The translations under genes and the position numbers were made by a program. From assembly GCF_003342675.1 (NCBI RefSeq), contig NZ_CP031148.1:2170001-2234000 (forward strand): a stretch of 64,000 nt of DNA, written 5' to 3'. Below, piece by piece: positions 1-64,000 of this stretch (the stretch's first letter is position 1; each line of letters begins with the position of its first letter). Source of the stretch: Haloplanus rubicundus. Lineage in GTDB: Archaea; Halobacteriota; Halobacteria; Halobacteriales; Haloferacaceae. The notes below the pieces were generated by a model. That model did no database searches, was not told the DNA's origin, and saw only the letters and a program-made list of their open reading frames with translations.

Positions 1-2
1 GA

Positions 3-671
3 AACGGCCTCCTGAACTACGTCCGTCAGAACGTCGTCGACTACGCGACGGCGAAGTGGCTCCTACTCGGGGCCGTCCCGTCCATCGTCGTCGGGGCGCT
101 CGCCGCGCACTACGTCCCGACGACGCTTCTCACGCTCGCCTTCGGCGTCGGTCTCCTCGGACTCGGTGGCTTCCTCGTCGTTCACGATCCGCCGGAGGCG
201 TGTGTGCCCGGTGAGGAGGAAGGCGAGTTCCTCGAACGAAAGAACGCGGGCCGGGGTACGACGGTCGTCGAGGCGGCCGATGGCGAGACCTTCACTTACG
301 ATACCTGCTGGCGACTGCCCGGAGTCATCCTGGCCACCGTCGGTGGGTTCGTCACGGGCCTCATCAGCGCCGGACTTCCCGAAATCACGACGACCCAGCT
401 CATCGTCCGGTGTCGACTCCCACCTCGCGTGGCCATCGCGACGAGCGTGTTCGTCCTCGGTATTGCCGCCATGGCCGGCGCCATCGTCCACGCCCTCGCT
501 GCGACACCCGTCTGGTACGTCGTAGCGTGGTCCATCCCCGGTGTCCTCATCGGTGGCACCATCGGGACCCGAATCGGTAAGTACCTCCCCAGCGACCTCA
601 TGGAGTGGGCACTTGGGGTCGTGTTCGTCGGCGTCGGCCTGATCGTCCTCGGGAGCGAACTGCTGGTCTGA
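3..671 (+). CDS. TauE/SafE family membrane transporter, 5' truncated by window edge
   Basis: The reading frame is already open at the left edge and runs to TGA at 669-671, giving 222 visible residues. The visible part has hydrophobic helices separated by a hydrophilic loop (about residues 60-100), then the glycine-rich GFVTGLISAGLPE motif and a following helix pair, the layout of the C-terminal half of TauE/SafE-type (DUF81) permeases. These are inner-membrane exporters or importers of sulfite, organosulfonates or other anions; the substrate cannot be told from sequence. The N-terminal half lies outside the window. A long palindrome begins at the stop codon and may act as its terminator. Confidence 0.8.
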   Translation, partial: NGLLNYVRQNVVDYATAKWLLLGAVPSIVVGALAAHYVPTTLLTLAFGVGLLGLGGFLVVHDPPEACVPGEEEGEFLERKNAGRGTTVVEAADGETFTYDTCWRLPGVILATVGGFVTGLISAGLPEITTTQLIVRCRLPPRVAIATSVFVLGIAAMAGAIVHALAATPVWYVVAWSIPGVLIGGTIGTRIGKYLPSDLMEWALGVVFVGVGLIVLGSELLV

Positions 672-752
672 TAGTGTTTATTGTAACTGTTTACCGGTGG
701 TTCGCCGACCCGTTCTGGCGAACCACCGGTACTGACTTACAATGATCACTAT
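671..752. repeat. Long intergenic palindrome, family A copy 1
   Basis: A nested inverted repeat. The inner arms are 693-706 and 717-730 (14 bp perfect, ACCGGTGGTTCGCC type) around a 10-bp loop. The outer arms ATAGTG..ATTGTAA and TTACAAT..CACTAT extend the symmetry to about 82 bp. The flanks of the inner stem (TGTAACTGTTT on one side, GACTTACA on the other) recur at 37211-37290 and 54657-54736 with a different stem, so this is a dispersed element and not only a terminator. It lies directly after the TauE stop codon. Confidence 0.75.
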
Positions 753-973
753 GACGGACGGTCGCCCGTCGTCGATTCTTGCGTGTGAGAACGGTCAATT
801 CTCGTAGGTCGACACGGTACTTCGAGTAGCAGTCGGGTCGGTAACGGCTCCTTGTTCGGCACACAGACCGCGTATAGGCTACGTAGCTTTCCCGATCTCG
901 GTGTACGAACAGGGGATCGACGGTTCACTCGCGCGGCGCAACCGTTAAGCCGCTGATAGTTTATCGATACGTC

Positions 974-1204
974 ATGACGAACTGGTCCCCTCCTTCGATT
1001 CCACGCAACTGGTTCGTGGCGATAGTGGTGTTCTACGTCCTCCTCATCGCGTATTCGGTGCTCATCGTGGGGCAGTTGTTACTCGGTGTCCTGTCGGGAT
1101 TCGTCTTCGTGTTTCTGTACTTCTTGTGGAGATGTCTCGTTGCCGTGGAAGCGATTGCCGATGCGCAACAGCGAATGGCCTTCCAACAGGAGGAAAACGG
1201 ATAG
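974..1204 (+). CDS. Small two-helix membrane protein
   Basis: 76 residues, ATG start. A short polar N-terminus is followed by two hydrophobic helices (about residues 13-32 and 35-53) and a polar, Gln/Glu-rich tail of about 20 residues. No family recognised. It stands alone: about 300 bases separate it from the TauE gene and the next gene is on the other strand. Function unknown; the amino-acid composition is that of a real haloarchaeal membrane protein. Confidence 0.55.
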   Translation: MTNWSPPSIPRNWFVAIVVFYVLLIAYSVLIVGQLLLGVLSGFVFVFLYFLWRCLVAVEAIADAQQRMAFQQEENG

Positions 1205-1274
1205 ATATGAACACCTACCTGCGGCCGTCTCGGTGGTGAGCATATCGAATAACTGGGATCGATCCACGCTGAGC

Positions 1275-1451
1275 CTAGTACCGGAGCAGATCCGACAGGA
1301 GTCCCTTCACGTTCGTTCGGAAACCACCCTCGATGTCACCGGAAGGGCGAGGAGCACTCGCAGTACCATACTTCGTCGAGGGACCCGCAGGCGCGACCGA
1401 ACAGCCCGCGAGAACGGTCGGTAGTGACGCGAGGAGGGCACGTCTCTGCAT
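1275..1451 (-). CDS. Short lipoprotein-leader protein, possibly a truncated gene
   Basis: 58 residues from ATG at 1449-1451. The start MQRRALLASLPTVLAGCSVA is a twin-arginine-like leader with a lipobox (LAGC), so the product should be a lipid-anchored outer-face protein. Only about 40 residues follow the Cys, which is short for such lipoproteins. The leader and following Ala/Pro/Lys-Tyr segment resemble the protein at 32407-32745, which suggests either a small family or a 3' truncated paralogue. Upstream sequence (1452-1769) holds no other convincing gene. Confidence 0.45.
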   Translation of the reverse strand: MQRRALLASLPTVLAGCSVAPAGPSTKYGTASAPRPSGDIEGGFRTNVKGLLSDLLRY

Positions 1452-1769
1452 ACTGGGTAGCCCAACGGACGGCGTAAAAATGAATTGGACGTTGTCGTGA
1501 TGGGTGGGGCAGCGGTCCCGCGCGAAGACGGGGGCGAAAGCAGACGCTGAGCGTACAAGAGCAGAGCTTTTGTGACGGCAGACACCGTCGAAGAACAGTT
1601 CAGTTACACCGCAAATGGGCGTTTCCGGTGGGGAAAGTCGGAGCTGTTCGACGACGACCTGTGGCACCACCACACGCCGAGACAGGCGGTCTGGTATCCA
1701 CGCTGGTGAGCAGAAGCGTTCGTTAGGTCTTCCGCAATTCTCCGCCGTGTATCGGGTTCCTGTTCAGGG
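1452..1769. other. Intergenic stretch with no gene seen
   Basis: About 318 bases between two minus-strand genes. Open frames here lack haloarchaeal composition. No repeat or structured RNA recognised. Confidence 0.4.
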
Positions 1770-2483
1770 CTAGGCCTGCATCGACGCCTCGCCAGCGCCC
1801 GACTGATTCTCGAAGTACCCCCGAATTCGTCGAAGTACGGTACCGATCAAGAACCCCGTCACCCCCAGTGGGAGACCGACCACTACAGCAATCATCAGAC
1901 CGATGGCTGTCGCGTCTGGGATTCCGACTGTGCCATAGTACTCGGTCGAGAGACCATAGCGCGCGAATCCGATACCGAACGTCGGTGCCATCGCGAGGAC
2001 GGTGGCTGGGATCAATCCGGAATTGAAGACCGTGAACAGAGTCGCGACAGCAACGATTGTGGCAACGCCCACGAAGACGAGCGGTGCCGGATTCGCTCCC
2101 GTCCACGTACCGACTGCCATCGACTCGACGTGGCGGTAACTGGAGCTGGTCACGACCCACCACTCGGTTCCAAAGGCGAGGAACGGTGCGCTCAGGAAGG
2201 CCACGACCGAAATCTCCCGGCGAATCCCGATGAGACCATTCGTCACGCGTTCCAGGACACGTCTCGTTCTCTCGGCCCCGAGAGCAGCGCTGACGGAGTC
2301 AGACAGAGTGCTCGTTACTGAGCCAGCCCAGCGTCGCACCTCCCGAGTCATGTTTGTGGTCTGCCCCGCTACCCACGAGCAACCGCGGTATACCCAGCCA
2401 AACAGGACGAACAGGTAGCGATAGATTGCTCGCAGCCTACTGCGAGCGGTGGTTCCATCGAATTCTATCTGCATAGTCGACAT
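1770..2483 (-). CDS. Membrane protein of unknown function
   Basis: 237 residues (ATG 2483, or ATG 2474 three codons later). The first about 90 residues are basic and amphipathic with one possible helix around residues 25-40; four to five transmembrane helices follow (about residues 93-108, 130-150, 155-175, 190-215). The C-terminus is polar (QSGAGEAS). No family recognised. It is divergent from the propeller gene at 2643, so the 160-bp interval between them should hold both promoters. Confidence 0.65.
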   Translation of the reverse strand: MSTMQIEFDGTTARSRLRAIYRYLFVLFGWVYRGCSWVAGQTTNMTREVRRWAGSVTSTLSDSVSAALGAERTRRVLERVTNGLIGIRREISVVAFLSAPFLAFGTEWWVVTSSSYRHVESMAVGTWTGANPAPLVFVGVATIVAVATLFTVFNSGLIPATVLAMAPTFGIGFARYGLSTEYYGTVGIPDATAIGLMIAVVVGLPLGVTGFLIGTVLRRIRGYFENQSGAGEASMQA

Positions 2484-2642
2484 TGAGAGAGATCAACCTA
2501 TCAAAGATTGGATGACTATAACGTTCGTCGTAGTCTATCGATTCACATTCCATCGGCTTCGCGCTCCAGTCAACAGATATCTCGCAGACCAACAGCAAGC
2601 GAGACCGCCATCCCTTTTGACGGGAGGATTCCACTCACTTCC

Positions 2643-4208
2643 GTGCCAGCCCTCCACTCCCGACGACAGTTGCTCTCCTTGCTCGGTGCGACAGTTACCT
2701 TGAGCGGCGTTGCCGCAGGGACACCCGAAGACCAGTCCGAGACGGCGACGGAAACGCCCACAGCGACGCCGACCGAAGCTGTCGGAGCCACAGCAACCGA
2801 GACGGACCAGCAGACACAGCCTCCGATTGGAAACCACCAGACGAGTAGTGTCACACCAGCACGGATCGGCTACGATGCAGACGGATCACGGCCACGAGCA
2901 CGAGCACCGATTTCTCGTCGCTGGTGCGTCGGGACCGAAGTCGCACATCGTCAATCCGAGGTCGCAGTCGTAGACGGAACGGTGCTGTCAGCGACCCCTG
3001 AGGGACTCCGCGCGCTCGACGCCCGGAGCGGCGAACGTCGGTGGCAAGCAGAGATCGACGGCGGGGCTCCGACGATTCGTGATGGGCGGGTATACGTCGC
3101 TACCGATAATGCAGTTTACTGTCTCGGGTTCGATTCGGGGCGCGAGCTATGGACTCGCCGATTGTCCAACGTGACAGGTGAGCCGTTGCTTCTCAACGTC
3201 GACACGCAGGGAACGAAGGTGCTCATCGTCACCGAACGAACGGATGAAGACGGATATACCGAAGGCGCGGTGTTGCACGCCCTGGACGCTTCGACAGGCG
3301 AGACTTCGTATCGTATTTCGAGCGAGATATCGGCGATATACGGCCACTTGGCTGGCCGCGGGACGTACGTATACGGTGGAACGACGACCGGCTCTGTCGT
3401 CGCGTTCGACCTCGATGCACGCGAGGTCGCCTGGCAGTCGTACCTCGGAGAGTACGTCAATTCGGTCGCAGCGACCGCAGAAGCTGTCTACGCTGGAAGC
3501 CACACAGGAGTCGTAGCCGCACTCGATCGGACCACGGGGGACGAACGATGGCGCACGACGCTAGAGGGTGACGAGGTCGCCGTTCGAGCCCGACCGGCGG
3601 TTGCGACTAAAACCGTGTACGTGGCCGCGACCGATGGAAACCTGTATGCCCTCGATCGGGACACGGGAGAAGAGCAGTGGCGATTCGATGGGGGGAAACG
3701 ACTCAGCCAACCTCCCACCGTCGTCGGCTCCGACGACCAGAGTGTCATCTTCGGAAGCGATGCGGGGAACGTATTCAGTATCGACCCCGCCTCCGGCGAG
3801 ATGTATTGGACTCACCAACTCGAGGATCGGGTCAACACACCGCCCGTGGTCGTCGACGGTGTCGTCTACATCGGTGATAATTCGGGGCGACTGTACGCGC
3901 TGGCGAACGAGGATTCGAACGTCGGCGCTGAAAGTGGCTCCTGTCGGATACCTGCCTCAGAAGGAACTGATCGCAGTCAAGGAGACACCGATAATGACGG
4001 CGTGGTGAACGGCCAAGATTATGCTCCACGAGATAGTTCCGTTCAGAGCAAAGGTGACCTCCAAGACAGGTACGGCCGGAGTTCGTCCGAAGACGAGGAC
4101 GGGGAGTTCCTGGTCGGAGCCGGAGTCGGTGCCGGCGTCTCGCTGAGCGGCGTCGGTCTCGGCTATGTGCTCTGGGGACGCGAGACCAGTGATTCAGACG
4201 ATCCGTAA
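2643..4208 (+). CDS. Secreted, membrane-anchored PQQ-type beta-propeller protein
   Basis: 521 residues from GTG 2643, chosen because it places RRQLLSLLGATVTLSGVAAG directly at the N-terminus as a Tat-type leader; upstream in-frame codons are not protein-like. A Thr/Glu-rich linker (about residues 30-75) leads to about seven PQQ_2-type blades, each with the G-E-x-x-W motif (for example GERRWQAE, GRELWTRR, GDERWRTT, GEEQWRFD, GEMYWTHQ). Then follow a DTDNDGVVNGQDYAP calcium-binding thrombospondin-type-3-like repeat, an acidic linker and a C-terminal helix (VGAGVGAGVSLSGVGLGYVL) for membrane anchoring. The propeller probably serves as a cell-surface scaffold; no dehydrogenase cofactor evidence is visible. 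Confidence 0.85.
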   Translation: MPALHSRRQLLSLLGATVTLSGVAAGTPEDQSETATETPTATPTEAVGATATETDQQTQPPIGNHQTSSVTPARIGYDADGSRPRARAPISRRWCVGTEVAHRQSEVAVVDGTVLSATPEGLRALDARSGERRWQAEIDGGAPTIRDGRVYVATDNAVYCLGFDSGRELWTRRLSNVTGEPLLLNVDTQGTKVLIVTERTDEDGYTEGAVLHALDASTGETSYRISSEISAIYGHLAGRGTYVYGGTTTGSVVAFDLDAREVAWQSYLGEYVNSVAATAEAVYAGSHTGVVAALDRTTGDERWRTTLEGDEVAVRARPAVATKTVYVAATDGNLYALDRDTGEEQWRFDGGKRLSQPPTVVGSDDQSVIFGSDAGNVFSIDPASGEMYWTHQLEDRVNTPPVVVDGVVYIGDNSGRLYALANEDSNVGAESGSCRIPASEGTDRSQGDTDNDGVVNGQDYAPRDSSVQSKGDLQDRYGRSSSEDEDGEFLVGAGVGAGVSLSGVGLGYVLWGRETSDSDDP

Positions 4209-4400
4209 TTAACCGCTGGAAGGTGGTCAGTCCCTAGCGAAGGCGAGGATCCCTTTCTGCTGGCCGCCGACGTAGATACGATCTAACGGCAACATCCCTG
4301 GGAGCAATCGAGAACACGTTATGAGAGAATACTCATTAAAATCAACGACCGGGCGTGGAATATCCGGCCGTAATATCGTCGGTGGATTGCCGGTCAGAGT

Positions 4401-4440
4401 GTTGGATTCATCCCGCGCCTAAAGGCGCGGTCCTTAATCT
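4401..4440 (-). mobile_element. Solo right end of an IS1341/IS200-605-type element
   Basis: Perfect 8-bp stem CCGCGCCT/AGGCGCGG with an AA loop (4413-4430), followed on the minus strand by GGATGAATCC. This is the layout of haloarchaeal tnpB-element right ends; the intact element at 47.5 kb ends in a stem followed by AGGATGTCAC. No tnpB lies beside it, so it reads as a scar. It could also serve as a terminator for the minus-strand propeller gene that ends at 4488. Confidence 0.5.
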
Positions 4441-4487
4441 TTATAATCTCTCCCGCGGGGAACGAGCGTACGCCAACCGGGAGGCGA

Positions 4488-5609
4488 CTACGACGGGTCG
4501 ATGGCGAAGAGCCGTTCGTTGTTCGCCGCGTAGAGGAACTCCTTCCCCGCGACGACCGTCCCAACGACGCTGTTCGTCTCGACCTGCCACAGGAGTTCGC
4601 CCGTCCGCGAGAACGCGTAGACTTGGTTGTCGTTCGAGCCGGCGTACACCGCGTCGTCGGTCACGGCGGGTTCGTACACCGTGCTATTCTCGTCTGTGAA
4701 CGACCACCGTTCGGTGCCATCTCTACGGTCGAGTGCGACGAGCGTTCCGTGCTCCCGCCCGCTACAGCCGAGATACACCGCGTCGCCGTCGACGACCGGA
4801 GCCGTCCCCCGTTTCGGTGACGGGGTGTCGACCGTCCATCGAACGGTGCCGTCAGCACGGTTCAACGCGAGCAGCCTTCCTGCCTTACCTGGCTCGGTCG
4901 ACATGGCCACGTAGACGGTATCGCCCGCGATCGTCGGACCCCGGGTCTCGGCGTCGGTCCGATGTTCCCACCGTCGCTCACCGTCGACGTCGAATGCGGT
5001 GACGACGCCGTCGACGCGATTGGTGAAGACAACACCATCGGCCGTCGCTGCCGGCGTCGTGAGGTGGTCGCCGCCGGTGTCCGCGCGCCAGACGACCGCA
5101 CCGCTGCTGGCGTCGATAGCGAGGAGCTCCTCGGCGTTCGCGTACACCCGCCCGCCGCCGACGCCGACACCCTGTCGGAGCGGCGAGTCGACGAACCACG
5201 CCTGCTCGCCGTCCGATCGACGGATGGCACGGAGGCCGTCGCAGCCAGGAACGTAGATCCGTCGGTCGTCCACGGCGATGTCGCTGTGAAGACAGAGTCG
5301 CTGATCGAAATCGTCCTCGCTGTACTCAGTCACCCACTGTTTGCTCCCGTCGGTCGGCGACAGCGCGTGGAGCGTCAGTCGACCCATGACGTAGAGCGTC
5401 CCCCCGTCGAGGAGAGGTTGTCCACGAATACTCTTGCGCCAGCGGATTCGGTCAGAGGATGGCCCGGATCCACCGATACACCCAGCGCCAACGCCGGTGA
5501 AAATCACACCGAGAGACTGGAGGGTCGTTCTCCGGGAAATTGGACGCCGGGATTCGATCCGTTCGGACCCAGCGTCCGAACGGTCGGTGGACTGACTCGG
5601 CGAGGTCAT
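4488..5609 (-). CDS. PQQ-type beta-propeller lipoprotein
   Basis: 373 residues, ATG at 5607-5609. The N-terminus is polar and then carries RRTTLQSLGVIFTGVGAGC, a twin-arginine leader ending in a lipobox Cys near residue 44. The rest is a PQQ_2 propeller with seven or eight W-motif blades (GSKQW, GEQAW, GAVVW, GERRW, GTVRW, GTERW, GELLW). It is a lipid-anchored surface propeller of unknown partner. Its start codon overlaps the stop of the winged-helix gene at 5606-6004 (ATGA junction), so the two are one transcription unit. It is not closely similar to the propeller at 2643. Confidence 0.85.
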   Translation of the reverse strand: MTSPSQSTDRSDAGSERIESRRPISRRTTLQSLGVIFTGVGAGCIGGSGPSSDRIRWRKSIRGQPLLDGGTLYVMGRLTLHALSPTDGSKQWVTEYSEDDFDQRLCLHSDIAVDDRRIYVPGCDGLRAIRRSDGEQAWFVDSPLRQGVGVGGGRVYANAEELLAIDASSGAVVWRADTGGDHLTTPAATADGVVFTNRVDGVVTAFDVDGERRWEHRTDAETRGPTIAGDTVYVAMSTEPGKAGRLLALNRADGTVRWTVDTPSPKRGTAPVVDGDAVYLGCSGREHGTLVALDRRDGTERWSFTDENSTVYEPAVTDDAVYAGSNDNQVYAFSRTGELLWQVETNSVVGTVVAGKEFLYAANNERLFAIDPS

Positions 5610-6004
5610 TCCCAGGCTTCGTCGGTGTTGAGTCGGTAGTACGTCGTTGCCCCGTCGGCCGTCTCGACTTCCTTTTCCGCGACCATACCTTCGGCGACGA
5701 GTTCGTCGAGTGCCTCGTCGACGTCGTCGACCAGCATTCCACTTGCGACGACGTCGCCGACGACGTCGACCAGTTCGTCCTGAATCTCGGTCAGCACTTC
5801 GCGGATCGTCTCGGGACGGGCGTCGTTGCCGAAGTCGACGCCTCGGACGATCTCCGTCTTCGTGTATGCATTATCGACGTTTTCGGAGAGGAACGCGACG
5901 ACCAACTCCTTCTCGTCCTCGTACTCGCTAACTGGGGTCGTCCCGGTCGCCGACGCGCTATCCGCTCGGACACCGTCGTTCCACTCGGTATCAGAAATGG
6001 GCAT
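5606..6004 (-). CDS. Winged-helix-like regulator in operon with propeller lipoprotein
   Basis: 132 residues from ATG 6004 (MPISDTEW), chosen over longer frames whose N-terminus is unlike protein. After an acidic Ser/Thr-rich N-terminus, residues 30-130 are helical with a C-terminal winged-helix pattern (DEALDELVAEGMVAEKEVETADGATTYYRL) ending in the beta-wing typical of PadR/MarR-like haloarchaeal regulators. It overlaps the downstream propeller gene by 4 bases. A role in sensing or controlling its own operon is an inference from the arrangement. Confidence 0.65.
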   Translation of the reverse strand: MPISDTEWNDGVRADSASATGTTPVSEYEDEKELVVAFLSENVDNAYTKTEIVRGVDFGNDARPETIREVLTEIQDELVDVVGDVVASGMLVDDVDEALDELVAEGMVAEKEVETADGATTYYRLNTDEAWE

Positions 6005-6213
6005 GGATGTCGATAGTTGTCGACGCAGTTCAACGTGCCTCACTGTTTCCCATGTAGCAACTTGGGGAGGTTCCACGGACGAACCAATACATCACACTTC
6101 CCAGCCGGAATCTCAGGTGAGGTTATTGCCCGCCCGGATATAGCAGTCTGTCGATCTTCTGAACGAGAAACTCTGGTGTGGCTTTCACACACCGTGTGTT
6201 CGAAGCCAGCCGT

Positions 6214-6954
6214 ATGGCACTCCAGTTAGGCCAGGCACTCGGGCGTGGTGCTCGACGTGCGTTCTCGGTCAGTGGTATCGTGGCGCTCGTACTGACGATC
6301 TGCTATCAGGTCGTCTTCGTCGGATCGTTCAACACGATCATCGTGAACCGACTCCCGGCGAGCGTCCAGCCAAGTGATATCGGCACGATCGGCTTCACCC
6401 TCCCGCTATCGACCGAGGTAGCAGCCGCACTGGGTCTCGTCGCGATGTTGTTCGGTATCGGCGTGTTTCTCGCGACCGCCCGGTTGTTGACGCGGGATCT
6501 CGATTCGCTCTCGTCGCTGCCCTCCGGACTGTTCACCCGCCGCATCGGGCGTGCGTTCCTGTCCGCGGGCATCGTTAGTGTCGTCCTCGCAGTGGTGATC
6601 CCACTCGGGTTCGCACTCCTGTTCATTCCCGGCCTGTTTCTGACGGTAAGTCTCCAGTTCGCGCTGTTCGCTGTCGCGGTCGAGGATACCGGCCCCATCG
6701 ACGCGCTTCGGCGAAGTTGGGAACTGGCGAGCGGGAGCCGGTGGCGGCTGCTTGCACTCGTCGTCCTGTTCGGCATCCTCGGCGGCATCGGTGGCGTAGT
6801 CGGCTCGCTGTTCGCCTTCGTCTCGCCATCGGCGGGACAGCTCGCCTCGCTCGTCGTCAATTCGGTGCTCATTATCGTGATGTACGGCATTCTCGCCGAT
6901 TCGTTCGTACAACTGCGTGGCGGAGCAGCACCCTCGACGAGTTCCCTCGCGTGA
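6214..6954 (+). CDS. Polytopic membrane protein, GPDPase-membrane-domain-like
   Basis: 246 residues from ATG 6214. About six hydrophobic helices with a conserved-looking cytosolic stretch DTGPIDALRRSWELASGSRW between helices 4 and 5. That D-A-L-x-R-S-W-x-L pattern is typical of the haloarchaeal membrane proteins related to the glycerophosphodiester phosphodiesterase membrane domain and DUF975-like families. No catalytic domain is attached. Monocistronic; function unknown. Confidence 0.65.
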   Translation: MALQLGQALGRGARRAFSVSGIVALVLTICYQVVFVGSFNTIIVNRLPASVQPSDIGTIGFTLPLSTEVAAALGLVAMLFGIGVFLATARLLTRDLDSLSSLPSGLFTRRIGRAFLSAGIVSVVLAVVIPLGFALLFIPGLFLTVSLQFALFAVAVEDTGPIDALRRSWELASGSRWRLLALVVLFGILGGIGGVVGSLFAFVSPSAGQLASLVVNSVLIIVMYGILADSFVQLRGGAAPSTSSLA

Positions 6955-7046
6955 GCGTCCACGCCCAAACGATGTTGTGACCGCCGCTCAGTGGGAGCAC
7001 ACCGTCCGATCTTCCACTGCGGAAGTGGGCACTGATACGGATTATT

Positions 7047-7112
7047 GGCGCTGTTGAAGCCCTCAGACCTTGATAAGTGTGGCGTGCGAGATACAGAGGC
7101 TATCTTCAGCAA
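7047..7112 (-). repeat. IS6-like terminal repeat, family B copy 1 (left-facing)
   Basis: Begins GGCGCTGTTGAAGCCC at 7047 and continues with the family pattern TCAG..~25 nt..CGCACG..TATACAGAGG-like block. Known IS6-family ends begin GGyxCTGTTGCAAA. It faces an opposite-oriented copy at 7211-7276 and another at 8921-8982. Confidence 0.6.
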
Positions 7113-7210
7113 GCGGCCACCATTCGTTTCCCATCCTCGATATGAAACAGCTGTTCGGTAGATGTGCGAATTGACCTCTGAGACGCCCCTCAGTTAAAGT
7201 TGATACTCAG

Positions 7211-7276
7211 CGGTTCGTGCTGAATACATACATCACGGCTCCACGACTGTTTTCAGCTGAGGATTTCGACAGAACG
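7211..7276 (+). repeat. IS6-like terminal repeat, family B copy 2 (right-facing)
   Basis: Ends GCTGAGGATTTCGACAGAAC, the reverse complement of the family terminus, preceded by GTGCTGAATACA-type sequence. With copy 1 it brackets a 230-bp segment (7047-7276) that has the size of a MITE. No 8-bp target duplication was found around this pair. Confidence 0.55.
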
Positions 7277-7543
7277 GGAGAACCATATGAACGAATCCCC
7301 GAATCGGCTTCGTCCACGACCCGCCAGAACTCCGCAGCGATGCGCGGATGGACGCCGTTCTACGACTCGTGGTTGTCATTCACGACCGGGTGAATGCTCC
7401 TCGGAGAAGGGTCTCCACGGCTCGCCACACCGGCGTTCGCTGTTCACCCGGCCTCGTTCGCAGCGAGGGCGGTGCCGTCGCCGAGACCCCTCGGGAATCG
7501 CACCATGTAAACCGCTATTGCTGTCGGCTCGGAAGTGGGTTCC

Positions 7544-8674
7544 ATGTCGCTCCCGACCTTCTCGGATACTCGACCGGCGCTCGGCACTCCGACGGACGAG
7601 CTTGAGACGCCCACGGTCGTGGCTGACCTCGACGCCATCGACCGCAACCTCCGGGACATCGCCCACCTCGCCGACGACGCCGGAGTTGGCGTGCGCCCGC
7701 ACACGAAGGCACACAAGATACCGACTCTCGCCCGACAGCAGGAGGATCTCTACGGCCCGGGCGTGTTGTGTCAGAAGTTGAGCGAGGCTGAGGTGATGGT
7801 CCGGACTGGCGTGCGCGACGTGATGCTGGTCTGCCCGGTGGTAAGCGGGCCGAAGCTCGAACGGCTGCTCTGGGTGGCCGACCACGCGGACCGATTCGCG
7901 ACGCTCGTGGACTGTCCTGGGAACGTCCGCCCGCTCGCCGACGTGGCGGCCCGTCAGGGGACGACCGTCGGGGTCATCATCGAGGTCGACGTCGGAGTTG
8001 AGCGCATGGGCGTCGCCCCCGGCAAGGGAGCGAGCGAACTGGCAGCCCTGATCGCCGAGGAGCCCGCCCTCGAGTTCCGGGGGATCCTCGGACACGATAG
8101 TCACGTCCCGGCCGCGGGGAAGACGGTCGAGGGGTACGAGCGCGAGTGCGCCGGAGTCGCCGACAAGCTCGAGCGAACGGTCGAGGCGATCGAAGCCAAG
8201 GGTCTCCCGGTAGAAACCGTGATCTCCGGCGCTTCCTCGACGGCGCAGTACATGGCTCGCGAGCCCGTCGTGACTGAACTCGATCCCGGTCGATACGTGT
8301 TCAACGACGCCACCCTGCTCGCGGCGTGTCCCGAAGTCGACCGCGTGGACTGCGCGCTCACAGTCCTCACCACGGTGATCTCCAAGCCGACCCGGGACCG
8401 CGCTATCGTCGACGCCGGCGGAAAGACCCTGTCGTACATCGCCGATCCGAAGCCGGTTCCGAAGTATCGGGACGACATCGAGTTCTACCGGGTGTCCTCC
8501 GAGCACGGCTTCTTAGACGTGGCCGACGCCTCCGGCGTGTCCGTCGGCGACCGCCTTGAGTTCGTCGTTCCGAACGCCTACGGCCCGATCAACCTCCACG
8601 ACACCCTGCCGGGGATCCGCGACAGCCGCGTCGAGGAGGTCTGGAACGTGAGCGCTCGCGGGAAGGACATATAG
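7544..8674 (+). CDS. PLP-dependent D-threonine aldolase / D-serine dehydratase-like enzyme
   Basis: 376 residues from ATG 7544. Fold-type III (alanine-racemase-like) barrel: LETPTVVADLDAIDRN at the N-terminus, then VRPHTKAHK near residue 53, whose second Lys is the expected PLP Schiff-base residue; SGASSTAQY and LDPGRYVFND are further PLP-site blocks, and the C-terminal beta domain ends NLHDTLPGIRDSRVEEVW. Family members cleave or dehydrate D-beta-hydroxy amino acids and need a divalent metal held by a His-x-Cys (or similar) motif just before N-L-H-D. Here that stretch reads VVPNAYGPINLHD, so the His-x-Cys pair is missing; substrate and metal use may differ. IS6-like termini flank the gene on both sides, suggesting it arrived on or was captured by a mobile unit. 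Confidence 0.8.
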   Translation: MSLPTFSDTRPALGTPTDELETPTVVADLDAIDRNLRDIAHLADDAGVGVRPHTKAHKIPTLARQQEDLYGPGVLCQKLSEAEVMVRTGVRDVMLVCPVVSGPKLERLLWVADHADRFATLVDCPGNVRPLADVAARQGTTVGVIIEVDVGVERMGVAPGKGASELAALIAEEPALEFRGILGHDSHVPAAGKTVEGYERECAGVADKLERTVEAIEAKGLPVETVISGASSTAQYMAREPVVTELDPGRYVFNDATLLAACPEVDRVDCALTVLTTVISKPTRDRAIVDAGGKTLSYIADPKPVPKYRDDIEFYRVSSEHGFLDVADASGVSVGDRLEFVVPNAYGPINLHDTLPGIRDSRVEEVWNVSARGKDI

Positions 8675-8920
8675 CGGCTTCCTCCGTTCCCTGTTCGGGA
8701 CGACGCGTCGTCTGTTGTACGGGGAGTCGACCATTCTCGGCCACTCGACCGATGAGGAGTACGAGCCACGAGGCGTCCGCGGCGGCCGTTCGAGGAAGAC
8801 AGTCTCTGCCACCCAACCTCGTAGCGACGGCACGATTCCGGTAGTGGCTCTGGTTCGGAGAGATCCGTCACTGGTGTGTTGCGTATCCGTTCGTACCGGA
8901 GGATCCGTTACGTGCCCGAT

Positions 8921-8982
8921 GCGCGCCCTGTATGCAGCACGGCCTCAACAAACTAGCAGTAACTGAGGATTTCAACAGAGCC
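8921..8982 (+). repeat. IS6-like terminal repeat, family B copy 3 (right-facing)
   Basis: Reads GCGCGCCCTGTATGCAGCAC..CCTCAACAAACTAGC..ACTGAGGATTTCAACAGAGCC; its reverse complement starts GGCTCTGTTGAAATCC. Together with copy 1 at 7047 it encloses the D-threonine-aldolase-like gene in a 1.9-kb inverted-repeat frame. Flanks (GGATTATT at the left, GATGTTTC at the right) do not match, so no target duplication survives. Confidence 0.65.
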
Positions 8983-9008
8983 GATGTTTCAGATTCGAAA
9001 CTGCGCCA

Positions 9009-9422
9009 CTAGGCACTCCCACGGGCGTTGGCCGTTCCGCCGTGCCCCCGGCGTTCCGCCAGCCAACCGCCGAAACGCCCGGCGATCACCCCAAAGAGAG
9101 CCACAACGACGAGGATAATACCTCCGACCACGAGTATCATTGCGACGCCGACCGCTTGGAACCACGGTGGATTCGGGATGGAGGGGATTGCCCAAAATAA
9201 TTTGTTTACTACCCAGATTGCCGGAAAGCCACCAATAAGTCCGGCTCGAAGTCCAGTTGCGGTACTGTTCCCACCGCGTCGCTTAACCAGATAGCCAGCG
9301 ATTGCACTCCCGACCACGACCATTCCGAGTGATATATTCTCCGGCGAACGCCACGCTGCAAGCGCAGTGAATGGGAGCGCAAGTAGCCCGCCGATGAGGG
9401 CGTATTTCCACGTCTCTGTCAT
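9009..9422 (-). CDS. DUF5518-like small membrane protein
   Basis: 137 residues from ATG 9422 (MTETWKYALIGGLLALPFTA). Four hydrophobic helices, with GYLVKRRGG..ATGLRAGLIGGFPAIW in the middle. The pattern of a W-K-Y-A-L-I-G-G start plus A-x-Y-L-x-K-R-R-G and R-A-G-L-I-G-G matches the DUF5518 family of haloarchaeal membrane proteins. Function unknown. It sits between a family B repeat and a histidine kinase gene on the same strand. Confidence 0.7.
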   Translation of the reverse strand: MTETWKYALIGGLLALPFTALAAWRSPENISLGMVVVGSAIAGYLVKRRGGNSTATGLRAGLIGGFPAIWVVNKLFWAIPSIPNPPWFQAVGVAMILVVGGIILVVVALFGVIAGRFGGWLAERRGHGGTANARGSA

Positions 9423-9563
9423 CCGGAGGGGACCAATTTGAACCACAGTCAAAGTATTTGACGCTTCTACTAAAACCCCCGTTGTAGTGTTGCTGGTCCG
9501 AAAACACCGTCCCGTACATCCGAAGTATAGTCGGTGGGCAGATCTCCGGATAGCGTGGGGTTA

Positions 9564-11213
9564 TCATACCGTCTCGTAGAGTTGAATCGTGACGATGCTT
9601 CCCTCGGGGTCGTTCTCCCGAAACTGAAGGTCGCCTCCCAACTGGGTGACCGCCCAGGTGACGAACCAGAGCCCGATGCCCTGACCGTGTTTGAGTTGGG
9701 TCTCAGTCCCGGCGTCGAGGATATCTCGTTCCCGTTCGGGAAGTCCGGGCCCATCGTCCGCGACAGACAGTTCGACCGTCTCGTCCGACGCCTCCCGAAC
9801 ACTGACTTCGACGTGTGGCGAGTCCGTGGTCGTGTGTTCGAGTGAATTTTCGACCAGTTCGGAGAGTGCCTGTCGAATCACCGCCCGATGGGAGGAGATT
9901 AGCACTTCGTCAGGACAGACGAGCGAGATATCGGACGCCTCGTCGTCGGCTCGGAACTGATCGACGACCGTGTGGGCGACATCGGCCAGATCGACCGATT
10001 CCGGTGGCTCGGTACTCTCGGCCATGACTTCCGCCGCATCTCTGACTTTCGTACTCAGTTCGAGGAGAGAAGCGGTGTTCTCCCGAACCCCCGCCCGTAT
10101 TTCCTCGTCGCCGATCTGATCGGCGTATGCGAGGACGACGTCCAAGTCGTTCCGCACGTTGTGACGGAGAATGCGATTGAGGACCGTGAGACGCTGTTCC
10201 CGGGTTCGTCGGTCGGTGACGTCCCGGAAGAGAACGGTTCTGGCGACGGGGTTATCCTCGTCATCCGTCGTCGCCTCGTGGACTGCGGAAACGCTAAACT
10301 GGAACTGTCGACGGCCGTTCGACGTCCGAAGCGCGACCGTTCCCGTCGCTCCTGGAGGAAGATCAGTTCCATCGAGTCCGTCGATGACAGTTCGGATCGG
10401 GGCCCCGATCATCGTCTCCGCAGGACAGTCGAACAGTTCCACCGTCGCCTCGTTAACGTCGAGGACGTGGTCGTCCCAGTCGAGGACGACGAGGCCCTCC
10501 TGTAAGGTTTCGACCACGCGTGTTCGGGCAATGTAATCGGCTTTCGGGAAGCCAGTCGTCAACGGATATCGTCGTACGGCAGCGGCCAGTAGTCCCCCGG
10601 ACAAGAGTAGCCCCATCGTCGTATTGCCGACAGGGGAGATATTGTTACCGAGCAAGCTCACGAGATATGGTGCAGCGACACCCGTCGTGAGAACGATCAC
10701 CTGTGTGTTCGAGACGCGGGCGTGGCTGCCACCGAGGTCGAACAGAAGATACGTCGCATACACGAATAGGGCGAAGAGATACAGGATCTCCCACCCGATC
10801 AACGGCGCAATTGCCCGTTCGACGGCGGTTTCGGAGGGACCGACCGCGATCACGATAGCACTGATAGCCACCGGAAACACGATCCCAGCTAGCAGAACGA
10901 TTCGTTTCCACGTCAGTCCGGTCCCACGACCAGTGTAGCTGAGTGCGTACACCGTCCAAGCACCAGGAACGGCGAGGGCAGTACCGAATTGAGCTAGATC
11001 GAAGGCCGACGAGAGCAGGCTCACGGTCGACACACCGGGAAGTTCCGATCCTAGCGAGAAGACCGCCCAGAGCGTCAGGGTCGCGAGAAGTGCGATGAAC
11101 GGGGTCGCGCTGGGTTGCTCCCGGGACTGGTAGGCCGTCCACGTCGTCCAGCCCAGAAGCACGGCTGCAAGAGCGTTGAGAGCTAGCGTACTCAACGTCA
11201 CAACGGGAACCAT
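9564..11213 (-). CDS. Sensor histidine kinase with 7TM N-terminal domain and PAS
   Basis: 549 residues, ATG at 11213. Residues 1-215 form seven hydrophobic helices of the histidine-kinase N-terminal 7TM type. Residues about 230-340 are a PAS domain (LQEGLVVLDWDDHVLDVNEATVELFDCP), followed by the phospho-acceptor region (LTVLNRILRHNVRNDLDVVLAY, His in LRHNVRND) and a HATPase domain with N-box (ELVENSLEHTT), G1 (VADDGPGLPE) and G2 (GIGLWFV). It autophosphorylates on the His in response to an unknown signal; no cognate receiver is adjacent, as is common for haloarchaeal kinases of this group. Confidence 0.9.
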   Translation of the reverse strand: MVPVVTLSTLALNALAAVLLGWTTWTAYQSREQPSATPFIALLATLTLWAVFSLGSELPGVSTVSLLSSAFDLAQFGTALAVPGAWTVYALSYTGRGTGLTWKRIVLLAGIVFPVAISAIVIAVGPSETAVERAIAPLIGWEILYLFALFVYATYLLFDLGGSHARVSNTQVIVLTTGVAAPYLVSLLGNNISPVGNTTMGLLLSGGLLAAAVRRYPLTTGFPKADYIARTRVVETLQEGLVVLDWDDHVLDVNEATVELFDCPAETMIGAPIRTVIDGLDGTDLPPGATGTVALRTSNGRRQFQFSVSAVHEATTDDEDNPVARTVLFRDVTDRRTREQRLTVLNRILRHNVRNDLDVVLAYADQIGDEEIRAGVRENTASLLELSTKVRDAAEVMAESTEPPESVDLADVAHTVVDQFRADDEASDISLVCPDEVLISSHRAVIRQALSELVENSLEHTTTDSPHVEVSVREASDETVELSVADDGPGLPERERDILDAGTETQLKHGQGIGLWFVTWAVTQLGGDLQFRENDPEGSIVTIQLYETV

Positions 11214-11623
11214 TGGTCAATGCCTCAGACTACAGTTTGACGGTTGTGTCGGTCGAGCATGATGATGGCGTATTCGTTCTACTCCGGTTCGAACGTCCAG
11301 CTAGCTTCGATTGCTGAAAGTGGAGGGCTGACGCGCGGGGGAGGCGCGGTCAGCGGCGGCGTGTGGGATTCGAGGGAGATCACTCACCCGCTGGGGAGGG
11401 AGCGGGCACGAGAACGGTCTACTCCGGAAATAATAGAAGGATACGCTCTGTTTCGCCATCAGAAACGAAGTCATCGTCGACTTCTTCCACGAGTATCGAC
11501 AGCTCCGGGCTCTCACTCCCGCTTAGATCAGACTGTAGCCACGTGAAAACGAGGTGCTTCGAGAACCGAACGACCAGCATCTACGGGACTGCGGACCGCT
11601 AGAGGGCTCCGTGCATCACCGAA
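11214..11623. other. Intergenic region without a gene
   Basis: About 410 bases. An imperfect hairpin with GCTGACGCGC / GCGCGGTCAGC arms lies at about 11328-11353. No coding frame with haloarchaeal composition was seen. Confidence 0.4.
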
Positions 11624-11971
11624 TCAGTCGGCAACGTCGACCGTCGTCTCGAATCCGTCGCCGAGGGCGACGGAGAGCGACGTAGTGACTGCCTCGAATC
11701 GTTCTTTGTGATGACCGTCGTCACAGATCATCATCTCAGTACGGACGAGTCCTGCAGCAGAAAGCTGGTTGAGGCGTCGATACGCCGTTGCCCGTGAGAC
11801 ATCTGCTGCCTCGGCGACAGCACGACCGCTTCGCGGTTGCGCCGTGACGGCCTGGTACACACGACGCGTGTATTCGTCTCCGAAGAGATCGAACAGTTCG
11901 GTCGCCGAGAGGTCGATGTCGTCGGTTCGATCAGCGGAGGGCTTCGATTGGAAGGCTGCGTGGGCGGACAT
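11624..11971 (-). CDS. ArsR-like winged-helix transcription regulator
   Basis: 115 residues from ATG 11971 (MSAHAAFQ). Residues 25-95 form a winged helix: LFDLFGDEYTRRVYQAV, then AVAEAADVSRATAYRRLNQLSAAGLVRTE as the recognition helix and wing. The same D-E-Y-x-R x(n) T-A-Y-R-R-L core occurs in the regulator at 29860-30204, so the two are paralogues. No membrane partner gene follows this one, unlike the other copy. Target genes unknown. Confidence 0.8.
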   Translation of the reverse strand: MSAHAAFQSKPSADRTDDIDLSATELFDLFGDEYTRRVYQAVTAQPRSGRAVAEAADVSRATAYRRLNQLSAAGLVRTEMMICDDGHHKERFEAVTTSLSVALGDGFETTVDVAD

Positions 11972-12336
11972 ACTACTGGAGAGCGTCCCGTTCCTACTGG
12001 ATGGTGATGCTAGGTATGCTGACGACACGATACCTATGACTCTAGGAGTGCAGATAGCGAGGCTCCACGGAGGCCATCAGTTATGTGGATTCAGTATCGA
12101 GGCCCATCTGGGCCTCCGAAACTGATGTCCGAAAACGATAGGGCGGCGGACGTGTGCACGCTCGTCGACGACGAGCAGGAAGTGGCAGACGCGTATGCAC
12201 TGCGACTGCGTGATCAACTACTACGGACGCGTTGTCATGGTCCCATCGTCGACCGCGTCACGGATGGCTTCGAAGATTTCACCCCTCTCGTCCGTGCTTT
12301 GTCTGTCGGTTGTAGTACTGCGTCCGGTCATCGATG
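11972..12336. other. Intergenic region without a convincing gene
   Basis: About 365 bases between two minus-strand genes; it should hold the promoter of the 11624 regulator. Short frames here lack the codon pattern of the neighbours. Confidence 0.35.
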
Positions 12337-13524
12337 TTAGAACTGGATCTCGAACCGCACACCACCAAGTTCGGCTGCGGTGAGACGCAGTTCCCAGTCG
12401 TGCGCAGCGACGATTCGTTCGACGATCGCGAGGCCAAGTCCCGTGCCGCCATCTTGGGTGGAGTATCCCGGTTCGAAGACATCCGCCCGTTTTTCGGGGG
12501 GGATACCGGGGCCATCGTCGGCGACATAGAACCCGTCCGCTAACGTGCCGACAGTGATCGTCACGTCACCCTCGGGAGCCGTCCCGTCGCCTCGAGCAGA
12601 GGTATCCCCGACCTCGGGTCCGTGTTCGACGCTGTCACCCGCGCTCCCGCGCCGGTTAGTAGTGGAACCATGCTCCACGCTGTCATCGGCCCCCGGCCGA
12701 CTGCCCGAGGGACTTCGTCCCTCGCTGTCCTCGGGAGTCTGCGACCGAGGGCTCGTCGAACCGTGTTCGACGCTGTCGCCGGGGTCCGCCCGGCTACTCG
12801 TGGAGCTATGCTCCACGCTGTTCCGAAATAGATTCTCGAACAATCGCCGAATGCGATCGGGGTCGGCGGTGGTCGTCGGAAGCGAATCCGGAAGGTCGAG
12901 CGTAGCGTGATCGGTTTCGACCGATTGCCACGCATCCGTCGCGGCGGTTTCGATCGAAACCTGTTGGGATGGGTCCACGACGGCATCCTCTCGCGTGAGT
13001 GTGAGGGCATCGCGGATGATCCGTTCCATCCGATCGTGTGCGTTCGAAACCGAGTCGAAGTGTTTGGCGTCGCCCGTCTCTCGTGCCGCCTGGAGATGGG
13101 CCTTGGCGACGTCGAGCGGATTACGGAGGTCGTGGCTGATCACGCTACTGACTTGATCGATGGCAGGCGACTCTCCGAGATTGGGGCACTGCGCCAAATC
13201 CGAAAACACGAGGTACCCAGTTGTCCCGTCCGAAGGGATCACCCGTACGAAGTACGGTCCGTGGTCGCGGTACCCGTCGAGATAAATACCGGCACGATCA
13301 TCCCGAACGAGGTGGCTAAGTGGCTCCTCATCAGCCGTCGTGTCGATAGTGGGAAATCGCCCGAATATCGTCGAGACTGACGTTCCGGACGAACGAGCGT
13401 CGAAACGTCGCTCGAAGGCATCGTTCGCCGCCATTACACGGGCATCACGACCCTCAACAGCGTAGGCGAGAACGGGATCTTGAAACGCGTCCAACGGAAT
13501 CGCCACACTACCCGCGTCGGTCAT
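12337..13524 (-). CDS. Histidine kinase with expanded N-box repeats
   Basis: 395 residues from ATG 13524 (MTDAGSVAIP). No membrane helix: a PAS-like sensor region (residues 1-125), then VSSVISHDLRNPLDVAKAHL with the phospho-accepting His, then a HATPase domain with VADDGPGIPPEKRADVFEPG and DGGTGLGLAIVERIV. The N-box RLFENLFRNSVEH is followed by about 80 residues in which DSVEHGST-like segments recur four times before the ATPase fold resumes with VTITVGTL. Soluble kinase; signal and partner unknown. The inserted repeats lie in the ATP-lid side of the fold and may be a flexible loop. Confidence 0.85.
   Translation of the reverse strand: MTDAGSVAIPLDAFQDPVLAYAVEGRDARVMAANDAFERRFDARSSGTSVSTIFGRFPTIDTTADEEPLSHLVRDDRAGIYLDGYRDHGPYFVRVIPSDGTTGYLVFSDLAQCPNLGESPAIDQVSSVISHDLRNPLDVAKAHLQAARETGDAKHFDSVSNAHDRMERIIRDALTLTREDAVVDPSQQVSIETAATDAWQSVETDHATLDLPDSLPTTTADPDRIRRLFENLFRNSVEHSSTSSRADPGDSVEHGSTSPRSQTPEDSEGRSPSGSRPGADDSVEHGSTTNRRGSAGDSVEHGPEVGDTSARGDGTAPEGDVTITVGTLADGFYVADDGPGIPPEKRADVFEPGYSTQDGGTGLGLAIVERIVAAHDWELRLTAAELGGVRFEIQF
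12619..12822 (-). repeat. Tandem intragenic repeats encoding VEHGST segments, each a small palindrome
   Basis: Repeat units at 12619-12637, 12662-12684, 12754-12777 and 12800-12822. The codons chosen make hairpins: GTCGAAC-cgt-GTTCGAC at 12755-12771 and GTGGAGC-tat-GCTCCAC at 12800-12816. All units stay in frame with the kinase N-box from which they appear to be copied. Confidence 0.75.
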
Positions 13525-13803
13525 CGGTATCCGACATTCTCCCGATGAATTTGCAGAGAGACCGCCGATCCCGACGGCTGGGGAGGATACCGACGACCGT
13601 AACCGATCCCAACACAACTCATGTCTCCTCGGTAGTTCGGACGCGCGTTTAGTGTTACTTCCTGATGCTGACTCAGAAACACCGTGCCCTGATTTTCATG
13701 ACTTGGCTCTCGAATAATCACGACACTCGTGTGTGAACTGCCTCGGGGCACTCCCCTTGGGTCATTTGTAGATTGATCCGACAGCGGATGCGAGCGTAGG
13801 TAT

Positions 13804-14277
13804 TTAGTTTCGGAAAATCGACACGATCGTGCCAAGGACGAAGAGACCACCGAACCCAATGATGTACAACGGTTTGTTGCTACTCTCGTGCTTGAGAAAC
13901 GCCTTATCGGGTGAATCCGTCGGGGCGTAAGCCGTTACGGTGGCTCCCGATTCGTATCCCTCTAATTGTGCTCTAGCGTCTTCTTTGGTCTCGAACTCGT
14001 GGGATATGCCTCCGGGATACATATTTGAAGATGTGTAGGGTTCGCCCTCGTATGTGTAATTGAACGTCGCTTGGGGTCTGTAGTCGTCGGTTCCGCGCCG
14101 TTCGTTGACCCGTTCGATCGAGGTAGAAACGATGGTCGCATCGACCGTTTCTGTGGAGTGTAATGCTGCTGATTGAGACGAATAACTGTACGCACCGTAC
14201 CCCATCGCCCCGAGCCCAACGGCCAGCGCAAACGCGATCTGGAGGGTCCCCGATGGGCCGTTGAAGTTGAATTCCAT
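13804..14277 (-). CDS. DUF3592-like membrane protein
   Basis: 157 residues, ATG 14277. A first hydrophobic helix at about residues 13-32, an external beta-rich domain (ETVDATIVSTSIERV..YRPQATFNYTYEGEPYTSSNMYPG..ATVTAYAPTDSPDKAFL) and a C-terminal helix (PLYIIGFGGLFVLGTIVSIF). The V-x-A-T-I-V-S-x-S start, the F-x-Y-x-Y-x-G-x-x-Y strand and the Y-x-P-x-x-P..A-F-L end are the DUF3592 pattern. Function unknown. Confidence 0.8.
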   Translation of the reverse strand: MEFNFNGPSGTLQIAFALAVGLGAMGYGAYSYSSQSAALHSTETVDATIVSTSIERVNERRGTDDYRPQATFNYTYEGEPYTSSNMYPGGISHEFETKEDARAQLEGYESGATVTAYAPTDSPDKAFLKHESSNKPLYIIGFGGLFVLGTIVSIFRN

Positions 14278-14526
14278 ACCCGAGGTGTGGAACTATTGGA
14301 TGGTAAAAGCAGAATCCCTGTTTCTCGCTCCGTGACGACACTCCACGTATTTTCCACCCCGATGTCATGGGGTATCAGGGCGATAGATCAACCGTGAGTG
14401 ACACCGGTACCATGAGAACTCGCAGTGTGTCGGCTCGATCAGAGACGCGATACGGGTCTCCCCGCACTCGACCCGAGTGATGCGACTATCTCGTGGTAGT
14501 ACGATATCCCATTGACGACGTCGCCA

Positions 14527-14631
14527 GCGATTGCTGAGGACTACCTGTTCGCCGGCGGGGAGTCCGGGACTGTGTACGCTCTCGGTCCAGCGCCCCCGGG
14601 AGATACGACCCTGTCAGCAGCCCCGCGTTGA
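14527..14631 (+). pseudogene. Remnant of a PQQ-type propeller gene (3' end)
   Basis: In frame +1 the sequence reads AIAEDYLFAGGESGTVYALG followed by a Pro/Ala-rich tail and TGA at 14629. A-G-G-E-S-G-T-V-Y-A-L is the closing blade of PQQ_2 propellers such as those at 2643 and 4488. There is no intact upstream reading frame, so only the last blade survives. Confidence 0.5.
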
Positions 14632-14991
14632 GCGGTGATCGTAGCCTAATTAATTTGCACTCTGTCCTCAGCCGCCCTCCAAACTCGTATCAGAGATTGT
14701 GGGACTCAATTCAGTGCATCGACCACGGTAGCCAGTGCTCTGCAGAGTGTGTCTACTAGTCGGTTCGCGATGTGGAACGCCCATAGGTAACAACTGCCAG
14801 TAGATTCCACGACCGAACTACGATCCGGTTACTTCGTTTTCACGATACAATCGGCGTAGAGCACCGAGAATTTCTTCGATACGCTCCGTCAGAAGCCTCA
14901 ATCAGCAATAGTAGGTGGCTCGTGACCAACCACTCCCAGCTCTCAATACTGCTGGGCTCAGTTGATTGCAGCCGAGAGACATCAACGACCC
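14632..14991. other. Decayed intergenic DNA
   Basis: About 360 bases with no gene. The segment near 14880 (GCTCCGTCAGAAGCCTCAATCAGC) vaguely resembles a family B terminus but is too diverged to call. Confidence 0.3.
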
Positions 14992-15230
14992 AATGATTAG
15001 CAGCCATGCGTCACGCCGTAGAGGCAGCGAACCAGAGGAGAAAATAACCGCCGATCGGAATCGTTCAGTGACTGAACGAAATTAACGGCAGTGCACCCAG
15101 AGACGACGACACCAATGTTCACCCCGTCGCTATCGTGCGATTAGGAGCGAGAAATCAGCGATGGGCGCTGCAGGCGCTCGGTCGGTCGGTGAACGAAGTC
15201 CCTTGCTGGGCCTGATACGATCGAAATCGA
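14992..15230 (+). pseudogene. Decayed coding segment, copy 1 (duplicate at 57435-57667)
   Basis: About 240 bases match the reverse complement of 57435-57667 from AATGATTAG to CGAAATCG. The shared frame encodes IVQxLNEINxSAPRDDD .. IVRL .. RWALQALGRSVNE, ending in a stop. In this copy a TGA replaces the Trp codon after I-V-Q and there are indels upstream, so it is not translatable. The protein family is not recognised; a transposase or other mobile gene is possible. Confidence 0.55.
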
Positions 15231-15309
15231 AGGGTACTGAACGCACTGAAAATCACTGCTGGAAAGATATCACGGTCGTACGACAATTCCCCACGCGCTC
15301 GTAGAAAGA

Positions 15310-15742
15310 ATGGTACGAACTCCAGCGATCCACCGGCGCGTTCTGGGCGAGCATCGCCATCGTGATTGTCTGGGCACTCTGGCACGTGCCGCTGTTCCTG
15401 ATGCCCGGAATCTCACAGGCGGGAACGCCGTTCTGGTTGTACGCGCCGGTCGTCGTCGGCATCAGCGTCATGGCATCGTGGCTCTACAACGCCGCTGGCG
15501 GACGCGTCATAGTCCCAGTCGTCGTCCACACGCTCTCGAACGCCGTATCCGTCACAGCTGCTACCGGTGTGGTCGGTGGCGAAGTCGTCTCGCAGATCGT
15601 CCTCCTGGTCGTCGTCTGGGTGATCGTGGCTATCCTCGTCTGGCGGTATGGGACCGAACGGCTCGCCTCGAAACCGCTACCCGACGGAGGCCTCGACTTC
15701 GTTTCGCCTACTGAGTCGAAAGGGCTGAATGCCCCGGAGTGA
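15310..15742 (+). pseudogene. CPBP intramembrane protease, 5' truncated remnant
   Basis: The frame carries ELQRSTGAFWASIAIVIVWALWHVP, then an SWLYNAAGGRVIVPVVVHTLSN block and a final helix. These are motif 2 (W-x-x-W-H-V-P) and motif 3 (H-x-x-x-N) of the CPBP family. Motif 1 (EExxxR), which supplies the catalytic glutamates, and the N-terminal helices are absent; a stop precedes the remnant near 15304. The remaining 126-residue ATG/GTG frame might still be translated, but the product would be catalytically dead. Confidence 0.7.
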
Positions 15743-15887
15743 CGCATTCGGGGACGAGCAGGCCTGACGGATCGAGGTCACCAATTCGTCGCCCGGTAGC
15801 TGTATCGGCTCCGCGGTCTTCCCTTGTAGAAATCCACAGTACCGACATGATTACCATCATACCAATCCTCAGCCGGAGTATCGACCC

Positions 15888-16757
15888 ATGAGCCAGCAGC
15901 GGATTCGTGGTATAGTGGACGCTCGCCCCGTTGCAACGTTTTTCTTCTTCGCGTATGCCTTTTCTTGGATCGGGTGGTTTCCGGTCGTCATCGGGATGGG
16001 GGAACCGATTCGGACGCTCAGTTTCATCGCTGGGGGATTCGGCCCGGCTCTCGCCGGCGCGGTGGTGACGTGGCTCGACGGTGAGTCCGTCCGCGCGTGG
16101 ACTCGACAGATCGTCCGCTGGCGGGTCGCAGCGCGGTGGTACCTCGCTGCATTCCTCCTCCCGCTGCTCGTCGTCAGCCTGGCTAGTGTAGTTATCGTCC
16201 TCCTCGGCACTACCGTCGACCCCACAGTACTCTCGGGACGGCTCTCGCTCGTGCTTGGGTCGTACGTGTTCGTCGCGTTGATCGGCGGGGGGAACGAGGA
16301 ACCGGGATGGCGTGGGTTCGCTCTCTCTAGGCTCGAGGAACGGTACGCGCCGGTCCCGGCCACGCTCATTCTGGGTGTGGTCTGGGCGTTCTGGCACCTC
16401 CCCCAACTGGTCGCGGACCCGAATGCAGTCTACAGCTTCGCGTGGCTCGCCGAGGAGATTCCGGGGATCGTCCTTCGCGTCATCAATATCGTGGGCTTCG
16501 CGTTCCTCCTGACGTGGATCTACAACGGGACAGCGAGCGTGCTGCTCGCCCTGTTGCTCCACGCGGGCATCAACACGGCCAATAGCACGCTCGTCCCGCT
16601 CCCGATCGAGGCGATCACTGGCGAGAGCTTCATGACGGTCCTGATCGCGGTTGATCTCGCGGTCTGGGTCGTTGCCATCGTGCTTATCGTCGCTACTCGT
16701 GGACATCTGGGATATGGCACTACACGGAACACTGCCGGCCGTCAAGAGTTCCGTTGA
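15888..16757 (+). CDS. CPBP family intramembrane metalloprotease
   Basis: 289 residues, ATG 15888. About eight helices. Motif 1 GGGNEEPGWRGFALSRLEERY (EExxxR), motif 2 VVWAFWHLPQL and motif 3 LLLHAGINTANS (HxxxN) are all intact, so it should be active. This family covers CAAX prenyl proteases and the Abi/bacteriocin-processing and immunity type. It is monocistronic and lies 145 bases after the truncated CPBP remnant, probably a decayed paralogue. Confidence 0.9.
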   Translation: MSQQRIRGIVDARPVATFFFFAYAFSWIGWFPVVIGMGEPIRTLSFIAGGFGPALAGAVVTWLDGESVRAWTRQIVRWRVAARWYLAAFLLPLLVVSLASVVIVLLGTTVDPTVLSGRLSLVLGSYVFVALIGGGNEEPGWRGFALSRLEERYAPVPATLILGVVWAFWHLPQLVADPNAVYSFAWLAEEIPGIVLRVINIVGFAFLLTWIYNGTASVLLALLLHAGINTANSTLVPLPIEAITGESFMTVLIAVDLAVWVVAIVLIVATRGHLGYGTTRNTAGRQEFR

Positions 16758-16889
16758 CGCCTCGATTTAGCAGATACTACTACCCCTCGGAGCGCCCGTT
16801 GATTCCGTGGAGTGGTCGGCGATAGTTCGCTCTTTTCCTCGCACTTTGCTCCTCGACAGAGCAACGTTTCAACTTCCCCCATTTGAACG

Positions 16890-18155
16890 CTAGACACCAC
16901 TGGGCTGCCTATCGAACACGTCGAGGATCGGTGCAGAGTTATTCAAGTGCGGGAGCCGGAGTTCTCGATCAACACACTCGATAACGACTGTCGAGGTGTC
17001 GAGCAGTCTGTGAATTCGGCCACGCTCGACGCGTAATCCGTTTTCGTCCCACGGCTCGATCCGCCAGAGACGCGTCCGAAAAAGCCGATCATAGGCGATT
17101 ATCTCATCCTCAGAGACTCGGAACTCAATATTGCCGTACCGCAGCCAGTAGTCGATCGTAAGTACCCCTATCGGAACGACCAGACTAGCCAACATAATGA
17201 CAAGGACAATATCCCATACTTGTCCCATCACGAACAGAAGCGAAATGAGAAGAATGAATCCACCGACGGCCAAGGTGCCGGGGTGACGCCGTACGTTCGA
17301 GGCCGAAACACCCCCGAATAGCCTTGCCGAGATGGGAGGACGCAGTCGGTCGGTCACAGGCTCAACCGGTTCGATCGCTTCATCGGTCGGTGGTTCGTAT
17401 GCCCACCCGAGTTCGAAGTACGACGCCTCATCGAAGGCAACCAGGCGCTCGCGATACAGCCCTCCGAGATCGAAGCTGAACTTCACGAGTACGATTCCGA
17501 TCAAGAGTGGAGGGCCGACGACAGTCGGGTCGATAGCCGTGATCGAAGCGTCGGAAGATACTGAATCCGTACCGAGCCCGACGAATGTTGCTGTGACTAA
17601 CCCACCGATACCGATCACCGCTGCGCGCATGAAACTGCCCTGAATTGCGGTCTGGGCACTATGCTCGCGGTGCCCTTGGCGATACAAATACTCGATCAGC
17701 GTCGAGGCACCCTCACTGAGAAAGATGCTGAGTGAGGCGAGCGTCACCATCTCCAGCGCGCTCGGATCGAGCGTTTCGGGGCCGACCACACCGACGGTCG
17801 TGACCCCCGCAAAGAACCACACGAGTGTGAGGAGAGGGATCGCAACGGCGAGTACGGGCAGCGTCGAGATTCTGATTCCGAGTTCGGTGAACGGGATCGG
17901 GATCTCCGTTCGCTTGCTCGCCAGCGCGCCTGCAATCAACGGGTCGGCATCGAACTCCGAGGGTCGGCCTGCGAACACTGCTCGAACGAGTGCCCAAAAC
18001 GAGATAATCCCGAGTTCGAACCAGTACAGGAACACGAGTGCGGCGAGATTCCACCCCAGAGCGACGACGCCGACGAGTGGAAGCGCGTTGGCCACGAAGA
18101 CGGCGATCGTTTCAGGCGAAGGACTATTGTGCCGTACTTTTTCGAGGGGGACCAT
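16890..18155 (-). CDS. DUF6498-like membrane protein with C-terminal PH-like domain
   Basis: 421 residues, ATG 18155. The N-terminal about 250 residues have several helices; the first, FVANALPLVGVVALGWNLAALVFLYWFELG, has the N-x-x-P-x-x-G-V..G-W-x-x..L-x-Y-W-x-E pattern of DUF6498 proteins. After two more helices (about residues 303-340) comes a soluble domain IEFRVSEDEIIAYDRLFRTRLWRIEPWDENGLRVERG..STVVIECVDRELRLPHL resembling a bacterial PH domain. Function unknown; the fusion points to a membrane-sensing or scaffold role. Confidence 0.65.
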   Translation of the reverse strand: MVPLEKVRHNSPSPETIAVFVANALPLVGVVALGWNLAALVFLYWFELGIISFWALVRAVFAGRPSEFDADPLIAGALASKRTEIPIPFTELGIRISTLPVLAVAIPLLTLVWFFAGVTTVGVVGPETLDPSALEMVTLASLSIFLSEGASTLIEYLYRQGHREHSAQTAIQGSFMRAAVIGIGGLVTATFVGLGTDSVSSDASITAIDPTVVGPPLLIGIVLVKFSFDLGGLYRERLVAFDEASYFELGWAYEPPTDEAIEPVEPVTDRLRPPISARLFGGVSASNVRRHPGTLAVGGFILLISLLFVMGQVWDIVLVIMLASLVVPIGVLTIDYWLRYGNIEFRVSEDEIIAYDRLFRTRLWRIEPWDENGLRVERGRIHRLLDTSTVVIECVDRELRLPHLNNSAPILDVFDRQPSGV

Positions 18156-18216
18156 CCATCGATTGTGGTGTCCGAGTGAGACAAATATCTGGCTCTCTAG
18201 TTCAGTCCAGACGCGT

Positions 18217-18420
18217 TCACGAGACGAGTGAGAGAGCGTATGTTCCGCAGATCATCAGGCCAGCGATTGTGAGCCAGACCGCCATCAATTCATCTTGAAC
18301 AAGGGGTGAGGTGAAGCTATCTCCGAGGACAGCTCCTACCGACGCGAGAATTAGTGCTAGCGTAGCTACGTAGTGGGGATTTACTCTTGAGACTGTCTCC
18401 GTTCGTGGATCCTGAGCCAT
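18217..18420 (-). CDS. Small two-helix membrane protein
   Basis: 67 residues from ATG 18420 (MAQDPRTETVSRVNPHY). Two hydrophobic helices (about residues 18-33 and 46-65). A TATA-like TTTTTATATTCC lies at about 18453-18464, 33-44 bases upstream on the same strand, which supports this start with a short leader. No family recognised. It is divergent from the CPBP operon at 18532. Confidence 0.6.
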   Translation of the reverse strand: MAQDPRTETVSRVNPHYVATLALILASVGAVLGDSFTSPLVQDELMAVWLTIAGLMICGTYALSLVS

Positions 18421-18531
18421 GAATTCGAGAGTCAGTGTCCGTACGAGCGCGGGAATATAAAAAGACCTCAGAGCTTCTTGGCCAGAAGCCGTCCCTGTGG
18501 TGATAGGTTCCTTCTCCCCCTCTGTGTTAGT

Positions 18532-19521
18532 ATGTCGTTGCAATCGACACTCGATCAGACGTTGTTGGATAGACTCCAACAGGGATGGCGACTCTTTACC
18601 TGCCCAGTCTGGAACCACGACACACACCGGCTTCGCGCGCCACTACGTGCGTTCCTGCCCCTTGTGATGACGTTTCTCGCTTTCGGACTCGTTGTCACAG
18701 TTGTCAGACCAAGATTCGACCATCCAGTTCGGGAATTCATGGAATTCAGCATAATGAGCGTGGTGCTCGTGGCTGCTGTTCTGGCCAGTGCGCGACTGCT
18801 TGACCGGCGACCAGTTGCCGAGTACGGACTGACGTTCAACCGTAAGTGGGCGCGCTCGTTTGTCGTCGGCGGGCTGGTTGCGACGGTTGCCAACGCCGGA
18901 ACGATGCTTGTCGCGCTGGCTGCCGGCTGGGCAACGGTATCGGGCTTTACCCAGGGATCGGGCGCGTTGCCGTTCCTGCCAGCGATGCTTCTAGTACTCG
19001 GGTACGTCGGCGTATTGGCGTCGTGGGAAGAGTTCATGTTCCGCGGAGCGATGTTGAAAAACCTTGCTGAGGGCGCTGATGGATACCTCCCGCGGTGGGG
19101 TGCTGTCGGACTCGCCGTGCTGCTTAGCACGGCCGTCTTTGCGTTCATGCACAGTGGGAAAGTCAGTGATCCAATGGCCTACGGGTACTACGTGCTGGCC
19201 GGACTGGTTTTCGGCGGAATCTACGTGCTGTCGGGAAACCTCGCACTTCCGATCGGGTTTCACGTGTTCTACAACTTCACGATGAGCGCGGTGTTCGGTC
19301 TGGGCGCCTCACAGCAGACACCCGAACTCATCGCGCTCACCGTCGTCGGTCCTGACTTCTGGATCGGTGAAGAGGGGCTTGCTCGTGTCATCTTTGCCCT
19401 GGTTGGGGGTGTGCTACTAGTGGCATACATCCGATGGCGAGACGGAAACCTTCGAATCAACGACCGCGTGACTTGGTGGACGCCTATCAAGACATACGAC
19501 GCTCTTGATGAGGAGAAATAA
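18532..19521 (+). CDS. CPBP family intramembrane protease, first gene of an operon
   Basis: 329 residues from ATG 18532 (MSLQSTLDQ); the upstream in-frame extension is unlike protein. N-terminal domain CPVWNHDTHRLRAPLRAFLP, then eight helices. Motif 1 SWEEFMFRGAMLKNLAEG, motif 2 FAFMHSGKVS in place of the usual FxxxH, motif 3 GFHVFYNFTM (HxxxN). It is a clear paralogue of 28806-29759 (same PVWNHD start, MLKNLAEG block and IRWRDG..QI end). It is followed 4 bases later by a small membrane gene and then by a second CPBP gene, all on one strand. Confidence 0.9.
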   Translation: MSLQSTLDQTLLDRLQQGWRLFTCPVWNHDTHRLRAPLRAFLPLVMTFLAFGLVVTVVRPRFDHPVREFMEFSIMSVVLVAAVLASARLLDRRPVAEYGLTFNRKWARSFVVGGLVATVANAGTMLVALAAGWATVSGFTQGSGALPFLPAMLLVLGYVGVLASWEEFMFRGAMLKNLAEGADGYLPRWGAVGLAVLLSTAVFAFMHSGKVSDPMAYGYYVLAGLVFGGIYVLSGNLALPIGFHVFYNFTMSAVFGLGASQQTPELIALTVVGPDFWIGEEGLARVIFALVGGVLLVAYIRWRDGNLRINDRVTWWTPIKTYDALDEEK

Positions 19522-19525
19522 CAGT

Positions 19526-19831
19526 ATGATAGGTGCACATTCGACGGCTTACGACGTTCAGTTCAGGAAACATCTTGGGAGGGTACTGGTTTCGGTTGTC
19601 GTACTGTCGGGAGTCACTGTCGTCGTTGGATACGGTCACTGGGTTGTCCTAACACTCAAAGCGCATGAACCAGAAACCACAGATGGTGACACGCTACGAG
19701 AACGGTTACATATGCGAGAGCAACTACAGGGGATAAACTGGGCGAAATCGCCCCGTGCAGTCAGTCACACCCGAAATGACAGCATCCGAGCGATAGAAAA
19801 CACGCTAGGTCCGATGAGGGAATCAGTATGA
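19526..19831 (+). CDS. Small single-pass membrane protein inside CPBP operon
   Basis: 101 residues from ATG 19526 (MIGAHSTAYDVQFRKHLG). One helix (about residues 22-42) followed by a charged tail of about 55 residues. It begins 4 bases after one CPBP gene and overlaps the next by 4 bases (ATGA). No family known. Position between two proteases makes it a candidate substrate, adaptor or immunity partner; this is inference. Confidence 0.6.
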   Translation: MIGAHSTAYDVQFRKHLGRVLVSVVVLSGVTVVVGYGHWVVLTLKAHEPETTDGDTLRERLHMREQLQGINWAKSPRAVSHTRNDSIRAIENTLGPMRESV

Positions 19832-20676
19832 GCGCGCTCGTAACACTCCGAGAGCGAGCACGCCGCACACCGGTCGGGACCTTCCTGGCTGTGCTGATTG
19901 TAAACTCCGCACTCGTCGTCACAGCGCTCTACACGGTATTCGGGTCCGATTTTCCGACTCTCGCGGCGATCCCGTACGCTTGGACCCCGATGGCTAGCGC
20001 AGGAGTAACAGTCTGGTTGCTCGACGATAGCGTTCGAGACTGGCTCGGACAGCTCCGAAACGTTCGAACAGGCATTCACTGGTATCTCGCCGGTATCGGA
20101 ATCATGCTTGTCGCGACTGACCTCGAGAGTATCGTCGCGGTGGGGCTCGGTGTCGATGTCGTGGCTCCGGCAGCCTCCATCGGACAGTACCTCCTCTTTT
20201 TTGCAGTCACGCTCTTCCTAGCCGGTGCACTGGAGGAACTGGGCTGGCGTGGGTTCATGCAACCCCGCCTCCAGCAGCGGTTCAGTGCGCTCGCGACGAG
20301 CGTGGCCATCGGACTCGTCTGGACGTTCTGGCACGTCCCACTGATACTGGCTGATGCCGGCAACTTCGGCGCATTCCACGAATACGTCGTGATGGTGGTG
20401 GCCACCTCCGTTATTCTCGGCTGGCTGTACAACAACACCAGAGGTGCGTTGCCAGTCGTTATGCTCACCCACGCAGCGAGCAACATGGCCCCGTTCGGTG
20501 AAGTGACAGGAGAACTCCCCGTCATCTTTGATGTCGTCTCTGGCAACATCATCTTCTACGTCGCCTGTGCGGCACTCATCGTTCTGTACGCTGGCTGGAA
20601 GACGCTGACAAAAGATGGAACCCTCCCAGATATTCCGGGACGGCGCACAGAAAAGCCGCTACAGCACGTAGACTGA
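19828..20676 (+). CDS. CPBP family intramembrane protease, third gene of operon
   Basis: 282 residues, ATG 19828. Motif 1 GALEELGWRGFMQPRLQQRF (EExxxR), motif 2 GLVWTFWHVPLIL and motif 3 MLTHAASNMAPF (HxxxN) are intact. It is closer in motif style to 15888-16757 and 58669-59553 than to the first gene of its operon, so two different CPBP subtypes are co-transcribed. Confidence 0.9.
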   Translation: MSALVTLRERARRTPVGTFLAVLIVNSALVVTALYTVFGSDFPTLAAIPYAWTPMASAGVTVWLLDDSVRDWLGQLRNVRTGIHWYLAGIGIMLVATDLESIVAVGLGVDVVAPAASIGQYLLFFAVTLFLAGALEELGWRGFMQPRLQQRFSALATSVAIGLVWTFWHVPLILADAGNFGAFHEYVVMVVATSVILGWLYNNTRGALPVVMLTHAASNMAPFGEVTGELPVIFDVVSGNIIFYVACAALIVLYAGWKTLTKDGTLPDIPGRRTEKPLQHVD

Positions 20677-20780
20677 CAGGGGCCGTCCACTCTTGAGAGT
20701 TCCTTCAGAAGTCCCCTGCCGAGTCCTTCTCTGTCCACTGGTTACGACTGCATCATTCAGAGCAGTCCCTCGTGCAAGAC

Positions 20781-20842
20781 TCGCGCTGTGTATGCAGCAC
20801 TACCTCAACGAAATATCGGCGACTGAGGGTTTCGACAGAGTC
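20781..20842 (+). repeat. IS6-like terminal repeat, family B copy 4 (right-facing)
   Basis: Reads TCGCGCTGTGTATGCAGCAC..CCTCAACGAAATATCGGC..ACTGAGGGTTTCGACAGAG. Reverse complement starts GACTCTGTCGAAACCC. It lies just after the CPBP operon. I found no convincing left-facing partner, so it may be a solo end. Confidence 0.6.
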
Positions 20843-20885
20843 AGCTGGTTATATATTTTAAATATCAAGGGTTCCACCCTTTTTC

Positions 20886-21371
20886 ATGAAAACCCACCGA
20901 CTTGTTCCGCTGGCGATGGCCGTCGCTGGGTTTGCAGCTATCGGTATTGGCGTCTATCAGGGGTTAGTCCATGTCGCACCGGGATACGAGGGGACGATTA
21001 TGTCCGGCTGGGATGAGAGTCTGAGTCACGAAGAGGTGCTGCTCGTGCAGTTGGGGGCTCTTGGTGTTGGAAGTGTGGCTGCCGGACTCCGATGGAAGCG
21101 CCTATCGATCGTCTCTGTCGTCATGGGCAGTATCGTCCTCTTCTACGCGTTTCGAGCGGTATTCAATCTGTTTCAGTCGTCGAGACCGCTTTATCGAGAG
21201 TTCTCCGTACAAGGTGCTGGTTTTGAGGGTGATACCGTCATGTTCATCCTCGGTGCAGAGCCGTTCCTGCTCGCCGCCGGCGGACTTCTGCTCGTGGGCG
21301 CGGGTGTCAAGGCATCCAAATCTCAAATTTCGAAGCAGAGGAGTGACGAGGCGGCACCTCGATCGTCGTAG
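20886..21371 (+). CDS. Membrane protein of unknown function
   Basis: 161 residues, ATG 20886. Four helices (about residues 8-28, 52-66, 72-92, 118-142) with an external stretch GYEGTIMSGWDESLSHEE after the first. The C-terminus is polar. An A+T-rich segment (TATATTTTAAATATC) 25-35 bases upstream is a good archaeal TATA box. No family recognised. Confidence 0.6.
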   Translation: MKTHRLVPLAMAVAGFAAIGIGVYQGLVHVAPGYEGTIMSGWDESLSHEEVLLVQLGALGVGSVAAGLRWKRLSIVSVVMGSIVLFYAFRAVFNLFQSSRPLYREFSVQGAGFEGDTVMFILGAEPFLLAAGGLLLVGAGVKASKSQISKQRSDEAAPRSS

Positions 21372-21593
21372 GTATAGCGCCGGCTGACTGTGCCACTCGA
21401 GTTGATAAATACGGCAAAAGTCGTTTGCTCTATCCATCCTCTCCATTCAGCGCGCCAGCACTAACCAGTCAAAGATCCCAACAGTGCCTCTCCTCTGATT
21501 AGCGGTTGTGGAAAGGAAAGACGACAGGGTTCCGATTTCATAGCGCAACGGGGAACCGTCCGGTTCATCAGGAATCGTGACCTATCGAGTACT

Positions 21594-22250
21594 ATGAATT
21601 CTCGCCATCGGTTTCTCATCGCGACGGTATTCGTCGTCATCTCTGGTGCGGTGAGTGCCCTTGCTGCGCCGGAGTTGCCGACGCGGATGGCGACACACTG
21701 GAACGCGGCGGGACAGCCCGATGGCACGATGCCGAAGGCCGCAGCACTCGCATTTCTTCCTGCGATGACTGCCGTTTTGCTCGTCGTCTTCGCGCTCGTC
21801 CCACGTATCGATCCGCTTCGAGAGAACATCGCAGCGTTCCGACCCGTGTACGACTGGTTCGTCGTCGTGTTCACGGCGTTCATGGCCGTCATCCACGGGG
21901 GTGTCATCGCCTTCAATCTCGGCTACGAATTCGACTTCACGCTTCTCGTCCTCGCGGCTGTCTCGGGCTTGTTCTACTACGTCGGGGTGGTGCTCGAACA
22001 CGCAGAACGCAACTGGTTCGTCGGCATCCGGACGCCATGGACACTCAGTAGTGAGGAGGTCTGGGACCGAACGCACCGTCTCGGGAGCCACTTGTTCAAA
22101 CTGACAGCACTCGTCGCTCTCGTCGGGCTCTTCTTCGGCGAGTATGCGATCTATTTCCTCGTGGTACCGGCTCTCCTCACCGCAGGCATCACTGTCGTGT
22201 ACTCGTACTATCTCTACGAGCAACTCGAACGTGACTCGGACCAGACGTAA
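21594..22250 (+). CDS. SdpI-like / DUF1648 membrane protein
   Basis: 218 residues, ATG 21594. The N-terminal half is DUF1648-like: LPTRMATHWNAAGQPDGTMPK. The C-terminal half carries NWFVGIRTPWTLSSEEVWDRTH-type sequence, the hallmark of SdpI, the immunity protein against the SdpC toxin in Bacillus subtilis, where it also sequesters a repressor. About six helices. It is 4 bases upstream of another membrane gene (22255) and so in an operon. In haloarchaea the true role is unknown; a house-keeping membrane role is equally possible. Confidence 0.85.
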   Translation: MNSRHRFLIATVFVVISGAVSALAAPELPTRMATHWNAAGQPDGTMPKAAALAFLPAMTAVLLVVFALVPRIDPLRENIAAFRPVYDWFVVVFTAFMAVIHGGVIAFNLGYEFDFTLLVLAAVSGLFYYVGVVLEHAERNWFVGIRTPWTLSSEEVWDRTHRLGSHLFKLTALVALVGLFFGEYAIYFLVVPALLTAGITVVYSYYLYEQLERDSDQT

Positions 22251-22254
22251 CAGA

Positions 22255-23094
22255 ATGACTGTAAATCCGTCCGCTCGTAGCGAAGGCGAAACGGTCGACT
22301 GGAAACTCGATGTCGACGATTCCTCCCTCCTGCTTGGCCTCGCGTACGTCTTTCCGAGTATCCTCGGTGGCGTCATCGTGCTCGCCTTCGGATTGTTGCT
22401 GTGGCTTGTCTCAGAGGCAGTCTGGGCCGGCGATCTTGGCCGAGCCATCGGCTTGATCGTCGTCGCAGTACTTGCGCTGCTCTCCCGCCGTTATCTCCCT
22501 GCCTTACTCGAGACAGGTCTGGAGACGCCGTTCTTCGAACGATTTTCACGTCGCGGACTGCTCGTCGGAAGCCTCCTCGGTGCACTCACGCTTCTCGGAA
22601 GCGCTCAGGTACACCCCTCCGCACCGTTCGCGGTGTTCGTCGCCAGCTGGATACCGCTAGTACTCACCGCGGCGTTCCCGACGAGCGGACACGCGGACTT
22701 GGCGGCGAAGACCCTCGTCGTCGACGAGACCGAGGTGCCCCTCCAGGAAGTGCGGACGTTCCGGACTATTTCGGTGGGTACGTTCGCCGTGTGCTGGCTC
22801 TCGTATACCCGGGGGTCCCCGACCGCACCTCGCATCGTCGTACTTCCATCCGACTACGTCGATGCAGTTGCGACTCTGATCGACGCGGTTCCAGAGTCGT
22901 CCAACGACGAACGCCCGACGATTGATCGGGCAGAACGAATCGTCGCTGGACTCTTCGGACTCGGGATGGTCGCTATCGGGCCGCTTCTCTGGCTCGTTCT
23001 CCCACCGGGTGATGGGAAAACAATTGCACTGTATGCGGGTGCGATGTTCGGTCTGTTTGGTGTGCTGTTGCTCTGGTACGCATATACTGCTTGA
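22255..23094 (+). CDS. Membrane protein paired with SdpI-like gene
   Basis: 279 residues from ATG 22255 (MTVNPSARSEG). Helix pairs at about residues 27-50 and 56-70, another pair at about 95-135 and a C-terminal pair at about 222-279. Between them is a soluble domain KTLVVDETEVPLQEVRTFRTISVGTFAVCWLSY..RIVVLPSDYVDAV that looks PH-like. Four-base spacing from the SdpI-like gene shows co-transcription. No named family recognised. Confidence 0.65.
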   Translation: MTVNPSARSEGETVDWKLDVDDSSLLLGLAYVFPSILGGVIVLAFGLLLWLVSEAVWAGDLGRAIGLIVVAVLALLSRRYLPALLETGLETPFFERFSRRGLLVGSLLGALTLLGSAQVHPSAPFAVFVASWIPLVLTAAFPTSGHADLAAKTLVVDETEVPLQEVRTFRTISVGTFAVCWLSYTRGSPTAPRIVVLPSDYVDAVATLIDAVPESSNDERPTIDRAERIVAGLFGLGMVAIGPLLWLVLPPGDGKTIALYAGAMFGLFGVLLLWYAYTA

Positions 23095-23152
23095 GTTTCC
23101 TGAAGAGATTTACTGAATCTCGGTTTTGGTGAAACCTTTTCGGTTGATTGGT

Positions 23153-23170
23153 TTCAGCATTCGTGCTGAA
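23153..23170 (+). promoter_or_regulatory. TTCG-loop hairpin upstream of small gene
   Basis: Perfect 7-bp stem TTCAGCA / TGCTGAA closed by TTCG. It begins 58 bases after the stop of 22255-23094 and lies 50 bases before the start at 23220, so it could be a terminator for the first or a leader element of the second. Confidence 0.45.
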
Positions 23171-23219
23171 TAGAGTTGAGTAACCGAACGTTCATATGAA
23201 ATTGATAAGGAGATGCGGT

Positions 23220-23390
23220 ATGTCAGACCGGACTGACCGCCTGCTTGCCCTCCACGTGATATTGATGGCCCTGTTCGTCGTATCACAAACGACTGTCGTT
23301 CTGCGAAATCAACTCTTGGGCTCAATCGGAATAGTATTAGGAACTCTTGCTATCATATACGCGCTTGTTGAACTCATAAATGCGTTCTGA
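23220..23390 (+). CDS. Small two-helix membrane protein
   Basis: 56 residues from ATG 23220 (MSDRTDRLLALHV). Two helices (about residues 8-27 and 33-53). Lower G+C than its neighbours. It is similar in size and layout to the protein at 33362-33544. Family unknown. Confidence 0.5.
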   Translation: MSDRTDRLLALHVILMALFVVSQTTVVLRNQLLGSIGIVLGTLAIIYALVELINAF

Positions 23391-23541
23391 GTCCCCGCTT
23401 CATTCGCACAATCATCTAATGCCTGTCACGCTACTAAGCGACTGAAACAAACGATAGCTACCGCTTGCTAGACTTGCGCTATTCGCATGCTCCTCATGTC
23501 GCAGATGATAGTTTCAATAGCACCGAGCCACCCATCCAAGT

Positions 23542-24405
23542 TCACGTCTCGGATGCGAACTGTCGATATACTCCGAGGCGACGCAGGCCGTATTCGATAC
23601 CTGCGACGACGAGGAGGATACCCAGATAGAGGAACCAGCCGCCGAAGTAGAGTGCATGGGGGTCCTCGACACTCGCCGTGAAGGCTGCGTGGACGTCGAT
23701 CAGGATGAACAGCGTCAGTAGCGTCGCTGGCGCGACCAGTCGATGCCGGACGAGGAAATAGAGGGGAATCGCCGCGAGTACCCACATCCCGACCGCACCG
23801 AACAGATACAACAGCCACTCAAGTCCGCCGGACATCGTCACTCCGAGGCGGGAAGCGTACCAGACCATGACGGCGGCGTGGAGCAGTCCACCCGAAGAAG
23901 CGATGGCGATGGCTCGTCGTCGTGGCGCCGGGGTCGACAGCAACGGAATCGATTTCGGAACCGACGGTAGACGTGTCCACGCGTGCCGAAGCACGTACTC
24001 GACGAGTCCAAGGAAGAGGAAGCCGACCGTCCAGACCGAGGCGTTGACCATGTAGCGGACGATGTAGAGCCCGTTTTCGACGACCGTGATTCCGGTCGGT
24101 TCGGCGAGGCGTTCCAGTTCGGCCACGTCGTGAAACGTCGGTCCGGGAGGCGTGAGTTCCATCCAGAGGACGTAGGCCGTCGTGAGCGCGAGTGCAACCA
24201 CGGGAGTAACGAGGCGGAACCGAGCCGCGAGCCAAACGGGGACGGTTGCGACGACGACCAGCCCACCGTATCGCCACACGAGACCGGCGAACGAATACTG
24301 CGATGGTCCGATCGAATAGCCGAGGCTGTCAGCGACGAGGAGCAGACCGACCGCATGGACGATGCCGATGGCGAGGCTGAAACCGGCGGCTCGTCTGGAG
24401 GGCAT
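23542..24405 (-). CDS. Polytopic membrane protein of unknown function, internally duplicated
   Basis: 287 residues from ATG 24405 (MPSRRAAGFSLAIG). Eight helices in two similar halves: each half starts with R-R-A-x-x x(3) A-x-G-x-x-H-A (RRAAGFSLAIGIVHA; RRAIAIASSGGLLHA), then a loop (LGYSIGPSQYSFAGLVWRYGG; LGVTMSGGLEWLLYLFGA) and a helix pair. So it arose by internal duplication. No known family. It lies just left of the mobile unit at 24472. Confidence 0.65.
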   Translation of the reverse strand: MPSRRAAGFSLAIGIVHAVGLLLVADSLGYSIGPSQYSFAGLVWRYGGLVVVATVPVWLAARFRLVTPVVALALTTAYVLWMELTPPGPTFHDVAELERLAEPTGITVVENGLYIVRYMVNASVWTVGFLFLGLVEYVLRHAWTRLPSVPKSIPLLSTPAPRRRAIAIASSGGLLHAAVMVWYASRLGVTMSGGLEWLLYLFGAVGMWVLAAIPLYFLVRHRLVAPATLLTLFILIDVHAAFTASVEDPHALYFGGWFLYLGILLVVAGIEYGLRRLGVYRQFASET

Positions 24406-24463
24406 ACGTTCGATTGCGGGCTCTTCTGGCTTCTTAGTTATCCCGAGAAGATGTCTCGGGATT

Positions 24464-24471
24464 GGATTTGG
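24464..24471. repeat. Target site duplication, left
   Basis: GGATTTGG, identical to 25594-25601 on the other side of the unit. Confidence 0.75.
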
Positions 24472-24528
24472 GGTTCTGCTGAAATCCTCATAACGTGACA
24501 GGTGAATCGTGCTGCATAGAGAGGGTGG
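24472..24528 (-). repeat. IS6-like terminal repeat, family B copy 5 (left-facing)
   Basis: GGTTCTGCTGAAATCCTCA.. followed by CGTGCTGCATAGAG. An inner inverted repeat GTGCTGCAT / ATGCAGCAC (about 24509-24537) follows. Confidence 0.7.
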
Positions 24529-24627
24529 ATGCAGCACGGAGGATGCGTTTGATTCAGGTCGAACTGGCTGAAACAGGCAGTAGGAACGTCTGTGCGTTAA
24601 CTGTTCAACCTCGGTTGAGGTGCGTGT

Positions 24628-25386
24628 CTACGCAGAACGGCGTTCATTCTCGATGTGATCAACGTAGGTATCAACCACGTTCTGAATGATCATTTCGCCG
24701 GCTTCAGCGGTTGCTTCAGCCGGATCGCCAAGCACACCGTTTTGGGTGATGGTTTTGAACCCTTCGCTCAGAAGGCGAGCGGTAGAGATCTCCCCTTCAG
24801 GTCCGGACTCGATGTTCTCAACCCTTACGAGATCCTCATTCACCGCCAACACCACTGCCGTCTCGGCTGCACCAGCATGAATCACGTCTTGATCGTATTT
24901 GATCCCAGCCTCGCTGAGGCCATCATTCAGTAACTGCATATGCTCATCGAGGTCAGCCAAGGGAATCACAGTGGCTTCGATTTCCCGAGCCACATCAGGT
25001 GCGACAGTCTTGACCGGGGCAAAATTCCCGCCGTGGGTGGGGACTAAGACGATATATTCGAAGCCGTGGTCATCGAGCGACCGGCAGTATGCCCGGATCA
25101 CATCCATCAGTGTCTCGGGCGGGATAGTGATCGTGCCCGGGAACTCCATGTGATGTCCCGAGCAGCCAGGCCGGATCGTCGGTGCAGCAAGAGCGTCCCC
25201 CAATTTCTCCGCGATCCGCCGCGAGAGTTCGTCACCGTCCAGTGTGTCCATATTCAACGGGAGGTGGGGACCGTGCTGCTCGATCGAGCCAACGGAAACG
25301 ATCGCCGTCCGTATCCCGTTTTCGAGCACCGATTCGACTTCTGGCCATACCATCTCCTCAAGGAGTATTGACCTGCGAGAAGGCAT
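24628..25386 (-). CDS. Creatininase-family amidohydrolase
   Basis: 252 residues from ATG 25386 (MPSRRSILLEEMVWPEVE). The family metal site is visible: VGSIEQHGPHLPLNMDTLDG supplies the usual Glu, His and Asp ligands; later motifs are SGHHMEFPGTITIPPETLMDV and LVPTHGGNFAPVKT, and AGAAETAVVL holds a conserved Glu. Members hydrolyse creatinine, formamidopyrimidines or mycofactocin-type peptides; the specific substrate cannot be assigned. The gene is the sole cargo of the 24472-25593 unit. Its codon use is less G+C-biased than most neighbours, which fits transfer. Confidence 0.85.
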   Translation of the reverse strand: MPSRRSILLEEMVWPEVESVLENGIRTAIVSVGSIEQHGPHLPLNMDTLDGDELSRRIAEKLGDALAAPTIRPGCSGHHMEFPGTITIPPETLMDVIRAYCRSLDDHGFEYIVLVPTHGGNFAPVKTVAPDVAREIEATVIPLADLDEHMQLLNDGLSEAGIKYDQDVIHAGAAETAVVLAVNEDLVRVENIESGPEGEISTARLLSEGFKTITQNGVLGDPAEATAEAGEMIIQNVVDTYVDHIENERRSA

Positions 25387-25530
25387 GCCGATGGTGGTGC
25401 TCCCGGATAGCTTAAAAGCCCTATCACACAGAGTGAGAGTAAATCGGTTCATTCTGGGCGTAGTCGGGATCTGCGTCCACTGTATCGAACGATTCCACTA
25501 CCCGAGCTTTGGAGCTGCTGCCGTGCGAGA

Positions 25531-25593
25531 TTCGCGCCCTGTATTCAGCACGACTCCACGGAACTATCAATATTCGAGGGTTTCAACAGGGCC
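25531..25593 (+). repeat. IS6-like terminal repeat, family B copy 6 (right-facing)
   Basis: TTCGCGCCCTGTATTCAGCACGA .. TATTCGAGGGTTTCAACAGGGCC, the partner of copy 5. Confidence 0.7.
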
Positions 25594-25601
25594 GGATTTG
25601 G
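25594..25601. repeat. Target site duplication, right
   Basis: GGATTTGG, identical to 24464-24471. Confidence 0.75.
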
Positions 25602-25644
25602 AGGAATTGCCCCCAAGCCCGGCCGAGCGTCGTGAAGCGCGCAG

Positions 25645-27090
25645 TCAGCTGGTGTGTTCCCGCTCGGTGGCAGCCACTCGGTATCCCGCCACGTATGCGA
25701 AGACTCCCATCGCAGCAACCACGAGGCCCCACGGAACGTATCGCAGCGCGAGCGACCCGATCACGAGATTCGCCGCCGTGTGTGGTGCAAGTGCGACGAC
25801 CACTGGAATCGGTGAAATCAGAAGGCCGGTGACGAATGCGAGCTGAAGCGACGTCTCCCTCTGCCGGGTGATTGCGAGCGGGGCGAAGTACAACGTTGGA
25901 ACCACGAGGCTCACCAGCCCGTACATCGCGTCGTACCCGGCTGCACCTGCGGCAGCAGCAGGGAAGAGCAGCCACTGTCCGGCGAGAAGGACCGCTGTCG
26001 GCCAGAGAAGCAGACGCGTCACTGCTTCCATCGAATCCGTCGTCCCCATCACCTCCTCCTCGAGGAGACGTCTCGCCAACAGTATCTGGCCGACGGCGAG
26101 CGGCCCGCCGATAACGAGCGCTGGCCCGGCACCCGTCCCCGCGACGATGAAGATTAGATAGAACAAGAAATCTCCCAGTTGGTCGGTCACCGGACCAGAC
26201 ACCCCGACGAGTGTCTCGACCGTCGCTGCGGTGAGGCCGACGGCGGCCAGCGGTCCGATCACGAGCCCTATCAGCTCTCTCCGTGAGAGTTCAGTCAGCC
26301 GACTCTCGAACCGCCGCAGCATCGCGACAACGACGGCGAGGATTGTCAGGGGAGCAACGACGGCGACGAAGTCCTGCGCTTTCAGCTGGGCGACGTCGAT
26401 GCCGATGCCCAGCGTCGTCACAACACTGCTGACGACACCGTCGTCCGGTGCGAACACGACGTGACTCCGAACGCCGAGGGGGTCGTACTGCTCGTCGCTG
26501 CCTTCCCACGTGACGGCGTGATCGGCGGTTGTCGCGTCGGCAGGTGCGTGCGATACGACCGTTCCTGGTGGACCCTGAATCGTCATCGAATCCGCAGCGA
26601 GGTAGAACCACCGCGCTTCACCTCCGTGCCAGTAGAAGAAATCAACCACGTACACACCACCCACACTCTCGTGGGCCATGCCAGGAACCTCGTATTCCAC
26701 CATCAGGGTTTCCCCGTTCATCGACGTTGTGAGCGACTGGGGCTCTTCGACTGCGACGTATCCGCGGTCAGGCACCTGCTGGACGATACGGTCGCGAAGG
26801 GAGTGATTCTCGCGAAGCGTTTCGACACCGTCACCGGTGAGTCTGATTCGTGCTGTCCAGTGCCCGGTTCCGGATTCGTCGATTCGAATGGAGAGCGAAC
26901 TCGCTGCGATGCTGACATCGACGCCGCTGTCGGCGGCGGTCTCGACGAGCGTGTCGCTACAGACGCCACAGACTGCCTGTGGCGGCGGTCGAGCACTGAC
27001 AGATACGCCAGCTACGGACAGTAGGAGGAGACCCACCAGCACGGTGACCAGCGCCACGCGTACTCCAGTACTCCCATCGATTCTTTCCAT
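25645..27090 (-). CDS. Membrane protein with N-terminal extracellular domain
   Basis: 481 residues from ATG 27090 (MERIDGSTGVRVALVTVL). An N-terminal helix or signal anchor (about residues 10-30) is followed by a CGVC motif and an external beta-rich domain to about residue 225 (ESGTGHWTARIRLTGDGVE; VEYEVPGMAHESVGGVYVVDFFYWHGG). Then come about eight transmembrane helices. No family recognised. The N-terminal C-x-x-C just after the membrane could be redox-active or bind metal. Confidence 0.65.
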   Translation of the reverse strand: MERIDGSTGVRVALVTVLVGLLLLSVAGVSVSARPPPQAVCGVCSDTLVETAADSGVDVSIAASSLSIRIDESGTGHWTARIRLTGDGVETLRENHSLRDRIVQQVPDRGYVAVEEPQSLTTSMNGETLMVEYEVPGMAHESVGGVYVVDFFYWHGGEARWFYLAADSMTIQGPPGTVVSHAPADATTADHAVTWEGSDEQYDPLGVRSHVVFAPDDGVVSSVVTTLGIGIDVAQLKAQDFVAVVAPLTILAVVVAMLRRFESRLTELSRRELIGLVIGPLAAVGLTAATVETLVGVSGPVTDQLGDFLFYLIFIVAGTGAGPALVIGGPLAVGQILLARRLLEEEVMGTTDSMEAVTRLLLWPTAVLLAGQWLLFPAAAAGAAGYDAMYGLVSLVVPTLYFAPLAITRQRETSLQLAFVTGLLISPIPVVVALAPHTAANLVIGSLALRYVPWGLVVAAMGVFAYVAGYRVAATEREHTS

Positions 27091-27619
27091 CGTCACAGCC
27101 TCTTGGTACGATGTCGAGAGACGCCATGGGTATGAATCACCTTGGTTAGTCACTCAGCTGGTGGTGAATTCGTCGTAGACTGCGACAGAGAACGTTAGCA
27201 CGAACGTCGACACGCGCTACACGCGACGTTCGGTGCGAGTCTGGCCACGCTTTCGGGGGTGTCCGTGAACGGAATTCCGTAGTCGGGCTCGAGAAGATCG
27301 GGGGTGATGAACCACCAAGAAATCCCCTGTCAATCTACGCCGTGGTGGAGAAGCGAGGTGAGAATTACCCACAGTAGTTCACCGAGTGATAAATGAGGAG
27401 ACAGACAGCAGAGACTAGAATCGAGCACTCACCTCATCCGGGACGTAAAGAGCCTCACGGGAGATACGTTGCAAGGAAGTTGACGATGCGATCCAGTCGT
27501 TCGTTGATCTCCTTTTCATCGTCTTCCCCGCCATCGCTATCAGGGCGTGACTGTTCCATAGGTGCCATCACAGACCACAATGGCCTGTATCTTGCGTCCG
27601 ACCAAAACGTACAGCGGAG
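27091..27619. other. Intergenic region without a convincing gene
   Basis: About 530 bases. No frame has the codon pattern of the neighbours; no repeat of the window's families was found. Confidence 0.4.
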
Positions 27620-27841
27620 TTAGTCGTCTCGGTGCGTCTCTTCGAGTTCGCGCGCTTGCTCGTCTACCTTCGAGAGTTCTCGCACGACGGTATCGTCCGA
27701 CCCACCGTGGGCGACTCGTACGGAAAGATCCAACGGCGAAGGAACGAAGCGACGCTCATCTGCCTCTTCACTGGGTTCCTCGTCAGCACTCTCACCCCCT
27801 CGAAACAGGGCCTGAAAGACCTCCCAGATACTGAGGCTCAT
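27620..27841 (-). CDS. Small acidic soluble protein
   Basis: 73 residues, ATG 27841 (MSLSIWEVFQALFRGG). A short amphipathic N-terminus, an acidic stretch (ESADEEPSEEADE) and a helical acidic C-terminus (VVRELSKVDEQARELEETHRDD). Haloarchaeal composition. No family known. Confidence 0.5.
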   Translation of the reverse strand: MSLSIWEVFQALFRGGESADEEPSEEADERRFVPSPLDLSVRVAHGGSDDTVVRELSKVDEQARELEETHRDD

Positions 27842-27911
27842 ATCTCGGAGTAGGGTTCATCGAGTGTTAAGTCTTTAGCGGCGCGAGTAAATCGAGTCAC
27901 TTCCAGGAGAG

Positions 27912-28603
27912 TCACCAGCTCTGTATACCTGCCTCAAAGACGAACACAACAGTTCTGTTAGCCAGCAGAAGGCTCGCATATGCCAGAGCCGGTATGATGA
28001 GACACTCCGTTTCATTGTACGTATAGGCAGCCACACCGAGGACAGTGAGTTGCGTAGCTGCGTACAACCCGCCAGCTATCGTCTCGATCTCGGCAACACT
28101 CGAGAGGATGATGATTGCAGTCACCAGTAGAACAGGAGCGCCCCCGAGATACCGAAGCCAGCGACGACCAACTCGCTCGTTTGCATATACTGCCACACCG
28201 AGCGCCATCGTGAATACAACGGCACCGACGAGTTTCCCAAACTCGGGGACGGTCGCTAGTCCGCCCGTATTGCTCACCATCACGAATCCCGCCAATGCAG
28301 TTGTCAGGACGATCGCTGCGTTAGCACTGACGACCTGATCAAAACTCCCCTGTATGAGTACCTGACAAATCACCACCAGCACTGGCACACCGATAATCAA
28401 TCCAAGTCCGGCAACGAGTAAGACTGGCAGTACAGACGCGTCGGCAGCGATCGAGGTCTTGGTCAGTGAGTTGTACGGAACGCCAGTCACAGCGCCAATA
28501 AGTTTGGTGACCGCTACACAGACAACGGGTGCGAGAACAGCTATTCCGGCCGGTGTAACTTTTCGTCGGGATTCTCAAATTCCTTTGGTACGTTCGCATC
28601 CAT
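27912..28603 (-). pseudogene. Membrane protein gene with a single-base frameshift near its 5' end
   Basis: The 3' frame gives a six-to-seven-helix protein that stays open upstream as far as a TGA just before KVTPAGIAVLAPVVCVAV. An ATG at 28603 opens another frame, MDANVPKEFENPDEK, which dies at a TAG. Adding one A to the GAAAAG run near 28557-28562 joins both into one 230-residue protein. This is a fresh frameshift or a sequence error. If the break is real, a shorter product from GTG 28490 (192 residues) remains possible. Function unknown. Confidence 0.6.
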
Positions 28604-28604
28604 A

Positions 28605-28621
28605 CTGAGCGGTTCGCTCAG
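28605..28621. promoter_or_regulatory. Perfect inverted repeat next to start codon
   Basis: CTGAGCG-gtt-CGCTCAG lies one base upstream of the ATG at 28603 (minus strand). It could be an operator or a translation-blocking hairpin for the frameshifted membrane gene. Confidence 0.45.
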
Positions 28622-28805
28622 CAACTTCGACGTAAAGCAAACACATGCACCGTGCTGACTACAACCTCTGTATCTTGCACACCGATACCGTCAGAGGATG
28701 AGGACGTCAAGAGAACCTCAGCGGAGACTAGCGCTCTGTTGGGAATCCGATTCGTGAATCCGATTGCCTCTCGAACACTTCGAAGAACCGCACCCTACTG
28801 CCGTC

Positions 28806-29759
28806 CTACTGCTCAGTGAGTGGATTCCACTGTGTCACACGTTCGTCGATTTGTAACTGTCCGTCTCGCCAGCGGATGTACGCGAGAAGTAATAGACCAC
28901 CGAGAAGGGCAAAGATGACGTGGACGAGTCCCTCTTCGCCGATCCATTTGTCGGGGCCGGCGATCTCGAGAACGACGAGTTCGGGCGTGACTTGGGAGAC
29001 TCCGAGTCCGAGGAGTCCTTGTGAGAAGTTGTAGAACACGTGAAAGCCGATGGGAAGTGCGAGATCGCCGGAGAGCACGTATACGCATCCGAGCACGAGA
29101 CCAGCGATCACATAGTACCCATACTGACTGACATGGGTCACCTTCCCACCGTGTAGTGTCGCGAAGACGAGCGTGCTGAGGAGGACGGCCAGAAGTACGG
29201 CTGGCTTCCGGCCCACATATCCTGCTCCGCCTTCTGCGAGGTTCTTCAACATGGTCGCTCGGAAGATGAATTCCTCCCAGATTGCCGCGACAGCGATATA
29301 CGCGAACGTGACGATCACTGCCGGAACGAACGGGAGAACACCGGGTGCTTCGGCGACTCCTGTCACGGAAACCCAGCCAGCCTGAAGGGACACCACGAGA
29401 GCCCCGGCGTTGACTGCGAGGCCCGTCACGCACCCAACGGCGACCGCTTTCCACCAATCGCGGTCGAACGACAGACCGTAATCGACGACCGGACGTCGAT
29501 CGAGAAGCCTCGCGGCGACGAGGAGCCCCCCAACGAGAACGACTATCAAGCCGCTCAGCTCGAGCAACTCGCGGATTGGATGCTCGAACCGGGCTCGAAC
29601 CGCCGTCTGGATAACCGCAAGAGCCAGAAACGTCAGGGCGAGCGGTAACAGCGCCCGGATCGGGGCCCGAAGTCGTCGGTCGTCGTGGTTCCAAACCGGC
29701 CAGGTGAGCCAGTAACGGACGCACCACGTCGGCCTGCCTTGGGTCTCTGTGGAGGGCAT
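28806..29759 (-). CDS. CPBP family intramembrane protease, paralogue of 18532-19521
   Basis: 317 residues from ATG 29759 (MPSTETQGRPTW); further upstream Met codons are possible. N-terminal WPVWNHDDRRLRAPIRALLP, about eight helices, motif 1 IWEEFIFRATMLKNLAEG (EExxxR), motif 2 FATLHGGKVTH, motif 3 GFHVFYNFSQ (HxxxN), and the same IRWRDGQLQI end as its paralogue. Monocistronic here, with no second CPBP gene beside it. It is divergent from the regulator at 29860, so the 100-bp gap holds both promoters. Confidence 0.88.
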   Translation of the reverse strand: MPSTETQGRPTWCVRYWLTWPVWNHDDRRLRAPIRALLPLALTFLALAVIQTAVRARFEHPIRELLELSGLIVVLVGGLLVAARLLDRRPVVDYGLSFDRDWWKAVAVGCVTGLAVNAGALVVSLQAGWVSVTGVAEAPGVLPFVPAVIVTFAYIAVAAIWEEFIFRATMLKNLAEGGAGYVGRKPAVLLAVLLSTLVFATLHGGKVTHVSQYGYYVIAGLVLGCVYVLSGDLALPIGFHVFYNFSQGLLGLGVSQVTPELVVLEIAGPDKWIGEEGLVHVIFALLGGLLLLAYIRWRDGQLQIDERVTQWNPLTEQ

Positions 29760-29825
29760 ACGCAACTGGAGAGCTGGCATCATAGTAGCACCCCAGTATC
29801 GGCTTCCGATCCAGAAGTCGGGAGG

Positions 29826-29837
29826 GCTTTTTATTTG
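29826..29837 (+). promoter_or_regulatory. TATA box for leaderless regulator transcript
   Basis: GCTTTTTATTTG is centred about 28 bases before the ATG at 29860, the spacing expected for a leaderless haloarchaeal mRNA. Confidence 0.5.
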
Positions 29838-29859
29838 CAACCATACTCAGGGAGACAGT

Positions 29860-30204
29860 ATGGACGAGGACGGCGACGATGAACTCCTCGCGTTGCTCGA
29901 CGACGAGTACGCGCGAGCCATCCTCGCCGAACTCACCACAGAACCGATGTCCGCCTCCGAACTCTGCACAGCCTGTGACATGTCCGATCCGACAGCGTAC
30001 CGGCGCCTCGAACGGTTACAGGAGGCCGATCTCGTGGCCGAACGACAGACGATCGACCCAGATGGCCACCACTACAAACGATACGTGGCGACCGTAGACG
30101 AAGTGTCGGTCACGTTCGAAGGTGGTGCGTACGAAGTTGCCGTGACGAGATCCGCGACGAATCCGGCCGACCGATTCACGGACCTGTTCGAGGGGTTGTC
30201 CTGA
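29860..30204 (+). CDS. ArsR-like winged-helix regulator
   Basis: 114 residues from ATG 29860 (MDEDGDDELLALLDDEYARAI). Winged helix: ILAELTTEPMSASELCTACDMSDPTAYRRLERLQEADLVAE then a wing with DPDGHHYKRYVA. It is a paralogue of 11624-11971. It is directly joined to two small membrane genes (stop at 30202-30204, next ATG at 30205), so the three are one operon, a pairing often seen in haloarchaea. Confidence 0.85.
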   Translation: MDEDGDDELLALLDDEYARAILAELTTEPMSASELCTACDMSDPTAYRRLERLQEADLVAERQTIDPDGHHYKRYVATVDEVSVTFEGGAYEVAVTRSATNPADRFTDLFEGLS

Positions 30205-30534
30205 ATGCTGGACGTGTTATTACAACTACGTTCGCCATCGTCGGACCCGGTGATCGCACTCACCGTCGTTCTCCTGACGCTGTTGTCGATCAGTCTCTCT
30301 GTCGGAATCGCCCTCGTACTCCTTCGCGGCTATCGTCGGGGGCCAGGACACCCAGGAATGCTGTATCTCGCGCTCGGCCTGATTCTGCTCACGACCGTTC
30401 CGGAACTCCTTCGAGTCGGACTGCCGACTCTCACGAGCGTGGGTACAGTCGGCCGGTCTGTACTCGTGAGCGGGAGTGAGCTTACCGGGTTAGGAATCAT
30501 CCTCTGGGCGATCTACGGAGGTGGCTCCCAGTGA
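30205..30534 (+). CDS. Small membrane protein, DUF7521-like, operon with regulator
   Basis: 109 residues, ATG 30205. Three helices (about residues 17-41, 49-70, 80-104) with VLLRGYRRGPGHPGMLYLALGLILLTTVPELLR, the R-G-Y-R-R..M-L-x-L-A-x-G pattern of the small membrane partners of haloarchaeal winged-helix regulators. Overlaps the next gene (GTGA). Confidence 0.6.
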   Translation: MLDVLLQLRSPSSDPVIALTVVLLTLLSISLSVGIALVLLRGYRRGPGHPGMLYLALGLILLTTVPELLRVGLPTLTSVGTVGRSVLVSGSELTGLGIILWAIYGGGSQ

Positions 30535-30833
30535 TACCTGTGCCTCTGGGTACAGAGGTTCTCTCGCCCGGCAGTATTGCGTGGCTCTCGCGAGGATTGA
30601 CTGCTCTCATCGGTCTGTTCGTCGCACTGCTGGCGTATCGCGGCTTCAAACGAAACGACGCCCCGAAGATGCGCTTACTCGCTCTCGGGGTCGGGCTTCT
30701 GACGACAGGAGTATTCCTGGCAGTCACAGTCGCGAACGTCGCAGGAGCGGACACAGGAGGTATTCTGATAGCACGTGGACTCGTAACCATGACTGGCCTC
30801 TGTGCCGTACTACTGGCGCTTCTGTATCGGTAA
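30531..30833 (+). CDS. Small membrane protein, second partner in regulator operon
   Basis: 100 residues from GTG 30531, which overlaps the previous stop. Three helices; the core LAYRGFKRNDAPKMRLLALGVGLLTTGVFLAV has the same Y-R-G-[YF]-[RK]-R..L-A-x-G layout as the preceding protein, so the two are tandem homologues. Confidence 0.6.
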   Translation: MIPVPLGTEVLSPGSIAWLSRGLTALIGLFVALLAYRGFKRNDAPKMRLLALGVGLLTTGVFLAVTVANVAGADTGGILIARGLVTMTGLCAVLLALLYR

Positions 30834-30907
30834 TTCAATTGTCGATCGATTCGAGCCGAGAACAGAGCAGACGACAGATTAACACCGCATTCTCCGAAAT
30901 GGCCGGT

Positions 30908-31843
30908 ATGGTCCTCCATCGGCGAACGGCCCTCCAGCTCGCCGGAACGACGATAGTCACAGCGCTCGCAGGTTGTTCCTCACTCACGTCGGGCACGTCC
31001 ACGACTGAGAAGAACGAGTACACGCTCTCGCTCGACCGTATCGAGCAACCGCTCGTCGAGTACGTCCGCTATCAACCAGGCGATTCAGTGTACGACCAGC
31101 CTGCTCACAGTGCCTTATCCGAAATTCTCCCCGACGGCAGACACACGACGTATGGCTACAAGCCACTTCCAGAGGACGCATACGTCGCTCACGACGGCCG
31201 GTACTACCAGACGAAAATCGTCGTCACTGGCGAACAGCGGATGGAACGGCCGTTCGTCCGGGTGACTCCGATCCCTGAAGAGCAGGTACCTGCGGATGTC
31301 CCCACGGTCGACTCACTCGCCCGACCAGTGGGCCGCGTGATCAAGATTCTCCACAGCCACACTGTTTCTGACGGGGAAAGCGGGAGTTCTGACCTACTCC
31401 ACGACGACGCGTACGTCCTCCGACGACCGTACGAACTGAACAGTCGGCTGACCGAAGATCTCGACGGAGAAATCGTCGCGATGGACGCCGACGGCCACTG
31501 GGCCTACCGAATCGACATCGCTACCGAGCACCTCGTCGAACCCGCCTACACGACACTCGCAATCGAAGTCGCGGACACGACAGACGCGTTCCGCGATATT
31601 GCATTCGCCGCCAGAGTCGACACCCGACTCGATCCAACCGAACTCGACATGCCGGTCCGACAGTTACTAGAGCAAAGTGTCGCCCGGGATAGGTACCGAG
31701 AAACCACCCCACTCTCCACGGAGTACACGAACCTGATCGACGCACTTGCCCTCGAACACGTCGAGACTGCCTCGAACGGTCATCACCTCTGGTACGACGA
31801 CACGTTGTACCGATACGGCCTGTATATCAACGACGCAAACTAG
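30908..31843 (+). CDS. Tat-type lipoprotein of unknown function
   Basis: 311 residues from ATG 30908 (ATG 30899 also possible). Leader HRRTALQLAGTTIVTALAGC ends in a lipobox Cys near residue 22, so a lipid-anchored external protein. The mature part is acidic, with an internal pseudo-repeat: ERPFVRVTPIPEEQVP and LPEDAYVAHDGRYYQTKIV resemble LLHDDAYVLRRPYELNS and the C-terminal SNGHHLWYDDTLYRYGLYIN. No family recognised. Confidence 0.7.
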   Translation: MVLHRRTALQLAGTTIVTALAGCSSLTSGTSTTEKNEYTLSLDRIEQPLVEYVRYQPGDSVYDQPAHSALSEILPDGRHTTYGYKPLPEDAYVAHDGRYYQTKIVVTGEQRMERPFVRVTPIPEEQVPADVPTVDSLARPVGRVIKILHSHTVSDGESGSSDLLHDDAYVLRRPYELNSRLTEDLDGEIVAMDADGHWAYRIDIATEHLVEPAYTTLAIEVADTTDAFRDIAFAARVDTRLDPTELDMPVRQLLEQSVARDRYRETTPLSTEYTNLIDALALEHVETASNGHHLWYDDTLYRYGLYINDAN

Positions 31844-31908
31844 TTATCGCGTTTTTTCGCTTCGAGAGACGGCTGATGTTTACCACCTCCCCCCGCCTCC
31901 AGTCACTC

Positions 31909-32403
31909 ATGGTCTCCCGACGAACACTCCGAAACGCCCCCCTCGGCCGTGACGTCGCCATCGCCTACGCGATCATCGTCGCCCTGTATCTTCTGAAATT
32001 TATTCCGTTCCAACCCACACAGATTCCACCCTATCTTTTGATCGTTGCTTACGACTTGGTCGAAGTAGCGCTTCCAGTTCTCACTCCGTACTACCCAATC
32101 GTATTCCCACTGTTCCTGTACGTACTGGCTGTCGGTGGGGCAAGTCTCACTCGAATATTTCGTGCCACCGATGGTCAACAGTCAGCATGGCTGCAGACAC
32201 TCGGTGGGGTCTGTCTCATCATCGGAATTCTCTCACTCGGGTTTGGCGCGTTCGTCGGCGGCCCTCTCGTCTCCCCGACAGACAATCCGACACCGCTGGC
32301 GATTACTGGTGCGACGGGAATCGTGTTTCTCGGGGTGGCATGGTGGTTGCTCGGTCGCCCGACCGTACAATACGTCTCCGACGTGGGAGACGAGCGATCC
32401 TGA
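31909..32403 (+). CDS. Membrane protein of unknown function
   Basis: 164 residues from ATG 31909 (MVSRRTLRNAPLG); ATG 31876 would add 11 residues. Four helices (about residues 16-31, 39-72, 95-118, 128-147). The C-terminus is polar. It follows the lipoprotein by 65 bases on the same strand. Confidence 0.6.
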   Translation: MVSRRTLRNAPLGRDVAIAYAIIVALYLLKFIPFQPTQIPPYLLIVAYDLVEVALPVLTPYYPIVFPLFLYVLAVGGASLTRIFRATDGQQSAWLQTLGGVCLIIGILSLGFGAFVGGPLVSPTDNPTPLAITGATGIVFLGVAWWLLGRPTVQYVSDVGDERS

Positions 32404-32406
32404 ACG

Positions 32407-32745
32407 CTAGGCATGTTCGACTGTCAGCGACTTTGTTTTCCATCGGCTCGTGGCATCGTAGTTCGAACCAGGGATGAGTCGATACCGTGTGATGAGGGCG
32501 CGCCGACCAGTCGATTCGAGATCGAGAATCGATGCGTGCTGTCTGACGGTACCGTACCTTTCGTTTCCCGCTGTCGTCGTGTCGGTGGCCACGATGGGAT
32601 GGGTCCAGTCCCGCGCTTGGGATACCGGCTCCTCGGCATACTTGGCTGGGGGAGCGGAGGGGTCGTCTGAGAGCCCACTCGCACCTCCTAGAACGCCAAC
32701 GGCCCCCGCGCTGGCGGCTAGTCCGAGAAGCGTGCGACGTTGCAT
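32407..32745 (-). CDS. Secreted protein with twin-arginine-type leader
   Basis: 112 residues from ATG 32745 (MQRRTLLGLAASAGAVGVLGG). The leader lacks a Cys, so the product is probably secreted or leader-anchored. The mature part of about 85 residues has no recognisable domain. The leader and following PSAPPAKYAEE resemble the 58-residue protein at 1275-1451. Confidence 0.55.
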   Translation of the reverse strand: MQRRTLLGLAASAGAVGVLGGASGLSDDPSAPPAKYAEEPVSQARDWTHPIVATDTTTAGNERYGTVRQHASILDLESTGRRALITRYRLIPGSNYDATSRWKTKSLTVEHA

Positions 32746-32896
32746 CGGTCCGAGAAAGTCTCGCTGAGATAGAATATCTGTTGGAAACGCCCAAAGAGGT
32801 GACTGTCGTAACGAGACGGTCGATACACGGCCCCGTTCGCGGAGGAACGAGCTGTTATCTGTATCTGAATGCGGCCACCACTCTTGTTGGATAAAA

Positions 32897-33229
32897 CTAC
32901 GTTGTACGACCGGCTCTAACCCGGGTTCCAATCGCATAGACGAAACAACCCAGCGCGCTGAACGCGGTTCCGACGGTCAACAGCCACACCAGTAGTTCGT
33001 ACGGAGTTCGAACGACCAGTGGCTTGCCCAATAGCAGCAGATACTGACGATACAACGCACTATCGAACGCGAATACCACGACGAACCCGGTGAGACTCAG
33101 GGTTCCAACCCCGAGAGTCCACGCCGCTTTCGTTCGAACCGGGAGCTCTCGGCGATGCGCATCACCGAAGACGACAGCCATCGTGAGAAGTACGATTGGC
33201 GGTGCCAAGAGTATCGGATGGGGGGCCAT
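32897..33229 (-). CDS. Small membrane protein
   Basis: 110 residues, ATG 33229. Three helices (about residues 5-21, 35-54, 80-103), with HRRELPVRTKAAW between the first two. No family known. Confidence 0.55.
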   Translation of the reverse strand: MAPHPILLAPPIVLLTMAVVFGDAHRRELPVRTKAAWTLGVGTLSLTGFVVVFAFDSALYRQYLLLLGKPLVVRTPYELLVWLLTVGTAFSALGCFVYAIGTRVRAGRTT

Positions 33230-33361
33230 GTTCGAGAGCGTGGGCAGAAATGAAGATAAGTCCAGGGTACGGCAGCGTCTAGTCTGGATTCACTGCGCAG
33301 AGAGCGGTTGTGAGTAATCCAAAGGAATTTGCAGACATCCACAGCACCGTAGGTACGCAAT

Positions 33362-33544
33362 ATGAATAATTCCACCATCATTCAGTTAACGACTCTATGG
33401 TTCGTCATTCTGATATTCATACAAACCGGATCTGGTGGCTCAGGGGCGCTACTCAACGCAATCGGGATTCTGTCGATTCTCCTCGCCTACATCATTCCCG
33501 TTACAATCCTTGGCCTCCTCGCTATTCGACTGCTCGAAGAGTAA
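33362..33544 (+). CDS. Small two-helix membrane protein
   Basis: 60 residues, ATG 33362 (MNNSTIIQLTTLWFVILIF). Two helices separated by GSGGSG, ending IRLLEE. A+T-rich compared with neighbours. Layout resembles 23220-23390. Confidence 0.5.
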   Translation: MNNSTIIQLTTLWFVILIFIQTGSGGSGALLNAIGILSILLAYIIPVTILGLLAIRLLEE

Positions 33545-33700
33545 TAGATCACACCAGATTACGTGTTCACTGCCAGCAGCAAACAAACATATTGTTTCAA
33601 CTCCTTCATTCGGAAGCCAAGGATACGAGTTGTTGACTGATTGAGGGCTGTTATAGATCGAACGCAGACGGTTACCCGGCTCGTACGAGCTGTGTAAGAA

Positions 33701-34240
33701 TTACCGATCGAGTCCGAACCACACGCCGAAAACGAGCGACACTACGCCAGCTGCCAACCCGACCAAAAGTCTGAATCCACCAAAGACCACACCGACGGCG
33801 CCGAGAGCGAGTACAGACGCACCGACACTCAAGACACAGACCAGTACGGTCCACCCTGCCAGTCGCCCCCAGCGCTGCTGGTGGGTGAGAACGCCCGCGA
33901 CGACGCCGCCGGACACGACGAACGTACTCGCCGGCGACGTGAGAAATCGTATGAGGCTCCCGCGTTCAAAAAGGGCGGTTCCGATGAGCGCGACTGGAAT
34001 ACCGAGTGCGGCGACGACCAGCGCCCGACGGACGGTTAGGACACGATCAGCGAACGACTCCCGATACTGATACGCTAAGAGTCCGAGTCCAACAGCAACG
34101 TAACCGCGACCGACTGGCGTGAGAACATAGCCGAGGAACGCCTCGAACAGGTTCGCCGCGATTGCGCCAGTGTTCTCCGGGGCGACAGCGTAATAGGTGT
34201 CGTCCTGGCGGTAGATCCCTCGTTCGACGACATACGACAT
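33701..34240 (-). CDS. Membrane protein of unknown function
   Basis: 179 residues from ATG 34240 (MSYVVERGIYRQDDTYYAV); a longer in-frame extension overlaps the opposite gene at 34262 and is unlike protein. A soluble N-terminus is followed by five helices (about residues 30-50, 70-88, 103-116, 127-150, 155-175). Only 21 bases separate it from the divergent gene at 34262, so the two promoters overlap. Confidence 0.6.
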   Translation of the reverse strand: MSYVVERGIYRQDDTYYAVAPENTGAIAANLFEAFLGYVLTPVGRGYVAVGLGLLAYQYRESFADRVLTVRRALVVAALGIPVALIGTALFERGSLIRFLTSPASTFVVSGGVVAGVLTHQQRWGRLAGWTVLVCVLSVGASVLALGAVGVVFGGFRLLVGLAAGVVSLVFGVWFGLDR

Positions 34241-34261
34241 GACTCGTACCCAATCTCGAAG

Positions 34262-34600
34262 ATGAACAATCCCGACCAGTACGAACACTTCGCGCCGATG
34301 AACGCCGACGTTTCGGACGGTATTTACCGCGTCTTCGGACGTGACGAGGAGGCTGTAACCCTCCTGCACGTCGCGGACGCCGACGAACGACGTCCCCACA
34401 CTGGCGAGGTCGTGACCGTTCCGATTGACGAGTTCACCGGATTCACTCCCGCTGAGAATCCCGACGGGAATCGGCCAGTCGGAGAGATCCTCACATCGAA
34501 TTTGGAGATGGGATACTGGTCGATTCGAGTCTTCATACAGCAACTCGCTTCGAACCCGCTTCCGACTTCTCGGCAGCTTCGGTCTCGCATACGTCGGTAG
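34262..34600 (+). CDS. Soluble acidic hypothetical protein
   Basis: 112 residues, ATG 34262. Beta-rich: GIYRVFGRDEEAVTLLHVADADERRPHTGEVVTV followed by a helix and LTSNLEMGYWSIRVFIQQL. Y-R-V-x-G..V-T-L-L-x-V x-D..R-x-x-T-G-E-V-x-x-V is a common haloarchaeal hypothetical-protein pattern of unknown role. Divergent from 33701-34240. Confidence 0.65.
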   Translation: MNNPDQYEHFAPMNADVSDGIYRVFGRDEEAVTLLHVADADERRPHTGEVVTVPIDEFTGFTPAENPDGNRPVGEILTSNLEMGYWSIRVFIQQLASNPLPTSRQLRSRIRR

Positions 34601-34676
34601 CGGTCGGTTGCGGTAGCACGTCTCGAGACACGTTCAACCTGACTTATTTCACGTTTCGGTAGCATCACTCACGCAT

Positions 34677-35072
34677 ATGCCCTCCACAAGCTTCGGATCC
34701 AGAGTGACGAATTGGGCAACGAGCCAACGAAACCTCACGACCTTCGTCTCGATATTCGCCGCATTTCCACTGTCGTACGCGTTCCAATCAATAGTCTCCG
34801 AGAGTGCATCAGCGGGGAGCTTCCTCCTGTTGGTCACGCTCGCGGTCGGTGTGCCGACAGCCTACGACGAGTACTGGCCCCAGTACGACCAGATGTGGAA
34901 AGCAATCAGCTGGATACTCCTCGCCTGTGTCGTCGTCACCATCGAGTTCATTGGTCTCTACATCGTCGGGACTGAGTACATCAATCTCACACCGCTCTAC
35001 GCCTCATCCGGGGCGTTTCTCGTCACAGACCTCGGAAATCTTGCCTGGCTCTCCTTCCGTCAACGGACGTAG
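34677..35072 (+). CDS. Membrane protein of unknown function
   Basis: 131 residues, ATG 34677. Four helices (about residues 20-40, 45-60, 74-97, 106-125) with GVPTAYDEYWPQYDQMWKAISW in the middle. No family known. Confidence 0.6.
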   Translation: MPSTSFGSRVTNWATSQRNLTTFVSIFAAFPLSYAFQSIVSESASAGSFLLLVTLAVGVPTAYDEYWPQYDQMWKAISWILLACVVVTIEFIGLYIVGTEYINLTPLYASSGAFLVTDLGNLAWLSFRQRT

Positions 35073-35119
35073 CAGTCTCTCCGGAGGTATTTGTCCGGGA
35101 CTCGTCTCACTAGAAACCG

Positions 35120-35308
35120 ATGCCAGGGCGCACCTCGTCGTCGAACATTCTCCAGTATGTCGGAGTCATTGCCGCAATCGTTGGTGTGATCGGATACGTC
35201 GTATCCGGCTGGCAATTCGGGGAAATTGACAGCACGATAGCGTTCGCTCTCGGGGTCATCTGTGTCAGTATCGCTGAGTGCTGGGAGCTCTATCGACGAG
35301 TAGCCTGA
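35120..35308 (+). CDS. Small two-helix membrane protein
   Basis: 62 residues, ATG 35120 (MPGRTSSSNILQYVGVIAA). Two helices (about residues 10-30 and 40-55). It starts 47 bases after 34677-35072 and may be in the same transcript. Unknown function. Confidence 0.55.
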   Translation: MPGRTSSSNILQYVGVIAAIVGVIGYVVSGWQFGEIDSTIAFALGVICVSIAECWELYRRVA

Positions 35309-35440
35309 GACCACCTTGGTTAACGACCCCGCTCTGACGCTCGCTGCGCTCGCGCTTGAGGAAGAGGATTCCGTGCTACCGCATCAGTTGGAAAATCCCG
35401 TGCTGTCTCACTCGTTGCTGTCTCAATTAGATGGCAACAG

Positions 35441-36340
35441 TCATTCGACGATAATTGCTCCTTTCTGTCCGAGTGCTCTGTGGGGTTGACAGGCGTAGCG
35501 ATACGTTCCGGACTGCTCGAATGTGTGCTGGAAGTGGACACCGGATTCGTGGGTCACCTGCCCGGAGTGGATGTCGGCGTTCAGGAACACCACGTTGTGC
35601 CCCCCGCCGCTGCCAGTCCACTTCCACTCGACCGTCGTGCCCGTCGAGATCTTCAGGACTGGCGGGTCGAAGGCCAAGTGACCCCTGTTACCTCGTGACC
35701 CGACGGTGACTCTCGCCACGTCGGAACCGGTTCGATCGACCACCGTGCCGTCGAAGTTACTACTGTCGACGACCCACATATCGACGGTCTGATTCCCCGT
35801 CGACGGAGGCTCTCTAACGATCACGGCGCCACGCATTCCCTCCTCCCGGTGCGGTTCCGAGACGAACGGGTACGTTCCCGGTTCCTCGAAGATGTAGTGA
35901 TAGGCCGTACCCGGTTGGGCGTTCGGTCGGCCGCTGTCGAACGTACCATCAAGCGCGACGACATTGTGGAGGCCGCCGTGACCAGTCCAGTCCCAAGTCA
36001 CGTTCGTCATGGGAGCGACTTCGATCACTGGGGGATCGAACGATAACCCGTCCTCAACGGGGTGGCCGACGTCGATCGTCGGTTGCTCGCCAGGCCCGTA
36101 TCGAGGCGTCTCTTCCCGGTACCCGTTGGCATTCGTCAGCCAGTCGTCGGTCGACTCGGGTGGCGTCAGAGTAGCCTCTGTGGCAGTCGTTGCCGTTTTT
36201 TCAGGGGTGTTCGGACTTGTCGGCGATGTGGTACTGGGAGCGTTCGTGCTACGGTTGGTCGTACTACAACCGGCTATCGCCACGATGCCAGCGAGAGCGG
36301 TACTGCGGAGGACTCGTCTGCGGGTCGGGGACCGTTGCAT
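35441..36340 (-). CDS. Double-domain halocyanin-like lipoprotein with complementary copper-site losses
   Basis: 299 residues, ATG 36340. Tat lipoprotein leader TRRRVLRSTALAGIVAIAGC, a Thr/Pro-rich linker, then two plastocyanin/halocyanin domains (about residues 90-177 and 190-299). Type-1 copper needs His, Cys, His and usually Met. Domain 1 has GLHNVV and FVSEPHREEGM: both His and the Met remain but Ser replaces Cys. Domain 2 has GGHNVV and ACQPHRALGQ: Cys and both His remain but Gln replaces Met, as in stellacyanin-type sites. So only domain 2 should bind copper as a type-1 electron carrier. Anchored outside the membrane. Confidence 0.85.
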   Translation of the reverse strand: MQRSPTRRRVLRSTALAGIVAIAGCSTTNRSTNAPSTTSPTSPNTPEKTATTATEATLTPPESTDDWLTNANGYREETPRYGPGEQPTIDVGHPVEDGLSFDPPVIEVAPMTNVTWDWTGHGGLHNVVALDGTFDSGRPNAQPGTAYHYIFEEPGTYPFVSEPHREEGMRGAVIVREPPSTGNQTVDMWVVDSSNFDGTVVDRTGSDVARVTVGSRGNRGHLAFDPPVLKISTGTTVEWKWTGSGGGHNVVFLNADIHSGQVTHESGVHFQHTFEQSGTYRYACQPHRALGQKGAIIVE

Positions 36341-36802
36341 TGCAGTTCGAAGGTCGAGATATTGTCAAACCAACGCCACTGATGCTTCCTCAGCGTTGGG
36401 AGTGTCCCCACATCTACATATGTTCGGTACGTGTAATTTCACGGTTCGAGTGGTACGGGAGAGTGCTGCCGACCCATCGCTGCGTTACCCGACTGCCGGG
36501 GGGATTCACTGACGAATCAGGCCAAGCCGAACGTTTAGATAGCGACCGAGGAGAATTTCGATTGCGAGATTGGACCACCGGGGCGACGACAAGGAGGGAG
36601 AGATAAACCGATTATCGCCGTTCTCCAGTCGGTATCAATCCCGAGGGCCACATACGGCGTCGTTCTCGAAGGCAGGGGAAAGTAGTCTGGAATCGGAACC
36701 TGAGGGATTCGGAGAATCACTGTGGATTCATAGACGAGATCGGTCTCTTCTCGGCCACAGGGAGGTCCAAACGGTTAATTGGGCGCCGAAACCACGTCAG
36801 CT
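36341..36802. other. Intergenic region between halocyanin and cupin genes
   Basis: About 460 bases. It must carry the divergent promoters of both genes. No gene or window repeat was recognised. Confidence 0.4.
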
Positions 36803-37192
36803 ATGGGCTATCACGTCGTCGACCCGTCGACGATCGAACCGTTTCCCGACCGTGAGGCCGAACCGCGATCGATCAGCCAAGCGGCTGGCCTGCCAAAACG
36901 CGACGCCAAACTCGGTCTCCGGACGTACACCGCCGCTCCGGGCGAGCAACTCCCGGCGATGTACCACTACCACGACGAGCAGGTCGAGGCGTTTTTCGTC
37001 GTCGAGGGGACGCTCCACGTCGAGACGCCGGAGGGAGAACTCACCGTTCCGGAAGAGCAGGTCTTCCTCGTCGAGTCGGGGAACCCCCACCGCGCGTTCA
37101 ACCCCTCGGACGCCGACGCTCCCGTCCGGGTTCTCGCTATCGGCGCGCCGTCGGTCGAGGATCACCATCCCTACGAACCCGACGGCGACTGA
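36803..37192 (+). CDS. Cupin-domain protein
   Basis: 129 residues from ATG 36803 (MGYHVVDPSTIEPFPD). Single cupin barrel: motif 1 MYHYHDEQVEAFFVVEGTLHVET (His, His, Glu ligands in H-Y-H-x(4)-E, with G-x-L-H) and motif 2 FLVESGNPHRAFNP (His). A small metal-binding beta-barrel; haloarchaeal single-domain cupins of this form have no defined substrate. It is followed by the family A palindrome. Confidence 0.8.
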   Translation: MGYHVVDPSTIEPFPDREAEPRSISQAAGLPKRDAKLGLRTYTAAPGEQLPAMYHYHDEQVEAFFVVEGTLHVETPEGELTVPEEQVFLVESGNPHRAFNPSDADAPVRVLAIGAPSVEDHHPYEPDGD

Positions 37193-37210
37193 TACGGGTT
37201 ATCGGAAGTC

Positions 37211-37290
37211 ATACTGTCGGCTGTAAGTCAATTAAGATATTCGCCACCCCGGGGTGGCGAATATCTTGAAACAGTTACAGCCGACAGTAT
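37211..37290. repeat. Long intergenic palindrome, family A copy 2
   Basis: 80 bp, nearly perfectly symmetric: outer arms ATACTGTCGGCTGTAA / TTACAGCCGACAGTAT, inner arms AAGATATTCGCCACCCC / GGGGTGGCGAATATCTT, with only short asymmetric bulges (gtcaatt and gaaacag). Just after it (37294-37306) comes ACCGGTGGTTCGC, which is one arm of copy 1. Confidence 0.8.
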
Positions 37291-37426
37291 CAGTACCGGT
37301 GGTTCGCTGGACTGCTCGACGTTCGTGTCCGTGACTGCTACCGAATCCAACTGAGCGACGGCTCGTGTAATCGATTCACACACCCACGGTATCGTTAATG
37401 AAACTCCCAGCGCAGTTCGAGCCGTG

Positions 37427-37672
37427 ATGAGCCGTCTGGAACTATACGACAGGAAGGACTGTCCGTATTCGCAGAAGGTGCGGGACAAACTCGAGGAACT
37501 GGGCGTCGACTACGACGAGACGGTGGTGCCGGACAAACACACTGACCGCAATGAGGTTCACGAACGCACCGGACAGCGAGGCGTTCCGGTGCTGTTCGAT
37601 CCGTCGCTCGACGACGGCTGGCTCGCCGACAGCGACGCCATCGTGACCCACCTCGAACGCACCTACGGCTGA
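37427..37672 (+). CDS. Glutaredoxin-like protein, monothiol-type
   Basis: 81 residues from ATG 37427 (an in-frame GTG lies one codon upstream). Thioredoxin-fold glutathione-S-transferase N-terminal/glutaredoxin domain with active-site CPYS (DCPYSQKVRDKLEELGVDYD), cis-Pro segment RGVPVLFDP and end DSDAIVTHLERTYG. The CPYS site has a single Cys. It is a paralogue of 45716-45961, which has CPYC. The chemotaxis transducer starts 1 base after its stop, so both are co-transcribed, an unusual pairing. Confidence 0.85.
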   Translation: MSRLELYDRKDCPYSQKVRDKLEELGVDYDETVVPDKHTDRNEVHERTGQRGVPVLFDPSLDDGWLADSDAIVTHLERTYG

Positions 37673-37673
37673 T

Positions 37674-38906
37674 ATGAGTTCCACGACTCGTTCCGAACTC
37701 GATCGTTCGGGGCTGTCGACGCTCGTTCCCGACGATCCGGAGCAACGGCAGGCGTTCGTCACCGAGGTACTGTCCGGAGAACTACAGGACGAGAGTCGCG
37801 TCTCTGAAGCTCTCCTCGACTCCGCCGTGACCCAGTATCTCACGTCGGTTCTTGCCGACGGGGCCGACCGAACGCGACGGGAGTTCGCCCAGTACTGTGT
37901 CGAACGCGACGTCCGACCCGAGACCCTCTCGAAGCTACTGGTGGCGATACAGTCTCAGTTGATCGAACGCGCGGAACGACTACCGTCGGTCGACTCGGTC
38001 GAGCTTCGGCGACTCACGAGCCGCGACATCGCTGCGATCAGTGCGGCGTGTGCCGAGGCGAGCAAAGCCGGGTCGGATCGCGAAGGGGCCGCAGTGATCG
38101 ACGAGGTTCACTCGCAGGTGGCGGACGTAACCGACCGATCCGCGGAAATCGCCTCCCTCACGGAACAGCAGGCGTCGAACGTGAACGACCTGAGTGGAGA
38201 GGTCGGAGACATCAGCGCGGCCGTCGAGGAGATCGCCGCCTCCGTGGACGAAATCGACACCCAGAGCGACGACGCGGCCGCCCTCGCCGAGGAGGGCTGT
38301 ACCAGAGCGAGCGAACTCAGCGAACGGATCGAGGAGATTCATACGCGAGCGACGGGCGTTCGCGAGGCCGTGGGGACGCTCGCCGATCACACCGAGGACA
38401 TCGGCGAGTTCGTGGATACGATCGACGACATCGCGGATCAGACGAACCTGCTGGCGCTCAACGCCTCGATCGAAGCGGCACGCGTCGACGAGGGCGAGGG
38501 ATTCGCCGTCGTCGCGGACGAAGTCAAATCACTCGCCGAGGAGAGCCAGGACGAAGCTGCACGCATCCGATCGTTGGTCGAGACGATCGACGGCGCCGTC
38601 GAGCAGGTCGTCGACGACATCGAGAGCGTCCACGAACAGACCGAAGCCGGGCGTGAGGAGGCGGCTCGAGCCGTCGAGACGTTCGAGGCGATCGACGAGG
38701 TCAACGGCCAGCTGTCGGAGAGTATGGCGGACGTGGCGACGGCGACGGATCAGCAGGCCCGAAGCACCGAGGAACTCGCCATGATGGCCGACGAGGCCAA
38801 TCGGAAGACGGAGATGATACTCGACGAAGTCGAGGGGATCGACGACAGCAATCGCGAGCTACTGGACCTGCTCGAATCCTCGGCCGACGGACCGGCCGAC
38901 GACTGA
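37674..38906 (+). CDS. Soluble methyl-accepting chemotaxis transducer
   Basis: 410 residues, ATG 37674. No membrane helix. Residues 1-140 are an all-helical sensor region (EVLSGELQDESRVSEALLDSAVTQYL..ERDVRPETLSKLLVAIQSQLIERAERLP), perhaps a degenerate globin-like sensor without an obvious haem His. The rest is the coiled-coil signalling domain with hairpin tip DTIDDIADQTNLLALNASIEAARVDEGEGFAVVADEV, which contacts CheA/CheW. Glu/Gln-rich adaptation sites flank it. It is a cytoplasmic Htr-type transducer; the glutaredoxin-like neighbour hints at a redox cue (inference). Confidence 0.88.
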   Translation: MSSTTRSELDRSGLSTLVPDDPEQRQAFVTEVLSGELQDESRVSEALLDSAVTQYLTSVLADGADRTRREFAQYCVERDVRPETLSKLLVAIQSQLIERAERLPSVDSVELRRLTSRDIAAISAACAEASKAGSDREGAAVIDEVHSQVADVTDRSAEIASLTEQQASNVNDLSGEVGDISAAVEEIAASVDEIDTQSDDAAALAEEGCTRASELSERIEEIHTRATGVREAVGTLADHTEDIGEFVDTIDDIADQTNLLALNASIEAARVDEGEGFAVVADEVKSLAEESQDEAARIRSLVETIDGAVEQVVDDIESVHEQTEAGREEAARAVETFEAIDEVNGQLSESMADVATATDQQARSTEELAMMADEANRKTEMILDEVEGIDDSNRELLDLLESSADGPADD

Positions 38907-39013
38907 CACTGCCGATATTGTAACTCAGTCTCGAACGAGCAACGTTCGTTGTCCGTCCGTTGCACAGCCGAGGTGTGGTTATACGGCTTCGTGGAGTGGG
39001 TACGGGTGAACAC

Positions 39014-39877
39014 ATGTCCACCGACGAATTCGACCTCCGTGAACCGGAGTTAACCGCTGCCGACTTGCTCGTCCTCGACGACGACCACTTCGTACCAGAG
39101 ACGGTCGCCATCGTCACCGGCGCGGCCTCGGGTATCGGTCGTGCCACGGCGGTCGCGCTCGCGGCGAACGGCCTCACCGTCGTCGGCGCCGACATCGACG
39201 AGGACGGCCTCGACGGCACCCTCGATCTCGCCGACGACGTGGATGCCACCGGCACCGTCCACCCCATCCCGACCGACCTCACGGACGACGACGCGGTCGA
39301 GGCGATGGTCGACGCCGCAGCCGAAGCGGGCGAACTACGGTACGTCGCCAACGTGGCCGGGATGCAACACATCGCTTCCATCCCCGACTTCCCGATGGAG
39401 AAGTACGACCTCCTGCTCGATATCATGCTCCGCGCGCCGTTTCTCACTGCGAAGCTCGCGATGCCGCACATCCGGGCGACCGACGATGGGGTCGGCGCCA
39501 TCGGCAACATGTCCTCCGTCCACGGTCACTACGCGACGCAAGACAAACCCGGGTATATCACGGCGAAACACGGGCTGACCGGTCTGACACGCGCTATCGC
39601 CGCGGAGGGTGAGGGAATCTTGCGGGGCTTCTCGGTCAGCGTCGGCTACGTGTTGACGCCGCTGATGGTGAACCAGATCGAGGACACGGCCGAAGAGCGG
39701 GGTATCTCCGAGCAGGAGGTCGTCGAGGACGTGATGCTCGGCCAGGCACGGACGAAGGAGATGATGACGGCCGCCGAGGTGGCGAATCTCTTCGTCTTCG
39801 GCTTCTCCAGCCACGGCAAACACCTCAACGGCGGCGACATGCTCCACGACGGCGGATACACCACCACCTATGAGTGA
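39014..39877 (+). CDS. 3-hydroxybutyrate-dehydrogenase-like SDR oxidoreductase
   Basis: 287 residues from ATG 39014 (MSTDEFDLREPE). SDR Rossmann fold: VAIVTGAASGIGRATAVALA (TGxxxGIG), NVAG, MSSVHGHYATQDKPGYITAKHGLTGLTRAIA with catalytic Ser, Tyr and Lys. S-V-H-G-H..K-x-x-Y-x-x-A-K-H-G is the signature of D-3-hydroxybutyrate dehydrogenases. It would oxidise 3-hydroxybutyrate to acetoacetate with NAD. It overlaps the patatin gene by 8 bases, and that pairing supports a role in polyhydroxybutyrate breakdown, as described for bdhA/phaZh1 of Haloferax mediterranei. Confidence 0.82.
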   Translation: MSTDEFDLREPELTAADLLVLDDDHFVPETVAIVTGAASGIGRATAVALAANGLTVVGADIDEDGLDGTLDLADDVDATGTVHPIPTDLTDDDAVEAMVDAAAEAGELRYVANVAGMQHIASIPDFPMEKYDLLLDIMLRAPFLTAKLAMPHIRATDDGVGAIGNMSSVHGHYATQDKPGYITAKHGLTGLTRAIAAEGEGILRGFSVSVGYVLTPLMVNQIEDTAEERGISEQEVVEDVMLGQARTKEMMTAAEVANLFVFGFSSHGKHLNGGDMLHDGGYTTTYE

Positions 39878-40835
39878 CGACGGGCCGACGAACGTCGCCA
39901 TCGCCTGTCAGGGCGGTGGAAGTCACACGGCGTTCACCGCCGGCGTGCTGAAGGAACTGCTCCGCGAGTGGGACGACGAGTACGAACTGGTCGGAATCAG
40001 CGGCACCTCGGGCGGGGCGTTCAACGCCCTGGCGACGTGGTACGGACTCGTCACCGCCGACGCGGAGCGGTCGATCGACCTTCTCGACGCGATCTGGGGT
40101 GATCTGTCGGCGTCCGACCTCTCGGACCAGTTCATGAACGAGTTCGTCGTCGGCCTGTCGCGGCTCGCGAGCGCCGGCGTCCCGATGTTCGAGGTCAGCC
40201 CGTACGACGTTCCCGGCGCTGAAGTGGGCAAAGACGCGATCCGGGAGACGCTCGAACGCCACATCGACTTCGAGGAGATTCCAGATCTGTGTCGGCGTGA
40301 CGTGCCCGAACTCGTCGTCGGCACGGTCAACATCAACGCCGGTACGTTCGAGACGTTCACCAACGAGGACGTGACGCCGGAGGCCGTCCTCGCCTCCGCC
40401 GCTGTGCCGAATCTGTTCGAGGCCGTCAAGATCAACGGCCACTATCACTGGGATGGACTCTTCTCGCAGAACCCACCTATCGACGACCTGATGGCCGTCG
40501 AAGCGTCTCGCAAACCGGACGAGTTGTGGGTGATACAGATCAACCCGCAGGTGCGCGAGGGCGAACCGTCCTCGCTCGAGGAGATCGCCGACCGCCGCAA
40601 CGAACTCTCGGGAAACATCTCGTTGAACCAGGAGCTTCGGGTGATCGAGCGGGTGAACGACTGGGTCGAGCAGGGATACCTGCCCGAGAGCGAGTTCACG
40701 AAGACGACCGTCCGTCGAATCGAGATGGGCGAGACGTACCACTGTTCGACCAAAGTCGACCGGCGGCCGTCGTTCATCCGGGAGTTGATGGAACTGGGTG
40801 AACAGCGGGCGGCCGAGTTCAGGGAGCGGCGGTGA
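39870..40835 (+). CDS. Patatin-like hydrolase, probable PHB depolymerase
   Basis: 321 residues, ATG 39870. Patatin fold: anion hole QGGGSHTAFTAGVLKELL, nucleophile motif GISGTSGGAFNAL (GxSxG), and catalytic Asp in HWDGLFSQNPP (D-G motif). Ser-Asp dyad intact. The C-terminus is helical. Patatins hydrolyse acyl esters; the overlap with the 3-hydroxybutyrate dehydrogenase gene suggests a granule-bound polyhydroxyalkanoate depolymerase rather than a phospholipase. No pha synthase gene is in the window. Confidence 0.82.
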   Translation: MSDDGPTNVAIACQGGGSHTAFTAGVLKELLREWDDEYELVGISGTSGGAFNALATWYGLVTADAERSIDLLDAIWGDLSASDLSDQFMNEFVVGLSRLASAGVPMFEVSPYDVPGAEVGKDAIRETLERHIDFEEIPDLCRRDVPELVVGTVNINAGTFETFTNEDVTPEAVLASAAVPNLFEAVKINGHYHWDGLFSQNPPIDDLMAVEASRKPDELWVIQINPQVREGEPSSLEEIADRRNELSGNISLNQELRVIERVNDWVEQGYLPESEFTKTTVRRIEMGETYHCSTKVDRRPSFIRELMELGEQRAAEFRERR

Positions 40836-40841
40836 TCGCCG

Positions 40842-41306
40842 ATGGAACGGTCCGCCCCCGTCCGCGTCGTGGTCTGGATGCGAGATGCACCACCGCCGCC
40901 GGACGATCCCCGTTCGAGGGTTCTCGACCGGCTCCGTGAACTGGAAGCCGACGGCGCCGTCGACGACGTGTCGGTTCGCGTGTGGGGGCAGTACGTCGAT
41001 CCGCCCGCCGACACTCCCGCGGACGAGGAGGGGCCGATTCAGGCTCGAATCGCCGAGTTCGAGTCGTGGGGCGACCGCGAAGGCCACTCCCTCGAACCGG
41101 CCTTCGGGCAGTGTGAACGGTCGACGATGGTCTCGGCGGAGCGACGCGAGGTGATTCGCCTCCCGCTCCAGTGTCTGGCGGTCTACGCCGGCGATCGACT
41201 CGTCGCGGTGTTCCCGTGTTCGACGGGGAGCGGGACGGAGACGGTGGCGGATTGTGTCAGGCGCCTCGAAGCGGGAGACGTGGTCGACGCTCCGGATATG
41301 GACTGA
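40842..41306 (+). CDS. Haloarchaeal HTH-domain protein
   Basis: 154 residues, ATG 40842. The pattern VLDRLRELEADGAVDDVSVRVWGQYV..RIAEFESWGDREGHSLEPAFGQCE..EVIRLPLQCLAVYAGDRLVAVFPCSTGSGTETVADCVRRLEAG matches a common haloarchaeal family annotated as HTH domain-containing. It starts 6 bases after the patatin stop, so it could regulate or modulate the PHB pair. Role unknown. Confidence 0.65.
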   Translation: MERSAPVRVVVWMRDAPPPPDDPRSRVLDRLRELEADGAVDDVSVRVWGQYVDPPADTPADEEGPIQARIAEFESWGDREGHSLEPAFGQCERSTMVSAERREVIRLPLQCLAVYAGDRLVAVFPCSTGSGTETVADCVRRLEAGDVVDAPDMD

Positions 41307-41317
41307 TCGAGCCGAGT

Positions 41318-42205
41318 CTATGGCACGAGGATAACGCGACCCGTTGTGAGGCCGACGACGGCCAAGTAGAACACGGTCCCGAGCGCCGCGTTCGTCGCGA
41401 CGACGACGTCGGGATCGCGGCGTGGAAGCGCGTGCCGGACGAGCGGGATGTCGGCGAGTTCGGGGCGGGTCAACACGTGGTTCGTGCCCACGCCGAAGAC
41501 GGCAACAGCGAGAGGGCCGAACAAGAGGCTGTTTACCAGCCGGAACAGCCACCGCGTGGTCTCGGCGTCGAGCGCGAACGTCGCGACCGGACCGAGTATC
41601 GTCGCCGGCGACGGTAACGGCGGTGCGACCACAGCCCCATAATTCGCGTAGAGAAACAGCGCACTGCCGAGAACGAGTGTGAGGAGTTTCGCTTCACTCG
41701 CTCGACGACCTCGGAGCGGACGTGGGACGAGGAACACACCGACCGTGAAGACGGCGTTCACCCCGATCCACGGCCCGAGATTCTGGAGAGCGAGCGGGAG
41801 TCCCGTCGCGAGGACGCCCAGACTGAACCAGTCCAGACTCAGCGGCTGGAAACTCGGACACGATCCGTCGAGAATCTGGGCTCGGTGACCCGGATGGAGG
41901 AGGTGGAGACACGTTCGAACGAGGAGGAACGTCGGAACGAGGAGGACGTACGCGAGTAGCCGCAGCTGCAGGCCTGCGGGCGTCGCGACGGCCCCGATGG
42001 CGATGGCGGTAGAGAAGTCGATCACACCGTTGACGAACCAGAACGTGAGCAGTGACGGGGCGAACAGACACCCGTTCAGGAGCGTCGCGAGATAGCCCGT
42101 CGAGTAGGAGAATTCCTGGGTGAACAGCTCGCCGAGTGCGCCTCGGAGGGTCGTTCCGTGACGGATCGTCGACCCGAGTCGCTCGCGGATCACGGAGAAA
42201 CGCAT
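41318..42205 (-). CDS. Membrane protein of unknown function
   Basis: 295 residues, ATG 42205. About seven helices, with a long loop RTCLHLLHPGHRAQILDGSCPSFQP after the second pair. The C-terminal part has FGVGTNHVLTRPELADIPLVRHALPRRDPD. A Yip1-like fold is possible but no diagnostic motif is seen. Convergent with 40842-41306. Confidence 0.6.
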   Translation of the reverse strand: MRFSVIRERLGSTIRHGTTLRGALGELFTQEFSYSTGYLATLLNGCLFAPSLLTFWFVNGVIDFSTAIAIGAVATPAGLQLRLLAYVLLVPTFLLVRTCLHLLHPGHRAQILDGSCPSFQPLSLDWFSLGVLATGLPLALQNLGPWIGVNAVFTVGVFLVPRPLRGRRASEAKLLTLVLGSALFLYANYGAVVAPPLPSPATILGPVATFALDAETTRWLFRLVNSLLFGPLAVAVFGVGTNHVLTRPELADIPLVRHALPRRDPDVVVATNAALGTVFYLAVVGLTTGRVILVP

Positions 42206-42263
42206 CCCTCTCGGATACGGGTGACTGCGGCATCACTCACCGATTCGTGCTGACTGGCGACGA

Positions 42264-43619
42264 TCACGTCGTCGCGTCTCTGAACGCCGCTTCGACGACC
42301 TTGCTCAGCGTCGGGTGGGCGTGGATGGTTTCGCCGACGTCCTCGACGGTGAGGCCGTGTCGCATCGCGACGACGGCCTCGTGCAGCAGGGTCGACGCCT
42401 CGTAGCCGATGGCGTGCGCGCCGAGGATGGTCCCGTCGGTCGCCGCGAGCACTTTCACGAAGCCGTCGTCGAGTTTCTTCGCGCGACCCATCGCAGAGTC
42501 GGCGTAGTCCGCCCGGCCGACGACGTACTCTTGACCGTCGAGTTCCGCCTCGGTCTTCCCGACGCCGGCTATCTGTGGCTCGGTAAAGATGGTGTGTGGC
42601 ATCGCCGAGAGGTCGAGCGCCCGTCGGTCGCCGTGGACGACGTTCGCCACCGTGTGTCGCGTCTCGTAGTCTCCGGAGTGTTTGAACAGCGCGTTCCCCG
42701 CCACGTCGCCCTGTGCCCAGACGTTGTCCGCGCTCGTCTCCAGATACTCGTTGGTCTCGACGAATCCGCGGTCGTCGACCTCGATTCCGGCGGCGTCGAG
42801 GTTCAGCGAGTCGGAGTTCGGGCGGCGGCCGAGTGCGACCAGCACCTCGCTCCCGTCGACGGTCAGTTCGTCACCGACCTCGGTTTCGGCGTGGACGGCG
42901 TAGCCGTCGCTCGACTCCTCGACGGCCGTGACGCGGTGTCCGGTGTTCACGTCGTGGCGGGCGGATGCGAGTTCCGTGAACAGTGCCGCCACGTCGCCGT
43001 CCTCCCGGTGGATCAGCGTGTCGTTCATTTCGACGATAGTCACGTCGGTGCCCATCGTCTCGAACACGTACCCTAATTCGACGGCGATGTAGCCACCGCC
43101 CATGATGACGAGACTGTCCGGGAGTTCGCGCCGGTAGAGCGCGTCCTGGCTCGTGAGGTAGTCGACCTCGTCGAGACCGTCGATGGGTGGGACGACCGGG
43201 CGACTTCCCGTCGCGACGACGACCTTGTCGGCGGTGACGGATTCGCCGCCGAGCGCCACGGTCCGTTCGTCGACGAACTCGGTGTACTCGTCGAACAGCG
43301 TCAGGTTGGGCCGCTCGCGGTACCGGGACTCCATGTCCGCGGCGATGCCGCCCAGCAGGTCGTCCATCTCGTCGACGACGGCCGCGTGGTCCACGCCGTC
43401 GAGCGTCGCGTCGACGTGGAAGCGTTCGGCATCGCAGACGTGGTTGACGGCGTTCGCGGCCTGAATCAACATCTTCGAGGGGTTGCACCCGCGGTTGAGA
43501 CAGGTGCCGCCGAGCGGTCCCGGTTCGACGAGCGCCGTGTCGAGTCCTGCGTCCGCCGCCGCCGAGGCGACGTTGTTTCCGGTTCCCCCGCCGATGACGA
43601 GTACGTCGAAATCGCTCAT
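42264..43619 (-). CDS. Dihydrolipoyl-dehydrogenase-like flavin disulfide reductase
   Basis: 451 residues from ATG 43619 (MSDFDVLVIGGGTGNN). FAD-binding GGGTGNNVASAAADAG, redox-active GGTCLNRGCNPSKML (CxxxxC), NAD-binding VIMGGGYIAVELGYVFE, second FAD motif ADNVWAQGDVAG and dimerisation domain with HAHPTLSKVVEAAFR providing the catalytic His. It is the group of lipoamide, mycothione and mercuric reductases; the substrate is a disulfide that cannot be named. No 2-oxoacid dehydrogenase genes are near, so it is not in a complex operon here. Confidence 0.85.
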   Translation of the reverse strand: MSDFDVLVIGGGTGNNVASAAADAGLDTALVEPGPLGGTCLNRGCNPSKMLIQAANAVNHVCDAERFHVDATLDGVDHAAVVDEMDDLLGGIAADMESRYRERPNLTLFDEYTEFVDERTVALGGESVTADKVVVATGSRPVVPPIDGLDEVDYLTSQDALYRRELPDSLVIMGGGYIAVELGYVFETMGTDVTIVEMNDTLIHREDGDVAALFTELASARHDVNTGHRVTAVEESSDGYAVHAETEVGDELTVDGSEVLVALGRRPNSDSLNLDAAGIEVDDRGFVETNEYLETSADNVWAQGDVAGNALFKHSGDYETRHTVANVVHGDRRALDLSAMPHTIFTEPQIAGVGKTEAELDGQEYVVGRADYADSAMGRAKKLDDGFVKVLAATDGTILGAHAIGYEASTLLHEAVVAMRHGLTVEDVGETIHAHPTLSKVVEAAFRDATT

Positions 43620-43706
43620 GTGACTCCGGATACGCCGGGCGGAATCAAATAAGGGGTAGCGACTCCGCAACGGTGTTGCACGACCACCGAAGGTGGCGTG
43701 TCTCGT

Positions 43707-44294
43707 TCAGTCGTCGGGGAACGATTCCCAGAACACGTCCGGGAGTTCGCGGTCCGGATTCTCGGCCATGTAATCCTGTTTCGTCACGTTGGCTTCCTCG
43801 ATGAGTGCGGCCGCTTCTCCGGCCCAGATGTAGAAGCCGATCAGCGTTTCGCGGCGCATCCGCTCCAGGTCGACCGAGTGATAGACGTTGACGACGCCCC
43901 CTTCTTCGCGGTTCAATTCGGATCGGCGAAGCAGACCGATGTCGACGAGTTTGTTGAGGTACCGCGTCACCGTGCTCCGGTCGTAGCCCAGCGATTCGGC
44001 GACTTCGTTGGCCGAGAGCGGACCCTCTCCGATGACACACAGACAGATGTCGAGCCCGGCTTTGGGGAGGCCGAACGCGTCGAGGAGGACCTGTCTGACG
44101 TCGGGCGGTTTGACGGTGATATCGCAGTCGGTCACGCGTTGCATCGACTCCCCGTGACAGGACATCGGTGGGTCGTCGCGGCCGAGCGCGAGGACTACGT
44201 TGTCACAGTCGGGGCATTCGAAGACGTCGTATCTGCTGGACGCCGGATCGTACTGAACTGCCTCGGCCGCTTCGTTCGTCTCGTGTTCAGACAT
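43707..44294 (-). CDS. Zinc-ribbon plus winged-helix (TrmB-like) regulator
   Basis: 195 residues from ATG 44294 (MSEHETNEAAEAVQ). N-terminal FECPDCDNVVLALGRDDPPMSCHGESM is a small metal-binding ribbon (C-x-x-C..C-H-G). Residues 85-160 form a winged helix: ICLCVIGEGPLSANEVAESLGYDRSTVTRYLNKLVDIGLLRRSE, then a wing with NVYHSVD. A redox- or metal-responsive activator is plausible. It lies 66 bases downstream of the small HTH gene at 44360 on the same strand. Confidence 0.75.
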   Translation of the reverse strand: MSEHETNEAAEAVQYDPASSRYDVFECPDCDNVVLALGRDDPPMSCHGESMQRVTDCDITVKPPDVRQVLLDAFGLPKAGLDICLCVIGEGPLSANEVAESLGYDRSTVTRYLNKLVDIGLLRRSELNREEGGVVNVYHSVDLERMRRETLIGFYIWAGEAAALIEEANVTKQDYMAENPDRELPDVFWESFPDD

Positions 44295-44359
44295 CGGTGG
44301 CCACTCCCAGCATTCGTACCCAGAGACGACGGCGGAATCCATAAGTCTGCCCCGTGTGC

Positions 44360-44629
44360 TCAGCCACGATCGATCGTCTCCGCATCGACGATGATCATCT
44401 CGTCGAGATCGAGCGCGAGGAGTTCTTCGCCGGTTACGGTTATTCTGACCTGTCCGTCGGCGTCGATGTCAGCTAGCGCGCACGATTCCAGTCCGTCGAG
44501 CTGTTCGCGGACCGTTCGCTCGTCGACGGCGAGTGCGTCCGTGAGCGACTCGATCGACGTTCGCTCCCCGGCGCTGGCGTCGCTCTGTCCCTCGAGTTCC
44601 TCCAACACGTCCCTACGGGTTACTGACAT
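44360..44629 (-). CDS. Small winged-helix protein
   Basis: 89 residues, ATG 44629 (MSVTRRDVLEELEGQSD). Helix-turn-helix SIESLTDALAVDERTVREQLDGLESCALADI followed by a wing (GQVRITVTGEELLAL). It could act with the regulator that follows it. Confidence 0.65.
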   Translation of the reverse strand: MSVTRRDVLEELEGQSDASAGERTSIESLTDALAVDERTVREQLDGLESCALADIDADGQVRITVTGEELLALDLDEMIIVDAETIDRG

Positions 44630-44954
44630 TCTTCATTCTGCTCGGTCAGCGCTCGACGACGTCGCGCGACTCTTGGTTCGTGTATCGTCCTCATCTGAGG
44701 CGAACTATAATTTCGTCGTTGACGAGGATATCGTTCGGCATCATTGCTCTCGACACCGCGCAGGTTTGGTCTCTCACGTGGAGGCGCTGTCCGTGGTCGA
44801 CGCCGTCCGGTTGACTCGCGTCCGAACACTGTGAACCGAGGGGGTGTGTCACGGATGGCCTCCGAACGATATCGTCGCCGTCGTTACATACGGCTTCGGC
44901 GACCGTGCAATCGGATTACAACTGCTTCGCGGAAAACGCGGCGGCCATCGCCAG
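44630..44954. other. Intergenic region without a gene
   Basis: About 325 bases between two minus-strand genes. Short frames here do not have neighbour-like composition. Confidence 0.35.
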
Positions 44955-45695
44955 CTAGCGTCCCGGCAGCCAGCCTCGCAGGTTCGCGAACGGCCGCCAG
45001 ACGAGCAATCCGACGGACGTCCCGAAGACGAACGTCGAGAGGCCGTACGGCTGGTTCGTTGCGACCGTCGCGAGTATCGAACCGCCACCGAAAAGCGCCG
45101 TCACGACCGTTCCGAGAATCGGCCACGTGCAACTCACACACGACGCGAAGCCGAGTGCGCCGGAGAGGGCAGACCCGTTCACGTCGAGAAGGGTGACGAA
45201 GACGAGATAGGAGAGCGCGAGATAGCCCACGAGTTTGTACGGGAACAGCGAGAAACGGACCAGAGCACCGCCGTAGAGGAGCGCCGGGCTCCATCCCGGG
45301 GGCATCGACGTGAGGGCGAGACGGGCCGCGCCGGTTCCATGGGAGTGGCCGTGAAACGCGTGCCCTGGCCCGATCAGTCCACCGGCGACGATCAATACGA
45401 CGAAATACAGTCCCGTGAGTGCGCCGACGACGAGTTGCCGTCGTCGCGGCACGTCGGGTCGCTGAACCGAACTGACGGCCCAGAGGGAGAGATTGATCCA
45501 GACGAACGGATACACCAGAATCAATGGGTTCGTTATCGTCGTCGGCGAAGCGACCCAGTACACCAACACCAGTATCACCTCGACGTTCAGTACGAGTCCA
45601 GCGTACAGCATCGACCGTCGAGAAACGTGTCGCTGTAGCCAGTCGCCGAAGACGGTCGAAATGGCCGTGTCGGTGGGGTGCCGATCGGTGTTCAT
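44955..45695 (-). CDS. Membrane protein with His-rich loop and CxxC helix
   Basis: 246 residues from ATG 45695 (MNTDRHPTDTAIS); a TTG eight codons upstream is less likely. About six helices. An external loop GPGHAFHGHSHG has four His and could bind metal; a later helix carries GFASCVSCTWPILG with a C-x-x-C. It follows the glutaredoxin gene by about 20 bases on the same strand, so a shared thiol/metal role is plausible. No family name is certain. Confidence 0.65.
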   Translation of the reverse strand: MNTDRHPTDTAISTVFGDWLQRHVSRRSMLYAGLVLNVEVILVLVYWVASPTTITNPLILVYPFVWINLSLWAVSSVQRPDVPRRRQLVVGALTGLYFVVLIVAGGLIGPGHAFHGHSHGTGAARLALTSMPPGWSPALLYGGALVRFSLFPYKLVGYLALSYLVFVTLLDVNGSALSGALGFASCVSCTWPILGTVVTALFGGGSILATVATNQPYGLSTFVFGTSVGLLVWRPFANLRGWLPGR

Positions 45696-45715
45696 CTCGG
45701 AATCTCCCCCACTCG

Positions 45716-45961
45716 TCAACCGTACGTCCGTTCGAGGTACGCGACGATGTCGTCACTTTCCGCCATTCCAGTCACGCCGTTCTCCGGGTCGACGAGAACT
45801 GGAACGCCCTTCTGCCCGCTGACTTCTTTCACCTCCGACCGGAAGAATCGGATGGGGAAGACGTCCCGTGTCTCGTAATCGAGCCCTAACTCGTCCAGTT
45901 TCCCCTCGACGGTCGCACAGTAGGGACAGCCCGCGAGTCGATACAGTCGTCTCGTTCCCAT
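45716..45961 (-). CDS. Glutaredoxin-like protein, dithiol CPYC
   Basis: 81 residues, ATG 45961. Active site AGCPYCATVEGKLDELGLDYE, cis-Pro KGVPVLVDP, end ESDDIVAYLERTYG. It is a paralogue of 37427-37672 but keeps both Cys of CPYC. It would reduce disulfides using a small thiol (gamma-glutamylcysteine in haloarchaea). First gene of an operon with the CxxC membrane protein; a TTACCG/CGGTAA palindrome lies 62 bases upstream. Confidence 0.88.
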   Translation of the reverse strand: MGTRRLYRLAGCPYCATVEGKLDELGLDYETRDVFPIRFFRSEVKEVSGQKGVPVLVDPENGVTGMAESDDIVAYLERTYG

Positions 45962-46022
45962 CGGTTGGCGTGTCCTTCACTCAGCTTCGTCATAAGTGCG
46001 AGCCGAGGATCGGGTAACCCCG

Positions 46023-46036
46023 TTACCGGTCGGTAA
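46023..46036. promoter_or_regulatory. Palindromic operator candidate upstream of glutaredoxin
   Basis: TTACCG-gt-CGGTAA, perfect 6-bp arms, 62-75 bases upstream of the glutaredoxin start. Similar GTTACC/GGTAAC palindromes lie upstream of the MFS gene and the HxlR gene. Confidence 0.45.
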
Positions 46037-46080
46037 GTGTTGCCCCGACGATTCCGGCCGTACTATCTTTCTACGAGGAG

Positions 46081-46112
46081 AGAACTCCACCGTTCACGGT
46101 GGGAGTGAATCC
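46081..46112 (+). mobile_element. Solo IS1341-type right-end hairpin
   Basis: CTCCACCG-ttca-CGGTGGGAG (46085-46105) followed by TGAATCC. The stem plus trailing GAATCC resembles the inverted copy at 4401-4440. It lies about 100 bases upstream of the tnpB gene, where no plus-strand gene ends, so an element scar is more likely than a terminator. Confidence 0.4.
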
Positions 46113-46202
46113 GACAACACCGCCACAATCCACCGTCGATGACAGGCTGGATATTCCACGCTAATCCACACCATTAACTAGGTTTGTCTACATAGACTAT
46201 GT

Positions 46203-47453
46203 GTGGCGATTCAGGTCACGCGCACCTACGTTGGTTCCATCCAGAACCACCGACAGGTCTGCGATGACCTTGACTCGCTCGGAGACTCCGCCTCGAAAAT
46301 CTGGAACATCGCACGATGGACGGCCGACCGCGTATGGGACGAAATCGGTGAAATCCCAGACGAGAGGGTGTTGAAATCGTATATGAAGAGCCAATCGTGC
46401 TGGAAAGACTTGAACGCGCAATCCAGTCAGAAAGTCATCGAAGAACTTTCTGACGCTTTCCAGTCGTGGTTCGACCTGCGACAGAACGACCCAGAGGCGA
46501 ATCCGCCCGGCTACCGCAAACACGGCGACACCCGACCCAAGAGTACGGTCACGTTCAAAACAGACGGCTTCAAACACGACCCCGAACACAATCGCGTCCG
46601 ACTCAGCAAGGGGTCGAACCTCAAAGAGAGTTGGTCGGATTTCATTCTCTGTGAATACCAGACTCGTCCCGACGTTGACCTCTCAGAAGTCAACCGAGTG
46701 CAGAACGTTCGAGCAGTCTGGAACGGCGACGAGTGGGAACTGCACTTCGTCTGCAAGGTCGAACTCGAACCCAACGACTCCGCAGGCGATGAAGTGGCAG
46801 GTATCGACCTCGGTATCACGAACATCGCCACGGTCGCCTTCCCCGACGAATACGTTCTGTACCCCGGCAACTCGCTCAAAGAAGACAAGCACTACTTCTC
46901 CCGAGAAGAGTACGCTACTGAGGGTGAGAACGGCCCGTCCGAGAAGTCGAGGTGGGCACGACAGAAACTCACAGACCGCGAGACGCACTTCTACCACACG
47001 CTGACGGACGCCATCATCACCGCGTGTGTCGAACGCGGGGTTGGCACGCTCGCGGTGAGCTGGCCTGAAGATATGCGAGAGTCCGATTGGGGCAAGACCG
47101 GCAATAAGAAGTTGCATTCGTGGGCGTTCGACCGCATCTACCAGTACCTTGCGTACAAGGGCGAGATGCGTGGGGTCGAGGTACTGAAGGAGAACGAGTG
47201 GAACACTTCGGAGACGTGTTCACGGTGTGGCGACGACACGAAGTCAAATCGTGTCGAACGTGGTCTGTACGTCTGCACGGCGTGCGAGCTGGTCGGGAAT
47301 GCGGATTGTAACGGGGCGGAGAACATGCGCCAGAAGATAACTCCGAGTCCTCACGGCGAGGATAGGAGTAACGGCTGTGTGGCACAGCCATCGACATACT
47401 TGTTCGACCGCGAGAGCGGGACGTTTCGCACGAGAGAACAAGCCGTGTCGTAG
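46203..47453 (+). CDS. tnpB: RNA-guided endonuclease TnpB
   Basis: 416 residues from GTG 46203; the ATG at 46199 is out of frame. N-terminal OrfB helical domain; RuvC-like nuclease motifs GIDLGITNIATV (Asp), LAVSWPEDMRES (Glu) and NADCNGAENMR (Asp); zinc finger CSRCGDDTKSNRVERGLYVCTAC (four Cys) between the last two. All catalytic residues are present. TnpB cuts DNA guided by an RNA from the element's right end and supports retention of the element after tnpA-driven excision. Without tnpA in the window it would depend on a transposase elsewhere. Confidence 0.92.
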   Translation: MAIQVTRTYVGSIQNHRQVCDDLDSLGDSASKIWNIARWTADRVWDEIGEIPDERVLKSYMKSQSCWKDLNAQSSQKVIEELSDAFQSWFDLRQNDPEANPPGYRKHGDTRPKSTVTFKTDGFKHDPEHNRVRLSKGSNLKESWSDFILCEYQTRPDVDLSEVNRVQNVRAVWNGDEWELHFVCKVELEPNDSAGDEVAGIDLGITNIATVAFPDEYVLYPGNSLKEDKHYFSREEYATEGENGPSEKSRWARQKLTDRETHFYHTLTDAIITACVERGVGTLAVSWPEDMRESDWGKTGNKKLHSWAFDRIYQYLAYKGEMRGVEVLKENEWNTSETCSRCGDDTKSNRVERGLYVCTACELVGNADCNGAENMRQKITPSPHGEDRSNGCVAQPSTYLFDRESGTFRTREQAVS

Positions 47454-47514
47454 ACCAGCAAATATCCCAACTGCGGTACGGGAAGCCTCGGCGTTTATGC
47501 CGGGGAGGATGTCA
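47380..47514 (+). ncRNA. Probable right-end guide RNA (omega/reRNA) region
   Basis: In this superfamily the guide RNA overlaps the 3' end of tnpB and finishes at the right end, the bases beyond it being the guide. Here the final structured part is the hairpin 47486-47505. The assignment is by family rule; the exact 5' end is not visible. The guide would read into the MFS gene (TGACATCC border). Confidence 0.4.
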
Positions 47515-48723
47515 CCCGCGGCCGCCAGCGAGTTTCGTCGCCTCGGGAAGGTTCCGAAGTCGCTGCATCGACAGCGTGCCGAGAATCGGGCCGAGAGCCA
47601 GCGGCGCGAACGCCCAGCGCCAGCCGACCAGATCCACAACCATCGGGATCAACTGGATCGACACGGTCGTCAGGAGGAACCCGATGGCCGTCTGGAGCGT
47701 GAGGGCCGTCCCGACGTAGGACCCTTCGGCGAGTTCGGAGACGGCCGCGGAAAACTGCGCCGAATCGGCGACGATGACGAATCCCCAAACGAGGACGAAG
47801 GGGACGAGAACGAGCAACGACGATCCGAAGACGAATCCCGCGGCGATACAGGCGACGCCGCTGATGGCCATGCTCGCGCTCGTCGTCCCCGTCCGACCGA
47901 ACCGATCGGCCGCCGAGCCGGCGACGACGGCGCCGACCCCACCGATGGCGATAGTCCCGAAGGCCAAGAGCGAGGCGAGACTCGACGATTCGCCACTCCC
48001 GCCGTTCGCCGCGATGCTCGCGATCAGGTAGGCAGGGATCCACGTCCAGACGGCGTAGAGCTCCCACATGTGGCCGAAGTACCCACCGTTGGCCAGCATC
48101 GTCCCCCGGTCCCGAAGGATGCGACCGATCGCGTTCGGATCGAACGGGGCCGCCGGTGCCTGATGCGGTCCCGGCTCGACGAGGAGAACCAACAGCCCGC
48201 CGAGAACGGACAGGCCCGCGGCCCCGTACAGCACGACCCGCGGTTGGCCGACGCCGCCGACGGCACGGAGCAGGTGCGGAAGCGCCGAGCCGACGGTCAG
48301 CGCGCCGACCAGCATGCCGATTGCGAATCCGCGGCCCTCCTCGAACCAGCCGGCGAGAATCTTCATCCCGGTGGGGTACACCCCGGCCAGGGCGACGCCG
48401 GTCAAAAATCGGAGCACGATGGCTGGAATGGCCGACGTGACGAATCCAGCGATGACGGCGGTGAACGCCGCGCCGGCGACGGCCGACCCGGCGAACAGAT
48501 ATCGGGGCCGAATTACGTCCGCGAGCGTGAGCGCCGAGGAGAGGAGCGCGCCGGCGACGAAGCCCAACTGCACCGCGATGGTCAACCACGCCGTCTCGCC
48601 GTCGGTGAGCCCCCACTCGGCCGCCAACTCCGGCGCCGCGGCGGTCGCGCTGAACCACAGGGACATGGCGAGGAGTTCGGCCAGCGCGATCACCAACAGC
48701 ACTCGGTGTTTTCGGGATACCAT
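47512..48723 (-). CDS. MFS family transporter
   Basis: 403 residues, ATG 48723. Twelve helices: VLLVIALAELLAMSLWFSATAAAP opens, and GVYPTGMKILAGWFEEGRGFAIG is the helix 4-5 loop of the major facilitator fold. L-x-M-S-L-W-F-S-A-T-A-A resembles nitrate/nitrite and cyanate-type (NarK/CynX) permeases; substrate uncertain. Its stop TGA (47512-47514) lies at the border of the TnpB element, so the native C-terminus may have been changed. A palindrome AGGTA-ac-TACCT lies at 48737-48748 just upstream. Confidence 0.85.
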   Translation of the reverse strand: MVSRKHRVLLVIALAELLAMSLWFSATAAAPELAAEWGLTDGETAWLTIAVQLGFVAGALLSSALTLADVIRPRYLFAGSAVAGAAFTAVIAGFVTSAIPAIVLRFLTGVALAGVYPTGMKILAGWFEEGRGFAIGMLVGALTVGSALPHLLRAVGGVGQPRVVLYGAAGLSVLGGLLVLLVEPGPHQAPAAPFDPNAIGRILRDRGTMLANGGYFGHMWELYAVWTWIPAYLIASIAANGGSGESSSLASLLAFGTIAIGGVGAVVAGSAADRFGRTGTTSASMAISGVACIAAGFVFGSSLLVLVPFVLVWGFVIVADSAQFSAAVSELAEGSYVGTALTLQTAIGFLLTTVSIQLIPMVVDLVGWRWAFAPLALGPILGTLSMQRLRNLPEATKLAGGRG

Positions 48724-48736
48724 AGTCGGTATCGAT

Positions 48737-48748
48737 AGGTAACTACCT
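48737..48748. promoter_or_regulatory. Palindromic operator candidate upstream of MFS gene
   Basis: AGGTA-ac-TACCT, 14-25 bases upstream of the ATG at 48723. Related CGGTAAC sequence at about 48775 lies between the MFS and the divergent epimerase gene. Confidence 0.4.
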
Positions 48749-48841
48749 GAGCTACCAAAAGCGTCAGCTAACCCGTCGGTAACCCCTGGTCGTTGATCGC
48801 AACGGCACACAGTAATCATGTTCGAGCGTCCAAGAAGCGAT

Positions 48842-49567
48842 ATGACCACTGACGCGTTCGTGACGGCGTCGGGGACGCACGTTCCGGCTGTGGCGGCGGA
48901 GACGATGCGCGACGTCGACCGGGTTGCCGTCGAGGACGTGGGACTACAGTTACTCCAGATGATGGAGAACGCGGGCCGAACGCTGGCCCATCGAGTCGCT
49001 GCGACGGGCGAGGAACCGGTGGTGGTCGTGGCCGGAAACGGCGGCAACGGCGGTGGTGGGTTGGCGTGTGCTCGACACCTCCACAACCACGACGTTCGAG
49101 TGGCTGTCGTCCTCGACCGCGACCCCGACTCGTTATCCGGTGCCGCGGCACAGCAGTATCGGATTCTCGACGCGACGGATATTCCGGTCACGAGCGGCGT
49201 CGAGGAACTGGCGGCGTTCGATCGGATCGGCGTACTCGTGGACGCGCTCATCGGTTACGGCCTCGACGGCCCGCTCCGCGATCCGGCACGCAGCCTCGTC
49301 GAGGAAACGAACCGACGCGGATCGAGAGTCGTCTCCCTCGACGTGCCCTCCGGCATCGACGCCACGACCGGCGAGACACTCGGGGCAGCCGTGCATCCGG
49401 AGACGACGGTCACGCTCGCCGTACCGAAGACGGGACTCCGAACCTGTCCGGGACAGCTCGTTCTCGCCGACATCGGAATTCCGCGGATCGTGTACGACCG
49501 CCTCGACATCCCGTACGACGACCCGTTCGGCCGAGAGTGGTGGATCGAACTGGCGACTGGCGACTGA
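48842..49567 (+). CDS. NAD(P)H-hydrate epimerase, YjeF N-terminal domain only
   Basis: 241 residues from ATG 48842. MRDVDRVAVEDVGLQLLQMMENAGRTLAHRV, then VVVAGNGGNGGGGLACARHLHNHDVRVAVVL, VLVDALIGYGLDGPLR, VVSLDVPSGIDATTGE and VTLAVPKTGL are the YjeF_N motifs for epimerising NADHX/NADPHX. The usual G-x-G-N-N-G-G-D-G loop reads GNGGNGGGG, without the Asp, a form common in stand-alone haloarchaeal copies. The ADP/ATP-dependent dehydratase domain (NnrD), usually fused, is absent. Divergent from the MFS gene. Confidence 0.85.
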   Translation: MTTDAFVTASGTHVPAVAAETMRDVDRVAVEDVGLQLLQMMENAGRTLAHRVAATGEEPVVVVAGNGGNGGGGLACARHLHNHDVRVAVVLDRDPDSLSGAAAQQYRILDATDIPVTSGVEELAAFDRIGVLVDALIGYGLDGPLRDPARSLVEETNRRGSRVVSLDVPSGIDATTGETLGAAVHPETTVTLAVPKTGLRTCPGQLVLADIGIPRIVYDRLDIPYDDPFGREWWIELATGD

Positions 49568-49613
49568 TTATTCGCTGATTTACAGGTTCGAAAGGGTCAA
49601 GACCGACCCCTGA

Positions 49614-50120
49614 TCAGTCGTCGGCGCGGACGGTCTGCAGCCCCTCGAGTGCGTCCTTGACCGCCGACAAGTCCGGTTGCACGGTGGGATCGTCGGTGCT
49701 CCACGCGTACCGAATCGTCCCGTCGGTGTCGACGACGAAGACCGAGCGCTTCGCGATCCGTTTGTGGCCGTTGAACTCCTCGTAAAACACGTCGTAGGAT
49801 TCGGCGACGCTCCCGTCGCTATCCGAGAGGAGGGCGAAGGCCAGTTCCTCCGTCTCCGCGAACGCTCGATGGCTGAACGACCGATCCGTGGAGATGCCGT
49901 ACACCGTCACTCGGTCGTCGAGGTCGAACCACAGCAAATCGTGGAGCGAGCACATGTGTTCGGTACATTCGGGGTGGAAATCGAAGAGGTAGAAGTTGAT
50001 GATCACCGGTCCTCGCTCGAGCGCGTCAGTAAGCGAGTACTCCGACATCTCGGTCGCGTCTCGGTCCATCGCGGTTCCGGGCAACGTGAACGCCGGTGCG
50101 GCGGTGCCTTCGGGGAGCAT
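49614..50120 (-). CDS. AhpC/TSA-type peroxiredoxin
   Basis: 168 residues from ATG 50120 (MLPEGTAAPAFTLPGTAMDRD). Thioredoxin-fold peroxiredoxin: IINFYLFDFHPECTEHMCSLHDLLWFD, where the first Cys (P-E-C-T) is the peroxidatic one and CSLHD may resolve; VYGISTDRSFSHRAFAE and VFVVDTDGTIRYAW follow. It reduces peroxides. It lies 5 bases downstream of the halocyanin-fusion gene on the same strand, so the two are an operon. Confidence 0.88.
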   Translation of the reverse strand: MLPEGTAAPAFTLPGTAMDRDATEMSEYSLTDALERGPVIINFYLFDFHPECTEHMCSLHDLLWFDLDDRVTVYGISTDRSFSHRAFAETEELAFALLSDSDGSVAESYDVFYEEFNGHKRIAKRSVFVVDTDGTIRYAWSTDDPTVQPDLSAVKDALEGLQTVRADD

Positions 50121-50125
50121 CGCGA

Positions 50126-52267
50126 TCAGGCCTCCCCGGGCGGCTGGTCGCTCCGTCCGGGCACGCCACGGCCCTGGAAGAAGTCGCCGGCCCAGTTGCC
50201 GATCCAGATGTCCTGATTCGCGGTGTACAGCGCCCACGCCGTCGTGAACGCGTCGTCGACGACCGACCACTCGTCGGCGCCGGTGTCGTACTCCACGACG
50301 TCGTTGTACACGGCGGCCTGTCCGTACTCGCCGCCGGCGGCCGGCGGGAGAGGGAGCGTGAACTCGGCACCCTCGTCGCGGCTGTTCGGACGTTCGGCCC
50401 GTTGCAGTCGCCCGCGGTTGAACGTCCCGTTGAAGTAGCGGGCGTACACCTCCTGCACGTCGAGATCGAGGAGCGCGTCGGCGGCGTTGAGACCGCCGGT
50501 TACGTCCCCGGCGTCACGCGACGTGATTCGGTAGGTGGAGTCGCCGGAATCCGTGGCGAAGGTGCCTGCGTCCTCGTCCCAGAGTTCGTCGAGCAGGTAG
50601 CCGAGGACAGTCTCCGCGGTGTCGCGGTGATCGACGCCGTCGATCTGGGAGGCCCAGAGGAGACCCTGTCCGACCGCGCCCTGCGTCGCCGCCCCGTTGG
50701 CCGTGCCGTCGGCCACGCGTCCGTTGCCGTCGAGGTGGGCGTCGACCTCGGCCGCCAGGTCGTCGGCGTAGCTCGCGGCGGCAGCACGCAGGTCGTCGCC
50801 TCCTGCGTGGGTTCCGTACCAGCCCACGGCCCCGAGCATCTGTCCGAGATCCCGGGTCGACCCCATGTCGACGACATCCGAGGGATCGAAGAGGTTCATC
50901 GTCGTCTGCGCCATCCCGTCGGTCAGTTGCTGGATCTTCCCCTTCGGCACGAGCGGTTCCGGGTTCACGTAGCCGAACCAGCCGTTCCCCGCGAGACTCG
51001 TGAGATCCGACAGGAACCAGAGCATCGCCGAGTGGTGGTTGGGCCGGGGCGTGTCGTCGACGACCGTGCCGTCACTCGGTCGGAACTCGGAGACGAGTTC
51101 GAGCGAGTCGCCTTTCGTGAGCGCGCCGTTGCCGTCCGGGCCGCCGGCGATGAGCGTCGCGTTCGTCCCGATCTGGGCGAGGGTGGTGAGCATCTGCGCG
51201 CGGAACTTCGCCGCAATCCCCGGTGGAAGCGTCTCGAAGTGTTTCTGGAAGTTCTTCGCCCACGTCACACCCTTGAGGTGCGTCCACGCGACGGAGGAGG
51301 GACTCACGACCTTCGAGGACTTCGACATGTCCCACTGCAGGGTCGACGCGTCGGGTCGCCCATCGCCGGAATCGAAGACGGGTTGTTGGGTGAAGTGGGG
51401 GTCGCCCGCCGTGAACGCGGCCATGTTCAGGTTCGGATTCTTGATCGGCGGTTTGTCCACGTCGGCGTGTTGCAACATCGCGGGCACTCGCTGTTCGAAC
51501 TGTTGTCGCTGGGCGTCGTTGTGCGGGAACTGGACGCCGTTGCCGCTCATGGCGATGTTGGTACTCATGTTGTACAGGGAGTACCAGTAGGAGTCCCAGG
51601 TGGCGTCCTGCCACGCGTACGCGTTCGTCCCCCCACCCTCGCCGGTGACGATGCCCGCCACGTCGAGGAGTCGGGTGAGCGACTGAGCGGCGGCGCTCAG
51701 TTCGACGTCGTCGACGGCCGTCGTCCCCGGCCCACCCTGTGGCTGACCGACGACGACGAGACCGACCATCCCGAGTCCCTCGTGTGGCCGACAGAAGTAG
51801 TTGTAGACGCCCGGCGTGTCGAAGGTGTGTTCGAACGATTCGCCTGCCGGCAGAATCCCGGAATCGAAGGGCGTCGCTCCGTCGGGAATCCGGCGTGCAC
51901 GGTCGAAATCGGGATGGTAAGCCGTGATCGAATGCGAGCCCTCGGCGACGTTCCACGTCACGGTCGCACCCTGTTCGACCCAGACGACGGCCGGCGTGTT
52001 CACGTGCTGACCCGCACCTCGATCCGAGGAGAGCATCGTCGCTTCCACCGTCGCCGAGGAGTGGAGGTCGTCTGGTCCCCCGAGTTGATCCGCCCCCGGG
52101 GGGTTGGTCCCGGACGTTTCCGTCGCCGTGGCGGTCGACGTGGGAGTCGCCGTCGCCGTCGAGGTGGCCTCGGAGCCTCGCTGACTGTTACAACCCGCTA
52201 GTGCGCCGATGGCTGCGGCCCCACCGAGACGGAGGAGCGCGCGTCGGTCGATGTCGTCGATTGGCAT
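50126..52267 (-). CDS. Halocyanin domain fused to a large unknown secreted domain
   Basis: 713 residues from ATG 52267 (MPIDDIDRRALLRLGG). Tat lipoprotein leader RRALLRLGGAAAIGALAGC, Thr/Ala linker, then a complete type-1 copper domain (about residues 65-170): VEQGATVTWNVAEGSHSITAYH, and VYNYFCRPHEGLGMVGLVVV with His, Cys, His and Met ligands all present. The remaining about 540 residues, rich in helices (NAYAWQDATWDSYWYSLYNM; WTHLKGVTWAKNFQKHFETL; WFGYVNPEPLVPKGKIQQL; GTFATDSGDSTYRITSRDAG), match no domain I recognise; it may be an alpha-toroid-like fold. An external electron carrier tied to an unknown reaction, expressed with a peroxiredoxin. Confidence 0.8.
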   Translation of the reverse strand: MPIDDIDRRALLRLGGAAAIGALAGCNSQRGSEATSTATATPTSTATATETSGTNPPGADQLGGPDDLHSSATVEATMLSSDRGAGQHVNTPAVVWVEQGATVTWNVAEGSHSITAYHPDFDRARRIPDGATPFDSGILPAGESFEHTFDTPGVYNYFCRPHEGLGMVGLVVVGQPQGGPGTTAVDDVELSAAAQSLTRLLDVAGIVTGEGGGTNAYAWQDATWDSYWYSLYNMSTNIAMSGNGVQFPHNDAQRQQFEQRVPAMLQHADVDKPPIKNPNLNMAAFTAGDPHFTQQPVFDSGDGRPDASTLQWDMSKSSKVVSPSSVAWTHLKGVTWAKNFQKHFETLPPGIAAKFRAQMLTTLAQIGTNATLIAGGPDGNGALTKGDSLELVSEFRPSDGTVVDDTPRPNHHSAMLWFLSDLTSLAGNGWFGYVNPEPLVPKGKIQQLTDGMAQTTMNLFDPSDVVDMGSTRDLGQMLGAVGWYGTHAGGDDLRAAAASYADDLAAEVDAHLDGNGRVADGTANGAATQGAVGQGLLWASQIDGVDHRDTAETVLGYLLDELWDEDAGTFATDSGDSTYRITSRDAGDVTGGLNAADALLDLDVQEVYARYFNGTFNRGRLQRAERPNSRDEGAEFTLPLPPAAGGEYGQAAVYNDVVEYDTGADEWSVVDDAFTTAWALYTANQDIWIGNWAGDFFQGRGVPGRSDQPPGEA

Positions 52268-52473
52268 AACTATCCGAAACTTAGTTTCTTCTCGTAATGA
52301 ATCTCGGACAACCACGGGCTCAGCAGGTAACGCGTTCGTAACCCCGTGAACAGTTGCGCATTGGGTCGATCAGGCGGCTCTCGTGGAGAGGACTAGAACT
52401 CCCGACGATCCGTACGAGCACGTGCTTCCAAGAGTTGAGGAAAGGTGACAGTTCGTCCCCGACGACCCGCGTC

Positions 52474-52863
52474 CTAAACGGCCGACGAATCGTCGTCGGG
52501 TTCCGTGAGATGTTCGAGGCCCCAGTCGCGCATCGCGAAGATCACCGGTTCGAGAGAGCGACCGTGATCCGTGAGCGAGTACTGCACCCGTACGGGTTTT
52601 TCGCTGATGATCTCGCGGTCGACGAGTTGCTTCTCTTCGAGGTCGTCGAGGCTGCTCGAAAGCACCTTGCTCGAAATGCCGTCGACGTCGGCTTTGAGTT
52701 CGTTGAACCCGCTGGGGCCGTGTTCGAGCAGTCGGTGAACGATCACGGGGTGCCATTTCTTACAGATGAGCGACGCCGTCGTCGTGACTGGACACCAGTC
52801 CTCGCCGGCACACCACACTTCGAGTTGTTTGGCAGCAGCCACCTCTTCCGTCTCGTTGCTCAT
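52474..52863 (-). CDS. HxlR family regulator with Cys pair
   Basis: 129 residues, ATG 52863. HxlR winged helix: LICKKWHPVIVHRLLEHGPSGFNELKADVDGISSKVLSSSLDDLEEKQLVDREIISEKPVRVQYSLTDHGRSLEPVI. N-terminal VWCAGEDWCPVTTTASLIC has three Cys and could sense redox state, like other HxlR thiol sensors. A paralogue lies at 54022-54390. A perfect 9-bp palindrome 32 bases upstream is a likely autoregulatory site. Confidence 0.88.
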   Translation of the reverse strand: MSNETEEVAAAKQLEVWCAGEDWCPVTTTASLICKKWHPVIVHRLLEHGPSGFNELKADVDGISSKVLSSSLDDLEEKQLVDREIISEKPVRVQYSLTDHGRSLEPVIFAMRDWGLEHLTEPDDDSSAV

Positions 52864-52885
52864 ATCTCCCTCGTACGGACGGGGA

Positions 52886-52919
52886 TAGTATAATAGTTAC
52901 CTACAGAAATTAGGTAACT
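52886..52919 (-). promoter_or_regulatory. TATA box and palindromic operator of the HxlR gene
   Basis: AGTTACCTA (52895-52903) and TAGGTAACT (52911-52919) are perfect 9-bp arms around a 7-base spacer. On the minus strand the TATA-like TATTATACTA (about 52886-52895) abuts it, about 25-30 bases before the ATG, so the operator covers the BRE side of the promoter. Confidence 0.65.
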
Positions 52920-53021
52920 TGACGTGATTCGGCTCAGAGACGGCCGAATAGGGAACGACCCGGGGCGCGGCTAGCCGGGTCGGCGACCCCCGCTAAGGTG
53001 AAAAATGGAGACGGGATTCGA

Positions 53022-53867
53022 CTACAGCGACGGGGGGAACGTGAGAACGTTGCGGATGCCACCACCCGGAACGTTTGTCGTCCCGCGAACCTGCCCTTCA
53101 CCCCACTCGTCGTGGAACAGGTCACAGTTGAACGCGACCGGCATGTCCAGTGGCAGGATTGGGTGTTCGGATTCGTACCGGATCACGATGGGGTCCTCGT
53201 TGTCGCCCATCTTGACGTTGTAGTTCCCGTAGGCTAGCGTGCCGCCGGCTCCGACATCGAAGCCGTCGCTACCGCCGTAGCTCCCGCCCAGCGTCGTGTC
53301 TTCGGTAATCGAGACGATCCAGCCACCGTCTCTGACTTTCCCGGCCAGCATCTCGTCGCGATTGGTCGCCCCGTCGTCGTGGTTGTTCGGCATCGCCCGC
53401 CCCGACACCACGTAGGCGTTGTAACCCACGTCGGGATCCTGGTAGAACGGATTCAGCACGGCCGAGCCGTCGGTACTCTCCTCCGGTTCGAACAGGCCTG
53501 CGTCTCCCTCGAACGTCAGTCCGAAGCGCTCCTCGTAGAACGCCTCTGCCGCTCGCCGATCCGCGTCGATGGTCTCCTCGTCTCGCCCCATGATCTCGCG
53601 CTGGAAGCGCTCCGCGTTCTCGACGACGCTCCAGTCGCCCTCGACGAGTGGTTCGGCGAGATAGACCAGTACGTGGTCGAATCCGCCGAGATCCGATGGG
53701 GTGAGCGTCTTCGCACCGCCGTAGTTCCCGATCCGTCCGGGATTGTTACTGTCGCCGCCGGCGGCAGCATCGGCTCGATCGGCGCTCACGGTTCCGCTCG
53801 TGCCGAGTCCGAGCGCACCCGCGATACCGACCGTTCCGATGGCCTTGAGTGTGTTGCGTCGGTCCAT
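53022..53867 (-). CDS. Tat-secreted protein of unknown function
   Basis: 281 residues, ATG 53867. Leader DRRNTLKAIGTVGIAGALGLGTSGTVSA is a Tat signal without lipobox. The mature part is acidic with GFDHVLVYLAEPLVEGDWSVVENAERFQREIMGRDEETIDADR, then beta-rich GGWIVSITEDTTLGGSYGG..YGNYNVKMGDNEDPIVIRYESEHPILPLDMPVAFNCDLFHDEWGEG. No family recognised. It lies between the two HxlR genes and may be their target. Confidence 0.7.
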   Translation of the reverse strand: MDRRNTLKAIGTVGIAGALGLGTSGTVSADRADAAAGGDSNNPGRIGNYGGAKTLTPSDLGGFDHVLVYLAEPLVEGDWSVVENAERFQREIMGRDEETIDADRRAAEAFYEERFGLTFEGDAGLFEPEESTDGSAVLNPFYQDPDVGYNAYVVSGRAMPNNHDDGATNRDEMLAGKVRDGGWIVSITEDTTLGGSYGGSDGFDVGAGGTLAYGNYNVKMGDNEDPIVIRYESEHPILPLDMPVAFNCDLFHDEWGEGQVRGTTNVPGGGIRNVLTFPPSL

Positions 53868-54021
53868 TGGTTGCTCCGCGTGGCCCGGCTCTGCACGTCT
53901 TGGGCCACGGTATCACGTCACGCTCGAGGATTATATTTCAGCTGTATCACACTTGTAAGGTAGTAACCGATGCGTCACTCGCTTACTATTCGGTTGATAC
54001 GTTACCCCGCCCTCACTCCGC

Positions 54022-54390
54022 CTACTCCCTCATTTTGTGTTCGACGCCCCACTCGTGGATACGGTCGACGATGGGGGCGAAGTCACGGCCGCGTTCGGTC
54101 ATCGCGTACTCGACGCGCACCGGCTTCTCGCTCACGATGCGGCGTTCGACGAGTTCGTGTTCCGTCTCGAGTCGGTCGAGGCTGTCCGACAGGACCTTCG
54201 ACGATATGTGATCGATCTCTCCCTTGAGTTCGCCGAATCCCATCGCGCCCTCCGTCAGCAACTGGTGGAGGATGACCAAGTGCCACTTGCGCCCGAGCAG
54301 GTTTGCCATGGAGATGAGCGTCTCCTGTGACTGGCTCGGTGTGACGACCGACGTCGATTTCGTATCACTCGATTCTGAGTGTGTACTCAT
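54022..54390 (-). CDS. HxlR family regulator
   Basis: 122 residues, ATG 54390. HxlR winged helix: LLGRKWHLVILHQLLTEGAMGFGELKGEIDHISSKVLSDSLDRLETEHELVERRIVSEKPVRVEYAMTERG. It shares the core I-S-S-K-V-L-S-x-S-L-D-x-L-E and V-R-V-x-Y with the protein at 52474-52863 but lacks its N-terminal Cys residues. A half-site AGTAACCTA lies at about 54534-54542. Confidence 0.88.
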   Translation of the reverse strand: MSTHSESSDTKSTSVVTPSQSQETLISMANLLGRKWHLVILHQLLTEGAMGFGELKGEIDHISSKVLSDSLDRLETEHELVERRIVSEKPVRVEYAMTERGRDFAPIVDRIHEWGVEHKMRE

Positions 54391-54656
54391 GAGTATCTGT
54401 GAAAACCCGTTATCGGTGGTCGGGGTTCGGCGGGTGGATCTGCCGATTTATACACGAACTGTCGGACACGGTTGTACAACTCGACCGGGAACTCCTTACT
54501 ATTCTGTGAGTGTGAAGAGGGACTTCCAATACGAGTAACCTATTTATGTTGGTAGCGTTCGTCGGGAGAAACCGGTGGAAGGCACGACGGACGACCCGCC
54601 GTTAGAGGGTGCCTCTGCGGTCGGACGTTTCGAGTCGTGGCCGTCGCCCGCGACTC

Positions 54657-54736
54657 ATTACCGACTGTAACTGTTTCAAGATATTCGCCGCCCCGAGGTG
54701 ACGAATATCTTGATCGACTTACAGCCGGCAGTATCA
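54657..54736. repeat. Long intergenic palindrome, family A copy 3
   Basis: Inner arms CAAGATATTCGCC..CCCC / GGTGACGAATATCTTG and outer ATTACCGACTGTAA / TTACAGCCGGCAGTAT. Opposite in orientation to copy 2 (CTGTTT on the left, GACTTACA on the right, as in copy 1). One stem base is mismatched (TGGCGA/TGACGA). Confidence 0.75.
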
Positions 54737-54755
54737 GCCCGAACGTTCGACCTGA

Positions 54756-55592
54756 TTAGCGCAGGAAGTCGGCCAGTTCGTCGCGGTAGGTGTCCGGCCG
54801 ATCTTCCATCACCCAGTGGTTTGCGTCGTCCAGCCCGATCAGTTCGGCCGTCTCGATATCCGCTTGCAGGCGCTCGGCCCACTCGATGGACTGGAACTGG
54901 TCGTCCGCCCCCCACAGGAGGAGCGTCCGGGCTTCGATCGTTTCCGGATCGATCTCAGTCGTGTGATTCGTGTTCGTCGAGATCGCGTTTCGAACGAGAG
55001 AGGTTACTCCCTCTTCGGAGTTCCACGGCGTGGTCATGCCGTCGAGGAACGCGTCGCTGTGCTCCGACCCGTAGAGCGTATCCCGAAAGAGGTCGTCGAG
55101 CATCGTCTGCAACCCCTCGACGCTGGTGTCTCGTGCCGTCTCGGGAAGTCCCAAGTCGGTGATCAACTGGATCGGCCAGGAGTCGTACGCGATGGAGTTC
55201 GATAGCACGAGCTCGTCGACTGCGTCCGGATGGTGGGCCGCATAGCGGAGGAACACGCCGCCACCGAGGTCGTGACCGACCAGCGAGGAACTTTCGACAT
55301 CGAGCGCCGACAGAAGTTCCGTGATCATCTCCTCCTGTGCGCGGATCGATCTATCGAATCCGTCGAACATCGACGAGTTGCCGTATCCGATCATGTCCGG
55401 CACGATGACGCGGCGTTCCGCCGCGATCGGCCCGATCACGTCCCGCCACAGGTAGGAGTTCGTCGGGATCCCGTGGAGAAAGACGACGGGATCGCCCGAT
55501 CCCTCGTCGTAGTAGGCGACGTCGAGTTCGTGTCCGTCGACCGTGACGGTCGCCGTCTCTTGCGCTGCAGTCCACTCCGCGTAGCTTGGCAT
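54756..55592 (-). CDS. Alpha/beta hydrolase, haloalkane-dehalogenase-like
   Basis: 278 residues, ATG 55592. Oxyanion loop VVFLHGIPTNSYLWRDVIGPI, nucleophile elbow LVGHDLGGGVFLRYA with Asp in place of Ser (G-H-D-L-G), acid LLLWGADDQFQ and catalytic His in LDDANHWVMEDRP. An Asp nucleophile is the mark of haloalkane dehalogenases and epoxide hydrolases in this fold; H-G-x-P-T-x-S-Y-L-W-R is dehalogenase-like. A dehalogenase or epoxide hydrolase of unknown substrate. Confidence 0.85.
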   Translation of the reverse strand: MPSYAEWTAAQETATVTVDGHELDVAYYDEGSGDPVVFLHGIPTNSYLWRDVIGPIAAERRVIVPDMIGYGNSSMFDGFDRSIRAQEEMITELLSALDVESSSLVGHDLGGGVFLRYAAHHPDAVDELVLSNSIAYDSWPIQLITDLGLPETARDTSVEGLQTMLDDLFRDTLYGSEHSDAFLDGMTTPWNSEEGVTSLVRNAISTNTNHTTEIDPETIEARTLLLWGADDQFQSIEWAERLQADIETAELIGLDDANHWVMEDRPDTYRDELADFLR

Positions 55593-55701
55593 CCTGAATC
55601 ACCCATCGATACATTCCAGTCCCCCCGGCAAACGCTTCTTGCCTATAGGGATAGGTATTATCGACGCCGTCCGTTCTGTCGTGACGGACTCGACGGTCCG
55701 A

Positions 55702-56406
55702 TCACGTGTCGTCGACCGCGGCGTCGAAGAGAGCGGTAAACACCTTGGATTGAGCCGCTCGGAGGTGCTGGCTGAACGTCGGCTGAGCAATCCCCAACGC
55801 GTCGGCACACTCTTGGGCCGCACTTTCGCGCGGCCACGCGAAGTAGCCGCTCAGATACGCCGTTCGAAGTACCTCGTACTGTTTTTCGGTAAGTCGGTCC
55901 GCGAGGATGGTGTGGACGCCCGATTTCGTTCGAACAGGTGGGGACTGGTCACGTTCTCGCTTGGCGAGAAACTCCGCTTCCGAATGGCGTGCCCGAAACG
56001 TTTCGACGACAGTTCGAACGGCGACGTGAGCTGGAACGGTCGCGACGACACGGCCGACGCCGCCCGCGGCCGAAACGTCGCGGGTGATTGCGCCGGTGTC
56101 CGCTAGCGTCGCGGTGACACACGGCCCAGAGACGACGAACTGGAAGAGATTGCCGTCGGGACCCTTCCTGACGAGACGAGCCTCTGCGATTGCGGATTCG
56201 CTCGCAGCCATGTCGAGGACGTCCTCCGGAGGCGTTTCACGGATACTGAAGTATTGAAGCAGATCCCCATCCGCGCGGTGGATCAACTCCTCGAGTCGGA
56301 TGAGACAGTCGGTTTCGGCCGAGAGACGAACGAAAAAACAGTTTCTGTCCCGCACCTCCAATTCGATCTCCGTTATTGGAGTCTCGACGGGTTCCTGAAC
56401 GGTCAT
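55702..56406 (-). CDS. Bat-type HTH-10 transcription regulator
   Basis: 234 residues, ATG 56406. The N-terminal sensor part (residues 10-150) matches bacterioopsin-activator-like domains; the C-terminus LTEKQYEVLRTAYLSGYFAWPRESAAQECADALGIAQPTFSQHLRAAQSKVFTALF is the HTH-10 DNA-binding domain. An activator of unknown targets, possibly the neighbouring hydrolase gene. Both run on the same strand with a 109-base gap. Confidence 0.88.
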   Translation of the reverse strand: MTVQEPVETPITEIELEVRDRNCFFVRLSAETDCLIRLEELIHRADGDLLQYFSIRETPPEDVLDMAASESAIAEARLVRKGPDGNLFQFVVSGPCVTATLADTGAITRDVSAAGGVGRVVATVPAHVAVRTVVETFRARHSEAEFLAKRERDQSPPVRTKSGVHTILADRLTEKQYEVLRTAYLSGYFAWPRESAAQECADALGIAQPTFSQHLRAAQSKVFTALFDAAVDDT

Positions 56407-56721
56407 ACCCAGCCATCACTGACCGAACTAATAGGCATTCGTCTGCCGTGTGTCCGTTTCGAACACTCGCCCGCCGTCCATACGGACCCGACAGGAACGG
56501 ATGGAACCGTCGTGGGTCCCCTTGCTCACTGCACTACCGAACGACGTGGTCAAAACGAGACCGATACACGTAGATCGTCACTTCGGTGACGGTGTTCTCC
56601 TCGTCGGACGGGGACCGTTCTAACGCGGAACCTGATAGGATTGGCTCGAAGATCGGTCCGCGGATGAGTTCTCTATGGAGAGAGCGACCGGCTCATGCTA
56701 ATCCTTCCCCAGAAAATCGAG
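56407..56721. other. Intergenic region without a gene
   Basis: About 315 bases between a regulator and a PIN-domain gene, both minus strand. Nothing coding or repeated was seen. Confidence 0.4.
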
Positions 56722-57138
56722 TCAGACAGTCTCGAACGAGCTGATCACGTCACTTGTCGAGTATCGCTCGACCAAATCCTGTTCGTCGAAGTCGGAATCG
56801 TCACTCCAGATGACCGCATCGTTGGCGATCGCACAACCTAGGTAGAGCATGTCGTCGGGATCGGTGTCGCCGATCGCCGCGTCTGCCTCCTCGATAGCCC
56901 GATGGAACTCGTCGACTGGAACGACCTCGATGTACTGGAACAGGAGGTCGACGAACTGCGCCACTCGGTCCGGTTCCATCCCGGACTTCTCCACGATCAA
57001 TTCCTCGTAGTTCTCGATTTCGTCGTAGACGAACGCGGGAGTCAGGAGGTCGGGGTCGAGCGTGACGATGCGCTCGCGCGTTTTCGAGTCGGCGACGAGT
57101 GCGGAGACGACGACGTTGGCGTCGACGACCAGCCTCAT
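56722..57138 (-). CDS. PIN-domain ribonuclease, VapC-like toxin
   Basis: 138 residues, ATG 57138. MRLVVDANVVVSALVADSKTR opens with the first acidic residue (V-D-A-N); Glu in YDEIENYEE, Asp in DTDPDDMLYLGCAIAND and Asp in WSDDSDF complete a PIN acidic site. PIN toxins cut RNA, often tRNA. The antitoxin-like gene is upstream with 9 bases between stop and start. Confidence 0.85.
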   Translation of the reverse strand: MRLVVDANVVVSALVADSKTRERIVTLDPDLLTPAFVYDEIENYEELIVEKSGMEPDRVAQFVDLLFQYIEVVPVDEFHRAIEEADAAIGDTDPDDMLYLGCAIANDAVIWSDDSDFDEQDLVERYSTSDVISSFETV

Positions 57139-57147
57139 TCGTCGTGT

Positions 57148-57378
57148 CTACGCCGATTCCTCGTCGACGCGCTCCCGTCCACGCTCGTTGATCTTGTCGG
57201 CGATTTCCTGCACGTCGCTCTCGGTGAGTTCGCTCCCACTGGTGAGTTCGTCCATCACTTCGAGCGTCTCGATTTTCTCTTGGATAGCCTGTCGCGTGAC
57301 CTCGCTCCAGTTGATCTTCGGATGCTTTTCCATTCGCTCTTTGAGGTCGTCGTCCACGTTGACCGTGATCGAAGGCAT
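57148..57378 (-). CDS. Ribbon-helix-helix antitoxin, VapB-like
   Basis: 76 residues from ATG 57378 (MPSITVNVDDDLKERMEKHP). A short N-terminal strand and helices of an RHH fold, then acidic helix ELTESDVQEIADKINERGRERVDEESA. The first strand S-I-T-V-N-V-D-D-D-L-K-x-R-M is the RHH DNA-contact strand. Operon with the PIN gene; together a type II toxin-antitoxin pair. Confidence 0.85.
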   Translation of the reverse strand: MPSITVNVDDDLKERMEKHPKINWSEVTRQAIQEKIETLEVMDELTSGSELTESDVQEIADKINERGRERVDEESA

Positions 57379-57434
57379 ACGGAGATCTATGGGATCACAG
57401 AATACTGTGTTTTTGGTGTATTCTATATTCCCCG

Positions 57435-57667
57435 ATTTCGACCGTCTCAGGCCCGACAAGGGAATTCGTTCACCGACCGACCGAGCGCCTGCAGCGCCCA
57501 TCGCCGACTTTTCGTTCGTAATCGCACGATAACGTCGGGGTAACCGCCGATGTCATCGTCTCTGGGTGCACTGGCGTTGATTTCGTTCAGCCACTGAACG
57601 ATCGGAAAGGTGGCGGTTCCGTCCCGTGGTTCGCTACCTCTACGGCGTGGCGCATGGCATCTAATCA
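57435..57667 (-). pseudogene. Decayed coding segment, copy 2 (duplicate of 14992-15230)
   Basis: On the minus strand it reads GSEPRDGTATFPIVQWLNEI .. NASAPRDDDIGGYPDVIVRL .. RWALQALGRSVNEFPCRA then a stop. The match to copy 1 spans about 230 bases including flanks. This copy keeps the Trp codon. It has no start and no domain upstream, so it looks like the tail of a lost gene. It lies directly before the VapB-like gene. Confidence 0.55.
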
Positions 57668-57739
57668 TTGTGCCATTGAACGTGATTCCTACCCGATCGC
57701 AGGACGGTGGGTCTACGCCGACCGGCTCGGACACGGTGA

Positions 57740-58057
57740 TCAGTCCGGTCGTTCGGCGTCGTCCCTCGCGACGTTGCCCCGATACTCCCCTGCCCGTAGC
57801 ACGCTCTCGACGGCACGCGTGTACGTCGCTTCTCGGCACGTTCGCGTCGTCTCACCGCTCGGGGCAGGCACCAGTTCGTCACCGGGCAGTTCTCGGTCCA
57901 TCTGGTCGTCGGTGGCGCCCCAGTCGAGATGCCCGTGTGCGTCGACTCGGTCATTCGCTCGTCCCCTCACTCCTATCGCTTCCTCATGAAGGTAGACCGC
58001 GCACGGTGCCGAACAACGCCATCCAGCCGGCCGAGCCGGTATCCCCCTCGGCATCAC
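57740..58057 (-). pseudogene. N-terminal remnant of an SRPBCC-type membrane-anchored protein
   Basis: The frame contains HLDWGATDDQMDRELPGDEL followed by VPAPSGETTR. W-G-A-T-D-x-E..L-P-G-D-x-L-V-P..T-R is the N-terminal signature of a widespread SRPBCC family; what should follow (the lipid-binding fold) is absent and the preceding membrane helix lies partly in another frame (WMALFGTVRG). So the gene is both frameshifted and truncated. Confidence 0.45.
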
Positions 58058-58100
58058 CTACGGTTATCATGACAGCCAATCTATTAGTTCGCAACCAACG

Positions 58101-58664
58101 ATGGCATCCATCCTCGTCTGCTACGGCACCGGTGAGGGACAGACCGAGAAAGTAGCCGACCGACTCGCCGACGAACTCACGGTGCGGGGGCACGACCCGA
58201 CGACGGTGAACGTAAAGGCGGTCGGGAGCCACCTCGACGTCGCCGACTTCGACGCCGTACTCGTTGGTGCGTCGATCCACTTCGGCCGACAGCAGAAGGC
58301 CGTCCGCAAATTCGTCACCGCCAACCGCGACGTACTGGTGACGAAGCCGACCGGCTTCTTCCAGGTGTCCGGAGCGTCCGCGAACGAGAACGGCGCGGCC
58401 GAAGCGACGACGTACGTCGAGAAGTTCGTCGAGGCGACGAACTGGCGGCCCGACCGCATCGGTCTCTTCGGCGGAGCGATACGCTTCTCGGAGTACGGCT
58501 TCCTGCTGGGAGCGCTGATGAAACGCGTCGTCGAGAGCGGATTCCCGGAGGTGGACGCGTCCGGTGACGTGGAGTTCACCGACTGGGAGTCGGTCGACGC
58601 GTTCGCCGACGCGTTCGCCACGTTCGTCGAGGAACGGTTCGGCGACGCAGGGGGTACGGAGTGA
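58101..58664 (+). CDS. Flavodoxin-domain protein (HemG-like)
   Basis: 187 residues, ATG 58101. ILVCYGTGEGQTEKVADRLADEL gives the phosphate-binding loop for FMN (G-T-G-E-G-Q-T), followed by DAVLVGASIHFGRQQKAVRKFVTANRDVL and GLFGGAIRFSEYGFLLGALMKRVV. This is the flavodoxin_5/protoporphyrinogen-oxidase HemG layout. It carries electrons; a haem-pathway role is not certain. The CPBP gene starts 4 bases after its stop. Confidence 0.85.
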   Translation: MASILVCYGTGEGQTEKVADRLADELTVRGHDPTTVNVKAVGSHLDVADFDAVLVGASIHFGRQQKAVRKFVTANRDVLVTKPTGFFQVSGASANENGAAEATTYVEKFVEATNWRPDRIGLFGGAIRFSEYGFLLGALMKRVVESGFPEVDASGDVEFTDWESVDAFADAFATFVEERFGDAGGTE

Positions 58665-58668
58665 TTCG

Positions 58669-59553
58669 ATGTTGATAGACGAGGCACGGCAAGAACACGC
58701 CGGAGCGACCGGGCTCTCCGTCGGGAGTCCGTGGACGTTCTTCGTGGTTACCTACGCCATCACGTGGGCGTTCTGGCTTCCAGCCATCGTCTTCGACGTG
58801 TCGTTCAGCACCGTCGAAGGCGTCGCGTTGCTCGTCGCGGGACTCGCCGGTCCCGGTCTCGGAGGGATCGGATTCACGTACCTCGTCTACGACGACCGAG
58901 GCCGTGCGGACTTCTGGATTCGTCTTCGAAGCCTTCGTCGAGTCGGTCTGAAGTGGGTGCTCGTCATCGCCGCCGTGCCACTGGCGTTGAGCCTCCTCGC
59001 CGCGGGCGTCGACCGACTGTTCGGTGGCGTCGGGGCGACGTGGGCCGAGGGCGTCGTCGGCTTCGCCGCCAACCCGCTCACGATCCTGCCGACCCTCTTT
59101 TTCGTGACGCTCCCGCCGTTTCTCGAGGAACTCGGCTGGCGCGGCTACGTGCTCGACCGACTCCAACTCCGCTGGTCGGCGCTCGGCTCGGGCGTGATCC
59201 TCGGCGTGGCTTGGTCGCTCTGGCACCTCCCGCTGTTTTTCGTCGCCGACACGTACCAGTCCGGACTCGGCGTCGGAACGCCCGAATTCTGGCTATTCTT
59301 CGTCAGCGTCGTCCCGCTTTCGATGGCGCTGTCGTGGGTCTACAACAACACGTCGCGGAGCATCCTCGCTGCGATACTCTTGCACTCCTCGGCCAACTTC
59401 TCGGGTGAAATCGTCGCGATAACCCCGAGAGCGGACGTCTACAACGTCGGGCTCTGGGTGCTGTTCGCCGTCGTGATCGTGGCGATCTGGGGTGGGAAAA
59501 CCCTCGCCGGCGCCGACGAGGTACCGAAGCCGCCACGTCCGGCGCGGCGATAG
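58669..59553 (+). CDS. CPBP family intramembrane protease
   Basis: 294 residues from ATG 58669 (MLIDEARQEHAGATG). About eight helices. Motif 1 PPFLEELGWRGYVLDRLQLRW (EExxxR), motif 2 GVAWSLWHLPLFF, motif 3 ILLHSSANFSGE (HxxxN) intact. Same subtype as 15888-16757 and 19828-20676. It starts 4 bases after the flavodoxin gene, so the two form an operon. Confidence 0.9.
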   Translation: MLIDEARQEHAGATGLSVGSPWTFFVVTYAITWAFWLPAIVFDVSFSTVEGVALLVAGLAGPGLGGIGFTYLVYDDRGRADFWIRLRSLRRVGLKWVLVIAAVPLALSLLAAGVDRLFGGVGATWAEGVVGFAANPLTILPTLFFVTLPPFLEELGWRGYVLDRLQLRWSALGSGVILGVAWSLWHLPLFFVADTYQSGLGVGTPEFWLFFVSVVPLSMALSWVYNNTSRSILAAILLHSSANFSGEIVAITPRADVYNVGLWVLFAVVIVAIWGGKTLAGADEVPKPPRPARR

Positions 59554-59807
59554 GTCGTCGACGGCCCGCTCTCGACGTGACTCAACGAGAACGTTCGAGA
59601 GACCGTGCTGAACACCAGATGCGTTCTCGACCGCCAGTCGCTCACAAGCGGTAGTGACCGTCCGAGGAGACGTTTCGACGACTGTACGAACATTCGACTG
59701 TTGGACGCGAACGGCTTACGTGACCCATTGGCTACTCGCTGTCGTGATGGCTCGCACACACAGTCGATTGGTGCCCAGAACGGACGATATCGAGGAGGCG
59801 TGGTAGT

Positions 59808-60173
59808 ATGCGACTCCCGATTCCGAAGACCAAGCTCGTGGCGTTCACACTTGCCGGAGCCCTACTGACCGCGGTTATCGCCGGTGGCCTCGCGTTCCCG
59901 ATTCCGGGTGTGACAGGGGGAGATACTGGGAGCGACTCCGGGACGCAATCGACCGGCGCACCACAGTCCGCTGCCGACGTGCCGACGCCGAATCAGGACT
60001 TCACGCCGGCGGTGCAGACCCAGACCGGTTACGAGGGCGAGGAGCACGAAGAGTACGAAGAGGACGACGAAGACGAACATGAAGAGTACGAAGACGACGA
60101 GGACGAGGGCGAACACGAAGAGCGGGAGGCGGAACACGACGACGAGTACGAGGATGAAGATGAAGCGGAGTGA
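59808..60173 (+). CDS. Membrane-anchored acidic-tail protein, first gene of ApbE operon
   Basis: 121 residues, ATG 59808. A signal anchor (KLVAFTLAGALLTAVIAGGLAFPIPG), a Ser/Thr/Pro linker and a C-terminal tail of about 45 residues made almost only of Glu, Asp, His and Tyr (EGEEHEEYEEDDEDEHEEYE and more). The tail could bind divalent cations. It is 9 bases before the ApbE gene. No family known. Confidence 0.7.
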   Translation: MRLPIPKTKLVAFTLAGALLTAVIAGGLAFPIPGVTGGDTGSDSGTQSTGAPQSAADVPTPNQDFTPAVQTQTGYEGEEHEEYEEDDEDEHEEYEDDEDEGEHEEREAEHDDEYEDEDEAE

Positions 60174-60182
60174 GATGATCGG

Positions 60183-61046
60183 ATGAGTGTGTTGTCGTCG
60201 GTGTACGAACGCGCGGGTGAGACACACCGTGAATTCGAGTGCTGTGACACGCAGTTCGTGATTCGGGCGACCGGCGTTCGGGCGTCGACGGGCGTCGATG
60301 CTGCACAGCAGACGGTACGGCGGCTCGAAGGGGAATTAAACGCATTCGACGAGAAGAGTGCCGTCAGCCGACTCGATCGGACGGGATCCGTCGAGAACGA
60401 ACACGTGGCCCGCATCGTGCGCCGTGGACTGGAGTACTACGAACGGACGAACGGCGTGTTCGACATCCGTCAGGGACGTATCGAGCACGACCTCAAGGCG
60501 TTCCTCCGGGGTGACCGACAGTCGCTCCCGGAGACGTTCGAGGCGGGCGATATCGAACTCGATGGGGCGCTGGTCAGAACCGACCATCCGCTCGACCTCA
60601 ACGGGCTGGCAAAAGGCTACATCGTCGATCGGGCGGCGTCGGCGCTCTCTGGCGTCGGTCGACGCGGGTTCGTGAGCGGTGGTGGTGACATGTCTCCGCC
60701 GCCCGGGCCGGTCGCCGTGGTGAGTCCCTACGGCGACGAGACACCGCTGAAGGTACTGGAGACGGACTGGTTCGTCGCGTCCTCAGGTGACTATCGTCGC
60801 ACCCGGAACGGGACGGATCACATCTACGACCCGACGAGCGAGCGGATCGGCTCGCGTCACGAGTCGGTCACCGTCGTCGCCGAGCGTGACTGCATGGAAG
60901 CGGATGCCCTCGCGACGACGCTGGCAGCCCTGCCGCTCGACGACGCGCTCTCGCTGGCCGAGTCGTGGGCGAATGCGGAAGCGCTCGTCGTGCACGGCGG
61001 CGTATTCCACACCACCGAGGGGTTCGAGACACATGTCCTGGACTGA
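60183..61046 (+). CDS. apbE: FAD:protein FMN transferase
   Basis: 287 residues, ATG 60183. ApbE fold: FECCDTQFVIRATG, LEGELNAFDEKSAVSRLDRTG, VFDIRQGRIEHDLKAFLRGD, LDLNGLAKGYIVDRAASAL (K-G-Y-x-x-D FAD contact), GFVSGGGDM, SSGDYRRTRNGTDHIYDP (T-x-x-x-H-I-x-D-P) and the metal-binding D/T near ADALATTLAALP. It attaches FMN to Thr/Ser of target proteins outside the membrane in most bacteria; no signal peptide is seen here. It sits in a four-gene operon with a thrombospondin-repeat membrane protein and a ferric-reductase-like protein. Confidence 0.88.
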   Translation: MSVLSSVYERAGETHREFECCDTQFVIRATGVRASTGVDAAQQTVRRLEGELNAFDEKSAVSRLDRTGSVENEHVARIVRRGLEYYERTNGVFDIRQGRIEHDLKAFLRGDRQSLPETFEAGDIELDGALVRTDHPLDLNGLAKGYIVDRAASALSGVGRRGFVSGGGDMSPPPGPVAVVSPYGDETPLKVLETDWFVASSGDYRRTRNGTDHIYDPTSERIGSRHESVTVVAERDCMEADALATTLAALPLDDALSLAESWANAEALVVHGGVFHTTEGFETHVLD

Positions 61047-61320
61047 GAAACAACGCATCACGATCGTCGCGATAGTCGTCCTCGTCGGTGCGGTACCGTT
61101 GCTCTGGGGGATCGGAGACGTCCGTGTCGCCCAGGCGACCGAAGAGAAACGACACGACCTCGTGAACCAGACGGTCACGGCGCGTCACGCGCCGACCGAT
61201 TACGACGGTGATGGGCTCGACGACAGTACTGACCAGTGCCCGACGCGTCCGGAGACGACGAACGGCTTCCAGGATTCGGACGGCTGTCCGGACGTCGTCG
61301 CGACGACGGGGGCGTCCTGA
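61033..61320 (+). CDS. Single-pass membrane protein with thrombospondin type-3 repeat
   Basis: 95 residues, ATG 61033, overlapping apbE by 14 bases. One helix (about residues 9-27), a linker, then DYDGDGLDDSTDQCPTRPET and FQDSDGCPD, a thrombospondin type-3 calcium repeat with two Cys. The last five residues are TTGAS; (S/T)GA(S/T) is the core of ApbE flavinylation sites, though the usual Asp lies two residues too far upstream here. It overlaps the next gene by 1 base. Confidence 0.75.
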   Translation: MSWTEKQRITIVAIVVLVGAVPLLWGIGDVRVAQATEEKRHDLVNQTVTARHAPTDYDGDGLDDSTDQCPTRPETTNGFQDSDGCPDVVATTGAS

Positions 61321-61865
61321 TGTCGGCGATCGTCTGGTATCTGGACCGTGGGGCGGCCCTCCTCACGTATCCAGCCCTGTATCTCGCCGTCCTCACGGGA
61401 ATCCTGTACAACACGGCGTCGTTCGGCACCTTGCACGAGGCGGCCCGTCGTGTCCACGTCGAACTATCGGTCTTCGCGATGCTGGTGACGCTTCTCCACG
61501 CAGGCCTCGGTGTCGTCGATGCGTGGTTCGTCCTCACCGGACAGGTCCCGGAGCCGGCGTACTCGATGCCGTACTTCGTGGGCGGTCTCGCCGTCGGGGT
61601 CGGGGCGCTGGCGTTGCTCGTCGTCGCCGTCCTCGGATTTACCGATCCGAAGCGGTTCGAGCGACCGTGGGGTCCCCGCGTCGTGCATTCGTTCGCGTAC
61701 GCCGGGTTCGCGTTCGGCACGATCCACGCAGCGGCCATCGGCACCGACGTGACGGGGTTGATTCGTCCGTTGCTGGGCCCCTCGCTCGTGCTCGTCGTGT
61801 ACGTCCTCCTGTTGCGTGTGCTCGTGCTTCGGGGAACGTTCTCCAGTGCAGCGTCGCGTCAGTAA
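61320..61865 (+). CDS. Ferric-reductase-like / MsrQ-type haem membrane protein
   Basis: 181 residues from ATG 61320. Five or six helices with two His pairs: His46 and His60 in RVHVELSVFAMLVTLLHAGLG (14 apart) and two more in VVHSFAYAGFAFGTIHAAAIG (13 apart), the spacing of bis-haem b membrane reductases. No FAD/NAD domain is attached. With ApbE and an acidic anchored protein it could form a transmembrane electron relay. Its 3' end overlaps the convergent regulator by 7 bases. Confidence 0.75.
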   Translation: MSAIVWYLDRGAALLTYPALYLAVLTGILYNTASFGTLHEAARRVHVELSVFAMLVTLLHAGLGVVDAWFVLTGQVPEPAYSMPYFVGGLAVGVGALALLVVAVLGFTDPKRFERPWGPRVVHSFAYAGFAFGTIHAAAIGTDVTGLIRPLLGPSLVLVVYVLLLRVLVLRGTFSSAASRQ

Positions 61866-62380
61866 CTGTCCCAGAGTCCGAGGAGGCGGTCGACGATTCG
61901 GTCGGTGAACGATTGACGGTGGATCGTGTACAGATACCTGACGTGGTCCGAATCCGACACACGGTACAGCACGCGCTGGCCGTCCCGTTCTTTGGTGACG
62001 AGTCCGGCGTCGGCGAGTTTCGAGAGGTGCCACGAGACGGTCGACTGGGCCTTCTCCAGTCGGTCGCTCAACTCGGTCGTCGAGAGTGGGCCATCGACGA
62101 GGAGGTGGGCGAGAATGCGGCGACTGTACTCCCGCCGGAGCGCGTTCATCACGGTCCGGTCGGCGTCGTCGAACTCCGCAGCAGGGTAGTACCGCGTGTA
62201 CTTGCCGTCCTCGGAGACGTCGATCAACCCTTCGTCGGCCAGCCAGCGGAGCTGGTACTGGAGCGTTCCCTGTGCGTAGTCGAGTTCGTCGAGTAGGGCA
62301 CGGAAGTGACTGCCGGGGGTGTCGGCGATCTCCCGATAGATCGCTCGTCGAGATTCTAATTCGAGGTCGGGCTCCGGCAT
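61859..62380 (-). CDS. Two-winged-helix transcription regulator
   Basis: 173 residues, ATG 62380. First winged helix SRRAIYREIADTPGSHFRALLDELDYAQGTLQYQLRWLADEGLIDVSEDGKYTRYYPA; second ILAHLLVDGPLSTTELSDRLEKAQSTVSWHLSKLADAGLVTKERDGQRVLYRV. This is a common haloarchaeal regulator with duplicated ArsR-like domains. It follows the small membrane gene at 62384 by 3 bases. Confidence 0.88.
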   Translation of the reverse strand: MPEPDLELESRRAIYREIADTPGSHFRALLDELDYAQGTLQYQLRWLADEGLIDVSEDGKYTRYYPAAEFDDADRTVMNALRREYSRRILAHLLVDGPLSTTELSDRLEKAQSTVSWHLSKLADAGLVTKERDGQRVLYRVSDSDHVRYLYTIHRQSFTDRIVDRLLGLWDSY

Positions 62381-62383
62381 TGC

Positions 62384-62671
62384 TCAGTCCCGTGTGAGCG
62401 CGAGGAAGAACGCGACGAGGCCCCCGAGGATGAGGACTGCACTCCCGTGTTCGAGTAACTCGAGCGTCGCATACGGAACGTACGGAAGCAGGGGATATTC
62501 GAGAAATACGACGAGGCCGTAGAGGGCGAACATCGCGTAGCCAGCGGTGACGATACCCATTCGGCGGTCGCGTTCGCGACGCCACGCCAGATAGCTGAGC
62601 GCACTGAGCGCCGCGGCCACGAGGAAGATGCCGAGGCTGACGTACTGTTCGAGGAGTTGTGCGAGGGGCAT
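62384..62671 (-). CDS. Small membrane protein paired with winged-helix regulator
   Basis: 95 residues from ATG 62671 (MPLAQLLEQYVSLGIFLVAA). Three helices; SLGIFLVAAALSALSYLAWRRERDRRMGIVTAGYAMFALYGLVVFLE has the R-R-E-R-D-R-R-M-G..A-G-Y-A layout of the small membrane partners (DUF7521-like) of winged-helix regulators, as in the 29860-30833 operon. Gene order is reversed here (membrane gene first). Confidence 0.65.
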   Translation of the reverse strand: MPLAQLLEQYVSLGIFLVAAALSALSYLAWRRERDRRMGIVTAGYAMFALYGLVVFLEYPLLPYVPYATLELLEHGSAVLILGGLVAFFLALTRD

Positions 62672-62979
62672 ACGAGTCGAACGGACCGCGATGGATCGCG
62701 GTCGAATTGTGGTGCACGAGGCGGCAATCGGGTAAAACGGTTGGCGTACAAGTGTCGAATTGGACGCCGATTCCTCGGCCGAGGCGCATCGAAATCGGTC
62801 GAACCGATTGGGAGTTCCGTCGCGGCCCTCCATTGGGGCCGGTGTCAACGACGCCTCCGCACTCACGACGTCGACTCACCGTCGGCTGGTACGTAGCTTG
62901 CAGGCTTCCCAACCGACACTGACGATGCATCCAGTAGCCGGTCTCCCAGTTGCCAGATCGTGATCCCCGTCACCAGTCG
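62672..62979. other. Intergenic region without a gene
   Basis: About 308 bases between two minus-strand genes; short frames only. It should hold the promoter of the 62384 operon. Confidence 0.35.
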
Positions 62980-63150
62980 TTACCACGATTCGAGTGGCCC
63001 ACCCGCAGTCACTCGAACGGCCGCCACGTATCGGTCGTGGACGACGCAGGCGGCGGTGGCGAGCAGTGCGGCCCCGATCTCGGCGACTCCGACCGGCCCG
63101 GCGAGGAGAGTGCCCGCACCGGTGAGGTAGACGAGCGAGAGCGACGCCAC
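62980..63150 (-). CDS. Small two-helix membrane protein, possibly frameshifted
   Basis: From GTG 63150 the frame gives 56 residues: MASLSLVYLTGAGTLLAGPV, a second helix and RYVAAVRVTAGGPLESW. A GTGA junction with the preceding gene at 63163-63166 opens another frame (VTDERRGVALA) that would join it if one base were changed in the CTCGCTC run. So it is either a GTG-started peptide or a frameshifted gene co-transcribed with 63163-63702. Confidence 0.4.
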   Translation of the reverse strand: MASLSLVYLTGAGTLLAGPVGVAEIGAALLATAACVVHDRYVAAVRVTAGGPLESW

Positions 63151-63162
63151 GGCGTTCGTCGG

Positions 63163-63702
63163 TCACGACGAGTCGAGTCGGCTAGCCCCGTCTTCGTCGA
63201 CGGCCACGCTGTAGTTCCCCGAGAGCGTGCGGAACGTGGCGAACGAGTCCTCTGGGTGCTCGACTTGCGTCACGACGGCCCCGTCGAGGACGACTGTTAC
63301 CGTCCGGAAGTCGCCGGGAAGCGAGACGAGTGCGTCGAATGTGGTCTGCGGCGTACAATCCGCCGAGGGCTGGCCCTTCACCCCGTCGCCGGGCGCGACT
63401 TCGACGGTGAAGCGGTAGTGCCCCGGACTCGACTCCGTGAGATTCGCCCGAACGTTCACGTCGGTCACGTCGTGTGTGAACGTGAGATTGAGGGCCACCG
63501 TCCGCGTCTCTCCGCTAGGGGCCTGTCCGACCCAGCCGCCGGTCGCGGGGTTGCTCACACAACCCGTCCCAGTCGAAGTCGAGAACGTCGGCGAGGAGAC
63601 GCTCTGAGTCGGAACGAGCGCGGCACCGGCCGCTGCGCCCCCCGCCGCACCGACGATCAGACCGACGACGAGTCCGACAGCGAGAGCGAGTCTGGTGTCC
63701 AT
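63163..63702 (-). CDS. Secreted or membrane-anchored beta-rich protein
   Basis: 179 residues, ATG 63702. An N-terminal helix (LALAVGLVVGLIVGAAGGAAAGAAL) acts as signal or anchor; the rest is an external beta domain: NLTFTHDVTDVNVRANLTESSPGHYRFTVEVAPGDGV.., DFRTVTVVLDGAVVTQVEHPEDSFATFRTLSGNYSV. Two or three Cys. No family recognised. Confidence 0.65.
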   Translation of the reverse strand: MDTRLALAVGLVVGLIVGAAGGAAAGAALVPTQSVSSPTFSTSTGTGCVSNPATGGWVGQAPSGETRTVALNLTFTHDVTDVNVRANLTESSPGHYRFTVEVAPGDGVKGQPSADCTPQTTFDALVSLPGDFRTVTVVLDGAVVTQVEHPEDSFATFRTLSGNYSVAVDEDGASRLDSS

Positions 63703-63908
63703 GCGTGGATAGTACGCGGAATCGGGATAAATAGCGTCGGAGGGCGAGTCTCAACTGCGATGCCAAGACGGAGTGTGTCTCCGCGTGGCTCGTTCAGTCC
63801 GTGTCGACGTTCCAGGGCCCCGTCTTCGAACTGGTCGGCGCGCTCTTCCGCCGAAAACAGTACTGGAAGAGGTCACTTGACGACAATTAGAAATCGCAAG
63901 TCGCGGGA

Positions 63909-64000
63909 CTAATCCCGATAGCGACCGCTTCCGACCTCCAGTTCGCCTTGCACGAAGTACCAGCCTTGGCCCGGGCCCAGCAGTTCCGTGTGGGCCCACT
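63909..64000 (-). CDS. C-terminal end of an unidentified gene, cut by the window edge
   Basis: The minus-strand frame open at the right edge reads WAHTELLGPGQGWYFVQGELE then VGSGRYRD and TAG at 63909-63911. The composition is protein-like and no other frame is better. Family unknown. Confidence 0.5.
   Translation of the reverse strand, partial: WAHTELLGPGQGWYFVQGELEVGSGRYRD

Follow-up and report, generated by a model that had tools for sequence, protein, structure and literature searches.

A histidine kinase gene of Haloplanus rubicundus raises the question of how a run of palindromic repeats came to lie inside its ATP-binding domain. The gene occupies positions 12337–13617, on the minus strand, of the window (the whole stretch of 64,000 nucleotides that was analysed). 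It encodes a protein of 426 residues from a TTG codon, or of 395 residues from an ATG at position 13524 on the same strand, with HisKA (3.5e-10; residues 154–212, positions 12982–13158) and HATPase_c (2.1e-17) domains. A preliminary description of this DNA had regarded the repeats as a kinase N-box copied in tandem, with a VEHGST segment recurring four times. Our analysis points instead to a haloarchaeal palindromic element, mobile and protein-coding, whose copies have piled up at this locus, a reading to which we assign a probability of roughly 0.8.

The repeats begin where that description had placed them, directly after the motif that we take to be the N-box: its Asn codon (AAC, in the context N-S|VEH) lies at 12820–12822, and the first unit starts at 12816. 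Four units follow on the minus strand. Unit 1 (GTGGAGCATAGCTCCAC GAGTA GCCGGGCGGACCCCGGC; VEHSSTSSRADPG; 12778–12816) matches our covariance model, R2, with an E-value of 1.6e-9, and is linked by GACAGC, a target-like hexamer (12772–12777), to unit 2 (VEHGSTSPRSQTPE; 12730–12771; E = 1.6e-6), which is of a 48-nt type with a longer second hairpin (hairpin B). Unit 3 (EGRSPSGSRPGAD; 12685–12723; E = 9.7e-13) has the first hairpin (hairpin A) GAGGGAC-GAA-GTCCCTC and carries EGRSPS, and unit 4 (VEHGSTTNRRGSAG; 12637–12678; E = 0.014) has a degenerate hairpin B. A last VEHG (DSVEHGPE, 12613–12630) would, judging from kinases that lack an array, be leftover context of the native N-box, and the remainder of HATPase_c with its G boxes spans 12343–12579 (residues 347–425).

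VEH does recur four times downstream of the N-box Asn (VEHSST at 12816, VEHGST at 12771 and again at 12678, VEHGPE at 12630), but the exact VEHGST is found just twice. The self-complementary codons are present as described, with the palindrome GTCGAAC-cgt-GTTCGAC (GTCGAACCGTGTTCGAC) at 12755–12771 on the plus strand. The Ser/Arg/Gly stretches between the VEH segments, formerly read as linkers, are themselves palindromes and hold hairpin B, which covaries; this hairpin had been overlooked, together with the EGRSPS unit and the copies of the whole family in many other genes.

An AlphaFold2 model of the 395-residue kinase (15 sequences, mean pLDDT 70.3) places residues 241–317 (positions 12574–12804), nearly all with pLDDT below 50, in a disordered stretch that leads from the N-box helix to the following strand; in this model the array forms a disordered loop beyond the folded ATPase core. 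The array was absent from the output of Tandem Repeats Finder (score 40), presumably because its units keep their pairing more than their sequence, and a search of Rfam returned nothing credible across it.

The unit that recurs comprises hairpin A (7-3-7, 17 nt), a 5-nt spacer close to GAGCA or GGGCA, and hairpin B (7-3-7, 17 nt), for a total of 39 nt. It is preceded by GRCAGC and followed by GACRGC; a 45-nt form consists of the 39 nt plus the GACRGC link, and a 48-nt form has a longer hairpin B. The encoded peptide is hydrophilic and 15–16 residues long. Both hairpins are maintained through compensatory changes. Across 42 units the arms of hairpin B form 263 of 294 possible Watson–Crick pairs, against 197.6 ± 5.9 when arms are shuffled among units, and those of hairpin A form 279, against 247.6 ± 5.1. 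Of the cells in a mixed collection of 39 units, 98.7% are paired and 98 carry double changes, compared with 27.9 after shuffling, while control structures slid along the same units pair at no more than 45%. The pairs 2-16, 5-13, 6-12 and 28-34 form in 71, 72, 67 and 67 of 72 distinct haloarchaeal units collected, as a test set apart from the training units, with a search pattern that did not fix several of the pairs (shuffled values 31.6, 31.2, 38.4 and 26.2), a set from which three bacterial matches and one viral match had been removed before counting and in which a few units may overlap training loci (the array at L294 matches that at L040).

At a threshold of E ≤ 0.01, R2 has 62 matches in the genome that contains the window. 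Of these, 22 lie in N-boxes, spread over 12 histidine kinases, and 26 in 24 other genes; a further 12 fall in DNA that is noncoding or unclear, one is an opposite-strand shadow and one is spurious. The idea that each unit is simply a copied N-box is not supported as the main account; the units belong to a genome-wide two-hairpin element that lies in frame in 24 non-kinase genes and also in intergenic DNA. Two of those 24 genes are weak cases (L241, an ORF of 113 codons, and L245, a low-scoring match). According to Pfam, the hosts in this genome include an alpha/beta hydrolase, a 2-oxoacid dehydrogenase E2 component, a Nudix protein, a thiamine-diphosphate enzyme (presumably MenD-like), TRM5, glutamyl-tRNA synthetase, an SDR protein, MutL, enolase, polyphosphate kinase, a DEAD_2 helicase, a DUF5787 protein, an asparaginase, a Rieske protein and a glucose/sorbosone dehydrogenase. 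Related genomes add a phosphoesterase (which we take to be Mre11-like), a Trp/Tyr-tRNA synthetase, and CBS and NMD3 proteins. Most hairpins A in the non-kinase copies do not contain VEHG.

Intergenic copies, judged noncoding by inspection of ORFs and GC3, are found at L242, L243, L244, L247, L249 and L251, and the tandem copies at L242 have units of 43 nt, which is not a multiple of three. Longer intergenic composite repeats in two genomes of one family (G071 and G013, loci L420–L428) contain a near-identical 39-nt unit at several places. Elsewhere in the window's genome, mutL (L094) and the gene immediately upstream of it (L256), which by eye we take to be mutS-like, hold one in-frame copy each (L256 at C2:557996, L094 at C2:558810), so that mismatch-repair genes are among the hosts. 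At L088 (C2:13057-13140) an ORF of 487 codons stops within the first of two tandem units, and the element there provides the C-terminus of the protein.

All 48 genic matches (48 of the 62) share one strand and one reading frame, here called frame 0. In three of the genes (L071, L087 and L028) an automatic ranking by GC3 had favoured another frame, and the assignment was settled by orthologs, Pfam and the kinase motif, respectively. Translated in frame 0, the 18 non-kinase copies compared contain no stop codon, have a mean charge of −0.44 and show the lowest hydropathy, whereas the other five frames give mean charges of +1.06 to +2.5. Stop codons do not explain the bias, because they occur in just one non-zero frame (in 7 of the 18 copies) and the other four are as free of them as frame 0. 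We consider that the bias probably reflects selection, in the proteins of a halophile, that favours loops which are hydrophilic and slightly acidic. Splicing or bypass of the insert was also considered and rejected: every genic copy has an open reading frame and the insert lengths are divisible by three, so ordinary translation would be the simpler account.

Comparison with relatives shows many of these sites in an empty state. MutL lacks the insert in all 11 other genomes of the genus, and the copy studied here is longer than several of them by exactly 39 nt (VDG-DDV). In Trm5 the insert, of 45 nt, is absent from all 10 sequences that aligned (of 11 others), which read TLAGDDC where ours reads TLAADSEGRRPSGSRPKADDDC. 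It is likewise missing from 9 of 9 aligned SDR homologs, one of them a paralog in the same genome, from 5 of 6 enolase-like genes, from 11 of 12 GluRS genes (the twelfth has a decayed copy) and from 5 of 5 aligned PPK1 genes, whose flanks are variable. The Nudix insert is shared with one relative and decayed in another, while five relatives have empty sites and two have unrelated loops. The inserts measure 39 nt in MutL, 45 nt in Trm5, the enolase-like gene and Nudix, 48 nt in SDR and about 36 nt in PPK1, and they are multiples of three. A uniform target duplication that fits all the inserts compared was not found, and MutL shows an apparent absence of one. The SDR paralog that lacks the insert lies in the window itself, at 39011–39874, and the insert-bearing copy at C2:416355-417272. 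The sixth enolase-like ortholog (L165, in G083) keeps a single short remnant resembling hairpin A at the site of the full insert. Dispersal and empty sites together lead us to infer that the element has spread as DNA.

Copies are present in all 12 genomes of the genus, at 10 to 62 each. Across the order, matches at E ≤ 0.001 were found in 183 of 243 genomes and in 62 of 77 genera. A sample of the phylum gave matches in 26 of about 33 genomes within the order and a single weak R2 match among about 163 others; stricter filters were applied in both searches, and their counts are lower bounds. A scan of named sequences yielded at least 80 stretches; among the matches listed, 77 are haloarchaeal (Halorubrum, Haloplanus, Haloarcula, Halosimplex, Haloferax, Natrinema and others) and three are bacterial, the latter pairing poorly in their two arms (6 and 6, 3 and 6, and 4 and 5 of 7). 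A viral vehicle was rejected, the viral scan having returned one contig with 5 of 7 pairs in hairpin A, a chance-like result.

As the preliminary description had anticipated, the number of copies in the kinase varies among relatives, and their sequence varies as well. In orthologs of the window's kinase (L383–L388) the arrays differ in length and are mostly decayed, and two further genes (L390 and L394) have none; L395 carries four VEHGSTCSRPDADDS units that are identical at the protein level. Near-identical tandem units also occur in L403, and L397 shows a higher-order duplication of 90 nt. Within a genome, kinase elements are more alike than between genomes: among 36 kinase genes of the genus with clean units (of 50 examined from the top-scoring loci), the nearest relative of a kinase unit lies in the same genome with a frequency of 0.46, which falls to 0.12 under shuffling of the genome labels (0 of 1000 shuffles). 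A single mismatch in 39 sites separates unit 1 of the window's kinase from the first unit of L006, a different kinase in the same genome, and the two proteins are 55% identical. Unit 3 has a hairpin A of the GAGGGAC type found in non-kinase copies, and is therefore a separate arrival or an exchange. Kinase arrays thus grow both through tandem duplication and through repeated new insertion.

How far can these observations be accommodated by other explanations? That the palindromes are chance products of GC-rich coding DNA under strong codon bias has some appeal in that genomes of high GC content contain many short inverted repeats, but a reversed-pattern control gave 3 matches against 36 in the window's own genome and none in 99 genomes of the family. 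Only 1 of about 163 genomes outside the order has a match, and the three non-haloarchaeal pattern matches pair poorly, so we regard chance as extremely improbable. A protein repeat confined to this locus, in which slippage or unequal crossing-over between self-complementary codons enlarged the N-box segment of the kinase, would be in keeping with the identical or near-identical tandem units of L395 and L403 and with the higher-order duplication of L397. It does not account for the 26 matches in 24 non-kinase genes, for the foreign-type unit (EGRSPS) within the array or for the empty sites in MutL, Trm5 and other genes, and as a full explanation we find it very improbable. The non-kinase copies refute such expansion as the sole cause, and with it that part of the earlier proposal and any plain intragenic VNTR, the repeat not being confined to one gene; tandem duplication stands as a means by which arrays grow once the element has arrived.

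Also unlikely in our judgement is an account in which the sequences have no mobility of their own: palindromes would be remade by template-switch mutation, gene conversion would act between kinases, and the remaining genic copies would stem from rare illegitimate recombination. Template switching is expected to produce compensatory changes, and the likeness of kinase units within a genome fits conversion, but dozens of non-kinase sites share identical 39-nt boundaries, spacer and flanks. A further alternative, which is a sub-case of the mobile element rather than a competitor to it, would have a REP-like or IS200/IS605-derived (PATE-like) element moved by a Y1/TnpA transposase or a TnpB transposon, the genic copies being the surviving in-frame fraction. 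The hairpins, the apparent absence of target duplication in MutL and the intergenic copies favour it, as does a copy, conserved across several genomes of different families, that sits in the 3' region of a TnpB transposon, where this sub-lineage lies beside a weak match to the haloarchaeal sot0042 RNA. Against this, a Y1_Tnp domain is present in 9 of 12 genus genomes and absent from 3, which nevertheless have 10 to 31 copies; no clear relation of Y1_Tnp to copy number was seen across the 12. R2 gives only weak matches near Y1 genes (8 loci), and the TnpB-linked copy lies about 195–235 nt inside the end of the repeated unit rather than at its end. We hold this more specific version to be possible but doubtful. 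At the loci concerned (L436–L438, L431, L432, L161 and L307) the element is conserved within the 3' region of what we take to be a TnpB (IS1341-type) transposon, and such a transposon is a plausible vehicle between genera.

For the mobile element that we favour, the hairpins would be needed at the nucleic-acid level, either for single-strand transposition or for template-switch copying into RGC|GAC sites. They are probably required for spread, because pairing persists while sequence drifts, although template-switch mutation could keep palindromes without any function. Most insertions into genes would be lost, since the five other readings give basic peptides (one of them often with stops as well), and those in frame 0 would add a hydrophilic, slightly acidic, disordered loop of a kind tolerated in a halophile protein. 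At kinase N-boxes hairpin A spells VEHG(ST), and the hairpins of this kinase type differ from other hairpins A. At the level of sequence, an insertion after Asn-Ser thus restores the ATP-binding motif while the old VEHG stays downstream, which would make N-boxes safe sites; the element-encoded VEHG would then probably serve as the working N-box. Every insertion would leave a GACRGC, so that further copies could stack, and duplication of 45 or 48 nt could then lengthen the array. More tentatively, and with odds that we place a little below even, the element may be selfish, with a hairpin A that evolved to spell VEHG as a form of coding mimicry, so that the kinase family is both safe harbour and breeding ground, copies reach core proteins from it, and TnpB transposons may carry the element from one genus to another.

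If this reading is correct, an order-wide archaeal mobile DNA has been adding peptides within conserved enzymes, and its many insertions, empty sites and stages of decay can be compared. The absorption of in-frame insertions by proteins, survival in a single frame, and the movement of hairpin elements without an obvious transposase would all become testable. For annotation, VEHGST and SRPEADD stretches in haloarchaeal proteins would be element-derived and are not to be taken as conserved domains.

A parallel with the palindromic elements of Rickettsia (RPEs) presumably offers the closest precedent for the haloarchaeal family. Our literature search found no report of such a family in haloarchaea, which is weak evidence of absence given that subscription papers lay largely outside it, and VEHGST returned one unrelated match. 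Passages of three papers describe RPEs as short palindromic elements found in frame in many unrelated protein genes and between genes, 105–146 bp in length with long stem-loops, and mention that Wolbachia has palindromic repeats of its own (PMC10969869, PMC1950309, PMC2229807). The haloarchaeal element likewise occurs in frame in many unrelated genes, with presence and absence among orthologs and with intergenic copies. It differs from RPEs in that its unit consists of two 17-nt hairpins in 39 or 45 nt, short of the length of an RPE proper, in its tandem arrays at one enzyme motif, in its range across an archaeal order, and in pairing that is upheld by compensation; RPEs are said, in a passage of PMC6649704, to lose repeat identity over time.

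Other coding or palindromic repeats resemble it in part. Methanocaldococcus jannaschii has palindromic repeats in coding sequence (Suyama 2005, as summarised in citing passages of PMC2996958 and PMC2229807) that are likewise archaeal and fused into protein genes, but they belong to another order, and R2 gives one weak match in about 163 genomes of the phylum outside the order studied here. PARCEL repeats share tandem coding units with dyad symmetry, yet according to the relevant part of PMC2996958 they have units of 75 nt (25 amphipathic residues), are linked to membrane proteins and are reported absent from Archaea, whereas the present unit is hydrophilic, encodes 15–16 residues and lies in kinases and soluble enzymes. 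With REP/REPIN-RAYT systems and the PATE/IS605 elements of Haloquadratum, described in part of PMC3119063 as having near-terminal palindromes and no target duplication, it shares short hairpins in many copies, some intergenic; REPs, in the wording of a passage of PMC12306157, are usually extragenic by definition, while the haloarchaeal copies are mostly genic (48 of 62) and show no clear tie to a Y1 transposase. The kind of element is thus already known from Rickettsia, Wolbachia and Methanocaldococcus, and it is the size, two-hairpin build, compensatory upkeep, arrays at a motif and order-wide range that set the haloarchaeal family apart.
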